In this document: positions 1-64,000 of the stretch, piece after piece
Numbering within the stretch: position 1 is the stretch's first letter
Layout: each line of letters starts with the position of its first letter
Source of the DNA: Enterococcus aquimarinus
GTDB taxonomy: Bacteria; Bacillota; Bacilli; Lactobacillales; Enterococcaceae
Length of the DNA stretch: 64,000 bases
Assembly: GCF_001885765.1 (NCBI RefSeq)
Contig: NZ_JXKD01000003.1
Span: forward strand, 124,001 to 188,000
Direction of reading: 5' to 3'
The notes under the pieces: generated by a model
Seen by the model: the letters and a program-made list of their open reading frames with translations, nothing else
Databases searched by the model: none
What the model was told of the DNA's origin: nothing
Position numbers and translations under genes: made by a program

Positions 1-128
1 ACACTTGAAATCCCCCTTTACCTTAGTATCCGTCTTCTATACTTTAGCACAAGTTTTTTTTTTTGACTAGAGGAAATCCTATACACTCTTAAAAAGAAAA
101 CCTTTCAGCTCGTTTCATCCATCAATGA

Positions 129-1148
129 TTACGCTTGATTCAATTGACTTCCTGTTTCTAAAATTTCTAATTGGCGAATGGTTTCTTCGTCTTTCACTAA
201 TTTATCTTTTCCTTCAATGATTGTTGCATAGAGCGCGTCATAAAAGCGACTATAATCGCCTACTTCAGAGACCACTTTCTCCTCGTGGTAGACACCTTGA
301 TCATCCATATATGTTAACGTGCCGTAATGTTCCGGTAAATCCACCCCAAAATCAGCATTTTCTGGCATATGGAAAAGTTTTAAGTGCTCTTCTTGCCGAT
401 CTTTTGTCGCTTTGACAAAACAGCCTTTTTTGCCATACACAACAAAACTTGGTCGTTCTTTCAAACGAAAGTAACTTGATTTGATCGAAACTTTCATCCC
501 GCCGTAATTAAAATCTAAATCAAAGTAATCATTCATGCGCCCTTTTCCAAGTAATTGACGCACGTCATAATGAATCTCATCTGGGTCCCCAAAATAGGAC
601 AAGACTTGATCGATAGTATGACAACCGTGCGCATATAAATAACTGTCCATTTGCGAATACGTATGAGTATTCTCCGGTATTTCAGGACGGAAATAATCAA
701 AGTGCATCTCTACTTCTAGAATATCTCCCAAAACACCACTTTCAATTACTTTTTGAACCGTTAGAAAATCGGAGTCAAAGCGACGGTTTTGATAACATTG
801 AAGAAATAAGCCTTTTTCTTTAGCTAGCGCAAAGAGTTCTTTTGCTTGTGCTGCAGTTTCTGTAAAAGGTTTTTCAATTAAGGCGTTTTTACCATGTTCT
901 AATAATAATCTTGCATAGTCATAGTGCATCTTTCCTGGTGTTGTCACAACGACTAATTGGATCTCTTCATCCTGTAAAATATCATCTAAATCCGTCGTAT
1001 AATGAACGCCTTCAATGGGTGCCCATTCGTCTTTATGCGTCCGAGAATAAATCGTTTTGACGTTAATTTTATCCGCTAATTTCGTTGAAAAAGGTAAATG
1101 ATAGCGATTTGTACTTTTTCCATTGGCAATATAAGCAATTGTTAACAT
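129..1148 (-). CDS. Gfo/Idh/MocA family NAD(P)-dependent oxidoreductase
   Basis: A 339-residue protein with the two-part layout of the Gfo/Idh/MocA family: an N-terminal nucleotide-binding Rossmann domain (about residues 1-120) and a C-terminal substrate domain. The family motif EKP is at residues 92-94 and its Lys is normally catalytic. Members oxidise or reduce sugars, inositols or related polyols, and the substrate cannot be read from the sequence. I chose the ATG at 1148 because GGGAGG sits 6-7 bases ahead of it; the open frame runs 25 codons further upstream without a ribosome site. It is divergent from the RpiR-type regulator at 1342, which often controls sugar genes, so a role in sugar or amino-sugar metabolism is an inference. 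Confidence 0.85.
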   Translation of the reverse strand: MLTIAYIANGKSTNRYHLPFSTKLADKINVKTIYSRTHKDEWAPIEGVHYTTDLDDILQDEEIQLVVVTTPGKMHYDYARLLLEHGKNALIEKPFTETAAQAKELFALAKEKGLFLQCYQNRRFDSDFLTVQKVIESGVLGDILEVEMHFDYFRPEIPENTHTYSQMDSYLYAHGCHTIDQVLSYFGDPDEIHYDVRQLLGKGRMNDYFDLDFNYGGMKVSIKSSYFRLKERPSFVVYGKKGCFVKATKDRQEEHLKLFHMPENADFGVDLPEHYGTLTYMDDQGVYHEEKVVSEVGDYSRFYDALYATIIEGKDKLVKDEETIRQLEILETGSQLNQA

Positions 1149-1270
1149 ATTAATTCCTCCCAGAATGAATGATTGTCTCTTTATTATAAGCGAGATTACT
1201 TGAAGTACAAGCCTTGGCCCCAATCTAGGTCTTCGTTATCAATTGTTTTGAAAAAAAGCCTTCTAGTTTA

Positions 1271-1291
1271 AACATTATGTTCAGAAACATA
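1271..1291. promoter_or_regulatory. Array of ATGTT/AACAT half-sites, candidate operator of the RpiR-type regulator
   Basis: Within 21 bases the half-site occurs three times in alternating orientation: AACAT-T-ATGTT followed by CAGA and AACATA. TATGTT-CAGA-AACATA is a perfect 6-bp inverted repeat. It lies in the gap between the divergent oxidoreductase and the regulator, about 50 bases ahead of the regulator start. Autoregulation is inferred. Confidence 0.4.
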
Positions 1292-1341
1292 GCCTTTTTG
1301 TAGAGTCTCCGTTAAAATATAGAATGCGAGGAGGAAAACAT

Positions 1342-2226
1342 ATGATTACTATTTTAGACCAATTAAAAGAACAAGCACACTTTACCCAAACAGAAAAACG
1401 AATTGCCGACTATATCTTACAACATTTAGACGCCATTCCCGCTATCTATATTGAGGATTTAGCAAAAGCCACTTATACTTCGCACTCCGCGATTATTCGC
1501 CTCTGCAAAAAATTGGATGTTAGCGGTTTTCGCGAATTTAAAATAGCCATCTCAAGCATTGTGCATAGTCAGTTGCATGTCGCTGGTGAGGTCAATGCGA
1601 ATTTTCCTTTTGATGAAAAGGATTCATCTCTCACAATTGCCAAAAAAATGGCGGATTTAACGATGGATACTGTCCAAAAAACATTCTTACAATTAGACGA
1701 AACAACCTTAGATCAAATCGTCAGCCAATTGGCCAGTGCCAACCGTGTCTTTCTTTTTGCTCGCGGAGATTCGCAAATCCGCGCGCGTGGCTTTCAAGCC
1801 AAACTCGTCAAATTAAATCGCTTCTTCATCCTAGCAGAAGATTACGCTGATCCATATTGGAATGCCGCAAGTTTGTCTTCTGATGATTGTGCGCTATTTA
1901 TTTCGTACAGCGGCATTGTCGCTCAGTACCAACCAATTATGGAACATTTTCACAAAGAACATGTCCCAGCAATTTTGCTAACTGGTAATCGACATTCCGA
2001 ATTAATACCATTTGCCTCTACGACTTTAGTGACAAGCCAAGAAGAATATGGTTTTGAAAAAATTAGTACCTTCTCTTCCCAAATTGCATTTGATTATCTT
2101 TTAAATACGATTTTTGCGGCCTTGTATGCAAAAGAATATCAAAAAAACATCTTAAACTTGAAGAAAAAGCAAGAATTATTTCGCCATAATCTCTTATCCG
2201 ATGAGTCGCTTAAAATTGATGACTAA
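1342..2226 (+). CDS. MurR/RpiR family transcriptional regulator
   Basis: A 294-residue regulator with an N-terminal helix-turn-helix of the RpiR type (about residues 1-75, TSHSAIIRLCKKLDVSGFRE region) and a C-terminal SIS (sugar isomerase) domain from about residue 120 that normally binds a phosphosugar. The ATG at 1342 has GAGGAGG seven bases upstream; an in-frame ATG at 1324 lies inside that ribosome-site region and is rejected. It is divergent from the oxidoreductase and precedes a YfcC-type transporter and an M20 peptidase on the same strand, so it probably controls this local set. The effector is unknown. Confidence 0.85.
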   Translation: MITILDQLKEQAHFTQTEKRIADYILQHLDAIPAIYIEDLAKATYTSHSAIIRLCKKLDVSGFREFKIAISSIVHSQLHVAGEVNANFPFDEKDSSLTIAKKMADLTMDTVQKTFLQLDETTLDQIVSQLASANRVFLFARGDSQIRARGFQAKLVKLNRFFILAEDYADPYWNAASLSSDDCALFISYSGIVAQYQPIMEHFHKEHVPAILLTGNRHSELIPFASTTLVTSQEEYGFEKISTFSSQIAFDYLLNTIFAALYAKEYQKNILNLKKKQELFRHNLLSDESLKIDD

Positions 2227-2409
2227 AGGCAAGTTTTTAAAAATCTGACGTTTTTTGAGGAAAAATGAGTAACTCTTTGACTAATTTCTTCTAAAAAAAC
2301 CGATTAAAAAATTTCATTATGAAAAATGTCAAATTTCTGATACACTTTCGCTTTTTTTGTTATAAAATAGAGATGGAAGGGTTTTCAAAAATAGTTAGGA
2401 GGAGTTTTT

Positions 2410-3906
2410 ATGAAGAAAAAAGCATTTGAGATGCCAACAGCTTACACAGTTCTATTTTTAATTACCATTGCGGTCGCCATTTTCACTTGGATTATTCCGG
2501 CAGGTAGTTACCAAATCGATCCCGAAACCGGGAACTTTATCGCTGGGACGTATGAACAAATTCCAAGGCAACCACAAGGACTTTGGGATGTCTTTATGGC
2601 ACCGATTGTTGGAATGGTCGGTGATGCCAATACAGGAGGCGCCATTGATATTTCCTTATTCATTCTATTTATTGGTGGCTTACTCGGTATCGTCAACAAA
2701 ACAGGCGCCTTTGATGCAGGTGTGGCCTCAATTATTAAGAGTCGAAAAGGCAAAGAAAAATCGCTCATTCCAATTCTGATGATTATTTTTGCCGTTGGGG
2801 GTACGACATTTGGACTTGCTGAAGAAACGTTAGCATTCTTTCCTATTCTAATTCCTGTCATGTTAGCAGTAGGCTTTGACTCAATCGTAGCCATAGCAGT
2901 ACCACTGATTGGGTCTCAAATTGGCTGTCTTGCTTCAACCGTCAATCCATTTTCTACCGGCGTGGCTTCTGGTATGTTAGGAATTAGTCCGGGTGAAGGA
3001 TTATTTTCCCGCATTATTCTCCTAATCATCTTACTAGCCATTAGTATTTGGTACGTCTATCGCTATGCAAGTAAAGTCGAAAAAGATCCTAAGAACTCCC
3101 TTTTATACGAACAACGAGAAGCCGATTTAGCTCATTTTAAAATGAATATCGAGGACATACAAGATATTTCAGCGAAACAAAAGCAAGTATTATTCCTTTT
3201 TGTTCTGACTTTTGTCATCTTAGTTGTCGGGCTCGTTCCGTGGTCGGCAATCAATCCGAATTGGACATTCTTTGAATCCTTTACGCAGTGGTTAGTCAAT
3301 ATTCCTGTATTAGGCGGATTACTTGGTAAAAGCATGGCGCCTTTAGGTACTTGGTATTTTTCTGAAATTACAATGTTAATGTTGGTGATGTCGATTGCGA
3401 TTGCCTTTTTCTACGGCATGAAAGAAAAAGAATTCATCGATACTTTCTTAGGTGGCGCCGCTGATTTTGTCGGTGTTGCGATTGTCGTAGCTGTTGCAAA
3501 AGGAATTCAAGTTGTCATGAATGACGGTGCCATTACCGCAACGATTCTTCATTTCGGTGAACAAGGATTAGAAAATGTCTCTTCTAGTTTATTTGCTGTA
3601 TTAGTTTACTTATTCTACATCCCGATGTCGTTCCTCATTCCTTCAACATCTGGTTTAGCCGCGGCTACCATGGGTATTATCGGACCGATGGGAGAATTTT
3701 CTGGCGTCGCAAAAGATGTCATCATTACCGCTTACCAAGCAGCATCTGGCTGGGCAAACTTGATTACACCAACTTCTGCGATTGTAATGGGTGCTGTGAC
3801 GATTGCTCATACCGATTTAAGAGTGTGGTTTAAATTTGTCGGAAAATTAATGGTCATTATTTTTGTTGTTACAATGATTTATTTAGCTATCTTAGCAATA
3901 TTATAA
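2410..3906 (+). CDS. YfcC family integral membrane transporter
   Basis: A 498-residue polytopic membrane protein with about twelve hydrophobic segments. It begins with a cytosolic Lys-rich stretch, a first membrane helix and the IIPAGSY sequence typical of the YfcC/ArcD-like anaerobic carrier group. Members move amino acids, peptides or small carboxylates, and the substrate is not established. The start is supported by AGGAGG at 2398-2403. The gene lies 32 bases ahead of a PepV-like dipeptidase, a common pairing for this transporter family, which suggests uptake of a di- or oligopeptide or amino acid derivative that the peptidase then cleaves. That link is inference. Confidence 0.8.
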   Translation: MKKKAFEMPTAYTVLFLITIAVAIFTWIIPAGSYQIDPETGNFIAGTYEQIPRQPQGLWDVFMAPIVGMVGDANTGGAIDISLFILFIGGLLGIVNKTGAFDAGVASIIKSRKGKEKSLIPILMIIFAVGGTTFGLAEETLAFFPILIPVMLAVGFDSIVAIAVPLIGSQIGCLASTVNPFSTGVASGMLGISPGEGLFSRIILLIILLAISIWYVYRYASKVEKDPKNSLLYEQREADLAHFKMNIEDIQDISAKQKQVLFLFVLTFVILVVGLVPWSAINPNWTFFESFTQWLVNIPVLGGLLGKSMAPLGTWYFSEITMLMLVMSIAIAFFYGMKEKEFIDTFLGGAADFVGVAIVVAVAKGIQVVMNDGAITATILHFGEQGLENVSSSLFAVLVYLFYIPMSFLIPSTSGLAAATMGIIGPMGEFSGVAKDVIITAYQAASGWANLITPTSAIVMGAVTIAHTDLRVWFKFVGKLMVIIFVVTMIYLAILAIL

Positions 3907-3938
3907 TAAAATACTTAATAAAAGAAAGGTGAGGTTAC

Positions 3939-5273
3939 ATGAAAACATTGATTACAGAAACACACAAGCAACAAGCGATTTCGGCTATTCAACGATTAGT
4001 CAATATTCCCTCTTATTTACAAGAATCGGTTCCCGGTGCGCCTTTTGGCCAAAGCATTTTAGAGGCGCTTAAAGAATGCCTGACTCTTTTTCAAGAAGAA
4101 GGTTTCGAAACGTTCATCGATCCTGAAGGCTATTATGGTTATGCTGAAATCGGCGAAGGCGAAGAAATTTTTGGCGTTCTTTGTCATTTAGATGTCGTTC
4201 CAGCTGGCGACGTCTCATTATGGCATACCCCACCTTTTGAAGGCATCGTGGAAAACGAAACGATTTATGGACGTGGAGTCCAAGATGATAAAGGGCCAAC
4301 AATTGCCGCGCTTTATGCAGTTAAAGCCATTCTCGATGCGGGATTGACCTTGAACAAAAAAATCCGTTTTATTTTCGGTACAGATGAAGAAAACTTATGG
4401 CGTTGCATGGCGCAATACCATAAGAATGAAAAAAGTATTGATTTTGGTATCGCTCCTGATGCACAGTTCCCGGTGATTAACGCCGAGAAAGGCTTGCTCC
4501 AAGTTTATTTAACAGGAGAAGGCACAACGGAATTCACCTTAGCAGGTGGAACAGCTTTAAATGTCGTTTCAGATACCGCTACCTATAACGGTGAGCATGC
4601 CGATGTCATCGCACAAAAACTCACTGAACTGGGTTATGATTTCACGCAAAACGAGCAAGAAATTATTGTCAAGGGAAAAGCGGTACATTCAAAAGATGCA
4701 GCACAAGGAATCAATGCCAATACACGATTAGCAACTGCGATGGCTCCTTTCTATGACCATGACGGTTTGAATTTCTTAGGACAATTAGTGAAAAACGATG
4801 CCCATGGAACAAGCGTAGTCGGTGAAATGTCTGATGAAGCGTCCGGTCCGTTAACTTTTAATGTGGCAACCGTTTCGATTGATGCGCATGAAACCAAAAT
4901 CGGTATCGATATGCGTATTCCGGTCACCATTGATAAAGAGCGACTCGTTGAAAAACTAATCGAAAAAGCGAGTGAATACGGACTTACTTATGAAGAGTAT
5001 GATTTTCTTGACGCTCTTTACGTCCCAGCTGACTCTGAATTAATCACCACCTTATTAGGTGCTTATCGTGACATTACCGGCGATATGCGCCCGCCTCAAG
5101 TTTCGGGAGGAGCTACTTTTGCTCGAACAATGAAAAACTGTGTCGCATTTGGTGCGATGTTTGCCCAAACCAAAGACACCATGCACCAACCAAATGAAGC
5201 TTGGCCATTAGCTGAAATGGAACAAACCATGGTCATTTATGCAGAAGCGATTGCTCGTTTATGTTGTGAATAA
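3939..5273 (+). CDS. M20 family metallopeptidase, PepV/Sapep-like dipeptidase
   Basis: A 444-residue cytosolic metallopeptidase. The metal-binding motifs of family M20 are clear: HLDVVP at 83-88, GRGVQDDKGP at 111-120 and TDEEN at 148-152. The length fits the PepV/Sapep dipeptidases, which hydrolyse dipeptides with an unblocked N-terminus. A lid/dimerisation insert separates the two halves of the catalytic domain. GAAAGGTGAGG precedes the ATG. It follows the YfcC transporter closely and is probably co-transcribed with it. The downstream gap holds the inverted-repeat element at 5284-5733 and shows no obvious own terminator. Confidence 0.85.
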   Translation: MKTLITETHKQQAISAIQRLVNIPSYLQESVPGAPFGQSILEALKECLTLFQEEGFETFIDPEGYYGYAEIGEGEEIFGVLCHLDVVPAGDVSLWHTPPFEGIVENETIYGRGVQDDKGPTIAALYAVKAILDAGLTLNKKIRFIFGTDEENLWRCMAQYHKNEKSIDFGIAPDAQFPVINAEKGLLQVYLTGEGTTEFTLAGGTALNVVSDTATYNGEHADVIAQKLTELGYDFTQNEQEIIVKGKAVHSKDAAQGINANTRLATAMAPFYDHDGLNFLGQLVKNDAHGTSVVGEMSDEASGPLTFNVATVSIDAHETKIGIDMRIPVTIDKERLVEKLIEKASEYGLTYEEYDFLDALYVPADSELITTLLGAYRDITGDMRPPQVSGGATFARTMKNCVAFGAMFAQTKDTMHQPNEAWPLAEMEQTMVIYAEAIARLCCE

Positions 5274-5283
5274 AAATCTGGCT

Positions 5284-5733
5284 GTATAACTTTTAGTGTT
5301 GATGACTAAAATTCGTATTATTCCTCAACATTTTTTTCGGAATAGATCATTTTTTTGATGATAGACTCATCGCTTAAATATTTTCTTTTATCATTTCTTT
5401 CATTGTTTGACGAAATAGACATCAAAATGATATTCAATACTAGCGGACCGGAGAAAAACGCCTTGTGTCAGCTGCGTCAAAATACGAAATGTGAATGACT
5501 CTAGGTTTGTGCTTGAGCACTTGCCTAGAGTTTGAAGCTTTCGAGCTGAGCGTCACTCCAAGGCCTGATACTGTATCCGTCACTCGCTTTGCTCGAACGG
5601 CTTCAGCAATGGCAGGCTCGAAGCGGTCTCGCAACCCCCACACAAGGCGATTTTTCATAGGGTAGCGCGAAATGTCATCCACATTATTTGAAGAACCAAA
5701 AATCTTTCTTCATCAACACTAAATACGTTATAC
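5284..5733. mobile_element. 450-bp non-coding element with inverted termini (MITE-like or decayed IS remnant)
   Basis: The 519-base gap between the dipeptidase and eno has no credible gene but is bounded by inverted repeats. The left end is GTATAAC-TTTT-AGTGTTGATGA (5284-5305) and the right end, read on the other strand, is GTATAAC-GTATTT-AGTGTTGATGA (5710-5733): 18 identical positions around a 4/6-base spacer. The termini are reminiscent of ISL3-type ends, but that attribution is from memory and not verified. No transposase is present, so it would be non-autonomous. It contains a second nested inverted-repeat block (5441-5667). Confidence 0.5.
5441..5667. repeat. GC-richer inner block with its own inverted termini and hairpins
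   Basis: The arms read GAAAAACGCCTTGTGT at 5453-5468 and, on the opposite strand, GAAAAATCGCCTTGTGT at the right edge (about 5640-5656), differing by one inserted base. Inside is a near-perfect hairpin at about 5498-5529 (CTCTAGG...CCTAGAG with an inner GTGCT...AGCAC) and a pair of complementary arms around GCTTTCGAGC and GCTCGAAGC. Base composition is visibly richer in G and C than the flanks. An 80-codon open frame on the minus strand is probably a by-product of this structure. Confidence 0.5.
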
Positions 5734-5735
5734 AA

Positions 5736-5784
5736 AAAAACTTCTCCTTTTTCCGATTATTAATCAGAAAAGGAGAAGTTTTTA
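5736..5784 (-). terminator. Rho-independent terminator of the glycolytic operon
   Basis: AACTTCTCCTTTT pairs with AAAAGGAGAAGTT around a short AT-rich loop, with a U-run on the minus-strand transcript. It lies immediately behind the eno stop codon. Confidence 0.85.
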
Positions 5785-5792
5785 TTTAACGA

Positions 5793-7118
<1,326 letters not shown>

Positions 7119-7194
7119 TTATCTTAAGGGGGATTCCCTTGCGATTAGTTTTATTGTAATGAATTTTCTTCGATACTGCAAATGAAAGTTGAAA

Positions 7195-7950
7195 CTATTT
7201 AACAGCTTCTAATAATGCTAAGAAAGAAGCTGGAACTAAACTTGCTCCACCGACTAAAGCACCATCGACGTTTTCTTTTGCCATGTATTCAGCGATATTT
7301 TCAGGATTCACAGAACCACCGTATTGAATACGAACAGCTTGAGCAACGGTTTCGCCGTAGATTTTCTCAACTGTTTGACGGACAACGCCACAGATTTCGT
7401 CAGCAATGGTTGCATCTGCTGATTTACCTGTACCAATAGCCCAGATTGGCTCATAAGCAATCACTAAGTTCGAAACTTGCTCATCGGTTAAACCTTCTAA
7501 ACCTGCTGTAATTTGTCCTTCAATCCACTCAGCCGTTTGACCTGCTTCGTAAGTTTCAAGTGACTCACCACAACAAAGAATAGGTGTCATCCCATTTGCA
7601 AAAATTGCTTTCGCTTTTTTGTTAATATCAGCATCTGTTTCATGGAAATACTCACGACGCTCAGAGTGACCAATGATCACATATTGTACGCCTAAATCAG
7701 CAATCGCTGCTGGAGAGTTTTCGCCAGTGAATGCGCCTGTATTTTCCCAGTAAGCATTTTGTGCAGCAATTTTCACATCAGATCCTTTTAACTCTTCTGC
7801 TAGAGAAGCTAAGAATAATGCTGGTGAGCCGATTACAGAATCAACCGCATCATTTGAAGGGACTGCCCCTTTCACTTCTTTTGCAAAGTCAACTGCTTCA
7901 GCTAACGTTTTATTCATTTTCCAGTTTCCTGCAATAATTGGTTTACGCAT
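7195..7950 (-). CDS. tpiA: Triose-phosphate isomerase
   Basis: A 251-residue TIM-barrel enzyme interconverting dihydroxyacetone phosphate and glyceraldehyde 3-phosphate. Visible signatures are the N-terminal GNWKMNKT (Lys and Asn of the active site), IIGHSERR with the catalytic His, and [10 protein letters not shown] with the catalytic Glu. The frame is open from a GTG at 7962, but that codon lies inside the AAGGAGTG ribosome site, so I place the start at the ATG at 7950. It follows pgk after about 18 bases. Confidence 0.97.
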
Positions 7951-7968
7951 AGAATTTGACACTCCTTA

Positions 7969-9159
7969 TTATTTGTCGTTGATTGCTGCTAATCCAGGTA
8001 ATGTTTTACCTTCTAACAACTCTAAACTTGCACCGCCACCAGTAGAAATGTGCGTAAATTGATCGGCAAATCCTAATTGTTCTGCTGCTGCTGCTGAATC
8101 GCCACCACCGATAATAGTTGTTGCGTCGGTTAAGCTTGCGATTGATTCACAAACACCAATCGTTCCTTTAGCAAAGTTAGACATTTCAAACACACCCATT
8201 GGGCCGTTCCAAACAACTGTTTTTGCGTCTTTTAAAATATCCGCAAATAATTCAACTGTTTTCGGTCCGATATCTAAGCCCATTTGGCCTGCTGGTACAT
8301 CGCCTTCATGAATTTCTGTTGGTTCGTCATTTGAAAATGCTGCACAAGTCACAGAATCAACTGGTAAAACAAGTTTGTCGCCTGCTTTTTCGATTAATTC
8401 TTTTGCTAATTCAACTTTATCTGCTTCAACTAATGAATTCCCAATTTCCATTCCTTTAGCTTTGTAGAATGTGTAAGTCATACCGCCACCGATTAAGATT
8501 TTATCTGCTTTTTCGATTAGGTTTTCAATAACACCAATTTTATCAGAAACTTTTGCGCCTCCAAGAATTGCCACCATTGGACGTTGTGGTGCAGCGACGA
8601 CATCGCCGATAAATTTGATTTCTTTTTCCATTAAGAATCCAGCAACCGTTGGAATCCCTGTTGAAGCAATTCCCACGTTTGATGCATGCGCACGGTGAGC
8701 CGTTCCGAATGCGTCATTGACAAATACATCGCCTAAAGAAGCCCAGTATTTACCTAAATCCGAATCATTTTTGCTTTCTTTTTTACCATCAATATCTTCA
8801 AAACGCGTATTTTCAAAAACAACGACATCGCCTGCAGCCATGTTCGCAATTGCATCTTCTAATACTTCGCCACGAGTTTTAGGTACGAAAGTCACTTCTT
8901 TATCTAATAATTCGCCTAAACGCTTCGCAACTGGTGCTAACGATTTACCTGCTTTATCTTCTTCAGCCTTTACACGACCTAAGTGAGAGAATAAAATTGC
9001 TTTTCCGCCATTTTCTAATACATAGTTAATGGTTGGTAAAGCTGCTTTGATACGAGTGTCGTCAGTGATGACACCATCTTTTAAAGGAACATTAAAATCT
9101 ACACGTACTAGGACTTTTTTGTCTTTTAAATCGATATCTTTTACTGTTTTCTTAGCCAT
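7969..9159 (-). CDS. pgk: Phosphoglycerate kinase
   Basis: A 396-residue cytosolic kinase transferring phosphate from 1,3-bisphosphoglycerate to ADP. The N-terminal RVDFNVPL signature and the C-terminal nucleotide-site sequence GGGDSAAAA are clear. The ATG at 9159 is preceded by GGAGG, while the upstream open extension (to 9246) crosses a terminator-like palindrome and is rejected. The gene is separated from gap by that palindrome, so its transcript level probably depends on read-through or on cleavage. Confidence 0.97.
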
Positions 9160-9213
9160 TAATGATAGCCTCCTAAAATTATCTGTCGCATTAAATTTAT
9201 CTATCTGATAAAA

Positions 9214-9243
9214 AAAGCGGGGAAGCGCGCGCTTCCCCGCTTT
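9214..9243 (-). terminator. Perfect 30-bp palindrome between gap and pgk (intra-operon terminator or stabiliser)
   Basis: AAAGCGGGGAAGCGC is followed directly by its exact reverse complement. On the minus-strand transcript the stem is followed by a run of six to seven U, which makes a typical Rho-independent terminator. It lies about 30 bases behind the gap stop and 55 bases before pgk. Confidence 0.8.
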
Positions 9244-9273
9244 CATACTAGCTATTGGATTCTGTAAGGAATC

Positions 9274-10275
9274 TTATAAGTTAGCGAAGTATTCTAACGT
9301 ACGTACTAATTGTGCTGTGTAAGACATTTCGTTATCGTACCAAGATACTGTTTTAACTAATTGTTTGTCGCCTACAGTTAAGACACGTGTTTGAGTTGCA
9401 TCAAATAATGAACCGTAAGTGATTCCAACGATATCAGAAGAAACGATTTCGTCTTCGTTGTAACCATAAGATTCGTCAGCTGCTGCTTTCATCGCTGCGT
9501 TTACTTCGTCTGCTGTTACTTCTTTGTTTAATACAGTTACTAATTCAGTTAATGAACCAGTTGCTACAGGAACACGTTGTGCTGCGCCATCTAATTTACC
9601 GTTTAACTCAGGGATAACTAAACCAATTGCTTTAGCTGCTCCTGTTGAGTTTGGAGTAATGTTTTCTGCTGCTGCACGTGCACGACGGAAGTCACCTTTA
9701 GAGTGTGGTCCATCTAAAGTCATTTGGTCACCTGTGTAAGCATGGATTGTTGTCATTAATCCTTCAACAACACCAAATTTGTCATTTAAAACTTTAGCCA
9801 TTGGTGCTAAACAGTTAGTTGTACATGAAGCACCTGAAATAACTGTTTCTTTACCAGTTAAGATATCATGGTTAACGTTGTAAACGATTGTTGGAACATC
9901 GTCTCCGCCTGGTGCTGAGATAACAACGCGTTTAGCGCCTGCTGCTAAATGTTTTTCAGCTGCTGTTTTAGAAGTGAAGAATCCTGTACATTCTAAAACG
10001 ATATCTACGCCTAATTCGCCCCATGGTAATTCTTCAGGGTTACGGTTTGCTAAAACCTTAACTTCTTTTCCGTTCACGTTGAATGAACCTTCGTGCACTT
10101 CAACAGTTCCGTTGAAACGGCCTTGAGTAGTGTCATATTTTAATAAGTGAGCCAACATTTTTGCGTCTGTTAAGTCATTGATTGCAACTACTTCAATTCC
10201 TGCTACATCTTGAATACGACGGAAAGCTAAGCGTCCAATACGTCCAAATCCGTTAATACCTACTTTGATTGTCAT
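9274..10275 (-). CDS. gap: Glyceraldehyde-3-phosphate dehydrogenase
   Basis: A 333-residue NAD-dependent glycolytic dehydrogenase. It starts with the NAD-binding motif [11 protein letters not shown]. The active site [12 protein letters not shown] puts the catalytic Cys at residue 151. GGAGG lies nine bases before the ATG. It follows cggR by about 40 bases and precedes the palindrome at 9214-9243, so gap may be made in excess over pgk, tpiA and eno, as is common where a terminator or processing site follows gap. Control by CggR is expected from the operator found ahead of cggR. Confidence 0.97.
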
Positions 10276-10318
10276 TTAAAATTTCCTCCTTATGATATAA
10301 ATCATAAAAATTTTATTT

Positions 10319-11356
10319 TTAAAGGGATAACCCTTTTAAAATCTCATTTGCGGCGGCTTCATCAGTGATGAGCCACGTTTGTTTTGGTGCGTTTTTCATA
10401 TATGCGTGAATGGCTTTGGCTTTACTTTTGCCACCAGCGACAGCAAAAATATATGGAATATTTAAGATATCTTTCAACTGTAAGCCGATTCGAGGAATTC
10501 GATACACGATTTCGCCCGATTCATTGAAAAAGTAACCAAACGATTCTGCAACAGCATTTTTTTGTTTTAGCATGAGCAGTTCTTTTTCAGTCATCTTTCT
10601 TCGAGCTGCCATGTGAATTGCCCTTCCAATACTATGAATAACACAATTCGCTTCACTAATCAAGTTCAAAACCTCCAAAATCGATGGTTCTTGTAAAAGT
10701 GAATCATATGTGGCCGAACTTAATTGTTCGGGGACAAAAAGCGATCGATAATTCCCTCTTGTTCGCATGGCCATCACGGCACTGACTGAATTCGCTTGGA
10801 CATTTACATACTCACCAATACCACCTCTCGCCGGTACAAACATGTTGTGGCGATTATGGGTTTCGAGAATGGAAAGATTTTCGGCAACATTCGCCATCGT
10901 TGTGCCACCCATCACGGCGATAATATTTTCCCCAATTGGTAATTGCTTGTTTAAGGCATCCCATAAAAGATGACCAAACTCTTCAATTACTTTTTCTTGG
11001 CGATCACTATCTCCTGGAGTGATAATACAGCGACTAATACCAAAATAATCAGCTAAGCGACGTTCTAAGCGGTCCATCCCAAACAATTGATCCATTAAAT
11101 GTCCTAATTGATGATAGACTTCTTCGCCTTTTGAGGTGAGCTTCATCCCACTTTTTGATGTTTCAATGAGTTCCAATTTTTTTAACGAATCAGTCTCTGT
11201 TCTAAGTACTCGCTCTGTAACGGCCAAATTATCTGCCAAAACACGTCTACCGACTGGCTGCATCCAATAAATATTTTGTAAAATGCGATACCGTTCTTGA
11301 ATTGTAGTTAATATTTCTGGAGCGATGGCTTCCATCACTCTAAGATCTTCAAGCAT
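10319..11356 (-). CDS. cggR: Central glycolytic genes regulator CggR (SorC family)
   Basis: A 345-residue SorC/DeoR-type repressor. The N-terminal part (about residues 20-70) is a winged helix with the segment VGRRVLADNLAVTERVLR, and the rest is the sugar-phosphate-binding SorC domain. In Bacillus the homologue represses the gapA operon and is released by fructose 1,6-bisphosphate. The position directly ahead of gap and a matching operator in its own leader support the same role here. The ATG at 11356 has CGGAGG eight bases upstream; the frame is open 11 codons further up, but that part overlaps the operator. Confidence 0.93.
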   Translation of the reverse strand: MLEDLRVMEAIAPEILTTIQERYRILQNIYWMQPVGRRVLADNLAVTERVLRTETDSLKKLELIETSKSGMKLTSKGEEVYHQLGHLMDQLFGMDRLERRLADYFGISRCIITPGDSDRQEKVIEEFGHLLWDALNKQLPIGENIIAVMGGTTMANVAENLSILETHNRHNMFVPARGGIGEYVNVQANSVSAVMAMRTRGNYRSLFVPEQLSSATYDSLLQEPSILEVLNLISEANCVIHSIGRAIHMAARRKMTEKELLMLKQKNAVAESFGYFFNESGEIVYRIPRIGLQLKDILNIPYIFAVAGGKSKAKAIHAYMKNAPKQTWLITDEAAANEILKGLSL

Positions 11357-11372
11357 TACACAACCTCCGTTG

Positions 11373-11408
11373 GACAGCTTTAGTCCCATATAGACTCAAC
11401 ACGACCCA
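11373..11408 (-). promoter_or_regulatory. CggR operator (two tandem half-operators)
   Basis: Read on the minus strand the leader shows TGGGTC-N6-AGTC-N4-TGGGAC-N6-TGTC. The Bacillus CggR operator is CGGGAC-N6-TGTC-N4-CGGGAC-N6-TGTC, so spacing is identical and most contact bases agree, the second copy being the better one. It lies between the promoter at 11462-11490 and the cggR ribosome site. Confidence 0.8.
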
Positions 11409-11461
11409 GATAGAGCAAAAAAAAGAATTCCTCGTTATTGTTGTTGTCCCTCACAACATTA

Positions 11462-11490
11462 ATTTTAGCATAATCCAACCTTTCACGCAA
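11462..11490 (-). promoter_or_regulatory. Promoter of the cggR-gap-pgk-tpiA-eno operon
   Basis: On the minus strand TTGCGT, 17 bases, then TAAAAT with an extended TGC just before the -10. It is placed so that transcription would start upstream of the CggR operator. A GTTGT...ACAAC inverted repeat (about 11440-11457) lies next to the expected start. Confidence 0.7.
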
Positions 11491-11501
11491 CTAATTCCAT
11501 T

Positions 11502-11542
11502 AAAAAAACCATTCGAAAGAACAAAGATTGTCCTTTTGAATG
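11502..11542 (-). terminator. Terminator of rpoN
   Basis: CATTCAAAAG pairs with CTTTCGAATG (one G-U pair), with inner ACAA/TTGT pairing, followed by a run of seven U on the minus-strand transcript. It starts right behind the rpoN stop codon. Confidence 0.75.
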
Positions 11543-11544
11543 AT

Positions 11545-12879
11545 TTAATCATATCTTTTACGTTTACTTGATCCCGGGATTCCTAATTGTTCCCGATATT
11601 TTGCGACTGTCCGACGAGAAATATCAACACCTTGCTTAACCAAGGCTTCTACGATTTTTTGATCTGACAATGGTTTTTGTTTGTTTTCTTGTTGAATCAT
11701 TTCCTGAATCCAGGTTTTTACTTCATCTGTTGAATTTTCTTCTCCATCTTTTGACGTAATTTTTGAACTAAAGAAGTGCTTCAATTCATATACCCCAAAT
11801 GACGTGGCTATATATTTCCCATTCACAGCTCGACTAATGGTCGATTCGTGGAGTGCCAATGCTTCGGCAATTTCTTTTAAAATAAGAGGCTTAATCGGTC
11901 TTTCTGGCTTTAAAAAGAAATCTCTTTGATGGTTCACAATAAATTGTCCCACCCGATAAATCGTATTTCCTCGTTGTTCCACCATTTTTTTTAACGATTC
12001 AAAATTTTGCTTCTTTTCTTTTAAGTACTGTGCGACTTCGACATCCCCGCTTTGTTCCATTTGCTTAAAGTACTGTTCTTGAAATCTTAGTTCAGGGATA
12101 CTGTGCTTGTTTGAGAGCAGCTGTAGTTGCCCTTCGCGGTTTCGGACTGTTAAATCTGGGACAATATATAAATCTTTTGTGTCCTCAAAGACTGCGCCTG
12201 GTGTCGGAGTTAAGTGTTGAAGATAATCAAAAACTTCTTGCACCTCTTTCAAGGTAATATTAAATTTTTTCGTAATTCGGTCCCATTTACGTGCGACGAG
12301 ATCGTCAAACGACTCTTCTAATATGATATAAGCTAAGGCAGGAGATTGATCATCTCGTTCTGTCTGGAGCATTAGTGACTCCTGCAAATTACGTGCGCCG
12401 ACCCCGGCAGGTTCTAATTGTTGGATGAGTGTTAAAGCATCCAGCATCTGTACAAAATCACATCCCGTTTGTTTTGCGGCTTCTTCAAGCGTAATAGTTA
12501 AAAAACCATTCAAATCGATATATTCGACTAAAAACAATACTAACGTCCGTAAATAAGTATCGCGATAATTCAAATGAATTTGTTCGATTAGTGATTCAAA
12601 TAATGAGACGGATGTATCCGGGATTTGAGTTAAATAATCCGCCGTTTCATGCGTGTATGTTTTAGCGTACTCGTTCAAATTGGAATCCGTTGGTTCAACC
12701 GATTCGACCAATTCGATTAGCGGATTTTCTAATGATTCATTCTCAATAAACGCACGTAGTTCTTCTGTCGAATAATGCAATATTTGAATCGACTGTTGCA
12801 ATTGTTGTGTCAATGCTAACTTTTGCGTCTGATTTTGCTTTTGCTGTTGGCTTTGAGTATACTGTTGTTGAAATTTCAT
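11545..12879 (-). CDS. rpoN: RNA polymerase sigma-54 factor
   Basis: A 444-residue alternative sigma factor. The Gln-rich N-terminal activator-interaction region (QTQKLALTQQLQQSIQIL, about 17-34) is followed by the core-binding domain and, near the C-terminus, by the RpoN box RRTVAKYREQLGIP that reads the -24 element. Sigma-54 needs an ATP-driven enhancer-binding protein; in enterococci it mainly drives PTS operons under LevR/ManR-type activators. No such activator or -24/-12 promoter was recognised in this window. The gene is divergent from tRNA-Arg and has its own terminator. Confidence 0.95.
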   Translation of the reverse strand: MKFQQQYTQSQQQKQNQTQKLALTQQLQQSIQILHYSTEELRAFIENESLENPLIELVESVEPTDSNLNEYAKTYTHETADYLTQIPDTSVSLFESLIEQIHLNYRDTYLRTLVLFLVEYIDLNGFLTITLEEAAKQTGCDFVQMLDALTLIQQLEPAGVGARNLQESLMLQTERDDQSPALAYIILEESFDDLVARKWDRITKKFNITLKEVQEVFDYLQHLTPTPGAVFEDTKDLYIVPDLTVRNREGQLQLLSNKHSIPELRFQEQYFKQMEQSGDVEVAQYLKEKKQNFESLKKMVEQRGNTIYRVGQFIVNHQRDFFLKPERPIKPLILKEIAEALALHESTISRAVNGKYIATSFGVYELKHFFSSKITSKDGEENSTDEVKTWIQEMIQQENKQKPLSDQKIVEALVKQGVDISRRTVAKYREQLGIPGSSKRKRYD

Positions 12880-12933
12880 TGGATTTCCCCTTGTAATTAT
12901 TCTGAAAGTTTGCTAATCTATTTAGAGTAATGC

Positions 12934-13005
12934 GCGCCCTTAGTGTAGTGGATATCATACAAGATTCCGGTTCTTGTGACGGGGGTTCGACTCCCTCAGG
13001 GCGCA
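12934..13005 (+). tRNA. tRNA-Arg (anticodon CCG)
   Basis: A cloverleaf can be drawn: acceptor GCGCCCT pairs with AGGGCGC, the anticodon stem CAAGA/TCTTG encloses the loop TTCCGGT, giving anticodon CCG (Arg, codon CGG), and the T arm carries GTTCGACTC. The discriminator is A and the CCA end is not encoded. It lies between rpoN and rpoE. Confidence 0.95.
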
Positions 13006-13029
13006 TACTATCGCTATCAGAGTTAGTAT

Positions 13030-13067
13030 ACTTCACTTTGTGTTCTTTGACAAAGTGAAGTTTTTTT
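13030..13067 (+). terminator. Terminator behind tRNA-Arg
   Basis: ACTTCACTTTG pairs with CAAAGTGAAGT and is followed by seven T. It is the likely end of the tRNA transcript. Confidence 0.85.
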
Positions 13068-13085
13068 CTATGGCTGCGAAAAATG

Positions 13086-13124
13086 AAACAGGCCACTCTC
13101 TTTTTGTCAGAGAGTGGCCTGTTT
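13086..13124 (-). terminator. Terminator of rpoE
   Basis: AAACAGGCCACTCTCT pairs perfectly with AGAGAGTGGCCTGTTT. On the minus-strand transcript it is followed by a U-rich stretch. It sits eight bases behind the rpoE stop. Confidence 0.8.
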
Positions 13125-13131
13125 ATACGAC

Positions 13132-13743
13132 TTATAACTCGTATTCCTCTTCGTCTTCGTCGTCTTCCTCATCAACTTCTAAGTCATCTTCATCAATGAT
13201 GGTTAATTCATCTTCGATTCCACCCGTAAGTTCTTCGTCTTTATCTGCGCCAATTTCTTGTAAATCAGAATTGTAGGCTTTGATTTCAACGTCTTCATCT
13301 TCGTCTTCATCTTCAAACACATCATCATCTTCATCGACTAAATCAGTATCTTCTGGATCATCATCATTGTAATCAATCGCATCTTCATCACCAGTGATAA
13401 AGGCATTGACTTTTTTACGTTTCTTACGGCGCGGTTTGTCTTCATCTTCTTCGTCTTCTAAGCCATGGTTAATTTCTTCATCGATTGAATCAATCGCATA
13501 CCATGAACGTAAGCCCCAACGATTGTCTCCTAATGAAATAAAACTACCATTAATATTTAAATCTGTGTAAAATTGCGCTAAGGAATCACGAATTTCACTA
13601 TCAGATTTCCCTAAATATCCTTGAATCTGATTTACCAAATCAGAAAAATCCATGACATCTGTTTTTTGCTCTAAAATCGCATGCGCTACTTCAATCATTG
13701 ATAATTCATCTTTATTTACGCCTTCAAATACATTAATCTCCAC
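13132..13743 (-). CDS. rpoE: DNA-directed RNA polymerase subunit delta
   Basis: A 203-residue protein with the delta-subunit layout: a folded HARE-HTH domain (about residues 1-90, ending in [17 protein letters not shown]) and a long disordered tail made almost entirely of Asp and Glu. Delta raises RNA polymerase recycling and promoter selectivity in Firmicutes. No ATG is available. I prefer the GTG at 13743 because it gives the usual MEINVFEG-like start and leaves ten bases after AAAGGA; a GTG at 13752 directly abuts that ribosome site. The start is therefore moderately certain. The Lys/Arg patch before the acidic tail is a conserved family feature. Confidence 0.93.
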
Positions 13744-13829
13744 TCGGGACACGTCCTTTCACAGTCTATTCTTAATCATACAAAAATGTTTTAAAAAAAG
13801 CAATTTATTCTTGCAAATTAATCAAACTC

Positions 13830-14267
13830 TTAGCTAGTAAATTCTAAGTACAGCTCATATTCGCCGATTCTCTCATTCGCCATTAATAAATCGTACTGTA
13901 CTCGAATTTTCCCAGCGGTTGGATAGTCAGTCAAACTCACATGCAAATCCTTGGTATAGACTTGAAAAAACATACTGCCATAAGGTGTTGGATATTTTGT
14001 ATCCGTCATTTCCTGATACTGAAATTTAAACCGTAAGCGACTATCGGTGACACGTGTTAATTGCACACTTTCATCTGGCGAAATTTTGACAGTTACCGGA
14101 ACAAACGTCACACCATCTTCTTGTGGTTCTTGATACCGAATATACAAATGATGACCGACACGAACGACTTGTCCCACTAGTTCAAACAAAAATTCTTCGA
14201 TGGCTTCTCCTTGTATTACCTTGGTTTTTAAAAAAATATTGACATTCATGCCATTTTTCAAGCTCAT
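13830..14267 (-). CDS. YwiB-like protein, DUF1934 family
   Basis: A 145-residue soluble protein of the DUF1934/YwiB family, a small calycin-like beta-barrel. The GMNVNIFLKTKV start, the YIRYQEPQEDG segment and the C-terminal YDLLMANERIGEYEL strand are typical. The biochemical role is unknown. The ATG has GGAGG five bases ahead. In many Firmicutes it neighbours argS or rpoE, as here. It is divergent from lipL and reads toward rpoE, with about 85 bases between. Confidence 0.8.
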   Translation of the reverse strand: MSLKNGMNVNIFLKTKVIQGEAIEEFLFELVGQVVRVGHHLYIRYQEPQEDGVTFVPVTVKISPDESVQLTRVTDSRLRFKFQYQEMTDTKYPTPYGSMFFQVYTKDLHVSLTDYPTAGKIRVQYDLLMANERIGEYELYLEFTS

Positions 14268-14371
14268 GATTGCCTCCTTCGTTTTTTTCTCTTTCTTTTC
14301 AACAGATTTTCTCTCATCTTTCGTATATAATAAGGATGAACACTAAAATCATGTAAAAAAGAGGTATTTTT

Positions 14372-15193
14372 ATGCAACGACTTATTTTCAATCAAATCAC
14401 TCCGGCCAAAGAACAATCTTTTTTGCCTTTTGCACTCACTGATATCTTTACTGAATTCGTTCATTCAAATCATATAGAAATTATTCATTTTTGGCAATTA
14501 GAAAATACTTTCATTTTAGGAATGAAAGATACACGAACACCTTTTGTTGAAAAAGGAATTAAAAAAATCATCGAACACTCTTACGTTCCGGTCATCCGTA
14601 ACTCTGGCGGATTAGGTGTCATTGCCGATGAAGGGATTTTAAATATTAGTTACTTGTTCCCAAAAACAGCAGATAGTGCCTCTACCGATCACGCATATGA
14701 AAAAATGGTTTCCTTGACGCAACAAGCTTTTCCCGAACTTCAAATCGAAGCTTATGAAATTGCTAGCTCCTATTGTCCTGGAACTTATGACTTAAGTGTC
14801 AATGGTCAAAAAATTGCTGGCATCGCTCAACGGCGCATCAAAGAAGGAATTGCTGTGATGATGTATTTAAGTGTCAATGGCAATCAAACGGCTCGAGGAA
14901 ACCTCGTCCGAGAATTTTATCAGCAGAGTTTGGATCCACTTCGACCTGATAATAGTTATCCTAGTGTTGATCCAAATAGCATGGTGACCTTAGAAACGCT
15001 ACTTGAGCGCCCGATTTTAGTTAACGAAGTGAAAGAACGTTTCGAAGCATTATTCCAACCAACTGATCGTTTAGATGACCCCTTTGAGTGGTTAAATCAC
15101 CATCAATTAGAAGAGAAATTCGAGCAGAAATGGTCAGGGATGGTCAAACGAAACCAAAAAATTCAGGAGGTTAAAGATGAATACTCCTTATAA
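14372..15193 (+). CDS. lipL: Octanoyl-[GcvH]:protein N-octanoyltransferase (LipL type)
   Basis: A 273-residue member of the lipoate ligase/octanoyltransferase fold. The RNSGGLGV segment (76-83) followed by GILNIS, and SSYCPGTYDL with Cys at 135, match LipL. In LipL this Cys carries the octanoyl or lipoyl group during transfer from GcvH to the E2 subunits of 2-oxo acid dehydrogenases. The RRSGGG motif of ATP-dependent LplA ligases is not present, which argues for transfer rather than ligation. Its last 17 bases overlap the next gene, indicating translational coupling. Confidence 0.8.
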   Translation: MQRLIFNQITPAKEQSFLPFALTDIFTEFVHSNHIEIIHFWQLENTFILGMKDTRTPFVEKGIKKIIEHSYVPVIRNSGGLGVIADEGILNISYLFPKTADSASTDHAYEKMVSLTQQAFPELQIEAYEIASSYCPGTYDLSVNGQKIAGIAQRRIKEGIAVMMYLSVNGNQTARGNLVREFYQQSLDPLRPDNSYPSVDPNSMVTLETLLERPILVNEVKERFEALFQPTDRLDDPFEWLNHHQLEEKFEQKWSGMVKRNQKIQEVKDEYSL

Positions 15194-16538
15194 ATACCAA
15201 ACACTACCGGTAGAAAAAGTCTTTCGTGATCCTGTGCATCAATATATTCATGTCCAACATCAGGTTATTCTTGATTTAATTGATTCTAAAGAATTTCAAC
15301 GTTTACGCCGCATTAAACAACTCGGTACGGCTTCCCTTACTTTTCACGGGGCCGAACATAGTCGTTTTTCGCATTCATTAGGAGTCTATGAAATTTCTCG
15401 TCGCATTTGCGATATCTTCCACCGAAATTATTCCGTTGAGAAAATCGGAACTGGTGGTTGGGATGACGGGGAACGGCTGATTACGCTTTGTGCAGCCTTA
15501 CTACACGATGTAGGACATGGTCCCTATTCTCACACTTTTGAACATATCTTTCAGACGAACCACGAAGCCTTAACCGTTCAAATTATTTGTTCACCAAAGA
15601 CAGAAATTTATCAAATATTAAATCGTGTGGAAGCAGGATTTCCTGAAAAAGTAGCGAGTGTCATTCAAAAAAAATATCCGAATCCCCAAGTGATCCAAAT
15701 GATTTCTAGTCAAATCGATGCCGATCGGATGGATTATTTATTGCGCGACGCTTACTTTACAGGGACAGAGTATGGTACTTTTGATTTGACGCGGATTTTA
15801 CAAGTCATTCGCCCCTATCAAGGGGGCATCACTTTTGGAATGAATGGTATGCATGCTGTGGAAGATTACATTGTCAGTCGCTACCAGATGTATGTTCAAG
15901 TTTATTTTCACCCAACTTCCCGTGCCATGGAAGTGATTTTAGAACACTTATTACAACGTGCGAAAGAAGTGTATCTCGAAAACAAAGAAATTTTCAGCAA
16001 TCATTCCCCACTTTTAATTCCATTTTTGGAAAATCATTTTACGATGGATGATTACTTACGCCTAGATGATGGCGTATTAAACACGTATTTTAATCACTGG
16101 TTAGATGAATCCGATTCCTTATTAAAAGATCTTTCCTATCGTTTCTTAAATCGCAAGCCTTTAAAATCTTGTCGCTTTGATAAACAAAATCAAGAAAAAT
16201 TGCTGCAAACGATGCGTTCACTTGTCGAAAAAACAGGCTTTAATCCGACTTATTATACAGCGGTCCATTCAAGTTTTGATTTACCGTACGATTTTTATCG
16301 TCCGGAATCCAATAAACAGCGCACGCAAATTGAATTACAAGAAAAAGATGGTACTTTGGTGGAACTATCCAAAGTCAGCCAACTCGTTGAAGCCTTAGCA
16401 GGCCAAGGTCAAGGTGATCAACGGTTTTATTTCCCGAAAGAGATGGTTGATTTCTCCTTGCAAGACAACTATGATTTATTTAGTGAAACCTACAAACAGT
16501 TTAACGCTCATATTCATAATGGCGCGTTAATCGAATAA
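15177..16538 (+). CDS. HD-domain dNTP triphosphohydrolase (YwfO / EF1143-like)
   Basis: A 453-residue HD-superfamily phosphohydrolase. The metal ligands are visible: H66 in HSRFSHSLGV, H110-D111 in LLHDVGHGPYSHT, and the later Asp in QIDADRMDYL. The length and motifs match the E. faecalis enzyme EF1143 and B. subtilis YwfO, allosteric dNTPases that split dNTPs to nucleoside and triphosphate. AGGAGG precedes the ATG, which overlaps the end of lipL, so the two are co-expressed. A HAD phosphatase follows after 24 bases. Confidence 0.88.
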   Translation: MNTPYKYQTLPVEKVFRDPVHQYIHVQHQVILDLIDSKEFQRLRRIKQLGTASLTFHGAEHSRFSHSLGVYEISRRICDIFHRNYSVEKIGTGGWDDGERLITLCAALLHDVGHGPYSHTFEHIFQTNHEALTVQIICSPKTEIYQILNRVEAGFPEKVASVIQKKYPNPQVIQMISSQIDADRMDYLLRDAYFTGTEYGTFDLTRILQVIRPYQGGITFGMNGMHAVEDYIVSRYQMYVQVYFHPTSRAMEVILEHLLQRAKEVYLENKEIFSNHSPLLIPFLENHFTMDDYLRLDDGVLNTYFNHWLDESDSLLKDLSYRFLNRKPLKSCRFDKQNQEKLLQTMRSLVEKTGFNPTYYTAVHSSFDLPYDFYRPESNKQRTQIELQEKDGTLVELSKVSQLVEALAGQGQGDQRFYFPKEMVDFSLQDNYDLFSETYKQFNAHIHNGALIE

Positions 16539-16562
16539 AAAGATTATTGGAGGATATACAAC

Positions 16563-17378
16563 ATGTCGATCAAATTAATTGCCATTGATATTGATGGTAC
16601 GTTATTAAACAGCCAACACCATTTAACCAATGAAGTGAAAGAAACACTTAAGAAAGCGGAAGAAAAAGGCGTGAAAATCGTCCTTTGTACTGGTCGACCA
16701 TTAACAGGCGTGCAAGATTTAATCGCTGAACTTGACTTATACAGTGATAATGACTACGTGGTGACCTACAATGGATCGCTTATTCAAAAAACGAAAACAA
16801 AAGAAGTCGTTTCAAAATTCGAACTGGCTCATGAGGATTATTTAGCAATTGACGGCTTAGCACGCAAATTAAACATCCATTTACATACGGAAACAGAAGA
16901 TACGATGTTTACATCTAATCGTGATATTAGTCGCTATACCGTATTAGAGTCACATTTAGTCAATATGCCGTTAAAATATCGGACACAAGAAGAAATGACA
17001 GAGGACTTAACCATCATTAAAATGATGATGATTGATGAACCGGAATTGTTAGACCAAGCCATTACGTTGATCCCGGAAGAATTTTACGAACGCTATACCA
17101 TCGTCAAAAGCACCCCCTATTTCTTAGAATTTTTAAATAAGAAAGTCGATAAAGGTGCCGCGATTCATCTACTTGCCACTCATTTAGGTATTGAAGCCAG
17201 TGAGGTCATGGCATTAGGGGACAATGAAAATGACTTGCCGATGATTCAGTACGCTGGGCTTGGCATTGCGATGGGCAACGCTACTGAAAATGTTAAAAAT
17301 GCTGCAAGTTTCATCACGACTTCTAACGACGAGCATGGGGTGGCTGTAGCGATTGAAAAGTTTGTCTTAAATGGATAA
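16563..17378 (+). CDS. Cof-type HAD-IIB phosphatase (YidA-like)
   Basis: A 271-residue haloacid-dehalogenase phosphatase. Motif I DIDGTLL (nucleophile Asp at 9), motif II in CTGRP, and motif III/IV in GDNENDLPM are all present with the large IIB cap between them. Members dephosphorylate sugar phosphates or flavin precursors. YidA is a broad sugar phosphatase and substrate assignment here would be a guess. It is the third gene of the lipL operon and is followed by a terminator. Confidence 0.85.
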   Translation: MSIKLIAIDIDGTLLNSQHHLTNEVKETLKKAEEKGVKIVLCTGRPLTGVQDLIAELDLYSDNDYVVTYNGSLIQKTKTKEVVSKFELAHEDYLAIDGLARKLNIHLHTETEDTMFTSNRDISRYTVLESHLVNMPLKYRTQEEMTEDLTIIKMMMIDEPELLDQAITLIPEEFYERYTIVKSTPYFLEFLNKKVDKGAAIHLLATHLGIEASEVMALGDNENDLPMIQYAGLGIAMGNATENVKNAASFITTSNDEHGVAVAIEKFVLNG

Positions 17379-17427
17379 ACCATTTTTCGTAGTGAGTTAA
17401 CTCTAAATGATACGCGAATAAAATCAT

Positions 17428-17473
17428 AAAAAAGCTAAACTAGGAGTGTAATAGCTCCTAATTTAGCTTTTTT
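17428..17473. terminator. Bidirectional terminator between the HAD and NUDIX genes
   Basis: AAAGCTAAACTAGGAG pairs with CTCCTAATTTAGCTTT (one mismatch), with A-run and T-run on the two sides. The convergent NUDIX gene ends inside the hairpin. Confidence 0.85.
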
Positions 17474-17909
17474 GCTTCAGCCACTGTTCAACTGCCCAAC
17501 GGTGACTGCCTCTTTTTAATAAAGTCAGTGCTTCACTAGGTGTCACCCAATGAAGACGATTGGTCTTTTCTGTCGGTTCTGCTACTTTTAGCCACTTTGT
17601 TACTTCATAAAAATAACCTGGATGATAAAAATGAATTTGTCGATGACGCGAATAAAAATATTCAATGGCTTCCCCAAAGTACGCACCAATTTCAACGACA
17701 AAACCTAATTCCTCTAACATTTCGCGATTAATCGCCTCGACGTGATTCTCTTCTTTTTCAATTTCTCCACCCGGTAAAAAATAGGCGCCATTGGGAGCTT
17801 GGACCAAAATGATTGTTTCTTGATTCTCCTGAGGTACTACAACATAGGCCCCATATCTTGCTTGATAGTCACAACTAATTTTTCGTTCTCCAAAAGTTGG
17901 TACCTCCAT
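17463..17909 (-). CDS. NUDIX hydrolase
   Basis: A 148-residue hydrolase with a complete NUDIX box: GEIEKEENHVEAIN followed by REMLEELGF fits G-x5-E-x7-RE-U-x-EE-x-G-U. It should hydrolyse a nucleoside diphosphate linked to another group; the substrate is not predictable. I prefer the ATG at 17909 because GGGAG lies nine bases ahead of it, while the first ATG (17924) has no clear ribosome site. It is a single gene, convergent with the HAD gene. Confidence 0.85.
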   Translation of the reverse strand: MEVPTFGERKISCDYQARYGAYVVVPQENQETIILVQAPNGAYFLPGGEIEKEENHVEAINREMLEELGFVVEIGAYFGEAIEYFYSRHRQIHFYHPGYFYEVTKWLKVAEPTEKTNRLHWVTPSEALTLLKRGSHRWAVEQWLKQKS

Positions 17910-18072
17910 CTTTGTCACTCCCATTTCTTTTTCTTTATCTTAACGAAATTCTAATAAATAAACAAGCGTTTTCTCATGAAGTATTTACCTAAAATATCTA
18001 TTCAAAATTCTAACGTTCAAAAGGAAGATATGTTATGATTGAGTTATGATATTTTGAAAGGATGATTCATCA

Positions 18073-18447
18073 ATGAAAATGGCTCATACATGTGTCCGTG
18101 TCAAGGATTTAGAAGCTTCTGTCGCGTTTTATCAAAAAGCATTCGGTTTTGAAGAAAGTCGTCGACGCGATTTCCCAGAAGCGAAATTTACGTTAGTTTA
18201 TTTAACGTTACCAGGTGATGGATACGAATTAGAATTAACGTATAACTATGATCATGAGGCTTATGATTTAGGGAATGGTTACGGTCATATTGCTATCGCG
18301 ACAGAAGATGTTGCAGCGTTACACAAAAAACACCAAGAAGCAGGATTTGAAGTGACTGATCTAAAAGGGTTACCTGGGGTTCCGCCTTCTTATTATTTCA
18401 TTATTGATCCCGATGGTTATAAAGTCGAAGTCATTCGTGCCGACTAG
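18073..18447 (+). CDS. VOC family protein, glyoxalase I-like
   Basis: A 124-residue protein of two paired beta-alpha-beta-beta-beta units. It starts with HTCVRVKDLEASVAFY and ends with IIDPDGYKVEV, the glyoxalase I pattern with metal ligands His, Glu, His and Glu at the expected places. Glyoxalase I converts the hemithioacetal of methylglyoxal. Since these bacteria often lack glutathione-dependent pathways, VOC family lyase is the safer name. GAAAGGATG precedes the ATG and a terminator follows. Confidence 0.8.
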   Translation: MKMAHTCVRVKDLEASVAFYQKAFGFEESRRRDFPEAKFTLVYLTLPGDGYELELTYNYDHEAYDLGNGYGHIAIATEDVAALHKKHQEAGFEVTDLKGLPGVPPSYYFIIDPDGYKVEVIRAD

Positions 18448-18459
18448 TCAATCTAAAAA

Positions 18460-18500
18460 AACGAGTACTATGCTGGTGGATGAGCAGTATTCGTTTTTTT
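18460..18500 (+). terminator. Terminator behind the VOC gene
   Basis: AACGAGTACTATGCT pairs with AGCAGTATTCGTT (mostly, with a wobble and a bulge) and a run of seven T follows. Confidence 0.75.
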
Positions 18501-18557
18501 CTATGCTATTTTCGTGACAATAATATAGAAAAAAGAATGCTAAACTGATAAAATATT

Positions 18558-18589
18558 AAAGAATGACACGCCGTTGTCATTCTTTTTTT
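18558..18589 (+). terminator. Terminator-like hairpin in the leader of the C26 hydrolase gene
   Basis: AAAGAATGACA pairs perfectly with TGTCATTCTTT around a six-base loop and ends in a U-run. It is the second hairpin in this gap and lies only 21 bases before the start of the next gene. It may be an attenuator or an mRNA 5' stabiliser. Confidence 0.6.
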
Positions 18590-18609
18590 AGTTTAAGAGG
18601 AGGAATTTG

Positions 18610-19320
18610 ATGAAACCTAAAATTGGGATTGTGGCCAATGAGCGTTTTTTCTTAACAGATAAAATTGATTTTTGGATGTCTTATACAAGTAAAGGGTATA
18701 TTGAGGGAATCAAAGACGCAGGTGGTTTAGCCTTTATTATCCCGATTGATGATGCAAGCCACGCCAAAGAATACATTGATACTATTGATCGGCTGATTTT
18801 AGCAGGCGGCCAAGATGTCGCGCCCCACTTCTATCAGCAAGAAGCGACGCCCTTAATAGGAGAAACCAATGAAGCCCGTGATCGCTTTGAAATCGCCTTA
18901 ATTCACGAAGCAATGAAACAAAGAAAGCCCATCTTAGGAATTTGCCGGGGCATGCAGCTAATTAATATCGCTTGCGGCGGGACCGTCTATCAAGATTTAT
19001 CGTTGCTTCAGACAGACACGCTTACTCATGTCCAAGAACAATCCATGGCACAACCAAGTCATTCGATTTACGTGGAAAACAAGAGTTGGCTTGCGACGTT
19101 CTTACCCGCAAACTACGAAGTGAACTCTGCCCATCATCAAGCAATCGACCAATTGGCGCCAGGCTTTAAAATCAGCGCTCGCGCAACAGATGGGGTAATT
19201 GAAGGGATTGAAGCAATCGATGCTAACCAAGAAATCTATGGTATTCAGTGGCATCCTGAGCTGACACGTGAAAAAATCACCGAAGAACAAGCCATTTTCA
19301 ATCGTTTCATACAAGGATAA
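18610..19320 (+). CDS. Class I glutamine amidotransferase-like hydrolase (peptidase C26, PuuD-like)
   Basis: A 236-residue enzyme with the C26 triad: nucleophile Cys112 in LGICRGMQL and the His-Glu pair in IQWHPEL near the C-terminus. PuuD homologues hydrolyse gamma-glutamyl-gamma-aminobutyrate in putrescine breakdown; other members act on folyl-polyglutamate or related amides. No putrescine genes are adjacent, so the substrate is open. The ATG at 18610 follows GAGGAGG; a TTG just before it is rejected. The leader contains the hairpin at 18558. Confidence 0.82.
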   Translation: MKPKIGIVANERFFLTDKIDFWMSYTSKGYIEGIKDAGGLAFIIPIDDASHAKEYIDTIDRLILAGGQDVAPHFYQQEATPLIGETNEARDRFEIALIHEAMKQRKPILGICRGMQLINIACGGTVYQDLSLLQTDTLTHVQEQSMAQPSHSIYVENKSWLATFLPANYEVNSAHHQAIDQLAPGFKISARATDGVIEGIEAIDANQEIYGIQWHPELTREKITEEQAIFNRFIQG

Positions 19321-19415
19321 AGAAATAAAAGATGCAAAAAAAGACATTTTTTTCTAATAAAATGGCGTGAAGTTTCCAAAAACGCAGAATTCGATCATCA
19401 CTCATTCGTATAGCT

Positions 19416-19452
19416 AAGGGGCTGTGACAAACGTCACAGCCCCTTACTTTTA
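19416..19452 (+). terminator. Terminator behind the C26 hydrolase
   Basis: AAGGGGCTGTGAC pairs perfectly with GTCACAGCCCCTT around AAAC, followed by a T-rich stretch. The convergent hydrolase gene ends just beyond it. Confidence 0.7.
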
Positions 19453-20484
19453 TTAATCCCCTTCAAAAAAGGCGAGAATTCGTTGATAAATCAGTTCATT
19501 CTCAATTTCATTTAGAACTTCATGTTTCATATTTGGAAATTCAATCATTTCAATTTGACGGTACCCAATCGCTGCGAGCGTTTGTTTGGTATCCAACAGT
19601 CCTTTAACGCCCCCGGTAATCTTCACGTCATCGGCGCCACTCAAACTCAAAATGGGTAAATCAGGATTTTGACAAGTATATTTCTCGATTTGTTTTAAGC
19701 CATAATCGGCAGTCCAGATAGTCGTTACGCCAATATTGTCATAGCCGGCAATGATTTTAGGATCTTGATTCACTTTGGCAATTTGTTCTAAATCATTCGT
19801 TAACCAACTCTTATCTGTTTCACCATAGCCGGATAATTTTTTTAATATCCAAGAATGTTGTTCTTCCCCAACAAATCGATTCGCAAAATCGGCTAATTTT
19901 AGACCAACTGGCGCTAATTTTTGGTAACAAACTGTCCCTGTTAATAATAGCTTGTCGATGTCTTTATCATGTTCTTGTAAGTAATTCCGCGCTAGGATCG
20001 ACCCGAAAGAATGACCATATAAATACACAGGAAGATCCGAATATTGTTGTTTTGCAAAATGAGTAATCGCGACTTGATCGTCAATCATGCGCTCCACACT
20101 TGGCATATGTCCCCGTGGATTGCTTGAATTCGTTGATTCTCCGTGCCCTCGGTTATCGCTTGTCACCACGATATAGCCATTCTCGGCTAAATAATTCGCA
20201 AAATCTTGGTAACGATCTTTGTGTTCTAAAATCCCATGAATGATTTGAACAATCGCTTTTGGTACTTGACCTGTTTGTTGCGTTACCGTTAATGCTAGTG
20301 GTAGTCCATCATCCGCCATTAAAAACACTTCTTTTTGTATGACACGAGAGGGCGTATCTACTGTTTTTTTCTCTTCTTTTAGCATTTCTTTATCTGGTTC
20401 ATTACGAAATAGAAAATAAGTCAATCCAACACTTACACCAATGAAACTTGCAGGAATTAGCATTTTTTTCCATTTTTTATTCAT
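19453..20484 (-). CDS. Membrane-anchored alpha/beta hydrolase (lysophospholipase/monoacylglycerol lipase-like)
   Basis: A 343-residue serine hydrolase. A single hydrophobic helix near the N-terminus (MLIPASFIGVSVGLTYFLF) follows a Lys-rich start and probably anchors the protein with the catalytic domain outside. The domain has the IIHGILEH oxyanion segment, nucleophile in GHSFGS, an Asp in GADDVKITGG and a His in NMKHEVLNE. That arrangement resembles the PldB-like family of lysophospholipases and monoacylglycerol lipases. The ATG at 20484 follows GGAGG and overlaps the ABC permease gene by eight bases, so it is coupled with the transporter. Confidence 0.8.
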   Translation of the reverse strand: MNKKWKKMLIPASFIGVSVGLTYFLFRNEPDKEMLKEEKKTVDTPSRVIQKEVFLMADDGLPLALTVTQQTGQVPKAIVQIIHGILEHKDRYQDFANYLAENGYIVVTSDNRGHGESTNSSNPRGHMPSVERMIDDQVAITHFAKQQYSDLPVYLYGHSFGSILARNYLQEHDKDIDKLLLTGTVCYQKLAPVGLKLADFANRFVGEEQHSWILKKLSGYGETDKSWLTNDLEQIAKVNQDPKIIAGYDNIGVTTIWTADYGLKQIEKYTCQNPDLPILSLSGADDVKITGGVKGLLDTKQTLAAIGYRQIEMIEFPNMKHEVLNEIENELIYQRILAFFEGD

Positions 20485-21754
20485 GATCTTGAACGCCTCC
20501 ACTTTTATTTTTCGTCATTAAACTGACTGATTGTTTCAGTGCAGCAAAAATGCCATTATCGTTATAGACGAGCACGTTGGCTTTATACATTCTTTCAGAA
20601 AAAATAATTAAACCAACGATGCTTAAGACTAAAATCATTAAAGATAACAAGACTTCACCCGTGGAAACAAAGTTGTTTGCTAAGCGAATTGGCATCGTAT
20701 AAGAAGAAAAGAAGGGAATAAACGATGTGACACGAATCACCAGATGATCAGGATTAGCCATTCCTAAACTCAACCCAATCATATAACCCGCTAAGGATAA
20801 ATAGGTGACGGGTAAAATCGCTTTACTGACATCTTCGACTTTACTCACTAATGACCCACAAAGTGCCGCCAGTACTGCATATATCAAAATGCCTAATATC
20901 AAATAAAGCAGTGTGTAAGCTAGAAACTCTCCTAAAATATCGCGAATCGAAAATTCTGCTAAAAAAACTTGGACCGTCGAATTATTTTTTAACCAATAAA
21001 AACCGAGACCAATACTTACGGCATACACCACGATTTGCGTCAACGCAACCAGTAAAATTCCAGCTAATTTCCCATAAAAGTGACTCCGTGCTGAGACACT
21101 TGATAAAATGACTTCCATGATGCGCGTTCCTTTTTCAGAAGCAATCTCTTGGGCAATGATACTTGCATACGTGACAATAAAAATAAAAAGTAAGATAGTT
21201 GTGGCCATTCCGACAACTAAACGAATACTGGTAAAATCTTCTTCGGTATTCATTTCGCCATTTTCATTAAATGTAATTTTTTGTACAGAAAATGGGACCG
21301 AAGCATTTAAAGAAGCGACTTCTTCTTCAGACAATCCTAGAGCTTTTGCTCGCAACGAAGATTGTAATTGGTTGAGTTGCTGATTTAACGCCATTGTGAC
21401 TTGTGGCATGGTATTTGAACTATAAAATTCGCCATTGATTTGATCTTTTTCCACCGATAGCAAAAGCAATCCATCAATTTCTTCTTCTTTTAATTGTTCT
21501 TCCCCTTGTTCTTTGGAATTTAAAACGGTCATGGAATCGAGAACGGTTTGAACTTCTACTGTATTTAAAAGATCCGAATCTCCTTGAACGACGACTCCGA
21601 TCGTATCTCCTTCTTCGGTGGCATTGTCGGTGACTTGGTTGATGATGTATAGTCCCGCTGCAGCGATAAAAGGCACTAGCAACATGATAATAAATGAAAT
21701 CGAACGGACATTTTTACGATACACATCTTTTGTAATAACCCAAAATTTAGACAT
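20477..21754 (-). CDS. ABC-2 type transporter permease (NatB-like)
   Basis: A 425-residue permease of the ABC-2 exporter family. One membrane helix near the N-terminus, a long extracytoplasmic domain (about residues 45-170), then about five helices toward the C-terminus, the NatB layout. In B. subtilis NatAB exports sodium, while many related pairs export drugs or peptides, so the substrate is unknown. It overlaps the ATPase gene by eight bases upstream and the hydrolase gene by eight bases downstream, making a tight three-gene operon. Confidence 0.85.
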   Translation of the reverse strand: MSKFWVITKDVYRKNVRSISFIIMLLVPFIAAAGLYIINQVTDNATEEGDTIGVVVQGDSDLLNTVEVQTVLDSMTVLNSKEQGEEQLKEEEIDGLLLLSVEKDQINGEFYSSNTMPQVTMALNQQLNQLQSSLRAKALGLSEEEVASLNASVPFSVQKITFNENGEMNTEEDFTSIRLVVGMATTILLFIFIVTYASIIAQEIASEKGTRIMEVILSSVSARSHFYGKLAGILLVALTQIVVYAVSIGLGFYWLKNNSTVQVFLAEFSIRDILGEFLAYTLLYLILGILIYAVLAALCGSLVSKVEDVSKAILPVTYLSLAGYMIGLSLGMANPDHLVIRVTSFIPFFSSYTMPIRLANNFVSTGEVLLSLMILVLSIVGLIIFSERMYKANVLVYNDNGIFAALKQSVSLMTKNKSGGVQDHE

Positions 21755-22646
21755 TCGCTTCCCCTACTTTCTGTTTAAAAATTTCTTCTAAAGTGGGTGG
21801 TTGTTGATTAAACATCGGAATATAACCATCGGCTGTCGCTAGTCGAAAAATTTCTTTTCCGACTTCGGGATTTGATAACGTGATTTCTAACGTCTGATCT
21901 TCTCGCTCGCGCACGTCAGTCACACCGTCTAACAAGGCAATCTCATCTCGCGTGAGGGGGGATTCCAAAAAGACTTTCGTTCGACCAAATGATTCACGAA
22001 TTTCATGAACCACACCATTTAAGACGGACTTCCCGTTATTTAACATCACTAAATGATCACAAATTTTCTCAACATGTTCCATATTATGACTTGAAAAAAT
22101 GACGCAGGACCCTTGTTTTTTTAAAGAAAGAATTCCTTCTTTTAACAACTCCGCATTCACCGGATCAAGGCCACTAAAGGGTTCATCTAAAATGATTAAT
22201 TGAGGCTCATGGATTAAGGTCGCAATTAATTGGACTTTTTGTTGGTTTCCTTTTGAGAGCGTCTTAACTTTATCTGTTTTTTTACCTTTTACTTGAAAGC
22301 GAGAAAGCCATTCATCGATTTTAGGTTCAATTTCTTTTTTCGTTTTGCCCCGTAATTGCGCAAAATAAATCAATTGATCCTGAATTGAAACTTTCGGATA
22401 GAGCCCACGTTCTTCTGGCAAATAACCGATAATATCATAATCATTTTTTCCGATTTTTTTCCCATTCCAAAGTATCTCACCTTGATTGGCGGTTAAAAAA
22501 TCTAAAATTAAGCGAAAAGTCGTTGTTTTCCCGGCGCCATTTTGACCAATAAGTCCCATAATACTCCCTGGTTCAATTTTAAAGGACAGATGATCGACGG
22601 CGTAATAGTCTCCAAACGTTTTCGTTAAATTTCTCACTTCTAACAT
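21747..22646 (-). CDS. ABC transporter ATP-binding protein (NatA-like)
   Basis: A 299-residue ATPase. Walker A is GQNGAGKTT, the signature is LSKGNQQ (a form common in ABC-2 exporters), and Walker B plus D-loop is LIILDEPFSGLDP. The C-terminal 80 residues form the extra domain seen in NatA-like subunits. It pairs with the overlapping permease. TGGAGGAG precedes the ATG. It is the first gene of the operon with the permease and the membrane-anchored hydrolase. Confidence 0.9.
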   Translation of the reverse strand: MLEVRNLTKTFGDYYAVDHLSFKIEPGSIMGLIGQNGAGKTTTFRLILDFLTANQGEILWNGKKIGKNDYDIIGYLPEERGLYPKVSIQDQLIYFAQLRGKTKKEIEPKIDEWLSRFQVKGKKTDKVKTLSKGNQQKVQLIATLIHEPQLIILDEPFSGLDPVNAELLKEGILSLKKQGSCVIFSSHNMEHVEKICDHLVMLNNGKSVLNGVVHEIRESFGRTKVFLESPLTRDEIALLDGVTDVREREDQTLEITLSNPEVGKEIFRLATADGYIPMFNQQPPTLEEIFKQKVGEANV

Positions 22647-22698
22647 TTTTTCTCCTCCATTCTAACCCGCTGAATTTGTACCAATTAAGCATAACATA

Positions 22699-24519
22699 TT
22701 ATTTTTTTCTTGTACTCATGCTTTCGTCGGATTTTGACGTTTCCTCACGACGAACAGCCTGATAGACATTCATCGCTACTTGTTGCGGCAACCCAATTGC
22801 AACTAACGCTTCAATATCAGCGGCTTGAATGTTTTTCATCGATTTAAACGCCTTTAATAACATTTTTTTGCGTTTAGGTCCTAATCCTTCAATATCGTCT
22901 AACTTCGACGCAAAGCTATTTTTACTTCGAAGTTGACGATGAAATGTAATCGCAAAACGATGCACTTCATCTTGGATTCGTTGTAACAAGAAAAATTCGG
23001 AGGAGTTACGCGTGAGTGGTATCGGATCCAACGCTTCCCCGTAAAGTAGTTCACTCGTCTTATGTTTCTCGTTTTTAGCTAAGCCCGCAACAGGCAGGTC
23101 AATTCCCAGCTGATTTTCTAGAACGTCTTTCGCGATATCCACTTGTCCTTTACCACCATCAATTATAATTAAATCCGGCAACGGTAAGCCTTCTTTTAAA
23201 ACTCTGGAATAGCGACGATAGATGACCTCGCGCATCGAAGCATAGTCATCTGGACCGGTGACCGTTTTAATTTTATATTTACGATACTCTTTACGAGCAG
23301 GTTTCCCATCGATAAAGACAACCATCGCCGAAACAGGGTCCGTCCCCATAATATTTGAGTTATCAAAAGCTTCAATTCGAATCGGCATCGGAATGTTCAA
23401 GGCGTTGCCAAGTTTTTCAAGCGCGCCAATGGTTCGCTCTTCTTGTCGATCCATTAAATCAAATTTTTCTGCGAGTGCCATTTCCGCATTTTTATTGGCC
23501 AAAGCCACTAACTTTTTCTTTTCGCCACGTTGCGGTCGAAGGACTTTCGTTGCAACAATGGCCTCGACGCTCAATTGGTCAATATCCATGGGTATCAAAA
23601 CTTCTTTTGGTGTCATATGTTCGGCTTTTTGATAGAACTGCCCAATAAAAGTTAAAAAATCCTCTTGCGCCTCATTATAAAAAGGGAAAATGGAGACATC
23701 CCGTTCAATTAATTTACCTTGTCGGATGAAAAAAACTTGTACACACATCCAACCTTTATCCACGTGATACCCAAAAACATCGCGATCGAGTAAATCACTA
23801 TTGGTCATTTTTTGTTTCACCATGACTGTTTCAATCGCTCGAATTTGATCCCGGTATTCCGCCGCTTGTTCAAAGGCCATTTCTTCGGCGGCTCGGTGCA
23901 TCTTAGTCGTTAAGGTTTCTTCAATTTGAGTGTAATTTCCGTTAAAAAACTGCTTAATGTCTTCCGTGATCCCTTTATAGACCGCTGGATCAACATCAAA
24001 ATAATACGGACATAGACACTGCCCCATATGATAATACAAACATGGTCGTTTCGTGTTCCCAGGGCCGCATTTTACGAGTGGAAACAGCCGATCGAGTAAT
24101 TTCTTAATCTCATTAGCTGCCCGTACATCAGGATATGGACCGAAATAGAGCGCTTTATCCTTTAAGACTTTACGAGTGATAAGTAAACGGGGATATTTCT
24201 CATTCGTTACTTTAATAAAAGGATAGGTTTTATCATCTTTTAACATAATATTGTATTTCGGATCATTTTTCTTAATTAAATTGATTTCAAGCAATAACGC
24301 TTCGACGTTTGATTCTGTCACAATATACTCAAAATCAACAATCTCACTCACTAAACGAGTTGTTTTGGTATCGTGACTTCCAGTGAAATAGGAGCGTACG
24401 CGATTTTTTAAGACTTTGGCCTTTCCGACATAAATAATCGTCCCATTTTTGTCCTTCATCAAGTAACAACCAGGTTGGTCGGGTAATAAAGCCAGTTTAT
24501 GTTGAATTTGTTCATTCAT
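22699..24519 (-). CDS. uvrC: Excinuclease ABC subunit C
   Basis: A 606-residue nuclease of nucleotide excision repair that cuts both sides of a lesion after UvrAB loading. Domains in order: GIY-YIG nuclease (PGCYLM...IIYVGKAK, about 15-95), a Cys cluster near 150-175, the UVR motif binding UvrB (about 200-235), the RNase H-like 5' nuclease domain ([10 protein letters not shown] region), and a helix-hairpin-helix tail near the C-terminus. I prefer the second ATG at 24519, which has AGAAGG at proper distance; the first ATG (24528) adjoins that site directly. Confidence 0.96.
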
Positions 24520-24580
24520 TGAATTCATCCTTCTCTAACATTTCTTCCTAATTAAGTATAACATGAAGCATCCTCAGACG

Positions 24581-24619
24581 AAAAAAAGAGCCTAAAATCA
24601 CAGGGATTTTAAGACTCTT
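24581..24619 (-). terminator. Terminator of trxA
   Basis: AAGAGTCTTAAAATC pairs with GATTTTAGGCTCTT with one interruption, and the minus-strand transcript continues into seven U. Confidence 0.75.
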
Positions 24620-24630
24620 ACACTGAACTT

Positions 24631-24945
24631 TTACAAGTAAGGGGCAATCATTGCTTCTAATTGCTCTTTATTTTGAACACCGATTGCTTTTTCAACGACT
24701 TCGCCGTCTTTTTTCAAAATTAATGTCGGAATACTCATCACACCAAATTCAGCTGGCGTTGCTGGGTTTGCATCCACATCCATTTTCGTGATTTTGAAGT
24801 CTTCTTCATCATATTTTTCACTTAATTGATCAAGAATAGGTGCTTGCATGCGGCAAGGACCACACCACGCTGCCCAAAAATCAATTAATACTAAGCCTTT
24901 ATCGGTTTCTTGTGCAAAGGTTGCATCTGTAATTTCTTTTGTCAT
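24631..24945 (-). CDS. trxA: Thioredoxin
   Basis: A 104-residue cytosolic thioredoxin with the classical active site WCGPC (Cys28 and Cys31) and the cis-Pro segment IPTL. It reduces protein disulfides, including, in many bacteria, ribonucleotide reductase, and is recharged by thioredoxin reductase (not in the window). GGAGG precedes the ATG and a terminator follows. A -10 with extended TGC (TATACT, about 24971-24976 on the minus strand) gives it a promoter of its own. Confidence 0.95.
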   Translation of the reverse strand: MTKEITDATFAQETDKGLVLIDFWAAWCGPCRMQAPILDQLSEKYDEEDFKITKMDVDANPATPAEFGVMSIPTLILKKDGEVVEKAIGVQNKEQLEAMIAPYL

Positions 24946-25018
24946 TTCATAACCTCCATTTTATGTTGAAAGTATAGCACCAAATTTCTTTTTTGCCTAC
25001 AATCATGCTTGCTTTTAT

Positions 25019-27385
25019 TTATTTAAACGTCACAATCGTCGCACCGTTGCCCCCTTGATTCGCCGGAGCAAATGCAAAACTCTTCACGTTGCGATGATTT
25101 TTTAAGTATTCGACAATTCCTTGGCGCAATACGCCTGTGCCTTTTCCATGGACAATCGTCACTTGTGGATAATTGGCTAACAGGGCACTATCGATATATT
25201 GATCAACCTCTGCTAAGGCCTCTTCATAACGTTTGCCTCTTAAATCTAGTTGCGCATCGACATGTGCTTCTTGACTGGAGCGAACGGTTGCAACGACTCT
25301 ATGACTTGTTTCTTTCGCCGGCGCAAGCGGTTCAATCTCTTCTTCTGAAATCGTCATTTTTAAAATACCAAGTTGCACTTGCCATTGATTATCTCCTACT
25401 TTTTTTAACAACTCGCCGCGTTGACCAAAGGATGTGACCATCACGTCATCGCCGACTTTTAGCTTTTTAGCTGCTTTCGCCTTTTGGAGCACTTTATTTT
25501 TTTGCAAATGATCTTCAGGATGACTTAAGTTCGCTAATTTTTGTTTGGCATCAATTAGCTGATGCTCTTTCACTTTCGACTGGCTTCCGAGTAATTGCAT
25601 ATGCCGAATATCCGCAATAATTTTTTCGGCTTCTTCTTTTGCGGCTTCAATCATCGCATTGGCCTCTTTTCGACCTTTGGCTAATTCTTTTTCCCGTTCT
25701 TCATAAAACTCACGGTGAGCGATTTTTAAATCAGCTTGGATTTTTTCGGCTTCTTCTAATGATTGACGCAGCTCTAAATACTCTGTTTCGGCCATCTTAC
25801 GACGATTCTCCAAATCAGCAATCATCTCATTTAAGTCTTGACTCTCACCGTCAATAATTTGTTTCGCCGATTCAATAATAAAAGGGCTCAAACCTAAGCG
25901 ACTCGAAATTTCAAACGCATTACTTCGACCGGGCACCCCAATTAATAAGCGATACGTTGGACTTAACGTGTCGACATCAAATTCCATCGAGGCATTAATG
26001 GTCCCGGGGCGATTGTACCCATAGACTTTTAATTCAGGATAATGTGTCGTCGCCATGACATACGTTGAGCGCGCACCCATTTCATCTAAAATCGCAATCG
26101 CTAATGCCGCCCCTTCTTGAGGATCAGTTCCTGCCCCTAACTCATCAAAAAGGACTAAACTATTCTCATCAGCTTTACTTAAAATATTCACAATATTTGT
26201 CATATGAGAAGAGAACGTCGATAAATTTTGTTCAATCGATTGTTCATCCCCAATATCCGCAAACACTTCCTTGAAAATCCCCATTTGACTCTCTTGGGCG
26301 ACTGGTAACGGCAATCCTGATTGCCCCATTAGCTGCAACAAGCCTAATGTCTTTAACGTAATGGTTTTCCCCCCAGTATTTGGTCCGGTAATCACGATCG
26401 CTTGGTAGTCTTTGCCGATGACAATGTCGTTGGCAACTACTTTTTCCATTGCAATCAGGGGATGACGTGCTTGTTTAAAGACCACGTAGTTTTGAGCGTT
26501 AATTGCTGGAACAATACCCTTAATCGCTTTGGCAAATCGGGCTTTCGCATTCATGAAATCAAATTTCCCGATAACAAACGCATTGTGAATAATTTCTTTG
26601 CGTGCCGGCACAAGGGCAGCTGAAAGTTCGGATAAAATTCGCGTAATTTCATTTTTTTCGGCAATTTGATGCTGTCTTAGACGATTATTTAATTCGACAA
26701 TTTGTTTTGGTTCAATAAATAATGTCTGTCCAGAAGCACTCTGATCATGGACGACCCCACCAAACATGCTGCGATACTCATGTTTAACAGGAATCACGTA
26801 ACGTTCATTCCGCATGGTGACAATTGCATCACTTAAATAGCGCGCCTGATTGCCTCGAATCAAACCATCTAATGTCTCACGGATACTCTGTTCGCTTCGA
26901 CGAATTTGACTACGAATTTGACGTAACGCATCTGACGCATCATCGGTCACTCGACCATCTTCATCAATCGCTATTTTTAACCGTCGTGTCAGTTCAGGTA
27001 AATGCGTTAATTGTTTGGCCCAATCATACAAACGAGCAAATTCAAGCTCCCCTTCGACCAAATCGTCAATAAAACGATTAACTTCACTCGTCGTCGTGAG
27101 TACGCGCGTTACTTGTGCAAGTTCATGACCGTTTAAATCCGCCCCAATTTCAATGCGTTTCATATGGGGACGAATGTTTTCAATTTTGGGAATTGGAATG
27201 CCTCCACGTAATCGCTGAACTTTTAAAGCATCAAGCGTCTCATCAAGCCACTGACGAATGACCGTTTCATCGGCAACGGGTTCTAACGCCGCTAACTCTT
27301 CTTGCCCTTGGGCTGTCACTAAATAAGGCATCATCATCTGTTTGACTTGTTCATATTCTAATGTATTTAAAATGCGTGAATTCAA
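25019..27385 (-). CDS. mutS2: Endonuclease MutS2
   Basis: A MutS-like ATPase of about 788 residues. It lacks the mismatch-reading N-terminal domain, has the MutS core and ATPase with Walker A GPNTGGKT and Walker B LVLFDELGAGTDP, a long coiled-coil (about residues 515-630), and a C-terminal Smr nuclease domain starting near LDLRGKRYEEA and including IVHGKGTGVL. MutS2 proteins restrain recombination, and in Bacillus also rescue collided ribosomes. No ATG lies at the start. The TTG at 27385 gives the family-like start MNSRILNTLEY with GGTGA at good spacing; a GTG at 27394 is the alternative. Confidence 0.95.
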   Translation of the reverse strand: MNSRILNTLEYEQVKQMMMPYLVTAQGQEELAALEPVADETVIRQWLDETLDALKVQRLRGGIPIPKIENIRPHMKRIEIGADLNGHELAQVTRVLTTTSEVNRFIDDLVEGELEFARLYDWAKQLTHLPELTRRLKIAIDEDGRVTDDASDALRQIRSQIRRSEQSIRETLDGLIRGNQARYLSDAIVTMRNERYVIPVKHEYRSMFGGVVHDQSASGQTLFIEPKQIVELNNRLRQHQIAEKNEITRILSELSAALVPARKEIIHNAFVIGKFDFMNAKARFAKAIKGIVPAINAQNYVVFKQARHPLIAMEKVVANDIVIGKDYQAIVITGPNTGGKTITLKTLGLLQLMGQSGLPLPVAQESQMGIFKEVFADIGDEQSIEQNLSTFSSHMTNIVNILSKADENSLVLFDELGAGTDPQEGAALAIAILDEMGARSTYVMATTHYPELKVYGYNRPGTINASMEFDVDTLSPTYRLLIGVPGRSNAFEISSRLGLSPFIIESAKQIIDGESQDLNEMIADLENRRKMAETEYLELRQSLEEAEKIQADLKIAHREFYEEREKELAKGRKEANAMIEAAKEEAEKIIADIRHMQLLGSQSKVKEHQLIDAKQKLANLSHPEDHLQKNKVLQKAKAAKKLKVGDDVMVTSFGQRGELLKKVGDNQWQVQLGILKMTISEEEIEPLAPAKETSHRVVATVRSSQEAHVDAQLDLRGKRYEEALAEVDQYIDSALLANYPQVTIVHGKGTGVLRQGIVEYLKNHRNVKSFAFAPANQGGNGATIVTFK

Positions 27386-27412
27386 CTCACTCACCTATCT
27401 CTCTTTAAAATA

Positions 27413-27453
27413 AAAGAAGTAGCTACCGCTTAACGAAAACGACCTACTTCTTT
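27413..27453 (-). terminator. Terminator-like hairpin between cvpA and mutS2
   Basis: AAAGAAGTAG pairs perfectly with CTACTTCTTT across a 21-base loop, and the minus-strand transcript continues TTATTTT. The long loop makes it weak, so read-through into mutS2 is likely. Confidence 0.5.
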
Positions 27454-27465
27454 CTTATTCTTTTC

Positions 27466-28011
27466 TTAAATCAAATCAATAATCCACATTTGATTAAAAT
27501 AATTGGCTAGTATCGGACTCTTCTCGACAATCCACCGTGGGACACTTCCCGCTTTAAACAAGCCTTGAATCGCATCAAGTGGAATCAGCGTTAACAACTT
27601 AAAAATCAAGAAAATCCAGACGTAAGCGATGATCACATTTAAAAAACCGGCAATCAATCCGTCAACTTGAGGAATAAAGCGTGTATAACGCAACCCGCTC
27701 GCAAAGATGCCCACGAATTTGGTTAGTAAATGTCCAATAAATAAAAAACCCATAAAAGCGACTGCCGCATAATAAGCTTTATCTAAATCAAACGATTGCT
27801 CTTGTGTGAACAACGCCATTTTCGTATCTGGTGAAACCGATAAATAAGGAAGGAGTAACGAAATTCTTTCGCCCCATGGTAAAAAGAGCTTTTGAGCGAC
27901 TAAAAAAGACAGAAAGAATCCTCCGGAATAAACAAGTTGCAAAGCCACTCCTCTGCGGCTACCGCCGTAAAATGCTGCTAACAAAATTAGTAAGACGACT
28001 AGTCCTATCAT
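27466..28011 (-). CDS. cvpA: CvpA family membrane protein
   Basis: A 181-residue integral membrane protein with four hydrophobic segments, of the CvpA family first described for colicin V production. Its position between zapA and mutS2 is the standard Firmicutes arrangement. The molecular function in Gram-positives is not settled. AAAGGAG precedes the ATG. zapA ends 18 bases upstream, so both are in one transcript. Confidence 0.85.
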   Translation of the reverse strand: MIGLVVLLILLAAFYGGSRRGVALQLVYSGGFFLSFLVAQKLFLPWGERISLLLPYLSVSPDTKMALFTQEQSFDLDKAYYAAVAFMGFLFIGHLLTKFVGIFASGLRYTRFIPQVDGLIAGFLNVIIAYVWIFLIFKLLTLIPLDAIQGLFKAGSVPRWIVEKSPILANYFNQMWIIDLI

Positions 28012-28029
28012 TGCTCAGCTCCTTTTCTG

Positions 28030-28470
28030 CTAACGTTTCGCTGTTTTATTTTGAATTGTACGTTTTCGTTCTTCATTCAATATTTGTTGTGCTTCCATAT
28101 GATTGCGAATTTCAACATCGCCACGACCAGTCCGTTCTAAGACTTCTTTGGCCTCAATTTCAATCGCTTCAATGCGCTTTAGACGATTTTCTAATTCGAT
28201 TGATTTTAGTGCCTGTTCTTTTAAGCCAATCATTTTTTCTCTGATCGTTAACAGCTCTTCTTGCTTTTTCAATTGATCGGAAATCGCGTTCACTGCAAGT
28301 AAGATTGCTGCTTCTTCTTGACTTGTTTGAGGCGCCATTTGTCGAATTTCTTGTAATTGTTCATTCACCAGTCTCGTTACCCGATCCATATGTTGGCTCG
28401 TTTCTTGCCCAATAATCGTATACGATTGATTCGCAATGACTGCTTTGTATCTTATTTTTGCTTTGGCCAT
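28030..28470 (-). CDS. zapA: Cell division protein ZapA
   Basis: A 146-residue protein whose first 85 residues match ZapA: KIRYKAVIANQSYTIIG, then a helix with SQHMDRVTRLVNEQL, then the start of a long coiled coil. ZapA cross-links FtsZ filaments and promotes Z-ring assembly. The tail is longer than in B. subtilis ZapA (85 residues) and stays helical, with Glu/Lys-rich heptads. The ATG at 28470 is preceded by GGAGG; the 12-codon upstream extension has no ribosome site. Confidence 0.85.
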   Translation of the reverse strand: MAKAKIRYKAVIANQSYTIIGQETSQHMDRVTRLVNEQLQEIRQMAPQTSQEEAAILLAVNAISDQLKKQEELLTIREKMIGLKEQALKSIELENRLKRIEAIEIEAKEVLERTGRGDVEIRNHMEAQQILNEERKRTIQNKTAKR

Positions 28471-28609
28471 CGAGCTTATCCTCCTAAAAAAACTACTCCT
28501 AAACATTATAAAAGAAATTTTCCTTTTTTGCTACGTGCTTTAGCTTTTTCTTTGATTATTCTTCATTTTTGTATGGTAAACTATAAAAAAATAAAGAAAG
28601 AGGTTGTCT

Positions 28610-29536
28610 ATGAGTCACGTTGTTATTCAATTACCCAAAAATCAGCTGGCCACCGTCCAAGCTTACTATCATAAAAATCAAATAAACAAATCAGTGCCCT
28701 ACACCCAGTTTATTGCTAAAAAGAATGGGACAACGATTACCGCCTATACTTCCGGCAAAATTTTATTTCAAGGAGGTCAAGCCGAACAAGAAGCCCAACG
28801 TTGGCAAAACTTGGCTATCACTCCTGAAGAAAAAAAAGTAAAAGCGGCTACGATTCTACCAAAAAACATCGCGGAGAAAAGTTTTATTGGCAGTGATGAA
28901 GTCGGTAACGGGAGCTACTTTGGTCCGTTAATCGTTTGTGCGGTGTATGCTGCAAAAGAACACTTACCTAAGCTAAAACAGCTAGGGGTAAAAGATTCAA
29001 AAATGCTAACCGATCATGATATTACGGCTTTAGCACCCAAAATTAAAGAGATTGTGCCCTTTAAACTCTTGGAAGTGACACCTCAAAAATACAATGCCAT
29101 CCAGCCAAAATATAATGCGGTCCATATGAAAGTCGCACTGCATAATCAAGCGATTCAACTACTGCTCGAGCAGATCCAACCCGAGCAACCCGAAGGAATC
29201 TTAATTGATCAATTTACACCAGAAAACAATTATCGCAAATATTTAAAAGGTGAGAAGAACCCCATTACTGAGAACCTTTATTTCATCACAAAAGGGGAAC
29301 AATATCATTTAGCTGTAGCCGCCGCGTCTATTTTATGTCGCGCAAAATTTTTAGAAAGTTTAAGAGTCGGTTCGTCCGAATTAGGCATCGTGTTACCTTC
29401 TGGCGCCGGGACACGTTCAGATCAAGTGGCAGCCACTATTTTAAAACGTGGGGGCCTTCCCTTACTCGAGCAATACGCGAAACTCCACTTTGCCAATACT
29501 CAAAAAGCGCTGAAGTTAGCGAGGATGAGCGAATGA
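28610..29536 (+). CDS. rnhC: Ribonuclease HIII
   Basis: A 308-residue nuclease. The N-terminal TBP-like substrate-binding domain (about 1-90) is followed by the RNase H2/H3 catalytic core starting with FIGSDEVGNGSYFGP, which holds the first catalytic Asp-Glu pair of RNase HIII, with later acidic residues in GVKDSK and LIDQF. It removes RNA from RNA-DNA hybrids. AGAGG precedes the ATG at 28610. It is divergent from zapA and overlaps the next gene by four bases (ATGA). Confidence 0.94.
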   Translation: MSHVVIQLPKNQLATVQAYYHKNQINKSVPYTQFIAKKNGTTITAYTSGKILFQGGQAEQEAQRWQNLAITPEEKKVKAATILPKNIAEKSFIGSDEVGNGSYFGPLIVCAVYAAKEHLPKLKQLGVKDSKMLTDHDITALAPKIKEIVPFKLLEVTPQKYNAIQPKYNAVHMKVALHNQAIQLLLEQIQPEQPEGILIDQFTPENNYRKYLKGEKNPITENLYFITKGEQYHLAVAAASILCRAKFLESLRVGSSELGIVLPSGAGTRSDQVAATILKRGGLPLLEQYAKLHFANTQKALKLARMSE

Positions 29537-30642
29537 AAAAGATAGCCATTATTGGGGGTGGCATCGTTGGTTTGACACTCGCAAATTATTTAGATACAAC
29601 ACAATTTGCCATCACTCTTTATGACGATGAAATCGGGCAAGCCACTCGTGCCAGTGCCGGTATCATTTCTCCTTGGGTTTCGAAGCGTCGAAATAAAAAA
29701 TGGTATCAACTAGCAAAAGACGGTGCTGCTTTCTTCCCAAAATTAGTCAGCGATTTTCAGTTAGATGAGTCCATTTATACACGATGTGGAACGCTCATTT
29801 TACGCCAAGAAACGCAATTAGAAGCTCTTTACGATTTTGCCCAAACACGAAAAGAAGAAGCCCCTGAGATGGGCAACATTACCTTACTTTCAAAAGAAGA
29901 AACGAGCCTCGAACTCCCACTCTTAAAAGAGACGCCAGCTTTAAAAATAAGTGGTGGTGGACGACTAGATGGGAAAGCTTATTTGGCGCGCTTGCAGCAA
30001 TTGGCGATTGATAAAGGCTTGTCCATCGTAAAAGAGCGGGCAACTTTAACTAAAAAAGGAAGCGATTGGGTCGTTACGACAGCTACACATAGCGATACAT
30101 TTGATTTAGCAATCATTACCGCTGGCCCATCCTTAAAACCAATCTTGGGGCCTCTTGGTTATCACGTTGATATTCGTCCCCAAAAAGGACAACTTTTGGA
30201 ATTTCAAACACCTTTTCTTGAAAGTGAGCAGTGGCCTGTTGTCATGCTCGATGGTGAAGCTGACTTGATTCCTTTTCAACAAGGAAAAATTTTAATTGGT
30301 GCGACACATGAAAACGAGGCCTTGTGGGACCTCAGGCCTACAAAAGAAGCCTTTGAACAATTGTGGCACCACAGTCAGTCCTTTTTAAAAAAAACGGAGG
30401 AATTCCTCACTTCTCCCTATCAATACCGCATTGGAACAAGAGCTTATACTTCTGACTTTGCACCCTTTTTCGGGTCACCTTCGGAAGATGATACGCTCTT
30501 TGTCGCTAGTGGGTTAGGTTCTTCTGGTTTAACCGTTGGACCTTTCATTGGTTACCTACTGGCTCAACGTTTAAATACGAATGCTTGGTCCGTCGAGGCT
30601 TATCAAAAACCAATTAGCAATTATCTGAAAAAAGTAGAATAA
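29533..30642 (+). CDS. FAD-dependent oxidoreductase (DAO family, glycine oxidase / D-amino acid dehydrogenase-like)
   Basis: A 369-residue flavoprotein of the DAO fold. The N-terminal dinucleotide motif IIGGGIVGLTLANYL binds FAD, and a C-terminal GLGSSGLTVGPFIG segment is the second FAD contact. Members oxidise amines or D-amino acids, or act as ThiO glycine oxidase; no thiamine genes lie nearby, so the substrate is open. The open frame extends far upstream inside rnhC, but the ATG at 29533 is the first with a sensible N-terminus, and it overlaps the rnhC stop as ATGA. Confidence 0.82.
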   Translation: MKKIAIIGGGIVGLTLANYLDTTQFAITLYDDEIGQATRASAGIISPWVSKRRNKKWYQLAKDGAAFFPKLVSDFQLDESIYTRCGTLILRQETQLEALYDFAQTRKEEAPEMGNITLLSKEETSLELPLLKETPALKISGGGRLDGKAYLARLQQLAIDKGLSIVKERATLTKKGSDWVVTTATHSDTFDLAIITAGPSLKPILGPLGYHVDIRPQKGQLLEFQTPFLESEQWPVVMLDGEADLIPFQQGKILIGATHENEALWDLRPTKEAFEQLWHHSQSFLKKTEEFLTSPYQYRIGTRAYTSDFAPFFGSPSEDDTLFVASGLGSSGLTVGPFIGYLLAQRLNTNAWSVEAYQKPISNYLKKVE

Positions 30643-30644
30643 GC

Positions 30645-30689
30645 AAAAAGAAGCTGCCTCCATTATTTTAGCGAGGCAGTTTCTTTTTT
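30645..30689. terminator. Bidirectional terminator behind the FAD oxidoreductase
   Basis: AAAAAGAAGCTGCCTC pairs with GAGGCAGTTTCTTTTT with one G-U pair. It serves the converging genes on both sides. Confidence 0.85.
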
Positions 30690-30696
30690 AGGTAAT

Positions 30697-31140
30697 TTAA
30701 TAGATATCATCAATTGGAAAGTCGATTTCTTCTTCCTCATCATCTTCCCCTTCCGCCTCATGGTACTCAATACTATAGGCGACTTCTTCTGAAAGAGGGG
30801 CGAAATCGTTTAATTGTGTTAACCCATTTTTTTCTAAAAAATCCAAGGTAAATAAATCTGGCGGAAACATTTCAAGCACTTCAACCTTGCAATACTGCGA
30901 TTGTTGGTTAAGGTAACTGTTGTCGTAGTATTTCCTTTCGATTGCAGGCAAGATTGCTTGATTGATTGCCGTGACTCGTAGTTGATACATCAGTGCATCA
31001 AATGGGGCTTTCAGATAGACATAGATTTCATCGTCCGCCGTGACATTTTCTTGCATTGGCAAAGAAAATATCGGCAGCTGACGCAATGCTTTTACTAAAT
31101 CAATTTTTTCGACTTCACAAACCATGAACCATTTAGACAT
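30697..31140 (-). CDS. Conserved hypothetical protein with acidic tail
   Basis: A 147-residue soluble protein I do not recognise with certainty. It starts MSKWFMVCEVEKI and contains DEIYVYLKAPFDALMYQL followed by an alternating beta pattern, which faintly recalls EVE/PUA-like modified-nucleotide-binding folds. This is only an impression. The last 20 residues are dominated by Glu and Asp (EGEDDEEEEIDFPIDD). The ATG at 31140 has a GGGTGTC stretch upstream; the upstream 30-codon extension has no ribosome site. It is a single gene between two terminators. Confidence 0.55.
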   Translation of the reverse strand: MSKWFMVCEVEKIDLVKALRQLPIFSLPMQENVTADDEIYVYLKAPFDALMYQLRVTAINQAILPAIERKYYDNSYLNQQSQYCKVEVLEMFPPDLFTLDFLEKNGLTQLNDFAPLSEEVAYSIEYHEAEGEDDEEEEIDFPIDDIY

Positions 31141-31260
31141 CGACCAGACACCCTTTCTCGTCTCTTGTGCTTTCATCCATTTTACCACACAACTCGCAAC
31201 CGAGAAAACGTTAACACTAATCCTACACAATCAAAATCGTCATTCATGTCAAGAGGACAA

Positions 31261-31304
31261 AAAAAGTGTTAGGCAAAATATCCATGCCTGACACTCTTTT
31301 TTTT
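31261..31304. terminator. Terminator of metQ
   Basis: AGTGTTAGGC pairs with GCCTGACACT (one mismatch), with A-run and T-run flanks usable on both strands. It lies 13 bases behind the metQ stop. Confidence 0.85.
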
Positions 31305-31316
31305 CAGTCATTCATT

Positions 31317-32159
31317 TTAGAATAATGGAACGACTGCTCCTTTGTAAGTATCGTTGATAAAATCACGAACTTTATCTGTTTTTAACACTTCGATTAAAGC
31401 TTTCACTTTATCAGCCTCGACATCTTCTTTGCGTACGACTAAGACGTTCCCATAAATTTCGGCTGCTTCTGAATCGATTGCTTCTGATGCTAAAGCGTCA
31501 TTTTGGACGTCAAAACCTGCTTCTAACGCATAGTTCGCATTGACAACGGCAAAGTCAACGTCTTGAACGGAACGGGCTACTTGTTCTGCTGCTAATTCTA
31601 CAATTTCAAGATCTTTTTCATTTTTTGTAATATCACTCACAGTTGCAGTAATGCCTGAGCCCTCTTTTAATTCAATCAAGCCGTTTGCTTCAAGTAAAAG
31701 CAATGCCCGACCACCATTCGTGGCATCGTTTGGAATTGAAATTTGCGCACCCTCTTTAATGTCTGCTAAATCTTTCGTTTTACCTGCATAAATCCCTAGT
31801 GGCTCAAAATGAATTTTAGCAACAGGCGTAATTTCTGAACCTGTTTCTTCTTTATAACTATCTAAATAAGGTGTATGTTGGAAGAAATTCGCATCGACAT
31901 CCCCTGCATCTAACGCTGGATTATATAGTGGATAGTCATCTAAAATGGTAACCTCTAGCTCGAAACCTTTTTCTTTTAAGTCCTCTTTCACTTGCTCTAA
32001 TATTTCTGCGTGTGGTGTAGATGTCGCTGCAATATTAATGACTTCTAATCCTTCAGCACTTGAGCCCTCTGCATCCGTCGCTTCATTGCCACAAGCGGCT
32101 AAACCAACAAGTGCTGCACCAAGTAAACCAAATTGAATGACTTTATTCCATTTTTTCAT
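31317..32159 (-). CDS. metQ: MetQ/NlpA family methionine-binding lipoprotein
   Basis: A 280-residue ABC-transporter substrate-binding lipoprotein. The signal peptide has a Lys-rich start, a hydrophobic stretch and the lipobox LVGLAAC, so Cys would be lipidated and the protein anchored outside the membrane. The mature part matches the NlpA/MetQ family, with PLYNPALDAGDVDANFFQH and the DFAVVNANYALEAG segment near the binding site. The ATG at 32159 is best spaced from AAAGGGGA; an ATG two codons earlier is also possible. No metN or metI lies beside it, so the transporter core must be elsewhere. The Met T-box upstream supports methionine as the substrate. Confidence 0.92.
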   Translation of the reverse strand: MKKWNKVIQFGLLGAALVGLAACGNEATDAEGSSAEGLEVINIAATSTPHAEILEQVKEDLKEKGFELEVTILDDYPLYNPALDAGDVDANFFQHTPYLDSYKEETGSEITPVAKIHFEPLGIYAGKTKDLADIKEGAQISIPNDATNGGRALLLLEANGLIELKEGSGITATVSDITKNEKDLEIVELAAEQVARSVQDVDFAVVNANYALEAGFDVQNDALASEAIDSEAAEIYGNVLVVRKEDVEADKVKALIEVLKTDKVRDFINDTYKGAVVPLF

Positions 32160-32210
32160 ATCCATTTTCCCCTTTTTTTTCGAATTTTTCTTAAATATCA
32201 TTCCGATAAA

Positions 32211-32490
32211 ACAAAAAAAGTCCTTTTACGAGTTTAGAGACTCGTAAAAGGACGAATGATCGCGGTACCACCTTTTTTTGGAAGTTCACACTTCCCTTTA
32301 CCCTACATGCTTAACTTAGCAAATAAGTGTTCAAGATAACGATTGAACCTTTCGAAACCGCCTACTTATCGACGATTTATCCTTCAAGACCATCTTCATT
32401 CTTTCTTGTATCGTTCTTTTCACCAACCAGAACGTCTCTACAACACGCGAAAAAATTACTCTTCTTTGCAACGGATGAATATTTAAGTTA
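32211..32490 (-). promoter_or_regulatory. T-box riboswitch, methionine-type, controlling metQ
   Basis: The transcribed minus strand contains the T-box core AGGTGGTACCGCG (core at complement 32261-32273). The terminator stem follows: GTCCTTTTACGAG pairs perfectly with CTCGTAAAAGGAC, then seven U. Upstream, the Stem I features (AGAGA bulge, GGTTGGTG distal part, GAA...ATG specifier area) are in the expected order. ATG at complement 32397-32399 is the best specifier, meaning uncharged tRNA-Met is sensed. Terminator-antiterminator switching follows from knowledge of the family; the specifier is an inference from position. Confidence 0.9.
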
Positions 32491-32495
32491 TCTGT

Positions 32496-32524
32496 ACTTT
32501 ACATGAGAACTTTCTCATTGTCAA
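32496..32524 (-). promoter_or_regulatory. Promoter of the T-box/metQ transcript
   Basis: On the minus strand TTGACA, 17 bases, then TAAAGT. The -35 is perfect and the spacing ideal. It lies just ahead of the first T-box element. Confidence 0.8.
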
Positions 32525-32664
32525 TAAATAAAATCAAATTTAATCTGACCGGAGCAAAAGTTTATCTAAATCGGAACGAACTTCTCGACGAAAAGCGTTA
32601 AATCAGCTACTTAAATAAAGGAACGTTCACTACATAAAAACAGTACACTCTTCTATTTTCTTCA

Positions 32665-32889
32665 TCAATCTCTGGTTAGCACAACATCAATTGAAAATTC
32701 GTCATACCGATGAACAGAAATAGAATACTCAAAGGCTGCCCCTGTATCGAGATAACCAATTTGTTCAGCAACCGCTACAGGATCGCCCTCTTCCAAGTTT
32801 AGATAGCCAGCCTCAAAAGTGATCACAAGAATCAAAAGAAAAAACAGTTGAAAACTTCGTAAAACACCTAAATATTCAGTAGATGGCAT
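32665..32889 (-). CDS. Small hypothetical protein, possibly a gene remnant
   Basis: An open frame of 74 codons with one hydrophobic segment (FQLFFLLILVITF) near the N-terminus and a polar C-terminal half. No ribosome-binding site precedes the ATG, and the sequence is not one I recognise. TGGCATTC occurs twice just upstream of its start (direct repeat, about 32884-32903). It lies in the otherwise gene-free stretch between the T-box promoter and the DUF1292 terminator and may be a decayed gene. Confidence 0.25.
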   Translation of the reverse strand: MPSTEYLGVLRSFQLFFLLILVITFEAGYLNLEEGDPVAVAEQIGYLDTGAAFEYSISVHRYDEFSIDVVLTRD

Positions 32890-32914
32890 TCAAAATGGCA
32901 TTCAGTTTAGAAAA

Positions 32915-32951
32915 TAAAAAAGCTGAACCCAATGATATCAAAGGTTCAGCT
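32915..32951 (-). terminator. Terminator of the ireB-ruvX-DUF1292 operon
   Basis: AGCTGAACC pairs perfectly with GGTTCAGCT around a 13-base loop, followed by a U-run on the minus-strand transcript. Confidence 0.8.
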
Positions 32952-32962
32952 CACTATTAAGT

Positions 32963-33262
32963 CTATTCTTCTTCTTCGGTCATGAACGTGTTGAAGACTT
33001 CTTCAATCATATCCCATTCTTTGTCTGTTTCGATTTGTTCTAAACTACCTTCTGTGCCGTCTTCGTTTTCAACGAAAGCGTAGGCTTGTAGTTCTACTTC
33101 TTCATCTTCTGGAATACCAGCTGGGTATAATAGGACATAGTTACGTCCGAATTCTTCTTGGCCATCTACGGTTAAAAGAATTTCGTATAACGTTTCGTTT
33201 CCATCTTCGTCAACTAATGTAATATGTTCGTGTCCTTCGTGATCATGTGTATGTTCTGTCAT
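32963..33262 (-). CDS. DUF1292 family protein (YrzB-like)
   Basis: A 99-residue acidic protein that starts with a His-rich segment ([10 protein letters not shown]) and then the DUF1292 pattern [15 protein letters not shown]. It is always found next to ruvX and ireB in Firmicutes, as here, but its function is unknown. The His-rich start could bind a divalent metal, which is speculation. AGAGGAC lies before the ATG at 33262; the ten-codon upstream extension is rejected. It is the last gene of the operon. Confidence 0.85.
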
Positions 33263-33297
33263 TTCTTTGTCCTCTTTTCTTTTATTTAGCATTCATT

Positions 33298-33729
33298 TTA
33301 GATGAATTTGTTACCAGAAGCATCTAAATAATTTTGTAAAATCATTACTGCTGCGACTTTATCAATCACTTTTTTGCGTTTAGCGCGGGAAACGTTCCCT
33401 TGTTCAACAAGCATGCGTTCTGCTTGGACAGTCGTTAATCGCTCATCTTGATACACAACATTAATGTGGTAAAGTTCCTCTAATTTCTTCCCGTAATCAA
33501 GGGACGCTTGTGCCCGAGGACCAATCGAATTGTTCATATTTTTTGGCAAGCCAATACAAACGGTTGTGACTTCGTACTCATCAATCAATTGCTTCACGCG
33601 CTTATAGCCAAATTGACCTGCAGCTTCATTGATTTTAATGATTTCAATCCCTTGTGCCGTCCACCCCATCGGATCACTAATCGCAACGCCAACGGTTTTA
33701 GAGCCTACATCTAAGCCCATAATTCTCAT
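33298..33729 (-). CDS. ruvX: Putative pre-16S rRNA nuclease / Holliday junction resolvase RuvX (YqgF)
   Basis: A 143-residue RNase H-fold nuclease. The first catalytic Asp is in [12 protein letters not shown], later motifs are VCIGLPKNM and YQDERLTT, and [13 protein letters not shown] ends the fold. YqgF is now best known for trimming pre-16S rRNA; the resolvase name is older. It overlaps ireB by four bases, so translation is coupled. Confidence 0.93.
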
Positions 33730-33995
33730 GTTAAATGAACCCCATGGTCTTTTAAGTAATAACGAATTAAGACTTCTAAAATTTCGTCACGCTCATGACG
33801 GCGAATTAAATTGCGAGCTTCACGATAACGGGGAATATACGCTGGATCGCCAGAAAGTAAATAACCGACGATTTGATTAATTGGATTATAGCCTTTTTCT
33901 TCCAATGCGCGATAAACAATCGCTAATGTCTCACTTACTTCTTTTTTGCGACTATCATCAAAGTCAAAACGAACTGTTTCATCGGTAAATCCCAT
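33726..33995 (-). CDS. ireB: IreB family regulatory phosphoprotein
   Basis: An 89-residue protein matching IreB (formerly DUF965/YrzL). The N-terminus [10 protein letters not shown] carries Thr4 and Thr7. In E. faecalis the homologue is phosphorylated on such Thr residues by the PASTA kinase IreK and lowers cephalosporin resistance. The remainder, [18 protein letters not shown], is highly conserved. The kinase is not in the window. alaS, a frequent upstream neighbour in Firmicutes, is absent. AAAGAGGTG precedes the ATG. It overlaps ruvX. Confidence 0.93.
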
Positions 33996-34150
33996 AAAGC
34001 AACACCTCTTTCTCCAAATAAACTCGTTCTTCTTCTATCTATTGTACTAAACCTTTAGGAAAACTACAAACATAATTAATTGATTTTCATAATCAGTATA
34101 ACAACTGTTTGTGAGGAAAATGTGAATTTTTTTGATAAAAAACATTTCAA

Positions 34151-34187
34151 TTGACAAACTTGTCTTTCCTGAGTAATGTTCAGGAAA
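34151..34187 (+). promoter_or_regulatory. Promoter with inverted repeat across the -10 box
   Basis: TTGACA at 34151-34156, 17 bases, then TAATGT at 34174-34179. The perfect 8-bp inverted repeat TTTCCTGA-N7-TCAGGAAA (34165-34187) encloses the -10. Transcription would start near its right edge, so it is more likely a protein-binding site than an RNA hairpin. Confidence 0.65.
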
Positions 34188-34200
34188 AGGAGTGTTTTTT

Positions 34201-34548
34201 ATGAAGAATCTATCCCTTGCGGATACACTGGCCATCATTGAGGAGGGTTCGTTGGTGTTACTCTATCTTTCCATGCCGAACTGTTCCGTTTGTCACGCGG
34301 TTCAACCTCGTATCAAGCAGATGTTTGAAGACACTGACTTACCCATGTTGGCGCTTGATGCTTTTGAAGTGCCCGAAGTAGCAGGAACGTTTCAAGTGAT
34401 GACAGCCCCGGCGATTCTTGTTTTTTATCAAGGAAAAGAAGTTCATCGCCAAGCGCGCTTTATTGATTTTGATCGTCTTCAAATGATTATTCAAAATTAC
34501 CAAGCGATTACGGAACCGACTAATTATACCGATCTCTTTACAAATTAA
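34201..34548 (+). CDS. Thioredoxin-like protein
   Basis: A 115-residue protein of the thioredoxin fold. The active-site segment is MPNCSVCHA, a CxxC motif (CSVC) different from the CGPC of trxA, and TAPAILVF supplies the cis-Pro. It probably acts as a specialised cytosolic disulfide reductase; the partner is unknown. AAAAGGAG precedes the ATG at 34201. It has its own promoter with a repeat at the -10 and shares a terminator with rex on the other strand. Its place next to the redox repressor gene is suggestive but not proof of linkage. Confidence 0.78.
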   Translation: MKNLSLADTLAIIEEGSLVLLYLSMPNCSVCHAVQPRIKQMFEDTDLPMLALDAFEVPEVAGTFQVMTAPAILVFYQGKEVHRQARFIDFDRLQMIIQNYQAITEPTNYTDLFTN

Positions 34549-34590
34549 AAAACTTCCATGCTTTGAAAACAAAAGCATCGGAAGTTTTTT
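34547..34590. terminator. Bidirectional terminator between the thioredoxin-like gene and rex
   Basis: AAAAAACTTCC(A)TGCTTTGAAA pairs with TTTCA/AAGCA(TCG)GAAGTTTTTT over more than 15 positions. It sits immediately behind both stop codons. Confidence 0.85.
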
Positions 34591-34594
34591 CGTT

Positions 34595-35239
34595 TTATTC
34601 GGATGGCGCGATTCCACCAGAGTGTAGAAAATAAATGAGTGTTTGAAGTTCTGTTGTCAGATCGACGTTTTGAACAAGCACGTCAGTTGGTGCGGTGATA
34701 CGCGCTGGGGTGAAGTTCAAAATCCCTTTAATCCCTGATGTCACTAAATCATTCACAACATCTTGGGAATGTTCAGCTGGAACCGTTAAAATCGCAATGT
34801 CGATTTGTTGAATGCCAATTTGTTCTTTCATATCACTCATCGGATAAACAGGAATGCCATCGACAATCCGTCCCACGATTTCAGGATTCACATCAAATGC
34901 GGCACTGACACGTATACTATTGCTTTGATGAAATTTATATTTCAATAAGGCACTCCCTAAGTTCCCCACTCCAATTAAAGCAACGTTTGTCATTTGATCA
35001 TCATTTAACGTTTTAGAGAAAAAGAGCATTAAATCATTCACATCATACCCATAACCGCGTTTGCCTAGTTCACCAAAGTATGAAAAATCACGGCGGATTG
35101 TGGCACTGTCGACTTGGACTGCTTCACTTAATTCGGTTGAAGACACTTTCTTCTTACCCGCATCATTTAAGATACGTAAATAACGATAATACAAAGGCAG
35201 ACGTTTCGCTGTTGCCTTTGGAATTTGATTTTCTTTCAA
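34595..35239 (-). CDS. rex: Redox-sensing transcriptional repressor Rex
   Basis: A 214-residue repressor that senses the NADH/NAD+ ratio. The N-terminal winged helix (about residues 1-75, [23 protein letters not shown]) is followed by a Rossmann domain with [10 protein letters not shown]. It normally controls fermentative and NADH-recycling genes. The start codon is TTG at 35239, supported by a GGAGG eight bases ahead and by the conserved start [19 protein letters not shown]. The gene is divergent from the ABC-F gene, the same pairing as ydiH-ydiF in B. subtilis. Confidence 0.94.
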
Positions 35240-35255
35240 TTAAAAGACCTCCATT

Positions 35256-35276
35256 TGTGAAAAGTTCACTATTTCA
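35256..35276. promoter_or_regulatory. Candidate Rex-type operator ahead of rex
   Basis: TTGTGAAAAGTTCACTA contains the half-sites TTGTGA and TTCAC of a Rex box, but with five instead of six bases between the TGTGA and TCAC cores and an imperfect right half. Autoregulation would fit the position, some 20 bases before the TTG start. This is a weak match. Confidence 0.3.
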
Positions 35277-35434
35277 ACTACCATCATATCAAATTTGTCT
35301 GTCAAAAGGCAATTGCCATGCTCAAAATTTGTGATTTTTTTCAAATTTTTTTTTCACAGTCGCGACACATGAAAATATATGATAAACTAGCTTAAAATCA
35401 CATGATTGATGGAAATGGAAACGAGGGTTATTTT

Positions 35435-37369
35435 ATGATTTTATTACAAGGAAACCAGATTGCTCGTTTATTTGGAGCAGAGGTTTTATTTGAAAATATT
35501 CAATTTGAAATTCATTCACACGCTAGAATTGGTTTAGTAGGTCGCAATGGTGTTGGTAAGTCGACACTACTCAAAATAATCGCAGGTTTGGAAGCGCCGG
35601 ATCAAGGTGTCATTACGAAAACAAAGTCATTAACAATGGGGTACCTTGCACAAAATACAGGTATTGCGTCGCACGCAACCGTGTGGGATGAAATGCTCGA
35701 TGCTTTTCAAGAAGTGCGACAAATGGAAAGTCGGATGCGCGAAGTCGAACAGTTAATTAGTACAACGGATTTGGAGACACCAGCAGGGCAACGGCTCTTA
35801 AAAGAGTATGATCATCTCCAACATCTTTTTGCTGAGAGCAGCGGTTATAGTTATGAAAATGAGATTCGATCGGTTCTTCACGGTTTTAAATTCGATGCTC
35901 AGTTCTACGATCAAACAGTCGACTCGCTCTCAGGAGGACAACAAACACGTCTCGCATTGGCCAAAATGTTATTACAACAACCCGATTTACTTATTTTAGA
36001 TGAGCCGACCAACCACTTAGACATCGAGACGTTGGATTGGTTAGAAAAATATTTACAAAATTACAAAGGTGCACTATTAATTGTTTCCCATGACCGTTAT
36101 TTCTTAGATGAAGTTGTCAAAGAAATTTACGAGATTAGTCGCTCTAAGATGACACATTATAAAGGAAACTATAGTCGCTTCCTCGTATTGAAGGAAGAAC
36201 AACTCGCCCTCGACTGGAAAGCGTATGAAAAACAACAGTCTGAAATCCACAAACTAGAAGATTTTGTGGCACGTAATCTTGTCCGTGCTTCAACGACAAA
36301 AAGAGCGCAAAGTCGACGAAAGCAATTAGAAAAAATCAATCGGTTAGACCGCCCAAATGGGGATGAGAAATCCGCGAATATTTTATTTGATATTGATACC
36401 CCTTCTGGCAATGTCGTCCTACAAGTTCAAGATGCGGCCATTGGTTATGAAAAAGAACAAATCTTAGCCAACAATATTCAACTAGATATCCGTAAAAAAG
36501 ATGCGATTGCGTTGGTCGGACCAAACGGGATTGGTAAGTCGACACTGTTAAAATCAATTTTAAAACAACTTCCCCTTCTTGCAGGTGAGATTCATTATGG
36601 CACGAATGTTACGATTGGTTATTACGATCAAGGGCAACAACAATTACATTTACAAAAGTCCATTTTAAAAGAACTTTGGGATGACCATCCGACCACACCT
36701 GAGGTTAAAATTCGCTCGGTGTTAGGGAGTTTCCTTTTTTCTGGAGAGGATGTTGACAAAACAATCGGTTTACTTAGTGGTGGCGAAAAAGCACGGGTTG
36801 CTTTGGCCAAACTAGCTATGAATCACGAAAACTTTTTAATTTTGGATGAGCCGACCAATCACTTGGATATCGATAGTAAAGAAGTGTTAGAAAATGCGCT
36901 AATCGACTACGAAGGAACGATTTTATTTGTTTCCCATGACCGTTATTTTATCAACCGTATTGCGACAAAAGTCATTGAGCTTTCAGCAGATGGTAGCCGT
37001 TTATATCTTGGTGATTACGATTACTATTTAGAAAAAAAACAAGAAGAAGCAGAAATCGCTGCACTAACAGCGGCTCCAGAAGTCGTAGAGACGACGATTT
37101 CTAAAGGAAAACAAACCTTTCAACAAAGTAAGGAAGAACAAAAAAAGATTCGTCAGCTGAAACGAAAAGTCACCACTATTGAAGAAGAATTAGTAGTAAT
37201 TGAAACAGAAATCAGCCATTTAGAAGAACAAATGACCCAGTCCACTGTCTTAAATGATCATTTGAAATTGCTCGAAATCCAAAAAACAATGGAAGAAAAA
37301 CAACAAGCACAAGAACAATTACTATTAGAATGGGAAGAAATCAGTCTTGAACTAGAGTCCTTCGAGTAA
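35435..37369 (+). CDS. ABC-F family ATP-binding protein (YdiF-like)
   Basis: A 644-residue soluble protein with two ABC ATPase domains and no membrane part. First domain: Walker A GRNGVGKST, signature LSGGQQTR, Walker B LLILDEPTNHLD. Second domain: GPNGIGKST, LSGGEKAR and FLILDEPTNHLD. A linker with basic residues lies between, and a coiled coil of about 80 residues (from about 565) ends the protein. ABC-F proteins bind the ribosomal E site and help translation. YdiF-like members are housekeeping factors, not drug-resistance proteins. The ATG at 35435 follows ACGAGGG. Confidence 0.9.
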   Translation: MILLQGNQIARLFGAEVLFENIQFEIHSHARIGLVGRNGVGKSTLLKIIAGLEAPDQGVITKTKSLTMGYLAQNTGIASHATVWDEMLDAFQEVRQMESRMREVEQLISTTDLETPAGQRLLKEYDHLQHLFAESSGYSYENEIRSVLHGFKFDAQFYDQTVDSLSGGQQTRLALAKMLLQQPDLLILDEPTNHLDIETLDWLEKYLQNYKGALLIVSHDRYFLDEVVKEIYEISRSKMTHYKGNYSRFLVLKEEQLALDWKAYEKQQSEIHKLEDFVARNLVRASTTKRAQSRRKQLEKINRLDRPNGDEKSANILFDIDTPSGNVVLQVQDAAIGYEKEQILANNIQLDIRKKDAIALVGPNGIGKSTLLKSILKQLPLLAGEIHYGTNVTIGYYDQGQQQLHLQKSILKELWDDHPTTPEVKIRSVLGSFLFSGEDVDKTIGLLSGGEKARVALAKLAMNHENFLILDEPTNHLDIDSKEVLENALIDYEGTILFVSHDRYFINRIATKVIELSADGSRLYLGDYDYYLEKKQEEAEIAALTAAPEVVETTISKGKQTFQQSKEEQKKIRQLKRKVTTIEEELVVIETEISHLEEQMTQSTVLNDHLKLLEIQKTMEEKQQAQEQLLLEWEEISLELESFE

Positions 37370-37391
37370 TTTCTACTTGTTCAAACGATTC

Positions 37392-37440
37392 AAAAAAGCA
37401 TCCACTTTTCGGCTATCGCTGCAAAATGGGATGCTTTTTT
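37392..37440 (+). terminator. Terminator behind the ABC-F gene
   Basis: AAAAAAGCATCCCATTTT-type stem: AAAGCATCC and the GGGATGCTTTTTT arm pair across an internal loop. The transcript ends in six or more U. Confidence 0.75.
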
Positions 37441-37486
37441 ACTTCTTAAGTTTTTTCAATAAATTTTCTGAATCTTCTTGCAGTCA

Positions 37487-37515
37487 TTGTAATTTCGCTT
37501 CTTTTCCTCTATACT
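37487..37515 (+). promoter_or_regulatory. Promoter of ald
   Basis: TTGTAA, 17 bases, then TATACT. The -10 ends 34 bases before the ald start codon. Confidence 0.65.
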
Positions 37516-37549
37516 TTTTAGTAAGCTAAAAATATTGGAGTGGGTATAA

Positions 37550-38662
37550 ATGAAAATTGGAATTTTAAAAGAAATTAAAAACAATGAAAACCGAGTCGCA
37601 TTACCTCCTGCCGGCGTTTATGAGCTCGTTCAATCGGGCCATGAAGTCTTTGTTGAAAAAGGTGCCGGTGAAGGCTCCGCAATCTCTGATGAAGCTTATT
37701 TAGAAGTTGGTGCCATTATTTTAGATGAAGCCAAAGATGTATGGGCAAGTGAAATGGTTTTAAAAGTAAAAGAACCACTCGAAGAAGAATATCAGTATTT
37801 TAGAGAAGGATTGATCTTATTTACCTACTTGCATCTTGCTGCGAATAAGAGCGTTACAGAGGCATTAATGGCCGCTAAAGTGACCTCAATTGCGTATGAA
37901 GGTGTCCGCTTAGATAATGGGACGCTCCCTTTACTTGCACCCATGAGTGAAATTGCTGGAAGAATGGCTGCCCAAATTGGGGCTCAATTTTTAGAAGGTC
38001 CATACGGTGGAAAAGGGATTCTACTCGCTGGCGTACCCGGCGTTCGTAAAGGAAATGTCGTGGTGATTGGTGGGGGCGTTTCCGGAACAAATGCTGCCCA
38101 AATCGCGTCTGGATTTGGAGCAAATGTTACTGTCTTAGATATCAATGTCAATCGTCTAAAAGAATTAGAAAATCAATTTAATGGACAGATTAATACGCTT
38201 TTATCAAATGCCTTTAATATTGAACAACAACTTTTGACTGCCGACTTAGTGATTGGTGCCGTGCTCGTACCTGGTCGTAAAGCGCCGACTTTAGTTTCGC
38301 GTGAAATGGTCAAAAATATGCCTGATAAATCAGTGATTGTCGATATCGCGATTGATCAAGGCGGTATTTTTGAAACGAGTGCTTCTGCCACTACTCACGA
38401 TCATCCAACTTATGTAGATGAGGGTGTTATTCACTACGCTGTTGCAAATATGCCGGGTGCCGTTGCTCAAACCGCAACCTATGCTTTAAGCAACATGACC
38501 TTACCTTACATCAAACAAATTGCAAACGAATCGTTCTTAACAGCAATCCAGGAAAATATTGCCTTGTACCGTGGCGTTAATACGTATCAAGGACACCTAG
38601 TGGAATTAGGGATTGCAGATGATTTATCTCTTCCCGGAACACCATTAGAAACACTGATTTAA
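37550..38662 (+). CDS. ald: Alanine dehydrogenase
   Basis: A 370-residue NAD-dependent enzyme interconverting L-alanine and pyruvate plus ammonia. It opens with [20 protein letters not shown], typical of the family, and has the catalytic Lys in LKVKEPL, the Rossmann motif [15 protein letters not shown], and DQGGIFETS with [13 protein letters not shown] toward the C-terminus. GGAGTGGG precedes the ATG. It is a single gene with its own promoter, followed by an unusual 58-bp palindrome. Confidence 0.96.
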
Positions 38663-38670
38663 TCTGATTA

Positions 38671-38728
38671 AAGACCTAAAAAACAAAGAGTGGCGAGAAT
38701 TCTCGCCACTCTTTGTTTTTTAGGTCTT
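38671..38728. terminator. Perfect 58-bp palindrome behind ald, terminator on either strand
   Basis: 29 bases, AAGACCTAAAAAACAAAGAG followed by TGGCGAGAA, are followed immediately by their exact reverse complement. It starts 9 bases behind the ald stop. The GAGTGGCGAG core makes a strong stem. The TTGTTTTTT on either strand gives the U-run, and this A/T section itself is base-paired. Confidence 0.85.
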
Positions 38729-38886
38729 ATGCTTAGTGAAAAACGGTGGTATAACTTTTCACTTTGATGCGCGTTTTAATCATCAATGATTATTAAAAAA
38801 TGGTAAGTAAATTTAAATAATGATGAAAAAATTAAATAACAAATGTATAATATCATTAAAAATAGATTAAAAAAGGAGTGTTGTCA

Positions 38887-39639
38887 ATGTATCAGACTCA
38901 CGATTCCAAGTCTCCCCGACCATACAAAAAAAAATATTTCCATCCTTTACCTTCTTTTTTACCTTACTTCGAGAGTGACGGATTTAACCAAATGAATATC
39001 CACCACCTCCTAAAAACCTATTCTCCCGCCCCGATTCTCTACCGTGATTGTGATATTTTAGGCTTAATTCCTCTAGAAAGCGACAACTACCGTCACACAT
39101 TTATTCTTTACCAAAATAATTTCGCTTATGTCAATCGTCCACCCTATCACATTATCTCCCAACTTTTAAAAGAAGAAATTGAAATGGATTTTGAAACATA
39201 TCGTAAGGCCTTTCAACAACTGTCTAAATCAAAAACTACCGTTATCCCTTTTGCGACGGGTAAATATAGCTTAATTCCCTTAGGTCCTGTTCGGTCAAAA
39301 ATGACGATATGGATTAATCCAGGTCAACTAGTACGTATGGAACCCCAAAAAATGAAAACGCTTTTATACATGACGAATCATTTTACCATTAAATCGGATC
39401 GACTGACTCGAAGTTTAGCCACTCGATTATCAAGGGGTATGTTTTTTCAAGCTGTTTTAAAACGTGAATTAGATGAGCATTCTCGATACTCTCATATGCA
39501 CTTATTAGATTATTTAGATTTACCTTCGACAACAGTAACCCGTGAAATTATTGGAGACAGTCGTTTCAAGGATATCCCGTTTAACAAAGGTGATTTTCAT
39601 AAATCTTATGAAAAACTATCTATTAAAAAAGATGATTGA
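38887..39639 (+). CDS. Putative ComK-like competence transcription factor
   Basis: A 250-residue protein. The middle section, TTVIPFATGKYSLIPLGP followed by VRSKMTIWINPGQL, follows the ComK pattern in which a basic or hydrophobic stretch, an FPT-like turn and a C-W-I segment occur in this order, but the C of ComK is not conserved. The N-terminal 45 residues and the C-terminal 40 residues have no counterpart in B. subtilis ComK (192 residues). ComK switches on DNA-uptake genes. I rate the family assignment as tentative; it could be an unrelated regulator or a lineage-specific protein. The ATG at 38887 follows AAAAGGAG. A TATAAT is present at 38848. Confidence 0.4.
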   Translation: MYQTHDSKSPRPYKKKYFHPLPSFLPYFESDGFNQMNIHHLLKTYSPAPILYRDCDILGLIPLESDNYRHTFILYQNNFAYVNRPPYHIISQLLKEEIEMDFETYRKAFQQLSKSKTTVIPFATGKYSLIPLGPVRSKMTIWINPGQLVRMEPQKMKTLLYMTNHFTIKSDRLTRSLATRLSRGMFFQAVLKRELDEHSRYSHMHLLDYLDLPSTTVTREIIGDSRFKDIPFNKGDFHKSYEKLSIKKDD

Positions 39640-39740
39640 CTGTATTAGTCCCTCATCTTTCTTTGTGACTTTCTTTATACAATTGTCGAGGCTTCTTAAG
39701 TAGTAATAAGTAGCTGACGAATTATCGATAAGTACGCATC

Positions 39741-40547
39741 CTAAATTGAAAACAGCTCACTCGCTTGATTTGGATCGGTATCATATATTTCAAACGCTTG
39801 CCCCACCGCAAATCCTTGTTCTCTCAAAATACCTTCCATTGTTAAATGAGCAAGTTCTTTCATATTATTTTCTCGACTTAAGTGTCCTAGATAAATACGC
39901 TTTGTTTGATCCGTCAATACATCTGCTGCAACAAGTGCCCCATCTTCATTGGAGAGATGTCCGTAATCCCCTAAAATTCGTTGTTTTAAATTCCAGGGGT
40001 ATGCCCCCATTCGGAGCATTTCTAAATCATGGTTGCTTTCCATTAAGTAAGCATCGGCACCTTTTAGTAATCCTCTTAAATAATCGCTACAGTAGCCCGT
40101 ATCTGTCAAAATCACAAAGGAGCGATTCGCTTTATGAAAACGATAAAATTGGGGTGCTGCTGCATCATGAGAGACACCAAAACTTTCAATATCGATGTCT
40201 CCAAAGGTTAAAACTTTTCCCATTTCAAAATGGCATTTTTGTTCGGTTGGAACAATGCCAATTAAAGGATCCATCGCTTGCCATGTTTTTTCATTGGCAT
40301 AAATATCTAATTTGTATTTTCTAGCTAATACACCTACCCCGTGAATATGGTCACGATGCTCATGAGTCACAAAAATAGCATCTAATTCTTCTGGTGTTTT
40401 TCCAATCTCCTGTAATAATGAGGTGATTTTCTTGCCACTTAGTCCAGCATCCACCAAAATTTTCTTTTTCTCACTTTCGATATATAAACTATTACCAGAA
40501 CTGCCACTGGCTAAAACACTAATTTGAAATGCTGCTGTTTGATCCAC
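39741..40547 (-). CDS. walJ: WalJ/VicX/YycJ metallo-beta-lactamase fold hydrolase
   Basis: A 268-residue hydrolase of the metallo-beta-lactamase fold. The metal site motif is HEHRDHIHG, with a further His in the GVSHDAAAP segment and an Asp in LTDTGY. It is the last gene of the WalRK operon, where homologues link replication and cell division to cell-wall signalling. The start codon is GTG at 40547, supported by GTGAGG eight bases before it and by the ISVLASGSSGN start. Thirty-three bases separate it from walI. Confidence 0.9.
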   Translation of the reverse strand: MDQTAAFQISVLASGSSGNSLYIESEKKKILVDAGLSGKKITSLLQEIGKTPEELDAIFVTHEHRDHIHGVGVLARKYKLDIYANEKTWQAMDPLIGIVPTEQKCHFEMGKVLTFGDIDIESFGVSHDAAAPQFYRFHKANRSFVILTDTGYCSDYLRGLLKGADAYLMESNHDLEMLRMGAYPWNLKQRILGDYGHLSNEDGALVAADVLTDQTKRIYLGHLSRENNMKELAHLTMEGILREQGFAVGQAFEIYDTDPNQASELFSI

Positions 40548-40580
40548 TTATAAAACCTCACTATTTCTACATATTCCACG

Positions 40581-41447
40581 TTATTGATTTTCAACCGTTT
40601 GAACGACTGAATTGGTCACAATTCGATTGGTAAATCCATTCACTAATTCGATACGAGTCTTCCCATCGGTTGTTTCGATTGCGACAAACCATGTTGGTAC
40701 ATAAATAGCTTGTCCCCTTACTTTTAATGTCATCTTATAGGCTAATTGTCGCCACATAATGGTCGAATTGACTGGAATTCGATTATTCACATATAATGTA
40801 TTAATAATATCACTTTCTGAATAAACGAGCATCGCTTCTCTTAGCGGAGCTAAATCAGATACGTGACTTTGAACATATTTCGTTAATAGCCATTGATCTT
40901 CTACTCTTTCTAAAATCATCGTTAACCGCCCAGAAGCGTCATTTAAAGGAATGTCCTCATAAAATTGCCCCGTCACAATTTCAGAGTAATCGTCAGCTAT
41001 AAATGAAGCATCTGCTAAATACTGATACTCTTTACCAAACAAGAAAAGATCAGTACGTGTCAAAATATCATCAATCGTTTCAGCATTAATTTGGCTTTCA
41101 TTATCCAATATAACAGGAGTTTCAAGCGTGTGGGCTAAATTCCCCCCAGCAATTGTAGTTTGTTTTTCTAACAATTGAGGCTTATTTAAACGTGTTCGTT
41201 CATCAAGTAACGCTTGGTTAAAATCTGTTTGAACACCACTTAAATAATATCCTTGCAATTTATCATTTGAAAATTCCTCTTCATATCGAATATTTTCAGA
41301 AGACAATCGTTTTTGAATCGGGATTGTTTCATTTGTTCGATAAGTAATATTTTGCTCAATTTTAGCCTCACGATAAAGATTGAAAAGGAACAAATTGAGA
41401 CCTAAAAAAGCAAAGAAAAAAATCCATTCAATTCGCTTAAAATCCAT
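40581..41447 (-). CDS. walI: Two-component system regulatory protein YycI
   Basis: A 288-residue single-span membrane protein: a short basic cytosolic start (MDFKRIEW), one membrane helix (IFFFAFLGLNLFLFNLY) and an extracytoplasmic domain. YycI and YycH in Bacillus hold back the WalK kinase through their membrane helices. The ATG at 41447 has GGAGG eight bases ahead; it overlaps walH, and the frame upstream of it is not used. The domain after residue 30 is poorly conserved in this group. Confidence 0.85.
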   Translation of the reverse strand: MDFKRIEWIFFFAFLGLNLFLFNLYREAKIEQNITYRTNETIPIQKRLSSENIRYEEEFSNDKLQGYYLSGVQTDFNQALLDERTRLNKPQLLEKQTTIAGGNLAHTLETPVILDNESQINAETIDDILTRTDLFLFGKEYQYLADASFIADDYSEIVTGQFYEDIPLNDASGRLTMILERVEDQWLLTKYVQSHVSDLAPLREAMLVYSESDIINTLYVNNRIPVNSTIMWRQLAYKMTLKVRGQAIYVPTWFVAIETTDGKTRIELVNGFTNRIVTNSVVQTVENQ

Positions 41448-42762
41448 TTGGCGCCTCCTCTTCTTCCTCCGCAAGTAACTGGAATAACGCTTCGTAACGA
41501 TACCACTGATTATCATATTTAATATACCAATTAGGAATCAGGTCGACAACACCTGTATCTTCTAAATTCTTCCATTGATAACCAATTAATAAACTCTCTA
41601 CTAAGGTCGTATCTAACCCTTTATAATAGAGTGTTTCAATCACTTCTTGACTGGAAGGTAATACCACTGATTCTTCTGATGGAATCGGTATTTGTAAGGA
41701 ATTCAAATTTGCTTGAATTGTTACACGAACCGCGCTGCTCTCATTTGACTCTTTAAAATCAAAGGCAATTTGAGCTTCGTGATTTTCGCCAAAAATAGGG
41801 AATCCTTCTACAAATGTTCGATAATCAATAGCATTATCTAGTTGATCAATGACCCGGGTTGAACCATAACTGGCTCCAATTTTTTTGATTGAATCAAAAC
41901 TAGTTAGAAAAATATCAAAGGGGCGCGTTGTATTGGCTTGCCCTTGAAATTGAATAATTTCTTGATCTTGCTTAATCGTTAAAGAATTACCACCCTCATA
42001 CAAATATGTATCAAAAACGGAACTATTACTACGCACACTCTTAGGATTTGAGAAGAAAGCATCGCGGAACATCGTATACGGTTGCGTTGAAGAAATATAA
42101 CTATATTTTTTTAACTCTAAAGTATCTTTGGTTAAATAGTGATTTTCTAAAAACGTGCGGGTCTTTTCGAGAGGAACCCACTTCACATTGGCGTATTCAA
42201 TTTCTGAAGAAAAGTTTGATAAGTTATCTTCCAACGTCGCTTCGACCACTGTCAATTCCTGATTATTTAAAAATCGAATCTTCTCTTCTTCAAAGTCGAC
42301 TTGCACACTCGAAAAAGCTGCCGTCTTTTCTTGATCATCCACAAGCGGAATACTTAAATCAAACAATTCAAGATAGGTATTAAAAGGAAAAGAAAAGGCG
42401 TAAAATAGTTCCATTCCCGATGTCATGGTGGTTGCTCGTTGATAATCCGATTGCTTCGAATAAGTCGTGACTTCCCCTTCACTATAAGTTGTCTGGTGTA
42501 ATTCTTTTTGAATTGCTTTTAATAGTGCTTCATTTTGCGTTTCTTGATTCGTGTCTTCTTTTTGATATCGTAGTTTTAATGGTAAAAAAACTTCTTCTTT
42601 TGTCTTTAAAGATGTTTCTTCCGTCCGATTGTTACCTAAACTTTCTTCAAGAGAAGTTTCATGACTAGCAGGACTGACCCAAATCAAATAGGTTAAATAA
42701 AAACTCAGACCAATCATCAGAATTAACATTCCATGTAAGATTTTATCTGTGATTCGATTCAT
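41437..42762 (-). CDS. walH: Two-component system activity regulator YycH
   Basis: A 441-residue membrane protein with an N-terminal helix (GMLILMIGLSFYLTYLIW) and a large extracytoplasmic domain of the YycH family. It modulates WalK together with YycI. The ATG at 42762 overlaps the walK stop codon as ATGA and follows GAGGAG; a GTG three codons earlier is rejected. The C-terminus ends in a run of Glu and overlaps walI by about 10 bases. Confidence 0.85.
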   Translation of the reverse strand: MNRITDKILHGMLILMIGLSFYLTYLIWVSPASHETSLEESLGNNRTEETSLKTKEEVFLPLKLRYQKEDTNQETQNEALLKAIQKELHQTTYSEGEVTTYSKQSDYQRATTMTSGMELFYAFSFPFNTYLELFDLSIPLVDDQEKTAAFSSVQVDFEEEKIRFLNNQELTVVEATLEDNLSNFSSEIEYANVKWVPLEKTRTFLENHYLTKDTLELKKYSYISSTQPYTMFRDAFFSNPKSVRSNSSVFDTYLYEGGNSLTIKQDQEIIQFQGQANTTRPFDIFLTSFDSIKKIGASYGSTRVIDQLDNAIDYRTFVEGFPIFGENHEAQIAFDFKESNESSAVRVTIQANLNSLQIPIPSEESVVLPSSQEVIETLYYKGLDTTLVESLLIGYQWKNLEDTGVVDLIPNWYIKYDNQWYRYEALFQLLAEEEEEAPNGF

Positions 42763-44591
42763 TCCCACCACTCCTCTTCGTAAGGTTCATATGGCAAACT
42801 GACGTAGAAAGTAGAGCCTTGATTTTCTCGACTTTCGACCCAAATCGATCCGCCATGTGCTTTCAACACTTCTCTTGAAATGGCCAAACCGAGCCCAGTT
42901 CCACCTTGTTGTCTTGCTCGCGCTTTATCTACTCGATAGAAGCGATCGAAAATTTTATTCAAATCTTTTCTTGGGATACCCATCCCTTCATCCGTAATAC
43001 TTAAGATAATATGATTATGCGTCTCGATTAATCGAACGGTAATCGTGCCACCATCAGGAGAATATTTAATAGCATTATTCATAATATTATCAATTACTTG
43101 GATTAAGCGATCCGTATCGATTTCTAGCCATAGATCACGTTTCGTAAATTCTCGTTTGATCTGATAATCTTTGTCCTGACTGGTCACCATCATATCAAAA
43201 CGATCCAAGACGAAATTGACTAAATTATTAAAATTTACCAATTCCATTTGCATTTGTGCATTTCCACTGTCCATTTTCGATAAATTCAGTAAATCGTTAA
43301 TCATCCGAATCATGCGGTCGGTTTCTTCTAGCGTAACTTGTAAGAAATGGGGTGCGATTTCAGGATCTTTCCACGCGCCATCTTCAAGTGCTTCTAAGTA
43401 ACTACGCATACTAGTTAATGGTGTTCGTAATTCATGCGAAACATTCGAAACAAAATCTCGACGCTCTTGTTCGGTCTTTTCTTGTTCCGTGACGTCATGC
43501 AAGACCGCAACAAGACCAGAAATAAACCCTGACTCCCGGCGAATCATCGAAAAATCCACGCGCAAAATCAAGTCTTGGACATGTGGCACAGGAGACGGCC
43601 GTTCGATTAACATTTCTTTCGTGTTTTCTAATAACGAACGCAGACTATATTCCTCGTCAAGTTGAAATAATGTCAAAATCGACTGCCCGATTGCGTCTTC
43701 TTGTTTCAAGCTTAATAATGATAGCGCCATTTCGTTAATCGTAATGACCTTCCCTCTTCGATCGGTGGCCACGACGCCATCTGTCATATGGGTTAGAACG
43801 CTATCTAAGCGATTTCGTTCGGCTTCCATCGCCTCTTGTGTCTCTTCGATTCGCTCAGCTAATTGGTTAAAACTTTCCGCCAGTTGGCCAAGTTCATCTT
43901 TTGCGTTAATTTCAACTTTATGACTATAATCACCGCGTGCAATCCGCAAAGCTTGTTCTTGCATTTCACCAATGGGTTGCGTGATGGAGTGAGCGATTAA
44001 GACCGAAACGACAATCGCAATCGCAATGGCTAAAAGCGTTGCCGTCACAAAAATCACCGCGATATTTGAAATTTCTTGATATTGTTTTTCCAAATCACTA
44101 CGGATATAAAGTGTTCCGACAACGACTTCCCCGGCTGATTGGACTAAGCGAATGTTGATTAAGACACGTTCACCTGTCGTTTCATCGACGGCTGCGAAAT
44201 TTTTATCTTCGTATTGATCAATATAGGAATCGATACTCTTTTTCCCGATGGAACTTCGATCATTAACATTGGTCGTTGCGCGAATAATTCCTTTTTCATC
44301 GACAACCCGCATCTCTAAAATATCAGGCGATTCACTACTATCTAAAATCCGTTGAATTTCATTATTAATGTCTTCTTGATCGCTATCTTGTTGACTTAAA
44401 TACGTACTAACCGTCCCTGAAATCGTCTCTGCTTGTGTATTCATGGAGGATTTAAAATTATCAATCATTGAACGCTCTAAACCGCGAATAAAATACGCCC
44501 CGATTATCTGGATTGAAATAACTAAAATCAAGATAATTGTCAGGGCGATTTTAAAGTTCACTGATTGAAAAAAGCGAACTTTTTTTTTCAT
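42759..44591 (-). CDS. walK: Sensor histidine kinase WalK (VicK)
   Basis: A 610-residue sensor kinase. Two membrane helices (about 13-35 and 177-200) flank an extracellular PAS-like domain; then HAMP (about 201-255), cytosolic PAS (about 260-370), the dimerisation/phosphoacceptor helix with FVSNVSHELRTPL (His386), and the ATPase domain with DNIMNNAIKYSPDGG, DEGMGIP and GTGLGLAI. WalK controls cell-wall metabolism and is essential in most Firmicutes. It follows walR after five bases and overlaps walH. Confidence 0.95.
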   Translation of the reverse strand: MKKKVRFFQSVNFKIALTIILILVISIQIIGAYFIRGLERSMIDNFKSSMNTQAETISGTVSTYLSQQDSDQEDINNEIQRILDSSESPDILEMRVVDEKGIIRATTNVNDRSSIGKKSIDSYIDQYEDKNFAAVDETTGERVLINIRLVQSAGEVVVGTLYIRSDLEKQYQEISNIAVIFVTATLLAIAIAIVVSVLIAHSITQPIGEMQEQALRIARGDYSHKVEINAKDELGQLAESFNQLAERIEETQEAMEAERNRLDSVLTHMTDGVVATDRRGKVITINEMALSLLSLKQEDAIGQSILTLFQLDEEYSLRSLLENTKEMLIERPSPVPHVQDLILRVDFSMIRRESGFISGLVAVLHDVTEQEKTEQERRDFVSNVSHELRTPLTSMRSYLEALEDGAWKDPEIAPHFLQVTLEETDRMIRMINDLLNLSKMDSGNAQMQMELVNFNNLVNFVLDRFDMMVTSQDKDYQIKREFTKRDLWLEIDTDRLIQVIDNIMNNAIKYSPDGGTITVRLIETHNHIILSITDEGMGIPRKDLNKIFDRFYRVDKARARQQGGTGLGLAISREVLKAHGGSIWVESRENQGSTFYVSLPYEPYEEEWWE

Positions 44592-44596
44592 TATAC

Positions 44597-45301
44597 TTAC
44601 TCCTGTTCTGGGTTGCGTAAGTAGTAACCAACCCCACGTCTAGTCACAAGATAGTTTGGATGACTTGGACTATCTTCAATTTTTTCTCTTAATCGACGGA
44701 CTGTCACATCGACCGTCCGGACATCACCAAAGTAATCATAGCCCCACACCGTTTGTAGCAAGTGTTCACGCGTCATGACTTGTCCAAGATGTTTGGCTAA
44801 ATAATGAAGCAATTCAAACTCGCGATGTGTGAGTTCAATCGTGCTACCGTGTTTCGTTACCATATAAGCATCCGGGTGAATCACTAAATCGCCAATCTCT
44901 AAATCCGTTGTCACAGGAACTTCAGTGCCTTTTCCCACACTAGATCCGCGGCGTAAATTAGCTTTCACACGCGCAATTAATTCCCGATTTGAAAAAGGTT
45001 TTGTAACATAATCATCCGCACCTAGTTCGAGTCCTAACACTTTATCAATTTCTGAATCTTTGGCTGTAACCATAATAATTGGCATGTCATACGTTTTGCG
45101 AACTTCACGCGCCACTTCTAAGCCGTCTAATTTAGGTAACATCAAGTCTAATAAAATTAAATCTGGTTCAACTTCTTTGACTTTCTCAAGTGCTTCTTCA
45201 CCATCATAAGCGGTAAACACTTCGTAGCCTTCTTTGGTTAGATTAAACTTCACAATATCAGAAATTGGTTTTTCATCATCTACAACTAGTATTTTTTTCA
45301 T
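44597..45301 (-). CDS. walR: Response regulator WalR (VicR)
   Basis: A 234-residue OmpR-type response regulator. The receiver domain has the acidic pair DDE at 8-10, the phosphoacceptor Asp52 in LILLDLMLP, Thr and Lys in TAKDS and TKPFS, and the C-terminal winged helix has [32 protein letters not shown] (in two parts). It is the first gene of walRKHIJ and is one of the most conserved Firmicutes regulators. Confidence 0.96.
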
Positions 45302-45357
45302 AAAAATCCCTCATTCTTTGTCAATATATTTTAATTAGGTGACAATCAATCTCTATT

Positions 45358-45391
45358 ATTATACATGATTTTTTTTAATGTTTCATTAAAA
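45358..45391 (-). promoter_or_regulatory. walR promoter with overlapping palindrome
   Basis: On the minus strand a perfect TATAAT (complement 45358-45363) lies downstream of TTTTAATG-AAA-CATTAAAA (45373-45391), an 8-bp perfect inverted repeat that occupies the -35 region. No good TTGACA is present. Confidence 0.5.
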
Positions 45392-45439
45392 GGTCGCTTT
45401 CTCTTACTTTCTTAGAAAAAAATAAGAAAAAACAACACA

Positions 45440-45488
45440 AATAGCCTTCGCTAACTACTTGCCGCAATGAGGCAAAACGAAGGCTGTT
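45440..45488 (-). terminator. Terminator of degV
   Basis: AGCCTTCG pairs with CGAAGGCT, with a second inner stem TTGCC/GGCAA. U-rich sequence follows on the minus-strand transcript. Confidence 0.75.
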
Positions 45489-45503
45489 GATTGTTGCTTT
45501 TAA

Positions 45504-46361
45504 CTAGCGAATGACTTGAATCCCCATTCCTAACAAGCCTGGACCCGTATGGACCACTAAAGCGGGAGAGATCGTACCAAATAAAATTTCTTTGGCATTT
45601 GGGAATTTTGCCTCTAATTTCGCTTTTAACTCTAACGCTTCAGGCATTGCATCGCCTTGAGCCACCGCTAAGCGAAAATCTTGATGATTGCCGACAAACT
45701 CTTCGACAATTTCGACCAGCTTATCAATGCTGCGTTTGCGTCCTCTTGATTTTGCAACGGTATAATAGACCCCGTCCTCATTACAAGAAATAGTTGGATT
45801 TAATTTTAGAGCCGTACCAATCAGCGAAGAAACTAATCCAATTCGTCCACCTTTTTGTAAGTATTCTAAAGTAGCAACATTAAATAAGACTTTATTTTGT
45901 TTAGTTTCTTTTTCGAGTTGCGCAATGAGTGGTTGCCATGCTGTGTCGGCCGCAATTAATTCTGCTGCCCGAATGGCTTGCAAACCCGCCCCAATCCCAA
46001 TACTTTTCGTATCAAGAACATACACGTCGATTTCTGACTCTGCCTCACCTAATAAACGCATCACATTATACGTCCCACTAAGTCCACTAGAGATGGTCAC
46101 AATTAAGACTTTTTCAAACCCATCAGCTTTAATTTGATCAATCGTTTTTTGAATCGTTTGACCATCTGGCAGCGACGTGCTCGGAATTTCTTCTGAAAAA
46201 CGTTGATACACTTCTTCCGGCGTAATATCGATTTTATCGGTGTACGTCCGATTCTTATAAATAATTTGTAAGGGCACCATATAAATGCCATACGTGTCAA
46301 TCACGTCTTGTGGGACATCGGTACCTGAATCCACTAATAAAGCAATTTTTTCTTTATTCAT
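45504..46361 (-). CDS. DegV family fatty-acid-binding protein
   Basis: A 285-residue protein of the DegV/FakB family. Typical are the start IALLVDSGTDVP, the SGLSGTYNVMR segment, and the GRIG in EYLQKGGRIG. FakB proteins present fatty acids to the kinase FakA for membrane lipid synthesis; FakA is not in this window. It overlaps the DUF1836 gene by eight bases, so it is the second gene of a two-gene operon. Confidence 0.88.
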   Translation of the reverse strand: MNKEKIALLVDSGTDVPQDVIDTYGIYMVPLQIIYKNRTYTDKIDITPEEVYQRFSEEIPSTSLPDGQTIQKTIDQIKADGFEKVLIVTISSGLSGTYNVMRLLGEAESEIDVYVLDTKSIGIGAGLQAIRAAELIAADTAWQPLIAQLEKETKQNKVLFNVATLEYLQKGGRIGLVSSLIGTALKLNPTISCNEDGVYYTVAKSRGRKRSIDKLVEIVEEFVGNHQDFRLAVAQGDAMPEALELKAKLEAKFPNAKEILFGTISPALVVHTGPGLLGMGIQVIR

Positions 46362-46917
46362 TTTCTATTCCTTCTTTCAAATAACTTGTTTGGAGTGCAA
46401 TAACTTTTTCTGCCAATAATTTATTGGCGAAAGCCTTTGAGGCACTATAAGCTGCTAAAAATTGAATTTCATCGTTTTCTGATTGATCATTTCTCTTTTT
46501 GTGCCCCGTCGCTTGGGCACAAACCTGTTGAATCGCGGCCTCCTGTATTTCACAATAAAGATTGTACGCTTGTCGAATGCCAATCATTTTTCCTTGAAAT
46601 AATATCCCTTGCTTGACTTCATTAATTGTCAATACTTGCTTTAATAAGGTAATCGCAATCAAAAAGGCAACATGTTTACGCGTATATCTTTTTTTCTTCG
46701 GCGGAGGAATCATCCCATTTTTCACATAATTATTCACCATTGAAGCCGTTAATAATGTATGTTTATCTGAATGGATGACTGGCGATAAATAGTGATCGAC
46801 TAGGGTAATAACTTGATCCATATACAAGTCAAGTTCAGGTAGTTCTTCCCAACGTGGCAAGTGAAATGACCACAACGATTCTCCCCAAGCTGACATCTTA
46901 TGTTCTAATTCTTCCAA
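46354..46917 (-). CDS. DUF1836 family protein (YkrK-like)
   Basis: A 187-residue protein of the DUF1836 family. The middle has a MerR-like helix-turn-helix pattern: LTASMVNNYVKNGMIPPPKKKRY with the following basic stretch RYTRKHVAFLIAI. It may be a DNA-binding regulator, and the gene is often next to degV, as here. The start codon is TTG at 46917, with GAAGGGG six bases ahead. Its target is unknown; the palindrome just upstream at 46964-46984 is a candidate site. Confidence 0.75.
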   Translation of the reverse strand: MEELEHKMSAWGESLWSFHLPRWEELPELDLYMDQVITLVDHYLSPVIHSDKHTLLTASMVNNYVKNGMIPPPKKKRYTRKHVAFLIAITLLKQVLTINEVKQGILFQGKMIGIRQAYNLYCEIQEAAIQQVCAQATGHKKRNDQSENDEIQFLAAYSASKAFANKLLAEKVIALQTSYLKEGIENE

Positions 46918-46963
46918 TAAAAACCCCTTCTTTTATCATTCATTCGATTTTAATAAACTGATA

Positions 46964-46984
46964 ATCTAGTTTTTAAAACTAGAT
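46964..46984. promoter_or_regulatory. 21-bp palindrome upstream of the DUF1836-degV operon
   Basis: ATCTAGTTTT-T-AAAACTAGAT is a perfect 10-bp inverted repeat with a one-base centre. It lies about 45 bases before the TTG start and would overlap the promoter. Confidence 0.5.
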
Positions 46985-47199
46985 ATATCTTACCATAAAT
47001 TGCTTCGTTTGAACATCAAAACAACACGATTTTAAATAAACGATTTATGCCACATTTGACTCTTGCCTGACGAAAATCCAGCCAACTTTTCAACTGATTT
47101 TTTTTGATTTCTCCAAGTTGTTCTGGAAGATGACCTTTCTTTCGCTGCGTAAGTACGATAAAATAAGAAAATCAAGGAAAGAATTAAAGGAGTGATACT

Positions 47200-47544
47200 A
47201 TGCAACGTTCCCATTTCGATGGCGGCCTATTCAGTTACTTTGGCCATTCATTACTAGCGGGACTGATGATTTTATTTTCGGGCGGATTATTGACCCCTTG
47301 GGCAATTGTTTTGATGCATCGATGGAAAACCAGACACACGGTTATTGATGGTTATCGCCTGGAGTTTTACGGTACCGGGATTGGGTTGTTTGGGCAATGG
47401 ATAAAATGGGTACTCTTGACCATTATCACACTTGGAATTTATGGATTCTGGTTACATCTCAAACTGGAACAATGGAAAGTCAAATACACCACTGTTGGGG
47501 AAGTCGTCTACGCTACAAAGATTGAAGAGGAACTCGATTTTTAA
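47200..47544 (+). CDS. Small membrane protein, DUF898-like
   Basis: A 114-residue protein with two to three hydrophobic segments. The sequence FDGGLFSYFGHSLLAG, TPWAIVLMHRW and LEFYGTG followed by LGIYGFWL resembles the repeat unit of the DUF898 (YjgN) family, but at much shorter length. It is probably a one-unit member. Function is unknown. AAAGGAG lies before the ATG. It is a single gene between the degV operon and tRNA-Lys. Confidence 0.7.
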   Translation: MQRSHFDGGLFSYFGHSLLAGLMILFSGGLLTPWAIVLMHRWKTRHTVIDGYRLEFYGTGIGLFGQWIKWVLLTIITLGIYGFWLHLKLEQWKVKYTTVGEVVYATKIEEELDF

Positions 47545-47581
47545 TATTTTACAAGGAGCCACAATAGTAGTCATTTCTGAC

Positions 47582-47635
47582 TAAAAAAAAGACGCTTCTG
47601 GTGATTGCCCTTAGAGGCAGTCGCCAGAAGCGTCT
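47582..47635 (-). terminator. Terminator of tRNA-Lys
   Basis: AGACGCTTCTGGTGATTGCC pairs with GGCAGTCGCCAGAAGCGTCT over 20 positions with two wobbles and a 6-base loop. The minus-strand transcript continues with eight U. Confidence 0.85.
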
Positions 47636-47719
47636 GAATGTAAAAAAATGAAGCCGCGAGAATCGTTTTCAAAATGCTTGCGCACCAACAATTCTCCGGC
47701 TCCGTGGGTTTGGCACCCA

Positions 47720-47792
47720 TGGGGCGTGAGGGATTCGAACCCGCGACCCATTGATTAAGAGTCAATTGCTCTACCAACTGAGCTAACGCCCC
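47720..47792 (-). tRNA. tRNA-Lys (anticodon CTT)
   Basis: On the minus strand GGGGCGTTAGCTCAGTTGG starts the tRNA, the acceptor GGGGCGT pairs with ACGCCCC, the anticodon arm ATTGA-CTCTTAA-TCAAT gives CTT (Lys, AAG), and the T arm has GTTCGAATC. The CCA end is not encoded. A strong terminator lies about 85 bases downstream. Confidence 0.95.
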
Positions 47793-47977
47793 GCTAAACT
47801 ACTCTAATAGAATAGCACTCTCATTTGAAAAATGCAACGCTTTTTGTGCGTATCGTTTTACCTGATTGTCTAATGATTTTCTTCACAAGTTTATTTTTTT
47901 TCGACTAATTTCTCGTCTTTTGGGTGCTTAAAAGGCTCATGAATCATAGGTTCTATGAACAAAAAACTTTTAAAAAA

Positions 47978-48024
47978 CCACAACAATTAGCGTCTCCCTT
48001 CTTCACAAACACAATATATAGTGT
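47978..48024. promoter_or_regulatory. Tandem NrdR boxes ahead of nrdH
   Basis: ACACAATATATAGTGT at 48009-48024 fits the NrdR consensus acaCwAtATaTwGtgt at every position. A weaker copy CCACAACAATTAGCGT is at 47978-47993 (11 of 16 identical), starting exactly 31 bases earlier, the three-turn spacing typical of NrdR sites. They lie ahead of the promoter of nrdHEF. Confidence 0.8.
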
Positions 48025-48031
48025 TTTTCCA

Positions 48032-48059
48032 TTGACTTCCTACTAAATAAAGCTATACT
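48032..48059 (+). promoter_or_regulatory. Promoter of nrdHEF
   Basis: TTGACT, 16 bases, then TATACT. The NrdR boxes lie just upstream, so NrdR would block polymerase from above. Confidence 0.7.
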
Positions 48060-48105
48060 ATTATTTATAAGATTTAACAGTCAATGATTTCAAGGAGGAA
48101 CAAAA

Positions 48106-48330
48106 ATGAATATTAAATTATTTTCAAAAAACAACTGTATGCAATGCAACATGGCAAAGCGTTTCTTAACCGATAACCATATTTCTTTTGAAGAAATTAA
48201 CTTAGATAACGAACCTACCGCAATCGATTGGTTAAAAGAGCAAGGATTCCAAAGTGTTCCTGTAGTTACGAGTGAAGCGAAAACGATCGTTGGTTTCCGC
48301 CCTGATTTATTACGCCAATTAGCTTCTTAA
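48106..48330 (+). CDS. nrdH: Glutaredoxin-like protein NrdH
   Basis: A 74-residue redox protein with a thioredoxin fold. The active-site CMQC (Cys11 and Cys14) is the NrdH form, and VPVV holds the cis-Pro. It supplies electrons to the class Ib ribonucleotide reductase encoded next door, taken from thioredoxin reductase. AAGGAGG precedes the ATG. It is the first gene of the NrdR-controlled cluster. Confidence 0.93.
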   Translation: MNIKLFSKNNCMQCNMAKRFLTDNHISFEEINLDNEPTAIDWLKEQGFQSVPVVTSEAKTIVGFRPDLLRQLAS

Positions 48331-48453
48331 GATAGTCGAGCTGAAAAGTTCTTTTAAAATGTCACTAGATGTTGGATTTGTCTGTCGTAAGACTTCAAAT
48401 CCTTCTTTTTATGCTCAGACCCACCCATTAATTAGAAAAGGTTGTGTACAAAG

Positions 48454-50613
48454 ATGAGTCTTAAATCCATAAAAGATGTCACCTATTTTAAATTGAATAA
48501 TGAAATTAATCGTCCTGTAAATGGACAGATTCCGTTACATAAAGATAAAGAAGCACTTGAAGCATTCTTTGCCGAAAATGTACGACCAAATACCAAAACG
48601 TTTGATTCAATTGAGGATAAAATCAATTACCTTATCGAAGAAGATTATTTAGAAGCAGAATTTATCGCTAAGTATTCGATGACGTTTATTGAGTCCCTTT
48701 ATACATTTTTAGCTGAACAAAACTTCCGCTTCCAGTCATTTATGGCTGCTTACAAATTCTACGGTCAATATGCGTTAAAAACCAATGACGGTGAATCCTA
48801 CTTAGAGACTTATGAAGACCGGGTAGCTTTTAATGCCCTTTACTTTGCAGATGGCGACGAAGAATTAGCACTAACGTTAGCGGATGAGATGATTCATCAA
48901 CGCTACCAACCAGCAACACCCTCTTTCTTAAATGCAGGACGCAAACGTCGTGGCGAATTGGTTTCTTGTTTCTTAATTCAATTAACGGATGATATGAACT
49001 CTATCGGTCGTGGCATTAACTCTGCCTTACAATTGTCTCGAATTGGGGGCGGTGTAGGGATTACACTTTCAAACTTGCGTGAAGCAGGCGCGCCAATTAA
49101 AGGCTATGCGGGTGCCGCGAGTGGTGTGATGCCCGTCATGAAATTATTTGAAGACAGCTTTAGTTATTCCAATCAATTAGGTCAACGTCAAGGAGCCGGT
49201 GTCGTCTATTTGAACGTTTTCCATCCAGATATCATCTCTTTCTTATCAGCGAAAAAAGAAAATGCGGATGAAAAAATGCGCGTGAAGACTCTTTCTCTTG
49301 GTGTCATTGTGCCAGACAAATTCTATGAACTAGCTCGTAAAAATGAAGTGATGTATTTATTCAGTCCTTATAGTGTTGAAAAAGAATATGGCGTACCTTT
49401 TTCTTATGTTGATATCACCAAAGAGTATGACAACCTTGTTAACAACCCTCGGATTACCAAAACGAAAATCAATGCGCGTGAGTTAGAAGATGAGATTTCA
49501 AAATTACAACAAGAATCTGGCTATCCATATATTATTAACATCGATACCGCTAACCGTGCGAATCCAGTTGCTGGCAAAATTATCATGAGTAATCTCTGTT
49601 CTGAAATTCTTCAAGTTCAAGAACCTTCGTTAGTCAACGATATTCAAGAGTTTGAAGTGATGGGAACAGATATTAGCTGTAACCTTGGTTCAACGAATAT
49701 CGTAAACTTAATGGAAAGTCCTGACTTTGGTCGTTCCGTGCGTGCGATGACCCGTGCGTTGACGTTTGTAACAGATGCTTCTGATATTGACGTGGTCCCG
49801 TCTATTCAACACGGAAATAAAATCAATCATACAATTGGTTTAGGCGCGATGGGCTTACACACCTACTTTGCGAAAAATCAAATGGAATATGGCTCACCAG
49901 AATCAATTGAGTTTACCGATATTTACTTTATGCTCTTAAATTACTGGACTTTAATGGAAAGTCATCAAATCGCGAAAGAAAAACAAATGACATTCCATAA
50001 CTTTGAACAATCTAGTTATGCTGATGGTTCTTACTTCACCGATTACATCAATGCTGACTATACACCAACTTTTGAAAAAGTTGCAAAATTGTTTGAAGGA
50101 GTTACCATTCCCTCAAAAGAAGACTGGGCAGCCTTAGCAGCAAACGTGAAAGTCGATGGTCTTTACCACCAAAATCGCTTAGCGGTTGCACCAAACGGTT
50201 CTATTTCGTATATTAATGATACAAGTGCAAGTTTACATCCGATTACACGTTTAATTGAAGAACGTCAAGAAAAGAAAATCGGGAAAATTTACTATCCAGC
50301 GGCTTATTTATCCAATGAGACAATCAACTACTATAAATCAGCCTATGATATGGATATGCGCAAAGTCATTGATGTGTATGCGACTGCGCAAAAACACATT
50401 GATCAAGGAATGAGTATGACGTTATTTATGCGTTCTGAAATTCCAGAAGGTCTTTATGAATGGAAAACGACATCCAAACAAACGACAAGAGATTTAAATA
50501 TCTTACGTCACTACGCCTTCAATAAAGGAATTAAATCCATTTATTATATTCGCACATTCACAGATGATGCGGAAGAAATCGGTAGTAACCAATGTGAGAG
50601 TTGTGTCATTTAA
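48454..50613 (+). CDS. nrdE: Class Ib ribonucleoside-diphosphate reductase, alpha subunit
   Basis: A 719-residue catalytic subunit that reduces ribonucleoside diphosphates. It has the RNR barrel with active-site Cys segments (LVSCFLIQL and ISCNLGSTNI), radical-path residues near ATPSFLNAGR, and ends with CESCVI, the redox-active Cys pair that is recharged by NrdH. The N-terminal ATP-cone that regulates class Ia enzymes is absent, as expected of class Ib. The ATG at 48454 lacks a close strong ribosome site; AAAAGG is 12 bases off. The in-frame TTG upstream is not preferred. Confidence 0.94.
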   Translation: MSLKSIKDVTYFKLNNEINRPVNGQIPLHKDKEALEAFFAENVRPNTKTFDSIEDKINYLIEEDYLEAEFIAKYSMTFIESLYTFLAEQNFRFQSFMAAYKFYGQYALKTNDGESYLETYEDRVAFNALYFADGDEELALTLADEMIHQRYQPATPSFLNAGRKRRGELVSCFLIQLTDDMNSIGRGINSALQLSRIGGGVGITLSNLREAGAPIKGYAGAASGVMPVMKLFEDSFSYSNQLGQRQGAGVVYLNVFHPDIISFLSAKKENADEKMRVKTLSLGVIVPDKFYELARKNEVMYLFSPYSVEKEYGVPFSYVDITKEYDNLVNNPRITKTKINARELEDEISKLQQESGYPYIINIDTANRANPVAGKIIMSNLCSEILQVQEPSLVNDIQEFEVMGTDISCNLGSTNIVNLMESPDFGRSVRAMTRALTFVTDASDIDVVPSIQHGNKINHTIGLGAMGLHTYFAKNQMEYGSPESIEFTDIYFMLLNYWTLMESHQIAKEKQMTFHNFEQSSYADGSYFTDYINADYTPTFEKVAKLFEGVTIPSKEDWAALAANVKVDGLYHQNRLAVAPNGSISYINDTSASLHPITRLIEERQEKKIGKIYYPAAYLSNETINYYKSAYDMDMRKVIDVYATAQKHIDQGMSMTLFMRSEIPEGLYEWKTTSKQTTRDLNILRHYAFNKGIKSIYYIRTFTDDAEEIGSNQCESCVI

Positions 50614-50637
50614 CCGCTAAAAAGACACGGCAACTTT

Positions 50638-50669
50638 GAAGCTAGCGGGTTTTCCCTAGCTTCTTTTTT
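50638..50669 (+). terminator. Terminator-like hairpin between nrdE and nrdF
   Basis: GAAGCTAG and CTAGCTTC pair around CGGGTTTTCC, followed by six T. It lies 24 bases behind the nrdE stop and about 28 bases before nrdF, so part of the transcripts would end before nrdF. Confidence 0.65.
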
Positions 50670-50696
50670 ATTTCAAATTAAAGGAGGCCACCTTCC

Positions 50697-51662
50697 ATGG
50701 CAAAGACGTATTACGCAGCAATTAACTGGAACGAAATTGAAGATATTATTGATAAATCTACTTGGGAAAAACTAACGGAACAATTTTGGTTAGATACCCG
50801 TATCCCACTTTCCAACGATTTGGATGATTGGCGTAGTTTATCGGATGCGGAAAAAGAAATGGTCAGTCACGTGCTTGGTGGCTTGACGCTCCTTGATACC
50901 GTCCAATCAGAAAGTGGAATGGCTCAATTAAAAGATGCGGTTCGCACACCACATGAAGAAGCGGTATTAAATAATATTGCTTTTATGGAATCCGTCCATG
51001 CGAAAAGTTATTCTTCCATTTTTAGTACCTTAAACACGAAAGCCGAAATCGAAAAAATCTTTGAATGGGTCGATACGAATCCTTACTTACAAAAAAAGGC
51101 TGAAATTATCAATGAAGTTTATAAAAATGGCTCAGATTTACAAAAGAAAGTCGCCAGCGTCTATTTAGAAACGTTCCTTTTCTACTCTGGGTTCTACACC
51201 CCTCTACATTATTTAGGGAACAATAAATTACCCAACGTAGCCGAAATTATCAAATTAATTATTCGTGATGAGTCCGTTCACGGTACTTATATTGGCTACA
51301 AATTCCAATTAGGGTTCAATGAATTACCAGAAACGGAACAAGAATCACTGAAAGAATGGTTATATAACTTACTCTTTGAACTCTATGAAAACGAAGAAAA
51401 ATATACCGCAGAACTTTATGATCATATTGGTTGGACGGAAGAAGTCAATACCTTCTTACGTTACAACGCGAATAAAGCACTCATGAACCTTGGACAAGAT
51501 CCGTTATTCCCGGATACTGCCGATGATGTGAACCCGATTGTGATGAACGGTATTTCAACCGGTACGAGCAACCACGACTTCTTCTCGCAAGTAGGTAATG
51601 GTTATTTACTAGGAACCGTTGAAGCGATGCAAGATTCCGACTACCTCATTGGGCTTGATTAA
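50697..51662 (+). CDS. nrdF: Class Ib ribonucleoside-diphosphate reductase, beta subunit
   Basis: A 321-residue radical-harbouring subunit. The di-metal ligands are in the sequence ESVHAKSYS and in RDESVHGTYIGY, with a further Glu in the first helix. It forms a Mn or Fe cofactor and a Tyr radical. Class Ib subunits with Mn need the flavodoxin NrdI, whose gene is not found between nrdH and nrdF. GGAGG precedes the ATG. A terminator follows. Confidence 0.94.
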   Translation: MAKTYYAAINWNEIEDIIDKSTWEKLTEQFWLDTRIPLSNDLDDWRSLSDAEKEMVSHVLGGLTLLDTVQSESGMAQLKDAVRTPHEEAVLNNIAFMESVHAKSYSSIFSTLNTKAEIEKIFEWVDTNPYLQKKAEIINEVYKNGSDLQKKVASVYLETFLFYSGFYTPLHYLGNNKLPNVAEIIKLIIRDESVHGTYIGYKFQLGFNELPETEQESLKEWLYNLLFELYENEEKYTAELYDHIGWTEEVNTFLRYNANKALMNLGQDPLFPDTADDVNPIVMNGISTGTSNHDFFSQVGNGYLLGTVEAMQDSDYLIGLD

Positions 51663-51680
51663 TTAACTATTTAAATAAAC

Positions 51681-51716
51681 AAAAAGTCGATTTGCTCTTG
51701 AGCAGATCGACTTTTT
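51681..51716. terminator. Bidirectional terminator behind nrdF
   Basis: AAAAAGTCGATTTGCTC pairs with GAGCAGATCGACTTTTT (one mismatch) around TT. It serves nrdF and the convergent aldo/keto reductase gene. Confidence 0.85.
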
Positions 51717-51717
51717 G

Positions 51718-52698
51718 TTAGCGCGCACCAACCACTTGATGAGGCAAATACGGCTCTTCTAAGAATGCTACTTGTTCTGGTGTTAATGTCACATCAATTG
51801 CAGGTAACGCATCCAGTAAATGACTTTCCTTCGTTGCGCCAATAATTGGGACCGTGACTACTTCTTTTTGCATTAACCAAGCCAGTGCAACTTGTGCCCG
51901 TTTCACGTCCAGTTCTTCAGCTACTTGCGCCACACGTTCAACAATGACACGATCTTGATCCATCGTTTGATCATATTTCATTTTGGATGTTTGATCGGTT
52001 AATGAACGCTTCGTATCTCCGGTCCAATCGCGAGTCAGCCGACCAGAAGCTAACGGACTGTATGGGGTTATCGCAATTTTTTGATCCTCACAAAAAGGAA
52101 TCATTTCTCTTTCTTCTTCACGGTATAACAGATTCAAATGGTTTTGCATGGAGACAAACTTTGTCCAACCATGTTTTTCCGCAATAAATTGCGCTTTGGC
52201 AAACTGCCACGTATACATCGCTGAAGCACCTAGATAACGAACTTTACCTGCTTTGACGAGATCATGTAGTGCTTCCATCGTTTCTTCAATTGGAGTCTGA
52301 TAATCCCAACGATGAATAATATACAAATCAATATAATCCATTCCTAAACGTTTTAAACTTTCTTCTACTTGGAAAAAGATTTCTTTTCTTGAAAGGCCGC
52401 CACTATTAGGGGCTTTTTTCATCGGCATATATAGCTTTGTTGCCACCACTAGTTCTTCTCGTTTGCCAAAATCACGTAAGGCTTCCCCCAAGACTTCTTC
52501 ACTACGCCCGAGCGAGTAAATATTGGCGGTATCAAAGAAGTTAATCCCAAGATCTAACGCTTTTTTGATCACCGGACGACTTTCTTCTTCTTCTAAAATC
52601 CAGTTATGAATCCAATTAGTTGGACTTCCAAATCCCATCGCACCCAGACATAGAGGTGAGACATCCAGACCCGTATTGCCTAATTTGATATATTCCAT
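51718..52698 (-). CDS. Aldo/keto reductase
   Basis: A 326-residue NADPH-dependent TIM-barrel oxidoreductase. The catalytic tetrad can be placed: Asp in INFFDTANIYS, Tyr in the same segment, Lys in VVATKLY and His in YIIHRWD. It starts EYIKLGNTGLDVSPLCLGAM. Members reduce aldehydes and ketones; the substrate is not readable. GGAGG precedes the ATG. It is a single gene that shares its terminator with nrdF. Confidence 0.88.
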   Translation of the reverse strand: MEYIKLGNTGLDVSPLCLGAMGFGSPTNWIHNWILEEEESRPVIKKALDLGINFFDTANIYSLGRSEEVLGEALRDFGKREELVVATKLYMPMKKAPNSGGLSRKEIFFQVEESLKRLGMDYIDLYIIHRWDYQTPIEETMEALHDLVKAGKVRYLGASAMYTWQFAKAQFIAEKHGWTKFVSMQNHLNLLYREEEREMIPFCEDQKIAITPYSPLASGRLTRDWTGDTKRSLTDQTSKMKYDQTMDQDRVIVERVAQVAEELDVKRAQVALAWLMQKEVVTVPIIGATKESHLLDALPAIDVTLTPEQVAFLEEPYLPHQVVGAR

Positions 52699-52917
52699 AA
52701 AAATCCTCCTTTAAAATCATTGCTCTTGTTATTGTATCAAAGAAATCAAATCGTGCACGAAAAGAAGATTCGCATTCCCCTTAAAATGAGGCCATGCATG
52801 CCACTTTTCTTTAATCTTTTACTCATTTTAACACAAATAAATGCCTTGTTTTGTCATTTGATAAAATAACAAAAAGGACATTTCTATTTATTGTTTATTT
52901 TTAAAAGAAGCATTCCA

Positions 52918-53190
52918 TTAATATAAGCGTGTCCCTTTTTCTAATAAACTTTCTAATGTGGCGATATCTGATTCAGAGTAGAGATTGTAGCGACTCTTTT
53001 TAGCTTCAATCATCATCAACGCAAAGACCTTTTTGTCTTTGTCTATTGAATCGTCAAAACTATCGTATGAAATACGAGGATACTGGAGACGTAAATCTTG
53101 AAGCAATTCTTCCCGACTTTCATACATTTTAACGTACTCAAATTTTCCACTCTCATGTAATTCGGAAACGACTTCTTTAAATCTTTTCAT
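52918..53190 (-). CDS. Small hypothetical protein
   Basis: A 90-residue soluble protein, mostly helical and charged, with no motif I recognise. The run SFDDSIDKDKKVFALMMIEAKKSRYNLYSE (in shorter parts) suggests two helices with a turn. AAGGTGGG lies before the ATG at 53190. It is a single gene; nothing else is visible in the gap to 52698, apart from AT-rich sequence. Confidence 0.5.
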   Translation of the reverse strand: MKRFKEVVSELHESGKFEYVKMYESREELLQDLRLQYPRISYDSFDDSIDKDKKVFALMMIEAKKSRYNLYSESDIATLESLLEKGTRLY

Positions 53191-53428
53191 TCGTAATCCC
53201 ACCTTCTTTTGCTTAACTCATTCAATGAGCGAGAATAATCTCTTTGCCCATCTTCTATTCTAACACAAAGAAAAAAAGGTCTCTCTCTTATCCATAAAAT
53301 AACATTTTCTTCAAATCTATTCGCGATCTTTTTTTATTTCTTCATTTCTTTTTAATTTTTATGCTTTACAACAGACGTTATCTATAGTAAATTGAAGCTA
53401 TCAAAAAAATTAGGAAGGAGTGTTCATC

Positions 53429-53512
53429 ATGAAATTACTTTTCATTCGCACAGCTACATTACCACCATTTCATATGAATCATCGAACTCCTTTACAATTA
53501 GGTAACCTTTAG
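53429..53512 (+). CDS. Leader peptide ORF of the ABC exporter operon
   Basis: A 27-codon open frame too short for standard gene calling. AAGGAG is eight bases before the ATG. The peptide begins MKLLFIRTATLPPF, continues with HMNHRTPLQ and ends LGNL before TAG. It contains a Pro-Pro pair and a second Pro downstream. It precedes a Rho-independent terminator and the start of a two-gene ABC exporter, and its last codons can pair with the terminator stem. By analogy with BmrB of B. subtilis, translation of the peptide would decide transcription of the exporter. The analogy is mine; the peptide sequence is not one I know. Confidence 0.65.
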   Translation: MKLLFIRTATLPPFHMNHRTPLQLGNL

Positions 53513-53606
53513 GGGAAGTAGACTCTTTTCGTCTATTTCGCTCATATAAGTAAACGTTTATGCCTAGTATTGTTCAGTCGGCCGATGAATAATACTAGGC
53601 TTTTTT
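53494..53606 (+). promoter_or_regulatory. Transcription attenuator with alternative pairing ahead of the ABC exporter
   Basis: The terminator stem GCCTAGTATTGTTCA pairs with TGAATAATACTAGGC (one mismatch), followed by six T (53562-53606). The competing segment ACAATTAGG (53494-53502, inside the leader peptide) can pair with CCTA...ATTGT at 53563-53573, with a two-base bulge. This would break the terminator. A separate small hairpin GAAGTAGAC/GTCTATTTC (53515-53539) lies between. The pairings were found by eye. Confidence 0.6.
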
Positions 53607-53657
53607 GTGTACTTTTTTATCTATTTTTTGAAAATATTAGAAAACGAGGAATCATTT

Positions 53658-55400
53658 ATGTTAACAATTTTTTGGTCTTATATTAAAAAACACCCTTATA
53701 TTTACAGTCTTGCTACGGTATTTGCATTACTCTCATCAGGGCTTGCCATCGTACCGAATTATCTCATTCAACGTTTTATCGACGCGATGGTCAATGAGAC
53801 GTTAACGAATCAAAACTTAGGGACATATTTAGCCCTTTTCTTGGTTAGTATTGTGCTGATTTATCTCGTCGATATTACTTGGGTTGTCCTATTATTTAGT
53901 CAGTCTTATCGCTATCAAAATACGTTACGCAAACAACTCTATCAACGACTTTTGCAATTACGCACACCGTTTTATGAACGCTTTCGCTCGGGTGACTTAA
54001 TGACACGAATGACTAGTGATATTGAATTTTTAGGTGATACGATTGGCTATGGCTTTATGCTAATTGTCTCGAATGTCACTTGGGCACTTAGTATCTTTAC
54101 GATTATGGTTGTCACCATTTCTTGGCAAGCAACTGTCATCAGCACACTACCACTTGTTCTTTTTGCTTGGGCAGTTTTTAAATTATGGCAAAAAGTCGAC
54201 GTCCTTTACGAAGCTAATCGCGATGCGGTGGCTACTTTAAGTAATGAGGTCTTAGAAGTCGTCGATGGCGTCCGTGTGATGCGGGCATATGGTAAAAAAG
54301 AATTAGAACAAACACGCTTTCAAAAACGAACATCTGAAGTACTAGAAAAAGCCAACCATCTCGTTCTTTATAACGGCGCGGTGGGACCCATTGCCAAATT
54401 ATTTACCGGTTTAAGCATGGCACTCGGGCTAATGTATAGTGGTTATTTAATTAGTCAAGGTCAGATGACGATTGGACAACTGATCTCGTTTCAAATTTAC
54501 TTAGGGATGTTGAGTGGTTCAATCTGGGGATTATCAGATATCGTTTTAGTCTATCAGCAAGGCAATGTTTCCTTCCGTAAAGTCGAAGAAATTCTAACTG
54601 CCGATGATTTAGTGGAAAAAAATGGTCATCAACCCCTAACAGGTATCGAAAACATTACTTTTTCAGATTATTCGTTTCAATACCCGACAAGTGACACGCC
54701 AACGATTCAAAAAATTAACTTAGACATTCAACAAGGTGAAACATTGGGAATTGTTGGGCCAACTGGAAGTGGCAAGACAACGTTGATTCGTCAGCTCCTG
54801 CGTCAATATCCGGCAAGTTCCACCGGCAATTTACAGATCAATCAGCAAGAAATTCAACATTATGCCATTTCAGACTTAGAAAAACTGATTGGTTATGTCC
54901 CTCAAGAGCATGTTCTTTTTTCAAAGAATGTTGCCTATAATATTGGTTTTGGTAAACACCATGCGACAGACGAAGATATTTTAGATGTGGTGGCGTCTGC
55001 CGATTTCACCAAAGATGTCGCACGAATGCCAGAAGGATTAGAAACATTAATTGGTGAAAAAGGCGTGTCGATTTCTGGGGGACAAAAACAGCGGATTTCT
55101 ATCGCACGTGGATTAATTCGCCAGCCAGAATTACTGATTCTAGATGATTCTTTGTCTGCCGTTGATGCGAAAACGGAACAAGCGATTATCGAAAATATTC
55201 AAGCAATTCGAAAAAATAAAACAACCATTATCATTACGCATCGCTTATCGGCTGTTGCAAACGCGCAAAAAGTGATTGTGATGGATCAAGGGGCCATTAC
55301 CGAGTACGGGACCCCTGATGCGTTACTGCGTCAAAAAGGCTGGTATTATCAGCAACACTTGAAACAACAATTGGAGGACAATCAACATGAAAACATTTAA
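53658..55400 (+). CDS. ABC transporter ATP-binding protein/permease, degenerate half (LmrC/BmrC-like)
   Basis: A 580-residue half-transporter with six membrane helices (first 310 residues) and an ATPase domain. Walker A is GPTGSGKTT and the signature is ISGGQKQR, while Walker B is LLILDDSLS: the catalytic Glu is replaced by Asp. This is the hallmark of the inactive-site partner in heterodimeric exporters such as LmrCD and BmrCD. The ATG at 53658 follows GAGGAATC. The last 14 bases overlap the next gene, so the two subunits are made in equal amounts. Confidence 0.88.
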   Translation: MLTIFWSYIKKHPYIYSLATVFALLSSGLAIVPNYLIQRFIDAMVNETLTNQNLGTYLALFLVSIVLIYLVDITWVVLLFSQSYRYQNTLRKQLYQRLLQLRTPFYERFRSGDLMTRMTSDIEFLGDTIGYGFMLIVSNVTWALSIFTIMVVTISWQATVISTLPLVLFAWAVFKLWQKVDVLYEANRDAVATLSNEVLEVVDGVRVMRAYGKKELEQTRFQKRTSEVLEKANHLVLYNGAVGPIAKLFTGLSMALGLMYSGYLISQGQMTIGQLISFQIYLGMLSGSIWGLSDIVLVYQQGNVSFRKVEEILTADDLVEKNGHQPLTGIENITFSDYSFQYPTSDTPTIQKINLDIQQGETLGIVGPTGSGKTTLIRQLLRQYPASSTGNLQINQQEIQHYAISDLEKLIGYVPQEHVLFSKNVAYNIGFGKHHATDEDILDVVASADFTKDVARMPEGLETLIGEKGVSISGGQKQRISIARGLIRQPELLILDDSLSAVDAKTEQAIIENIQAIRKNKTTIIITHRLSAVANAQKVIVMDQGAITEYGTPDALLRQKGWYYQQHLKQQLEDNQHENI

Positions 55401-57138
55401 ACGACTCCTCAGCTATTTAAAAGATGAACCCCTTTTTTATGGACTGGGGTTCATCCTTTCCATCATCTCAGCTGGATCGACTATTTATACACCCATGATT
55501 GGCAAACAAATCATTGATGTCATTTCAGAAAATGTTAAACAAAATCAACCGGTCTCTTACGAATTCTTGATTCAAAAATTTGGCTGGTTCATGCTCATCA
55601 CGGTGATTAGCGCGCTCACAAGTTATAGCAGCTTCTTACTCTTTGCTTTTGCTTCAAATCGCGTTAGCAAAAACATTCGCGATCAAGCGCATGAAAAAAT
55701 GCAGCAGTTACCTATTTCCTATTTTGATGACAAACCGGCCGGGAAAATTTCGGCACGCATCGTGAATGATACCGAGGTTTTACGTAATAGCTTTTATCAA
55801 AACTTCAGTAACCAAGTACTGATTAATCTCTTAATGGTTATCGGAATTTATATCGCACTCTTTCTCGTTAGTCCCGATGTGGGTCTTGCGTTACTCTTAC
55901 TCTTACCGTTCTTTTTCGTTTGGCAACTGATTTATATTCGCATCGCGACACCGATTAATAAAAATTGGCGAGAAATTATTAGCGAGTTAAACAGTTTAAC
56001 TGCAGAAATCATCCAAGGGGTCTCGATTGTTCAACTCTTCCATCAAGAAGAGAAGATGTTAGAAGAGTTTGAAGAAAAAAATCAAGCTTGGCTGGATAAC
56101 CGTATCCGCTCGATTCGACTGGATGGGATTTTATCTTGGGATTTTTCAACTTTTATTAAAAATATTGTCATGTTTTTCTTGCTCCTTTATCTAGGTACAC
56201 AGTTTACGAGTGGTTTTTTAGGGTATTCGATGGGAACGATTTTTATTTTAATTAATTACCTTTCGAGTTTATTTGATCCAATTCTCAATCTCGTACGGAT
56301 CATGCCTACGCTACAACAGGCCTTGGCGTCTGGTGAACGGGTGTTTGAATTACTTGATGAAGCGATCGAAACCGATAGTACGCAACCATTAGCCTTTTCA
56401 AATGGTGAAATTACCTTTGATCACGTGACGTTTGGCTACGATGAACAAAATCAAGTGTTAAAAGATATTCACTTTAAAGTGAACCCTGGAGAAACGGTGG
56501 GCCTTGTCGGACATACCGGTTCCGGAAAAAGTTCCTTAATTAATTTACTCTTTCGTTTTTACGATCCTCAAGAAGGTGCCATCTTAATTGATAATCAACC
56601 GATTGCAAAATGTAATCGTGAAAGTGTCCGGGAAAAAATGGGAATTGTCTTGCAGGAACCTTACTTATTTAGTGGCACAATCGCAAGCAATGTCAGCATG
56701 CAAGATCAAAGTATTACCGATGAAATGATTATTCAAGCCTTAGAGAAAGTCGGTGCGCATCCCTTACTTGCCAAACTCCCACAAGGAATCCATGAAGAAG
56801 TCATTGAAAAAGGCCAATCGCTTTCTTCAGGAGAACGGCAACTCATTGCCTTTGCCAGAACACTTGCTAAAAATCCGAAGATTCTCATTTTAGATGAGGC
56901 CACGTCACATATTGATACTGAGACAGAAGCCATTATCCAAAATGCGATGAACGTCGTGAAAGAAGGTCGGACTACGTTTATCATTGCCCATCGCCTATCC
57001 ACGATTCAACAAGCCGATCAAATTTTACTACTTGATCAAGGCGAAATCAAAGAGCAAGGAACGCATGCGCAGTTGCTCGCTTTAGATGGGCAATACGCCC
57101 AGATGTATCGCCTACAAGCGAAATCCGCACAAGGATAA
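55387..57138 (+). CDS. ABC transporter ATP-binding protein/permease, catalytic half (LmrD/BmrD-like)
   Basis: A 583-residue half-transporter. Walker A is GHTGSGKSS, the signature is degenerate (LSSGERQL) and Walker B plus D-loop is ILILDEATSHIDTETE, with the catalytic Glu intact. It forms the heterodimer with the preceding gene, whose site is degenerate. The family exports hydrophobic drugs or lipids (LmrCD, BmrCD, EfrCD). The substrate is unknown, but attenuation control points to an antibiotic-related role. GGAGGA lies before the ATG. A GNAT gene follows after 14 bases. Confidence 0.88.
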   Translation: MKTFKRLLSYLKDEPLFYGLGFILSIISAGSTIYTPMIGKQIIDVISENVKQNQPVSYEFLIQKFGWFMLITVISALTSYSSFLLFAFASNRVSKNIRDQAHEKMQQLPISYFDDKPAGKISARIVNDTEVLRNSFYQNFSNQVLINLLMVIGIYIALFLVSPDVGLALLLLLPFFFVWQLIYIRIATPINKNWREIISELNSLTAEIIQGVSIVQLFHQEEKMLEEFEEKNQAWLDNRIRSIRLDGILSWDFSTFIKNIVMFFLLLYLGTQFTSGFLGYSMGTIFILINYLSSLFDPILNLVRIMPTLQQALASGERVFELLDEAIETDSTQPLAFSNGEITFDHVTFGYDEQNQVLKDIHFKVNPGETVGLVGHTGSGKSSLINLLFRFYDPQEGAILIDNQPIAKCNRESVREKMGIVLQEPYLFSGTIASNVSMQDQSITDEMIIQALEKVGAHPLLAKLPQGIHEEVIEKGQSLSSGERQLIAFARTLAKNPKILILDEATSHIDTETEAIIQNAMNVVKEGRTTFIIAHRLSTIQQADQILLLDQGEIKEQGTHAQLLALDGQYAQMYRLQAKSAQG

Positions 57139-57152
57139 GGAGGAACGGATTC

Positions 57153-57728
57153 ATGGTCAAAACACTCAAAACACCTCGGCTAACGTTACGACCGTTAACC
57201 CTCGATGATGCCGAAAAGATGTTTCAAAACTGGACGCATTCAGTCAATGCAACAAAATACTTAACTTGGCCACCCCATAGCAATCTCGAAGTTACAAAAG
57301 ACCGGTTACGCCAGCGAATAACAGAAGCGAATGAGGAATGGGGAATTGTTGACACCCAGACACAAGAACTGATGGGCGTCATTGATGTGGTTGGCGAAAC
57401 TACTGAGACGCAGACAAAAATCATCGGTTATGTCTTAGGTGAAAAATTTTGGAATAAAGGTTACATGACGGAAGCTTTAGAAGTAGTCATCGCCTATTTA
57501 TTTGACGCCACAGCGGTCAATCGTATTGAAGCAACCCACGATATCGCCAATCCTGGTTCCGGAAAAGTCATGGAAAAAGCCGGCATGACCTTTGAAGGCA
57601 TCTTACGACAAGCGGCTCGAAACAATCAAGGAATTGTTGATATCGCCATCTACAGTATTTTACGAGCAGATTTGGAAGAACTAACCGATTCAACAGATAC
57701 AAGTTCGGTGCCTCCGTTGAAGCAATAA
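57153..57728 (+). CDS. GNAT family N-acetyltransferase (RimJ/RimL-like)
   Basis: A 191-residue acetyltransferase. The N-terminal LKTPRLTLRPLTLDDAE is typical of the RimL group, and GYVLGEKFWNKGYMTEAL contains the acetyl-CoA binding motif A. Members acetylate ribosomal protein N-termini, or other amines including some drugs. It is directly behind the ABC exporter genes and probably co-transcribed with them, under the same attenuator. AAGGAGG precedes the ATG. A terminator follows at 57799. Confidence 0.82.
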   Translation: MVKTLKTPRLTLRPLTLDDAEKMFQNWTHSVNATKYLTWPPHSNLEVTKDRLRQRITEANEEWGIVDTQTQELMGVIDVVGETTETQTKIIGYVLGEKFWNKGYMTEALEVVIAYLFDATAVNRIEATHDIANPGSGKVMEKAGMTFEGILRQAARNNQGIVDIAIYSILRADLEELTDSTDTSSVPPLKQ

Positions 57729-57798
57729 CTCGATTTACACGTAAGGAACGTGCAACTTACATCCATCGATTGTTATTCTTGCACATTTCAGCCAATAC

Positions 57799-57843
57799 AA
57801 AAGCGCCAGAACGACAATCAAGTCGCTCTAGCGCTTTTCTTTT
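57799..57843 (+). terminator. Terminator of the ABC exporter-GNAT operon
   Basis: AAAAGCGCCAGAACGAC pairs with GTCGCTCTAGCGCTTTT with two mismatches, followed by a T-rich stretch. Confidence 0.8.
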
Positions 57844-57853
57844 CCATTTTCCA

Positions 57854-57890
57854 CAAAAAAAAAACAGATTACATTTGGAATGTAATCTGT
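57854..57890 (-). terminator. Terminator of rpmE2
   Basis: ACAGATTACATT pairs perfectly with AATGTAATCTGT around TGG, followed by ten U on the minus-strand transcript. Confidence 0.85.
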
Positions 57891-57916
57891 CAAAAATTGA
57901 TAACTCAATCTTTTTA

Positions 57917-58180
57917 TTATTCTGCAGCGTTTGTGTCTTTGATACCGTATTTTTTGTTGAAACGGTCCACACGTCCGTCTGCTTGTGTGAATTTTTGACG
58001 TCCAGTATAGAATGGGTGTGAGTCAGAAGTAACCTCAGCACGGATTAATGGGTATGTATTGCCATCTTCCCATTCGATTGTTTCTGAAGAATTTTTTGTA
58101 GAACCTGTTAGGAATTTGAATCCTGTTGTTGTGTCTAGGAATACCACTGGATGGTACTCTGGATGAATATTTGGTTTCAT
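57917..58180 (-). CDS. rpmE2: 50S ribosomal protein L31 type B
   Basis: An 87-residue ribosomal protein L31. It begins [16 protein letters not shown] and lacks the CxxC zinc ligands of the type A form, so it is the zinc-independent type B protein. A single type B L31 is common in Lactobacillales. The ATG at 58180 has AAAGGAG eight bases ahead; the 26-codon upstream extension has none. It follows rho by about 95 bases. Confidence 0.95.
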
Positions 58181-58277
58181 AATGCTTTCTCTCCTTTGCC
58201 CTGATCCATTTGCTGTATCAGAGTTGATTTTGAATTTACAACATGAATATCTTAACACGTTTCGTTTTTAGATGCAA

Positions 58278-59573
58278 TTATCTTTTTTTGATTCGTTTAG
58301 TTATTTTTTCCCCAAACGATAATTCATTCAATGTTTTGAGGAATTCCTCATTATTCTTCGTTTTTTTCATCCATTGAACGAACTGTTCCGTATATTCTAA
58401 TGATTCGCCTTGCATATTGTTACGTAACTTCCACGTATCTTCTAATTGCTCTACAGTCATTAATAACTCTTCTTTACGCGTACTTGATTTTTTCAAATCA
58501 ATTGCTGGGAAGATTCGACGCTCGGCAAGTTGTCTAGAAAGATGCAACTCCATATTCCCTGTTCCTTTGAATTCTTCAAAGATGACGTCATCCATGCGAC
58601 TACCCGTATCTACTAGGGCTGTGGCCAAAATCGTTAAACTACCGCCTTCTTCAATATTTCGCGCAGCACCAAAGAATTTCTTCGGCTTGTATAAGGCCGC
58701 AGGATCAATTCCCCCACTTAACGTTCGACCGCTTGGTGGGACAACTAAGTTATACGCTCTGGCTAGACGCGTTAAACTATCCATTAAGATGACAACATCG
58801 CGTTTGTCTTCTACCAGACGCATCGCACGTTCTAAGACAAGTTCAGCCACTCGTGTATGATTGCTCGGTTGTAAGTCAAACGTGGAAGACACGATGTCCG
58901 CTTTAATACTTCGTTCAAGATCGGTTACTTCTTCTGGTCGTTCATCAATTAATAAGACAATTAATTCAACGTCCGGATGATTCTCCGTGATGCCATTTGC
59001 AATCTCTTTCAGAATACTCGTTTTACCCGCTTTTGGCGGTGCTACGATTAATCCCCGTTGCCCAAATCCAATGGGGGAAAACAAATCAATCATTCGGGTA
59101 GACAAACGTCCTGGTGTTGTTTCAAGTTTGATCTTTTGATTTGGATATAGCGCGGTTAACGCTGGGAAGTGCGGCCGTTCTTTTGCTTCTTCAGGATCTT
59201 TTCCATTGACACTTTCAACATGCATCAATCCATAGTAACGTTCCGATTCTTTTGGCGGGCGCGCTTTTCCTGCTACTTTGTCGCCATTTCTCAAGCTGAA
59301 ACGACGAATTTGAGAATTAGAAATATAGATATCTTCTGCACTCGGACCGTAATTAATCGGTCTTAAAAATCCATAGCCATCTTGACCGACAATATCAAGG
59401 ATTCCTTCCATATAAAAGAAACCTTGCTTTTCAGCCTGTGCACGAATAACGGCCAACGAAAGTTCTTTTTTATTCATTTGACTGTAGTAAGGAATTTTTA
59501 ACTCTCTCGCATACGTATAGATTTCTTTTAATGTCCGGTGTTCCAATTCCGCCATTGTTAAATAATCAGCCAT
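58278..59573 (-). CDS. rho: Transcription termination factor Rho
   Basis: A 431-residue RNA-dependent ATPase. The N-terminal Rho-N helix domain (about 1-45) and the cold-shock-like RNA-binding domain (GFFYMEGILDIVGQDGYGFLRP, about 52-75 and onward) are followed by the hexameric ATPase with Walker A APPKAGKTS and Q-loop/R-loop segments (SGGIDPAALYKPKKFFGAARN in parts). It ends transcription at Rho sites. GAGGAG precedes the ATG. It follows murA with three bases between the stop codon and the start, so the two are coupled. Confidence 0.96.
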   Translation of the reverse strand: MADYLTMAELEHRTLKEIYTYARELKIPYYSQMNKKELSLAVIRAQAEKQGFFYMEGILDIVGQDGYGFLRPINYGPSAEDIYISNSQIRRFSLRNGDKVAGKARPPKESERYYGLMHVESVNGKDPEEAKERPHFPALTALYPNQKIKLETTPGRLSTRMIDLFSPIGFGQRGLIVAPPKAGKTSILKEIANGITENHPDVELIVLLIDERPEEVTDLERSIKADIVSSTFDLQPSNHTRVAELVLERAMRLVEDKRDVVILMDSLTRLARAYNLVVPPSGRTLSGGIDPAALYKPKKFFGAARNIEEGGSLTILATALVDTGSRMDDVIFEEFKGTGNMELHLSRQLAERRIFPAIDLKKSSTRKEELLMTVEQLEDTWKLRNNMQGESLEYTEQFVQWMKKTKNNEEFLKTLNELSFGEKITKRIKKR

Positions 59574-59576
59574 CGT

Positions 59577-60833
59577 TTACTCCTCAATCATTTTGATATC
59601 TGCACCAAGGGCAGTTAATTTATCAATTATATTATCATAACCTCTTAAAATGTGATCGACTTTACTAATTTTTGTTGTACCGGTTGCCATTAAGCCCGCA
59701 ATGACTAAACATGCGCCGGCTCTAAGATCAGACGCCATCACGTCCGTTCCTTGCAAGGCATCTGATCCTTCAATTAGGACCACATTTCCTTCAATGCTTG
59801 CTTTAGCGCCCATGCGAACAAGTTCCGGAATATGATTCACCCGTTTCGGATAAATCGTATCCGTCACTTCTGACATTCCTTGCGCTTTTAATAATAATGG
59901 CGTTAACGGTTGTTGTAAATCTGTCGCAAAACCTGGGTAAGGATAGGTTTTTAGCGAAATGGCTTTTAAATCTTTCGCCGGGTAAACGAAAATACTATCT
60001 TCGCCCACATCCATTTTGACGCCCATTTCTTGTAATTTCGAAATAAAACTATCTAGATGCTCGTAAATCACATTTTTTACTGTGATGCCATTTCCTACGG
60101 CAGCAGCTAAGGCTAAATACGTTCCCGCTTCAATCCGGTCTGGAATAATCGAATGGCGACAACCATGCAACTCTTCAACGCCGTCAATCCGTATTTCATT
60201 CGTACCTGCACCACGAATCTTGGCACCCATATTATTTAATAATGTTGCCACATCAATAATCTCAGGTTCTCTTGCGGCATTTTCAATAATCGTACGACCT
60301 TTGGCACGAACAGCGGCTAACATCACGTTAATCGTCGCCCCAATCGAAATCATATCCATAAAAATTCTCGTACCGACAAGTCCATCGCCACTACGTAAAT
60401 ACATCGCACCATGTTCATTCGCCACTTCAGTCCCTAGTGCTTCGAACCCTTTGATGTGTAAATTAATCGGGCGTGGGCCAAGATTACAACCACCTGGAAG
60501 TCCGACAACACCTTCACCAAATTTGCCAAGTAACGCACCCATAAAATAATAAGAAGCTCGCAAGCTATTGATTTTACCGGTCGGCATCGGAATCGAGACA
60601 ATCTCTGTTGGATCAATTTCTAATTGGTTATTGGCAAATTTCGTTTTCACGCCCATAATTTCTAAAATTTCAATCAAGGAATGGACATCTTTAATATCAG
60701 GAACGCCTTCTAAAATAACGGGAGAATCCGCTAAAATTGCTGCAGGAATCAGTGCAACGACACTATTTTTAGCTCCACTGACAGTGACTTCACCCGTTAA
60801 CGGTTTATTACCTTGTATCATTATTTTTTTCAT
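59577..60833 (-). CDS. murA: UDP-N-acetylglucosamine 1-carboxyvinyltransferase (MurA/MurZ)
   Basis: A 418-residue enzyme that starts peptidoglycan precursor synthesis by transferring the enolpyruvyl group to UDP-GlcNAc. The active-site Cys116 is in the loop GGCNLGPRP, so the protein should be fosfomycin-sensitive. Low-GC Gram-positives often have two copies. Placement next to rho and rpmE2 suggests the MurZ (MurA2) paralogue; the other copy is not in the window. A weak GA-rich site precedes the ATG. Confidence 0.93.
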
Positions 60834-60970
60834 TTAAGTTCACCTATTACTTTTCAATTAATTATTTCAATCTTTCCTATCTTAGCATATTTTACTAAAA
60901 GAAAAAAGGTACGAGTGTTTTTGTTCACAACTCTTAGAGGTTTCTCTCATTTTAAACAAAAACAGTCAGT

Positions 60971-61017
60971 AAAAAAGGCCTTAAACATACCATTAGTATG
61001 CTTAAGACCTTTTTTTA
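60971..61017 (-). terminator. Terminator of fba
   Basis: AAAAAAGGTCTTAAGCATAC pairs with GTATGTTTAAGGCCTTTTTT with two mismatches on the minus strand, around CATTA/TAATG, and a U-run follows. It lies nine bases behind the fba stop. Confidence 0.85.
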
Positions 61018-61025
61018 TTTTTTAA

Positions 61026-61895
61026 TTAAGCTTTGTTTGCTGAACCAAATAAATCGATATGAGCTTCTGCTTCTTTCACGATTGCTGCTTTACCTGGTGC
61101 TAATAGTTGACGAGGATCAAATCCTTTGCCTTCTAAATCTTTACCAGCTTCAATGTATTCACGAGTTGCTTTTGCAAATAATACTTGGAACTCAGTGTTT
61201 ACGTTGATTTTTGAAACGCCCATTGAGATTGCTTTCGCGATTTGATCTGCAGGAATTCCTGATCCACCGTGTAATACTAATGGCATATCTTGGCCAACTG
61301 CATTCGCAATTGCTTGTAAGTGATCAAATGCTAATCCAGTCCAGTTTGAAGGATATGCACCGTGAATGTTTCCGATACCACAAGCTAGGAAATCAATTCC
61401 TGTATTTGCGATTTGAACACATTCGTCGATATCTGCTAATTCACCAGTACCGATGATTCCATCTTCTTCTCCACCGATTGAACCAACTTCACACTCAACA
61501 GAAACGCCTTTTGCGTGTGCTTTTTCAACAACATCTTTAGCTAATTTTAAGTTTTCGTCAAATGGTAAGTGAGAACCATCAAACATCACTGAAGTGTATC
61601 CTGCTTCGATACATGCTAAAGCTGCTTCGTAATCGCCATGGTCTAAGTGAAGTGTCACTGGAACAGTAATGTTCATTGACTCAATTAAATCTTTAACCAT
61701 GTTTACGACTAATTTGTAGCCGCCCATGTATTTTGCAGCGCCCATTGAAGTTTGGATTAAAACTGGTGCTTTCTTTGCTTCTGCTGCTTGTAAAATCGCT
61801 TGCGTCCACTCTAAGTTGTTTGTGTTAAAAGCTCCAATTGCATAGCCGCCTTTACGAGCTGCCTGTAAGATTTCAGTTCCTGATACTAATGGCAT
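61026..61895 (-). CDS. fba: Fructose-bisphosphate aldolase, class II
   Basis: A 289-residue zinc aldolase that splits fructose 1,6-bisphosphate. The zinc and catalytic residues are visible: HLDHGDYE (His83, Asp85, His86), ECEVGSIGG, GNIHGAY and LHGGSGI. GGAGG lies nine bases before the ATG. It completes the glycolysis genes in this window but is 50 kb away from the gap operon. A -10 with extended TGC (TGCTAAAAT) about 80 bases upstream is likely its promoter. Confidence 0.96.
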   Translation of the reverse strand: MPLVSGTEILQAARKGGYAIGAFNTNNLEWTQAILQAAEAKKAPVLIQTSMGAAKYMGGYKLVVNMVKDLIESMNITVPVTLHLDHGDYEAALACIEAGYTSVMFDGSHLPFDENLKLAKDVVEKAHAKGVSVECEVGSIGGEEDGIIGTGELADIDECVQIANTGIDFLACGIGNIHGAYPSNWTGLAFDHLQAIANAVGQDMPLVLHGGSGIPADQIAKAISMGVSKINVNTEFQVLFAKATREYIEAGKDLEGKGFDPRQLLAPGKAAIVKEAEAHIDLFGSANKA

Positions 61896-62118
61896 AATAA
61901 TTTCCTCCTAGTTTTTAGCTAAACTTATTTGTCAAGAATTATGATTCTCAACCAACGCCTTTATTTTAGCAAAGTTTCAAGACTTTTACTAGTCAATCTA
62001 AACATTTTACTTGTTTTTTCATAATCAATTAAGAAGGATGGCGTTTTATCTAAGGAAACTTTCAGAAAATAACCATCATTATAGTCTATTCTTCCTGATA
62101 AAATCATTGAATGCAAAC

Positions 62119-62154
62119 AAAAGCCGCTTGACTCCTGTATGTCAAACGGCTTTT
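62119..62154 (-). terminator. Terminator of the glnRA operon
   Basis: AAAAGCCGTTTGAC pairs with GTCAAGCGGCTTTT with one mismatch. It sits nine bases behind the glnA stop. Confidence 0.8.
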
Positions 62155-62162
62155 ACTTATTC

Positions 62163-63503
62163 TTAATAGAGTTCTAAATATTGTTCTCTTTCCCATTCAG
62201 AGACAGTTTGACGATAAGCTGCCCATTCCATACGTTTGGCTTCATTAAAGTTACCATAAATATGTTGTCCCAAGGCATCAATCATGACTGGATCTTTACG
62301 TAAGGCTTTAATCGCATTGTGAATCGTTGATGGTAAGTCATAGATTTGTGCCGCTTCACGCTCTTCTTCTGTCATCACATAAATATTACGATCGACAGCT
62401 GGTGGCGGCGTTAAATCGCGGCGAATACCATCTAGTCCTGCTTCTAACAAGACTGCCATCGCTAAGTACGGATTAGCCGTTGGATCGACAGAACGTAACT
62501 CAAGACGTGTGGATAGCCCTCTCGCCTCTGGAATACGAATCAGTGGAGAACGATTATGTCCAGACCAAGCCACGTACACAGGCGCTTCAAATCCTGGTAC
62601 TAAACGTTTATAAGAGTTAACCGTTGGATTACATACGGCAGTGAAGGCCCGTGCATGATCTAACAACCCTGCCATAAATTGATAAGCCGTCTTACTTAAC
62701 TGTCTATCACCTTCTTCATCAAAGAAGGCATTTTCTTTGCCTTTAAATAATGACATATTACAGTGCATCCCAGAGCCTGCAATCCCATATAACGGTTTCG
62801 CCATGAACGTTGCATGAAGGCCGTGTTTTCGAGCAATCGTCTTCACAACTAATTTAAAGGTTTGAATATTGTCACACGCTTCAATCACATCTGCGTATTT
62901 AAAATCAATTTCGTGTTGTCCAGGGGCGGTTTCGTGGTGAGAAGCCTCGACTTCAAAGCCCATTTTTTCTAACTCTAACACGATATCACGACGACAGTTT
63001 TCCCCTAAGTCCATTGGTGAAAAATCAAAATAGCCACCCTTATCATTTAGGTCAGTCGTAATCTCGCCTTCTTCATCTAACTTAAATAAGAAAAATTCTG
63101 GTTCTGGACCTAAGTTAAAGGAAGTGAAGCCTAAGTCATTCATACTCTTTAAGATTCGTTTTAAATTGCCACGAGGATCTCCCGCAAAAGGCGTTCCATC
63201 TGGATTATAAATATCACAAATTAACCGTGCAACCTTCCCATGTTGGTTCTCCCAAGGAAAAATTAACCAAGTTGATAAATCAGGATAAAGATACATATCG
63301 CTTTCTTCAATTCGAACAAACCCTTCAATCGAAGAACCATCAAACATCATTTTATTATCCAAGACTTTTTTTAATTGACTGATTGGAACTTCCACATTTT
63401 TGATTGTTCCCATAATGTCGGTAAACATTAAACGTAAAAAACGAACGTTCTCTTCTTGTGCGTGTTTGATAATTTCGTCAGCAGTGTAGTCGATTCTTGG
63501 CAT
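62163..63503 (-). CDS. glnA: Glutamine synthetase, type I
   Basis: A 446-residue enzyme that makes glutamine from glutamate, ammonia and ATP. The sequence follows B. subtilis GlnA closely: [23 protein letters not shown] (in parts), [20 protein letters not shown] and NRSPLIRIP. It is the GSI-alpha form, without the Tyr adenylylation site. I prefer the ATG at 63503, which has GAGG nine bases ahead; a start three codons earlier lies within that site. It is the second gene of the glnRA operon. In this form GlnA also inhibits or activates GlnR. Confidence 0.96.
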
Positions 63504-63534
63504 TTTTTCCATCCTCTTTCATTAATTAAAAGTT

Positions 63535-63909
63535 TTAAATTCTAGGGTTTTTCTGGAAAGGATTACTATGGGATAGTCCTCCTTGCGATAATAATTCATC
63601 ATAAAAAATACGACGAACATCTTTATCGGTTAACGGTTGTTTCACTTTTGTCTCAACTTCCTCTTCTTTCATTTCATAAAGCTTTTTAATTCCAGCCATA
63701 TTGAGTCCATCCGAGAGGTAATCTTTAATCTCAAGTAAGACATCAATATCATTCAAAGAATACATTCGGCGATTCCCTTCACTTCTTTCTGGGTGAATTA
63801 AATCTTGTTCCTCATAATAACGAATCTGTCGCGCGGTTAAGTCGGTCAATTTCATGACTGTTCCAATAGGAAACACAGACATTGATCGGCGAAATTCTTT
63901 CTCTTGCAT
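63535..63909 (-). CDS. glnR: Transcriptional regulator GlnR (MerR family)
   Basis: A 124-residue MerR-type repressor. The N-terminal winged helix has VMKLTDLTARQIRYYEEQDL and the recognition wing NRRMYSLNDID. GlnR represses glnRA and nitrogen-assimilation genes when glutamine is plentiful, with feedback-inhibited GlnA as its partner. Its C-terminal tail binds GlnA in Bacillus. GGGAGG precedes the ATG. It is followed by glnA after about 30 bases. Confidence 0.94.
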   Translation of the reverse strand: MQEKEFRRSMSVFPIGTVMKLTDLTARQIRYYEEQDLIHPERSEGNRRMYSLNDIDVLLEIKDYLSDGLNMAGIKKLYEMKEEEVETKVKQPLTDKDVRRIFYDELLSQGGLSHSNPFQKNPRI

Positions 63910-63921
63910 GATTGCCTCCCT

Positions 63922-63938
63922 TGTTATTCTCGATTAAA
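63922..63938. promoter_or_regulatory. Candidate GlnR box
   Basis: TGTTA-N7-TTAAA lies between the promoter and the glnR start. The GlnR consensus is TGTNA-N7-TNACA; the left half fits perfectly and the right half misses one base. Confidence 0.4.
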
Positions 63939-63955
63939 TAGTTGATGATAGAAAA

Positions 63956-63984
63956 AATATACCAACTCCATTCCTTCTTGTCAA
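63956..63984 (-). promoter_or_regulatory. Promoter of glnRA
   Basis: On the minus strand TTGACA, 17 bases, then TATATT. The -35 is perfect and the -10 differs from the consensus by one base. Confidence 0.8.
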
Positions 63985-64000
63985 CCGCCTATGTCATATA

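What the first reader, a model, noticed from the sequence alone, without database searches (positions are those of the whole stretch)
5284..5733. 450-bp non-coding element with nested inverted termini and a GC-richer core
Seen: outer ends GTATAAC-(4 or 6 bases)-AGTGTTGATGA in opposite orientation, an inner pair GAAAAA(T)CGCCTTGTGT, and a hairpin CTCTAGG...CCTAGAG with a second inner stem. There is no transposase and the inner 230 bases differ in composition from their surroundings. Inference: either a MITE that captured or carries a structured segment, or two elements nested in one another. The ISL3 link is a recollection.
Basis: partly seen in the sequence, partly recalled or inferred. Interest (0 to 1): 0.6.

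Follow-up and report, generated by a model that had tools for sequence, protein, structure and literature searches.

The report
Mobile element carrying unknown structured RNA
The 450-bp oddity is a small, transposase-less jumping element of the ISL3 kind that carries a strongly conserved, folded RNA found in no RNA database searched; the same RNA recurs, often in many copies, in intergenic DNA across the lactic-acid-bacteria order.

Summary
The feature is real, but its borders are off. The element is 5280-5697 (418 bp), flanked by a perfect 8-bp duplication, AAAAATCT (5272-5279, 5698-5705). The ends are those of ISL3-family insertion sequences. The genome has about 15 copies and no recognisable ISL3 transposase, so this is an orphan MITE family. 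In Candidatus Enterococcus avicola the inner block sits between an ISL3 transposase gene and its right end, so the nested-element reading is not needed.

The inner block (about 5447-5666, + strand) belongs to a conserved structured RNA family. A covariance model built from it matched 29 of 396 Lactobacillales genomes (16 genera); fuller scans gave 51 copies in one genome and 8 in an Aerococcus tenax record. On 59 copies the structure is 93% paired, with 841 double-compensated cells against 227 in shuffles. An independent alignment folded without a model gives the same structure. Rfam 15 has no match. Wobble pairs and stability favour the + strand. Most measured ISL3 insertions lie in terminator-like hairpins, with a fixed polarity. 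The RNA's function is unproven; I favour a cis-acting role in the element's transcripts.

The parts
5272..5279 (.). left copy of the 8-bp target duplication AAAAATCT
   Evidence: sequence; identical to 5698-5705
5280..5697 (+). the whole MITE, left end GGCTGTATAAC... to right end ...GAAGAACC; orientation as for the transposase of the related insertion sequence
   Evidence: ends shared with other copies and with ISL3 insertion sequences; 8-bp duplication
5280..5305 (+). left terminal inverted repeat, with a -10-like TATAAC
   Evidence: promoter reading is inference
5447..5666 (+). structured RNA, long form
   Evidence: covariance model R2, 113.8 bits, E 2.5e-26
5453..5467 (+). P1 stem, 5' strand (pairs with 5641-5656)
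5641..5656 (+). P1 stem, 3' strand
5471..5476 (+). P2, 5' strand (pairs with 5630-5635; one pair is broken in this copy)
5485..5489 (+). P4a, 5' strand CGAAA (pairs with TTTCG 5539-5543)
5498..5531 (+). P4b hairpin (ACTCTAGGT..GTGC..GCAC..GCCTAGAGT)
5546..5623 (+). P5 hairpin; its loop holds the optional domain of about 60 nt found only in long-form copies
5671..5697 (+). right terminal inverted repeat (degenerate)
   Evidence: alignment with right ends of other copies
5698..5705 (.). right copy of the 8-bp target duplication
   Evidence: sequence
   Evidence: lies outside the duplication

Best explanation
The window holds an old insertion of a non-autonomous ISL3-family transposable element (a MITE). 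It derives from an ISL3 insertion sequence that carried a structured RNA between its transposase stop codon and its right end, by loss of the transposase gene. It was mobilised in trans and made an 8-bp duplication between pepV and the eno terminator; no transposase that could move it is recognisable in this genome now. Shown by sequence: ends, duplication, copies, missing transposase, the insertion-sequence context in Ca. E. avicola, and the conserved fold. Inferred: the RNA is transcribed in the transposase sense, perhaps from the left end, and works as RNA. My preferred function (about 40%) is a cis-acting structured domain in the element's own or read-through transcripts that makes an insertion next to a terminator tolerable, by shaping termination, processing or stability. 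A trans-acting small RNA (about 25%) and a transposition cofactor (about 15%) are the next choices.
For: Copies and duplications. ISL3-type ends. No PF01610 match in the own genome. Core directly downstream of ISL3 transposase genes in Ca. E. avicola. Conserved structure: 93% of cells paired, 841 double changes against 227 shuffled; the same fold recovered de novo from an unfitted alignment, 34 of 41 pairs doubly compensated. Sense strand: G-U 103 against A-C 41, sense fold more stable in 57 of 59. Spread over 29 of 396 Lactobacillales genomes, 51 copies in G161 and 8 in Aerococcus tenax CP127381. Terminator preference and polarity of ISL3 insertions.
Against: No expression data. Transposase-bearing ISL3 elements outside Ca. 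E. avicola lack the RNA, so it is not needed for transposition in general. About half of the copies lie antisense to both neighbouring genes, so there any RNA needs its own promoter, and the -35 region would have to come from flanking DNA. RNA-less MITEs with perfect duplications exist (L015, L028), though these may be later deletions.
Confidence: 0.72

Rival explanations
1. The RNA is a trans-acting small RNA or transposition cofactor made from the element (binding transposase, transposase mRNA or host RNAs).
For: Conserved internal loops and junction in addition to covarying helices; many copies per genome; many copies antisense to neighbours, so a cis effect on them is hard.
Against: No partner gene recurs nearby; genomes without any PF01610 match keep many copies; most autonomous ISL3 elements lack the RNA.
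Confidence: 0.35
2. The block is only a terminator-like or insulating hairpin of the insertion sequence (a 'mobile attenuator'), with no further RNA function.
For: In this lineage P1 is flanked by A5 and T5 runs, so both strands could terminate. In G232 and G149 the outer stems look like terminators. Insertion-sequence terminators exapted as attenuators are described, ISL3 among the families named (PMC2965389).
Against: P1 has no T run in other lineages. The avicola element has a separate terminator-like hairpin after the RNA. A plain terminator does not explain conserved single-stranded motifs and the three-way junction.
Confidence: 0.2
3. The core is an independent mobile element that inserted into an ISL3 MITE (nested elements).
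For: The core has its own long inverted stem. In G251 homology between copies stops within 2-6 nt of the RNA. In G002 and G112 the carriers seem to have other ends.
Against: In Ca. E. avicola and in the own genome it lies at the same place and orientation within ISL3-type elements. No core-specific target duplication was found. The same orientation relative to terminators is seen in all lineages together.
Confidence: 0.12
4. The covariation reflects a DNA-level structure (single-stranded or cruciform DNA used in transposition), not an RNA.
For: The element is mobile DNA and the outer stem is an inverted repeat.
Against: G-U wobble exceeds A-C by 103 to 41 and the sense strand folds better in 57 of 59; conserved loop motifs are strand-specific; ISL3 elements without the block carry conserved ends and clean 8-bp duplications.
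Confidence: 0.1

Closest known systems
ISL3 family insertion sequences (DDE_Tnp_ISL3, PF01610)
   Same: Terminal repeats (GGYTCTATAATATTTAGTGTTGG / right end CCAACACNATTTGACGAAGAGCC) and 8-bp target duplications; a transposase-bearing relative with the same core exists in Ca. E. avicola
   Different: No transposase in the element or recognised in this genome; carries a structured RNA that other ISL3 elements examined lack
MITEs with structured transcripts (BOX, RUP, SPRITE of pneumococcus; QMITE small RNAs of Coxiella; reviewed in PMC10969869)
   Same: Short, non-autonomous, multicopy, intergenic, structured
   Different: The RNA here is conserved by compensatory change across many genera and sits in elements with different ends
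'Mobile attenuators' of insertion sequences (PMC2965389)
   Same: Insertion-sequence-borne RNA structures at transcript ends; ISL3 among the families named
   Different: Those are terminators; this RNA has a junction and conserved loops and is not generally followed by a T run
Lacto-int and Transposase-resistance motifs (PMC2864571)
   Same: Candidate structured RNAs listed for Lactobacillales and phages, or named for transposases
   Different: Listed there without Rfam accession, so not comparable here; no phage or viral copies of this RNA were found
Transposon guide RNAs (omega RNA of TnpB or IscB, IS110 bridge RNA)
   Same: A structured RNA at the non-coding end of a transposon (recalled, a lead only)
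   Different: No recurrent protein near copies, no Rfam match, and a DDE transposase in the one autonomous context

Membership tests
ISL3 family (as non-autonomous derivative) | Terminal inverted repeats matching ISL3 elements | tested here: met
   Ends of copies against ends of transposase-bearing ISL3 elements
ISL3 family (as non-autonomous derivative) | 8-bp target duplication | tested here: met
   Window copy AAAAATCT; several own-genome copies 8/8 or 7/8
ISL3 family (as non-autonomous derivative) | DDE_Tnp_ISL3 transposase in the element | tested here: not met
   None in the element or recognised in the genome; present in the relative Ca. E. avicola. Filed therefore as a derivative (MITE), not as an insertion sequence
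ISL3 family (as non-autonomous derivative) | Mobilised in trans by an ISL3 transposase | not testable with these tools
   Needs a transposition assay
MITE | Short, no transposase, terminal repeats, several copies with target duplications | tested here: met
   418 bp; 15 core-bearing places; duplications
Any Rfam 15 family | Covariance-model match at gathering score | tested here: not met
   Window and 16 related loci; permissive scans show nothing credible over the core
Transposon guide RNA (omega or bridge RNA) | Linked RNA-guided nuclease or recombinase gene | tested here: not met
   No recurrent protein family within 1.5 kb of copies
Mobile attenuator or terminator | Stem followed by a T run at the 3' side | tested here: inconclusive
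   Present in the window lineage, absent in many others
Functional ncRNA | Expression as a sense transcript | not testable with these tools
   No transcriptome available

The most novel reading that the evidence does not exclude
A previously undescribed RNA class is carried as transferable cargo by terminator-targeting transposons of more than one kind across Lactobacillales, and acts as RNA (protein-binding, ligand-binding or catalytic) to make such insertions tolerable or to control transposition.
Probability: 0.4. Interest if true: 0.85.

Novelty: new variant of a known kind. Interest (0 to 1): 0.72.

Why it matters
MITEs are usually treated as inert debris. Here a MITE family carries an RNA whose helices are kept by compensatory change across many genera while the transposase is lost, so something appears to select for the RNA. 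The family is absent from Rfam 15 and present in up to about 50 copies per genome, so expression, structure probing and deletion tests are direct. The polarity and terminator preference of ISL3 elements seen on the way may also explain why such insertions are well tolerated.

Tried and rejected
Nested-element reading: not needed once the avicola insertion sequences were seen. Rfam families: none. Phage, viral or plasmid carriage: none except one decayed copy in Enterococcus, Listeria and related plasmids and the large Aerococcus tenax record. Protein partner: none. The orientation bias of RNA copies first looked like a clue to function, but transposase-bearing ISL3 copies show the same bias, so it is taken as insertion polarity. 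Integrase remnant beside the G010 copy: unique, dropped. First RNAalifold structure for P4a and P5: replaced after inspection and confirmed de novo. Strict empty site at pepV-eno: G002 and G001 have the eno terminator without the element, but their other neighbours differ, so this is only suggestive. Literature: no earlier description found. Names of most genomes are withheld by the tool, so families are given by handle.

Full report
What is there. Immediately before GGCTGTATAAC (5280) stands AAAAATCT, and the same 8 bases follow ..CATTATTTGAAGAACC (5697), read directly. The element is therefore 5280-5697 with a perfect 8-bp target duplication. It resembles an inverted left end and is probably the remnant of an earlier insertion next to the eno terminator hairpin (5731-5788).

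Copies. Blast of 5284-5733 against the own genome gives 33 places, and the covariance model finds 15 copies of the core. The left end is GG(C/T)TGTATAACTTTTAGTGTTGATGA; the right end is ATTCCATCAACACTATTTGCCGAAGAGCC. Besides the window copy, six own-genome copies with both ends readable have 8/8 duplications (L002, L006, L009, L011, L015, L028), L004 has one at slightly shifted borders, and two more have 7/8. Copies come in a long and a short form that differ by an optional domain of about 60 nt in the P5 loop. Short MITEs without the core exist (L015, L028). Identity over the long alignments is about 80-91%, so the family is old.

Relation to ISL3. The own genome has no PF01610 (ISL3 transposase) match. 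Ca. Enterococcus avicola (same genus, named through) has ISL3 transposase genes and pseudogenes followed directly by the same core and then by the right inverted repeat (protein identified). ISL3 elements of other Enterococcaceae (about 55-63% transposase identity) have matching ends but no core, and the ISL3 elements examined in other RNA-bearing genomes also lack it. The window element is thus best read as a transposase-less derivative of an RNA-bearing ISL3 element, not two nested elements.

The RNA. A model built from 17 copies of the two species found matches in 29 of 396 Lactobacillales genomes, 16 genera, nearly all over the full 165 positions and with E down to 1e-25 outside the own genome. 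Copies per genome are lower bounds there, because only a few candidates per genome were scored. A fuller scan gave 51 copies in G161 and 8 in the Aerococcus tenax record CP127381. In a sample of 399 Bacilli genomes the only hits were in Lactobacillales. Matches in f9 genomes (G360, G375) are weak (about 25-43 bits) and are tentative.

Structure. By inspection of 59 aligned copies the fold is: a long outer stem P1 with a conserved GGAG/CGGA-type internal loop; P2 (GCCAUG/CAUGGC); P3 (GGA/UCC); then a three-way junction. One arm is P4a (UGCAA/UUGCA and many compensated variants), a conserved internal loop UGUGAAU/UUGAAGC, and the P4b hairpin. The other arm is P5. On these 59 copies 93.0% of cells pair (shuffled 63.2%), 841 cells have changes on both sides (shuffled 227, sd 15), and the covariation score is 0.712 against 0.182 shuffled and at most 0.113 for slid partners. 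That alignment was fitted to an earlier form of the structure. A plain MAFFT alignment of 26 diverse copies, folded with no model, recovers the same helices, with 34 of 41 pairs doubly compensated. Noncanonical cells are G-U 103 against A-C 41, and the sense strand folds more stably in 57 of 59, which favours an RNA in the transposase sense. Rfam 15 has no matching family.

Carriers. In family f2 genomes (G036, G057, G168 and others) copies lie in ISL3-type MITEs (GGTTCTACAATATTTAACGTTGG ... CCAACGTTAAAAGAGGAAGAACC), some with readable 8-bp duplications, for example TGTTATAT and AAAATGAT. In G002 the copies sit beside remnants that resemble a DUF772 transposase (E = 0.19 only), with different ends. 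In G112 the ends differ again. These non-ISL3 carriers are tentative. No protein family recurs within 1.5 kb of copies.

Site choice. RNA copies have a convergent gene on their 3' side in 83 of 103 cases with a readable downstream gene; tandem contexts are 42 antisense against 15 sense (genes called by simple ORF rules). ISL3 elements bearing a transposase show the same bias, 51 of 60, so this is read as insertion polarity. Of 57 insertions with a duplication of at least 7/8, nearly all transposase-bearing ISL3, 36 lie in a hairpin plus T tract, against 30 of 342 control positions. The controls were not matched for composition.

How it probably works. Transposition in trans by an ISL3 transposase, with 8-bp duplications near terminators, is well supported by anatomy. 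The RNA's role is inference. It is conserved while the transposase is lost, lies in the 3'-untranslated position of the transposase in the one autonomous context found, and lives in elements that insert next to terminators. A cis role in transcripts of the element is my first choice (about 40%); a trans-acting small RNA (about 25%) and a transposition cofactor (about 15%) follow. No expression evidence was available.

Known relatives. It works like a MITE with a structured transcript (BOX, RUP, QMITE small RNAs; PMC10969869) and recalls insertion-sequence 'mobile attenuators' (PMC2965389). The RNA itself matches no described family I could test. Two older candidate motifs without Rfam accession (Lacto-int, Transposase-resistance; PMC2864571) could not be compared.

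Noticed in passing
L241-L300 and own-genome copies: ISL3 elements insert into intrinsic-terminator-like sites (36 of 57 against 30 of 342 control positions), with the right end facing the 3' end of a gene (51 of 60).
   Followed up: partly
L047 2437-2607; L302 2937-3069; L115, L116: A decayed copy of this MITE sits in 71 PLSDB plasmid records (mostly Enterococcus), in one case beside lnu(B)/lsa(E). It may mark an E. cecorum-like donor of that segment.
   Followed up: partly
left and right ends of ISL3 elements, e.g. L205, L241, L281: The left end holds a -10-like TATAAT and the right end of many intact ISL3 elements a -35-like TTGACA reading outward, so a circular junction would form a promoter.
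   Followed up: no
G161:C4, e.g. 638682 and 638922, 231456 and 231695: 51 RNA copies, about nine of the pairs being direct tandem pairs spaced about 240-265 bp.
   Followed up: no
L249: In G161 an ISL3 insertion sequence has jumped into an RNA copy, inside P4b.
   Followed up: no
L110, L138-L142 (G002): RNA copies with a long left arm of broken reading frames weakly resembling a DUF772 transposase, and ends like AATGYCTACYGAWTAA: possibly a second carrier type.
   Followed up: partly
L033 (G041): Tandem motif TTCGAGCAAAGCGAGTTACGG, like part of the optional domain of the long form, outside any recognised RNA copy.
   Followed up: no
window 32245-32480, minus strand: T-box leader (RF00230, 110 bits).
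   Followed up: no
L318, downstream of eno in Ca. E. avicola: Sequence that looks to me like the 3' end of a group II intron.
   Followed up: no
CP127381.1 (Aerococcus tenax): A 591-kb record labelled plasmid carries several genes usually found on chromosomes (rsmI, mscL); it may be a chromosomal segment.
   Followed up: no
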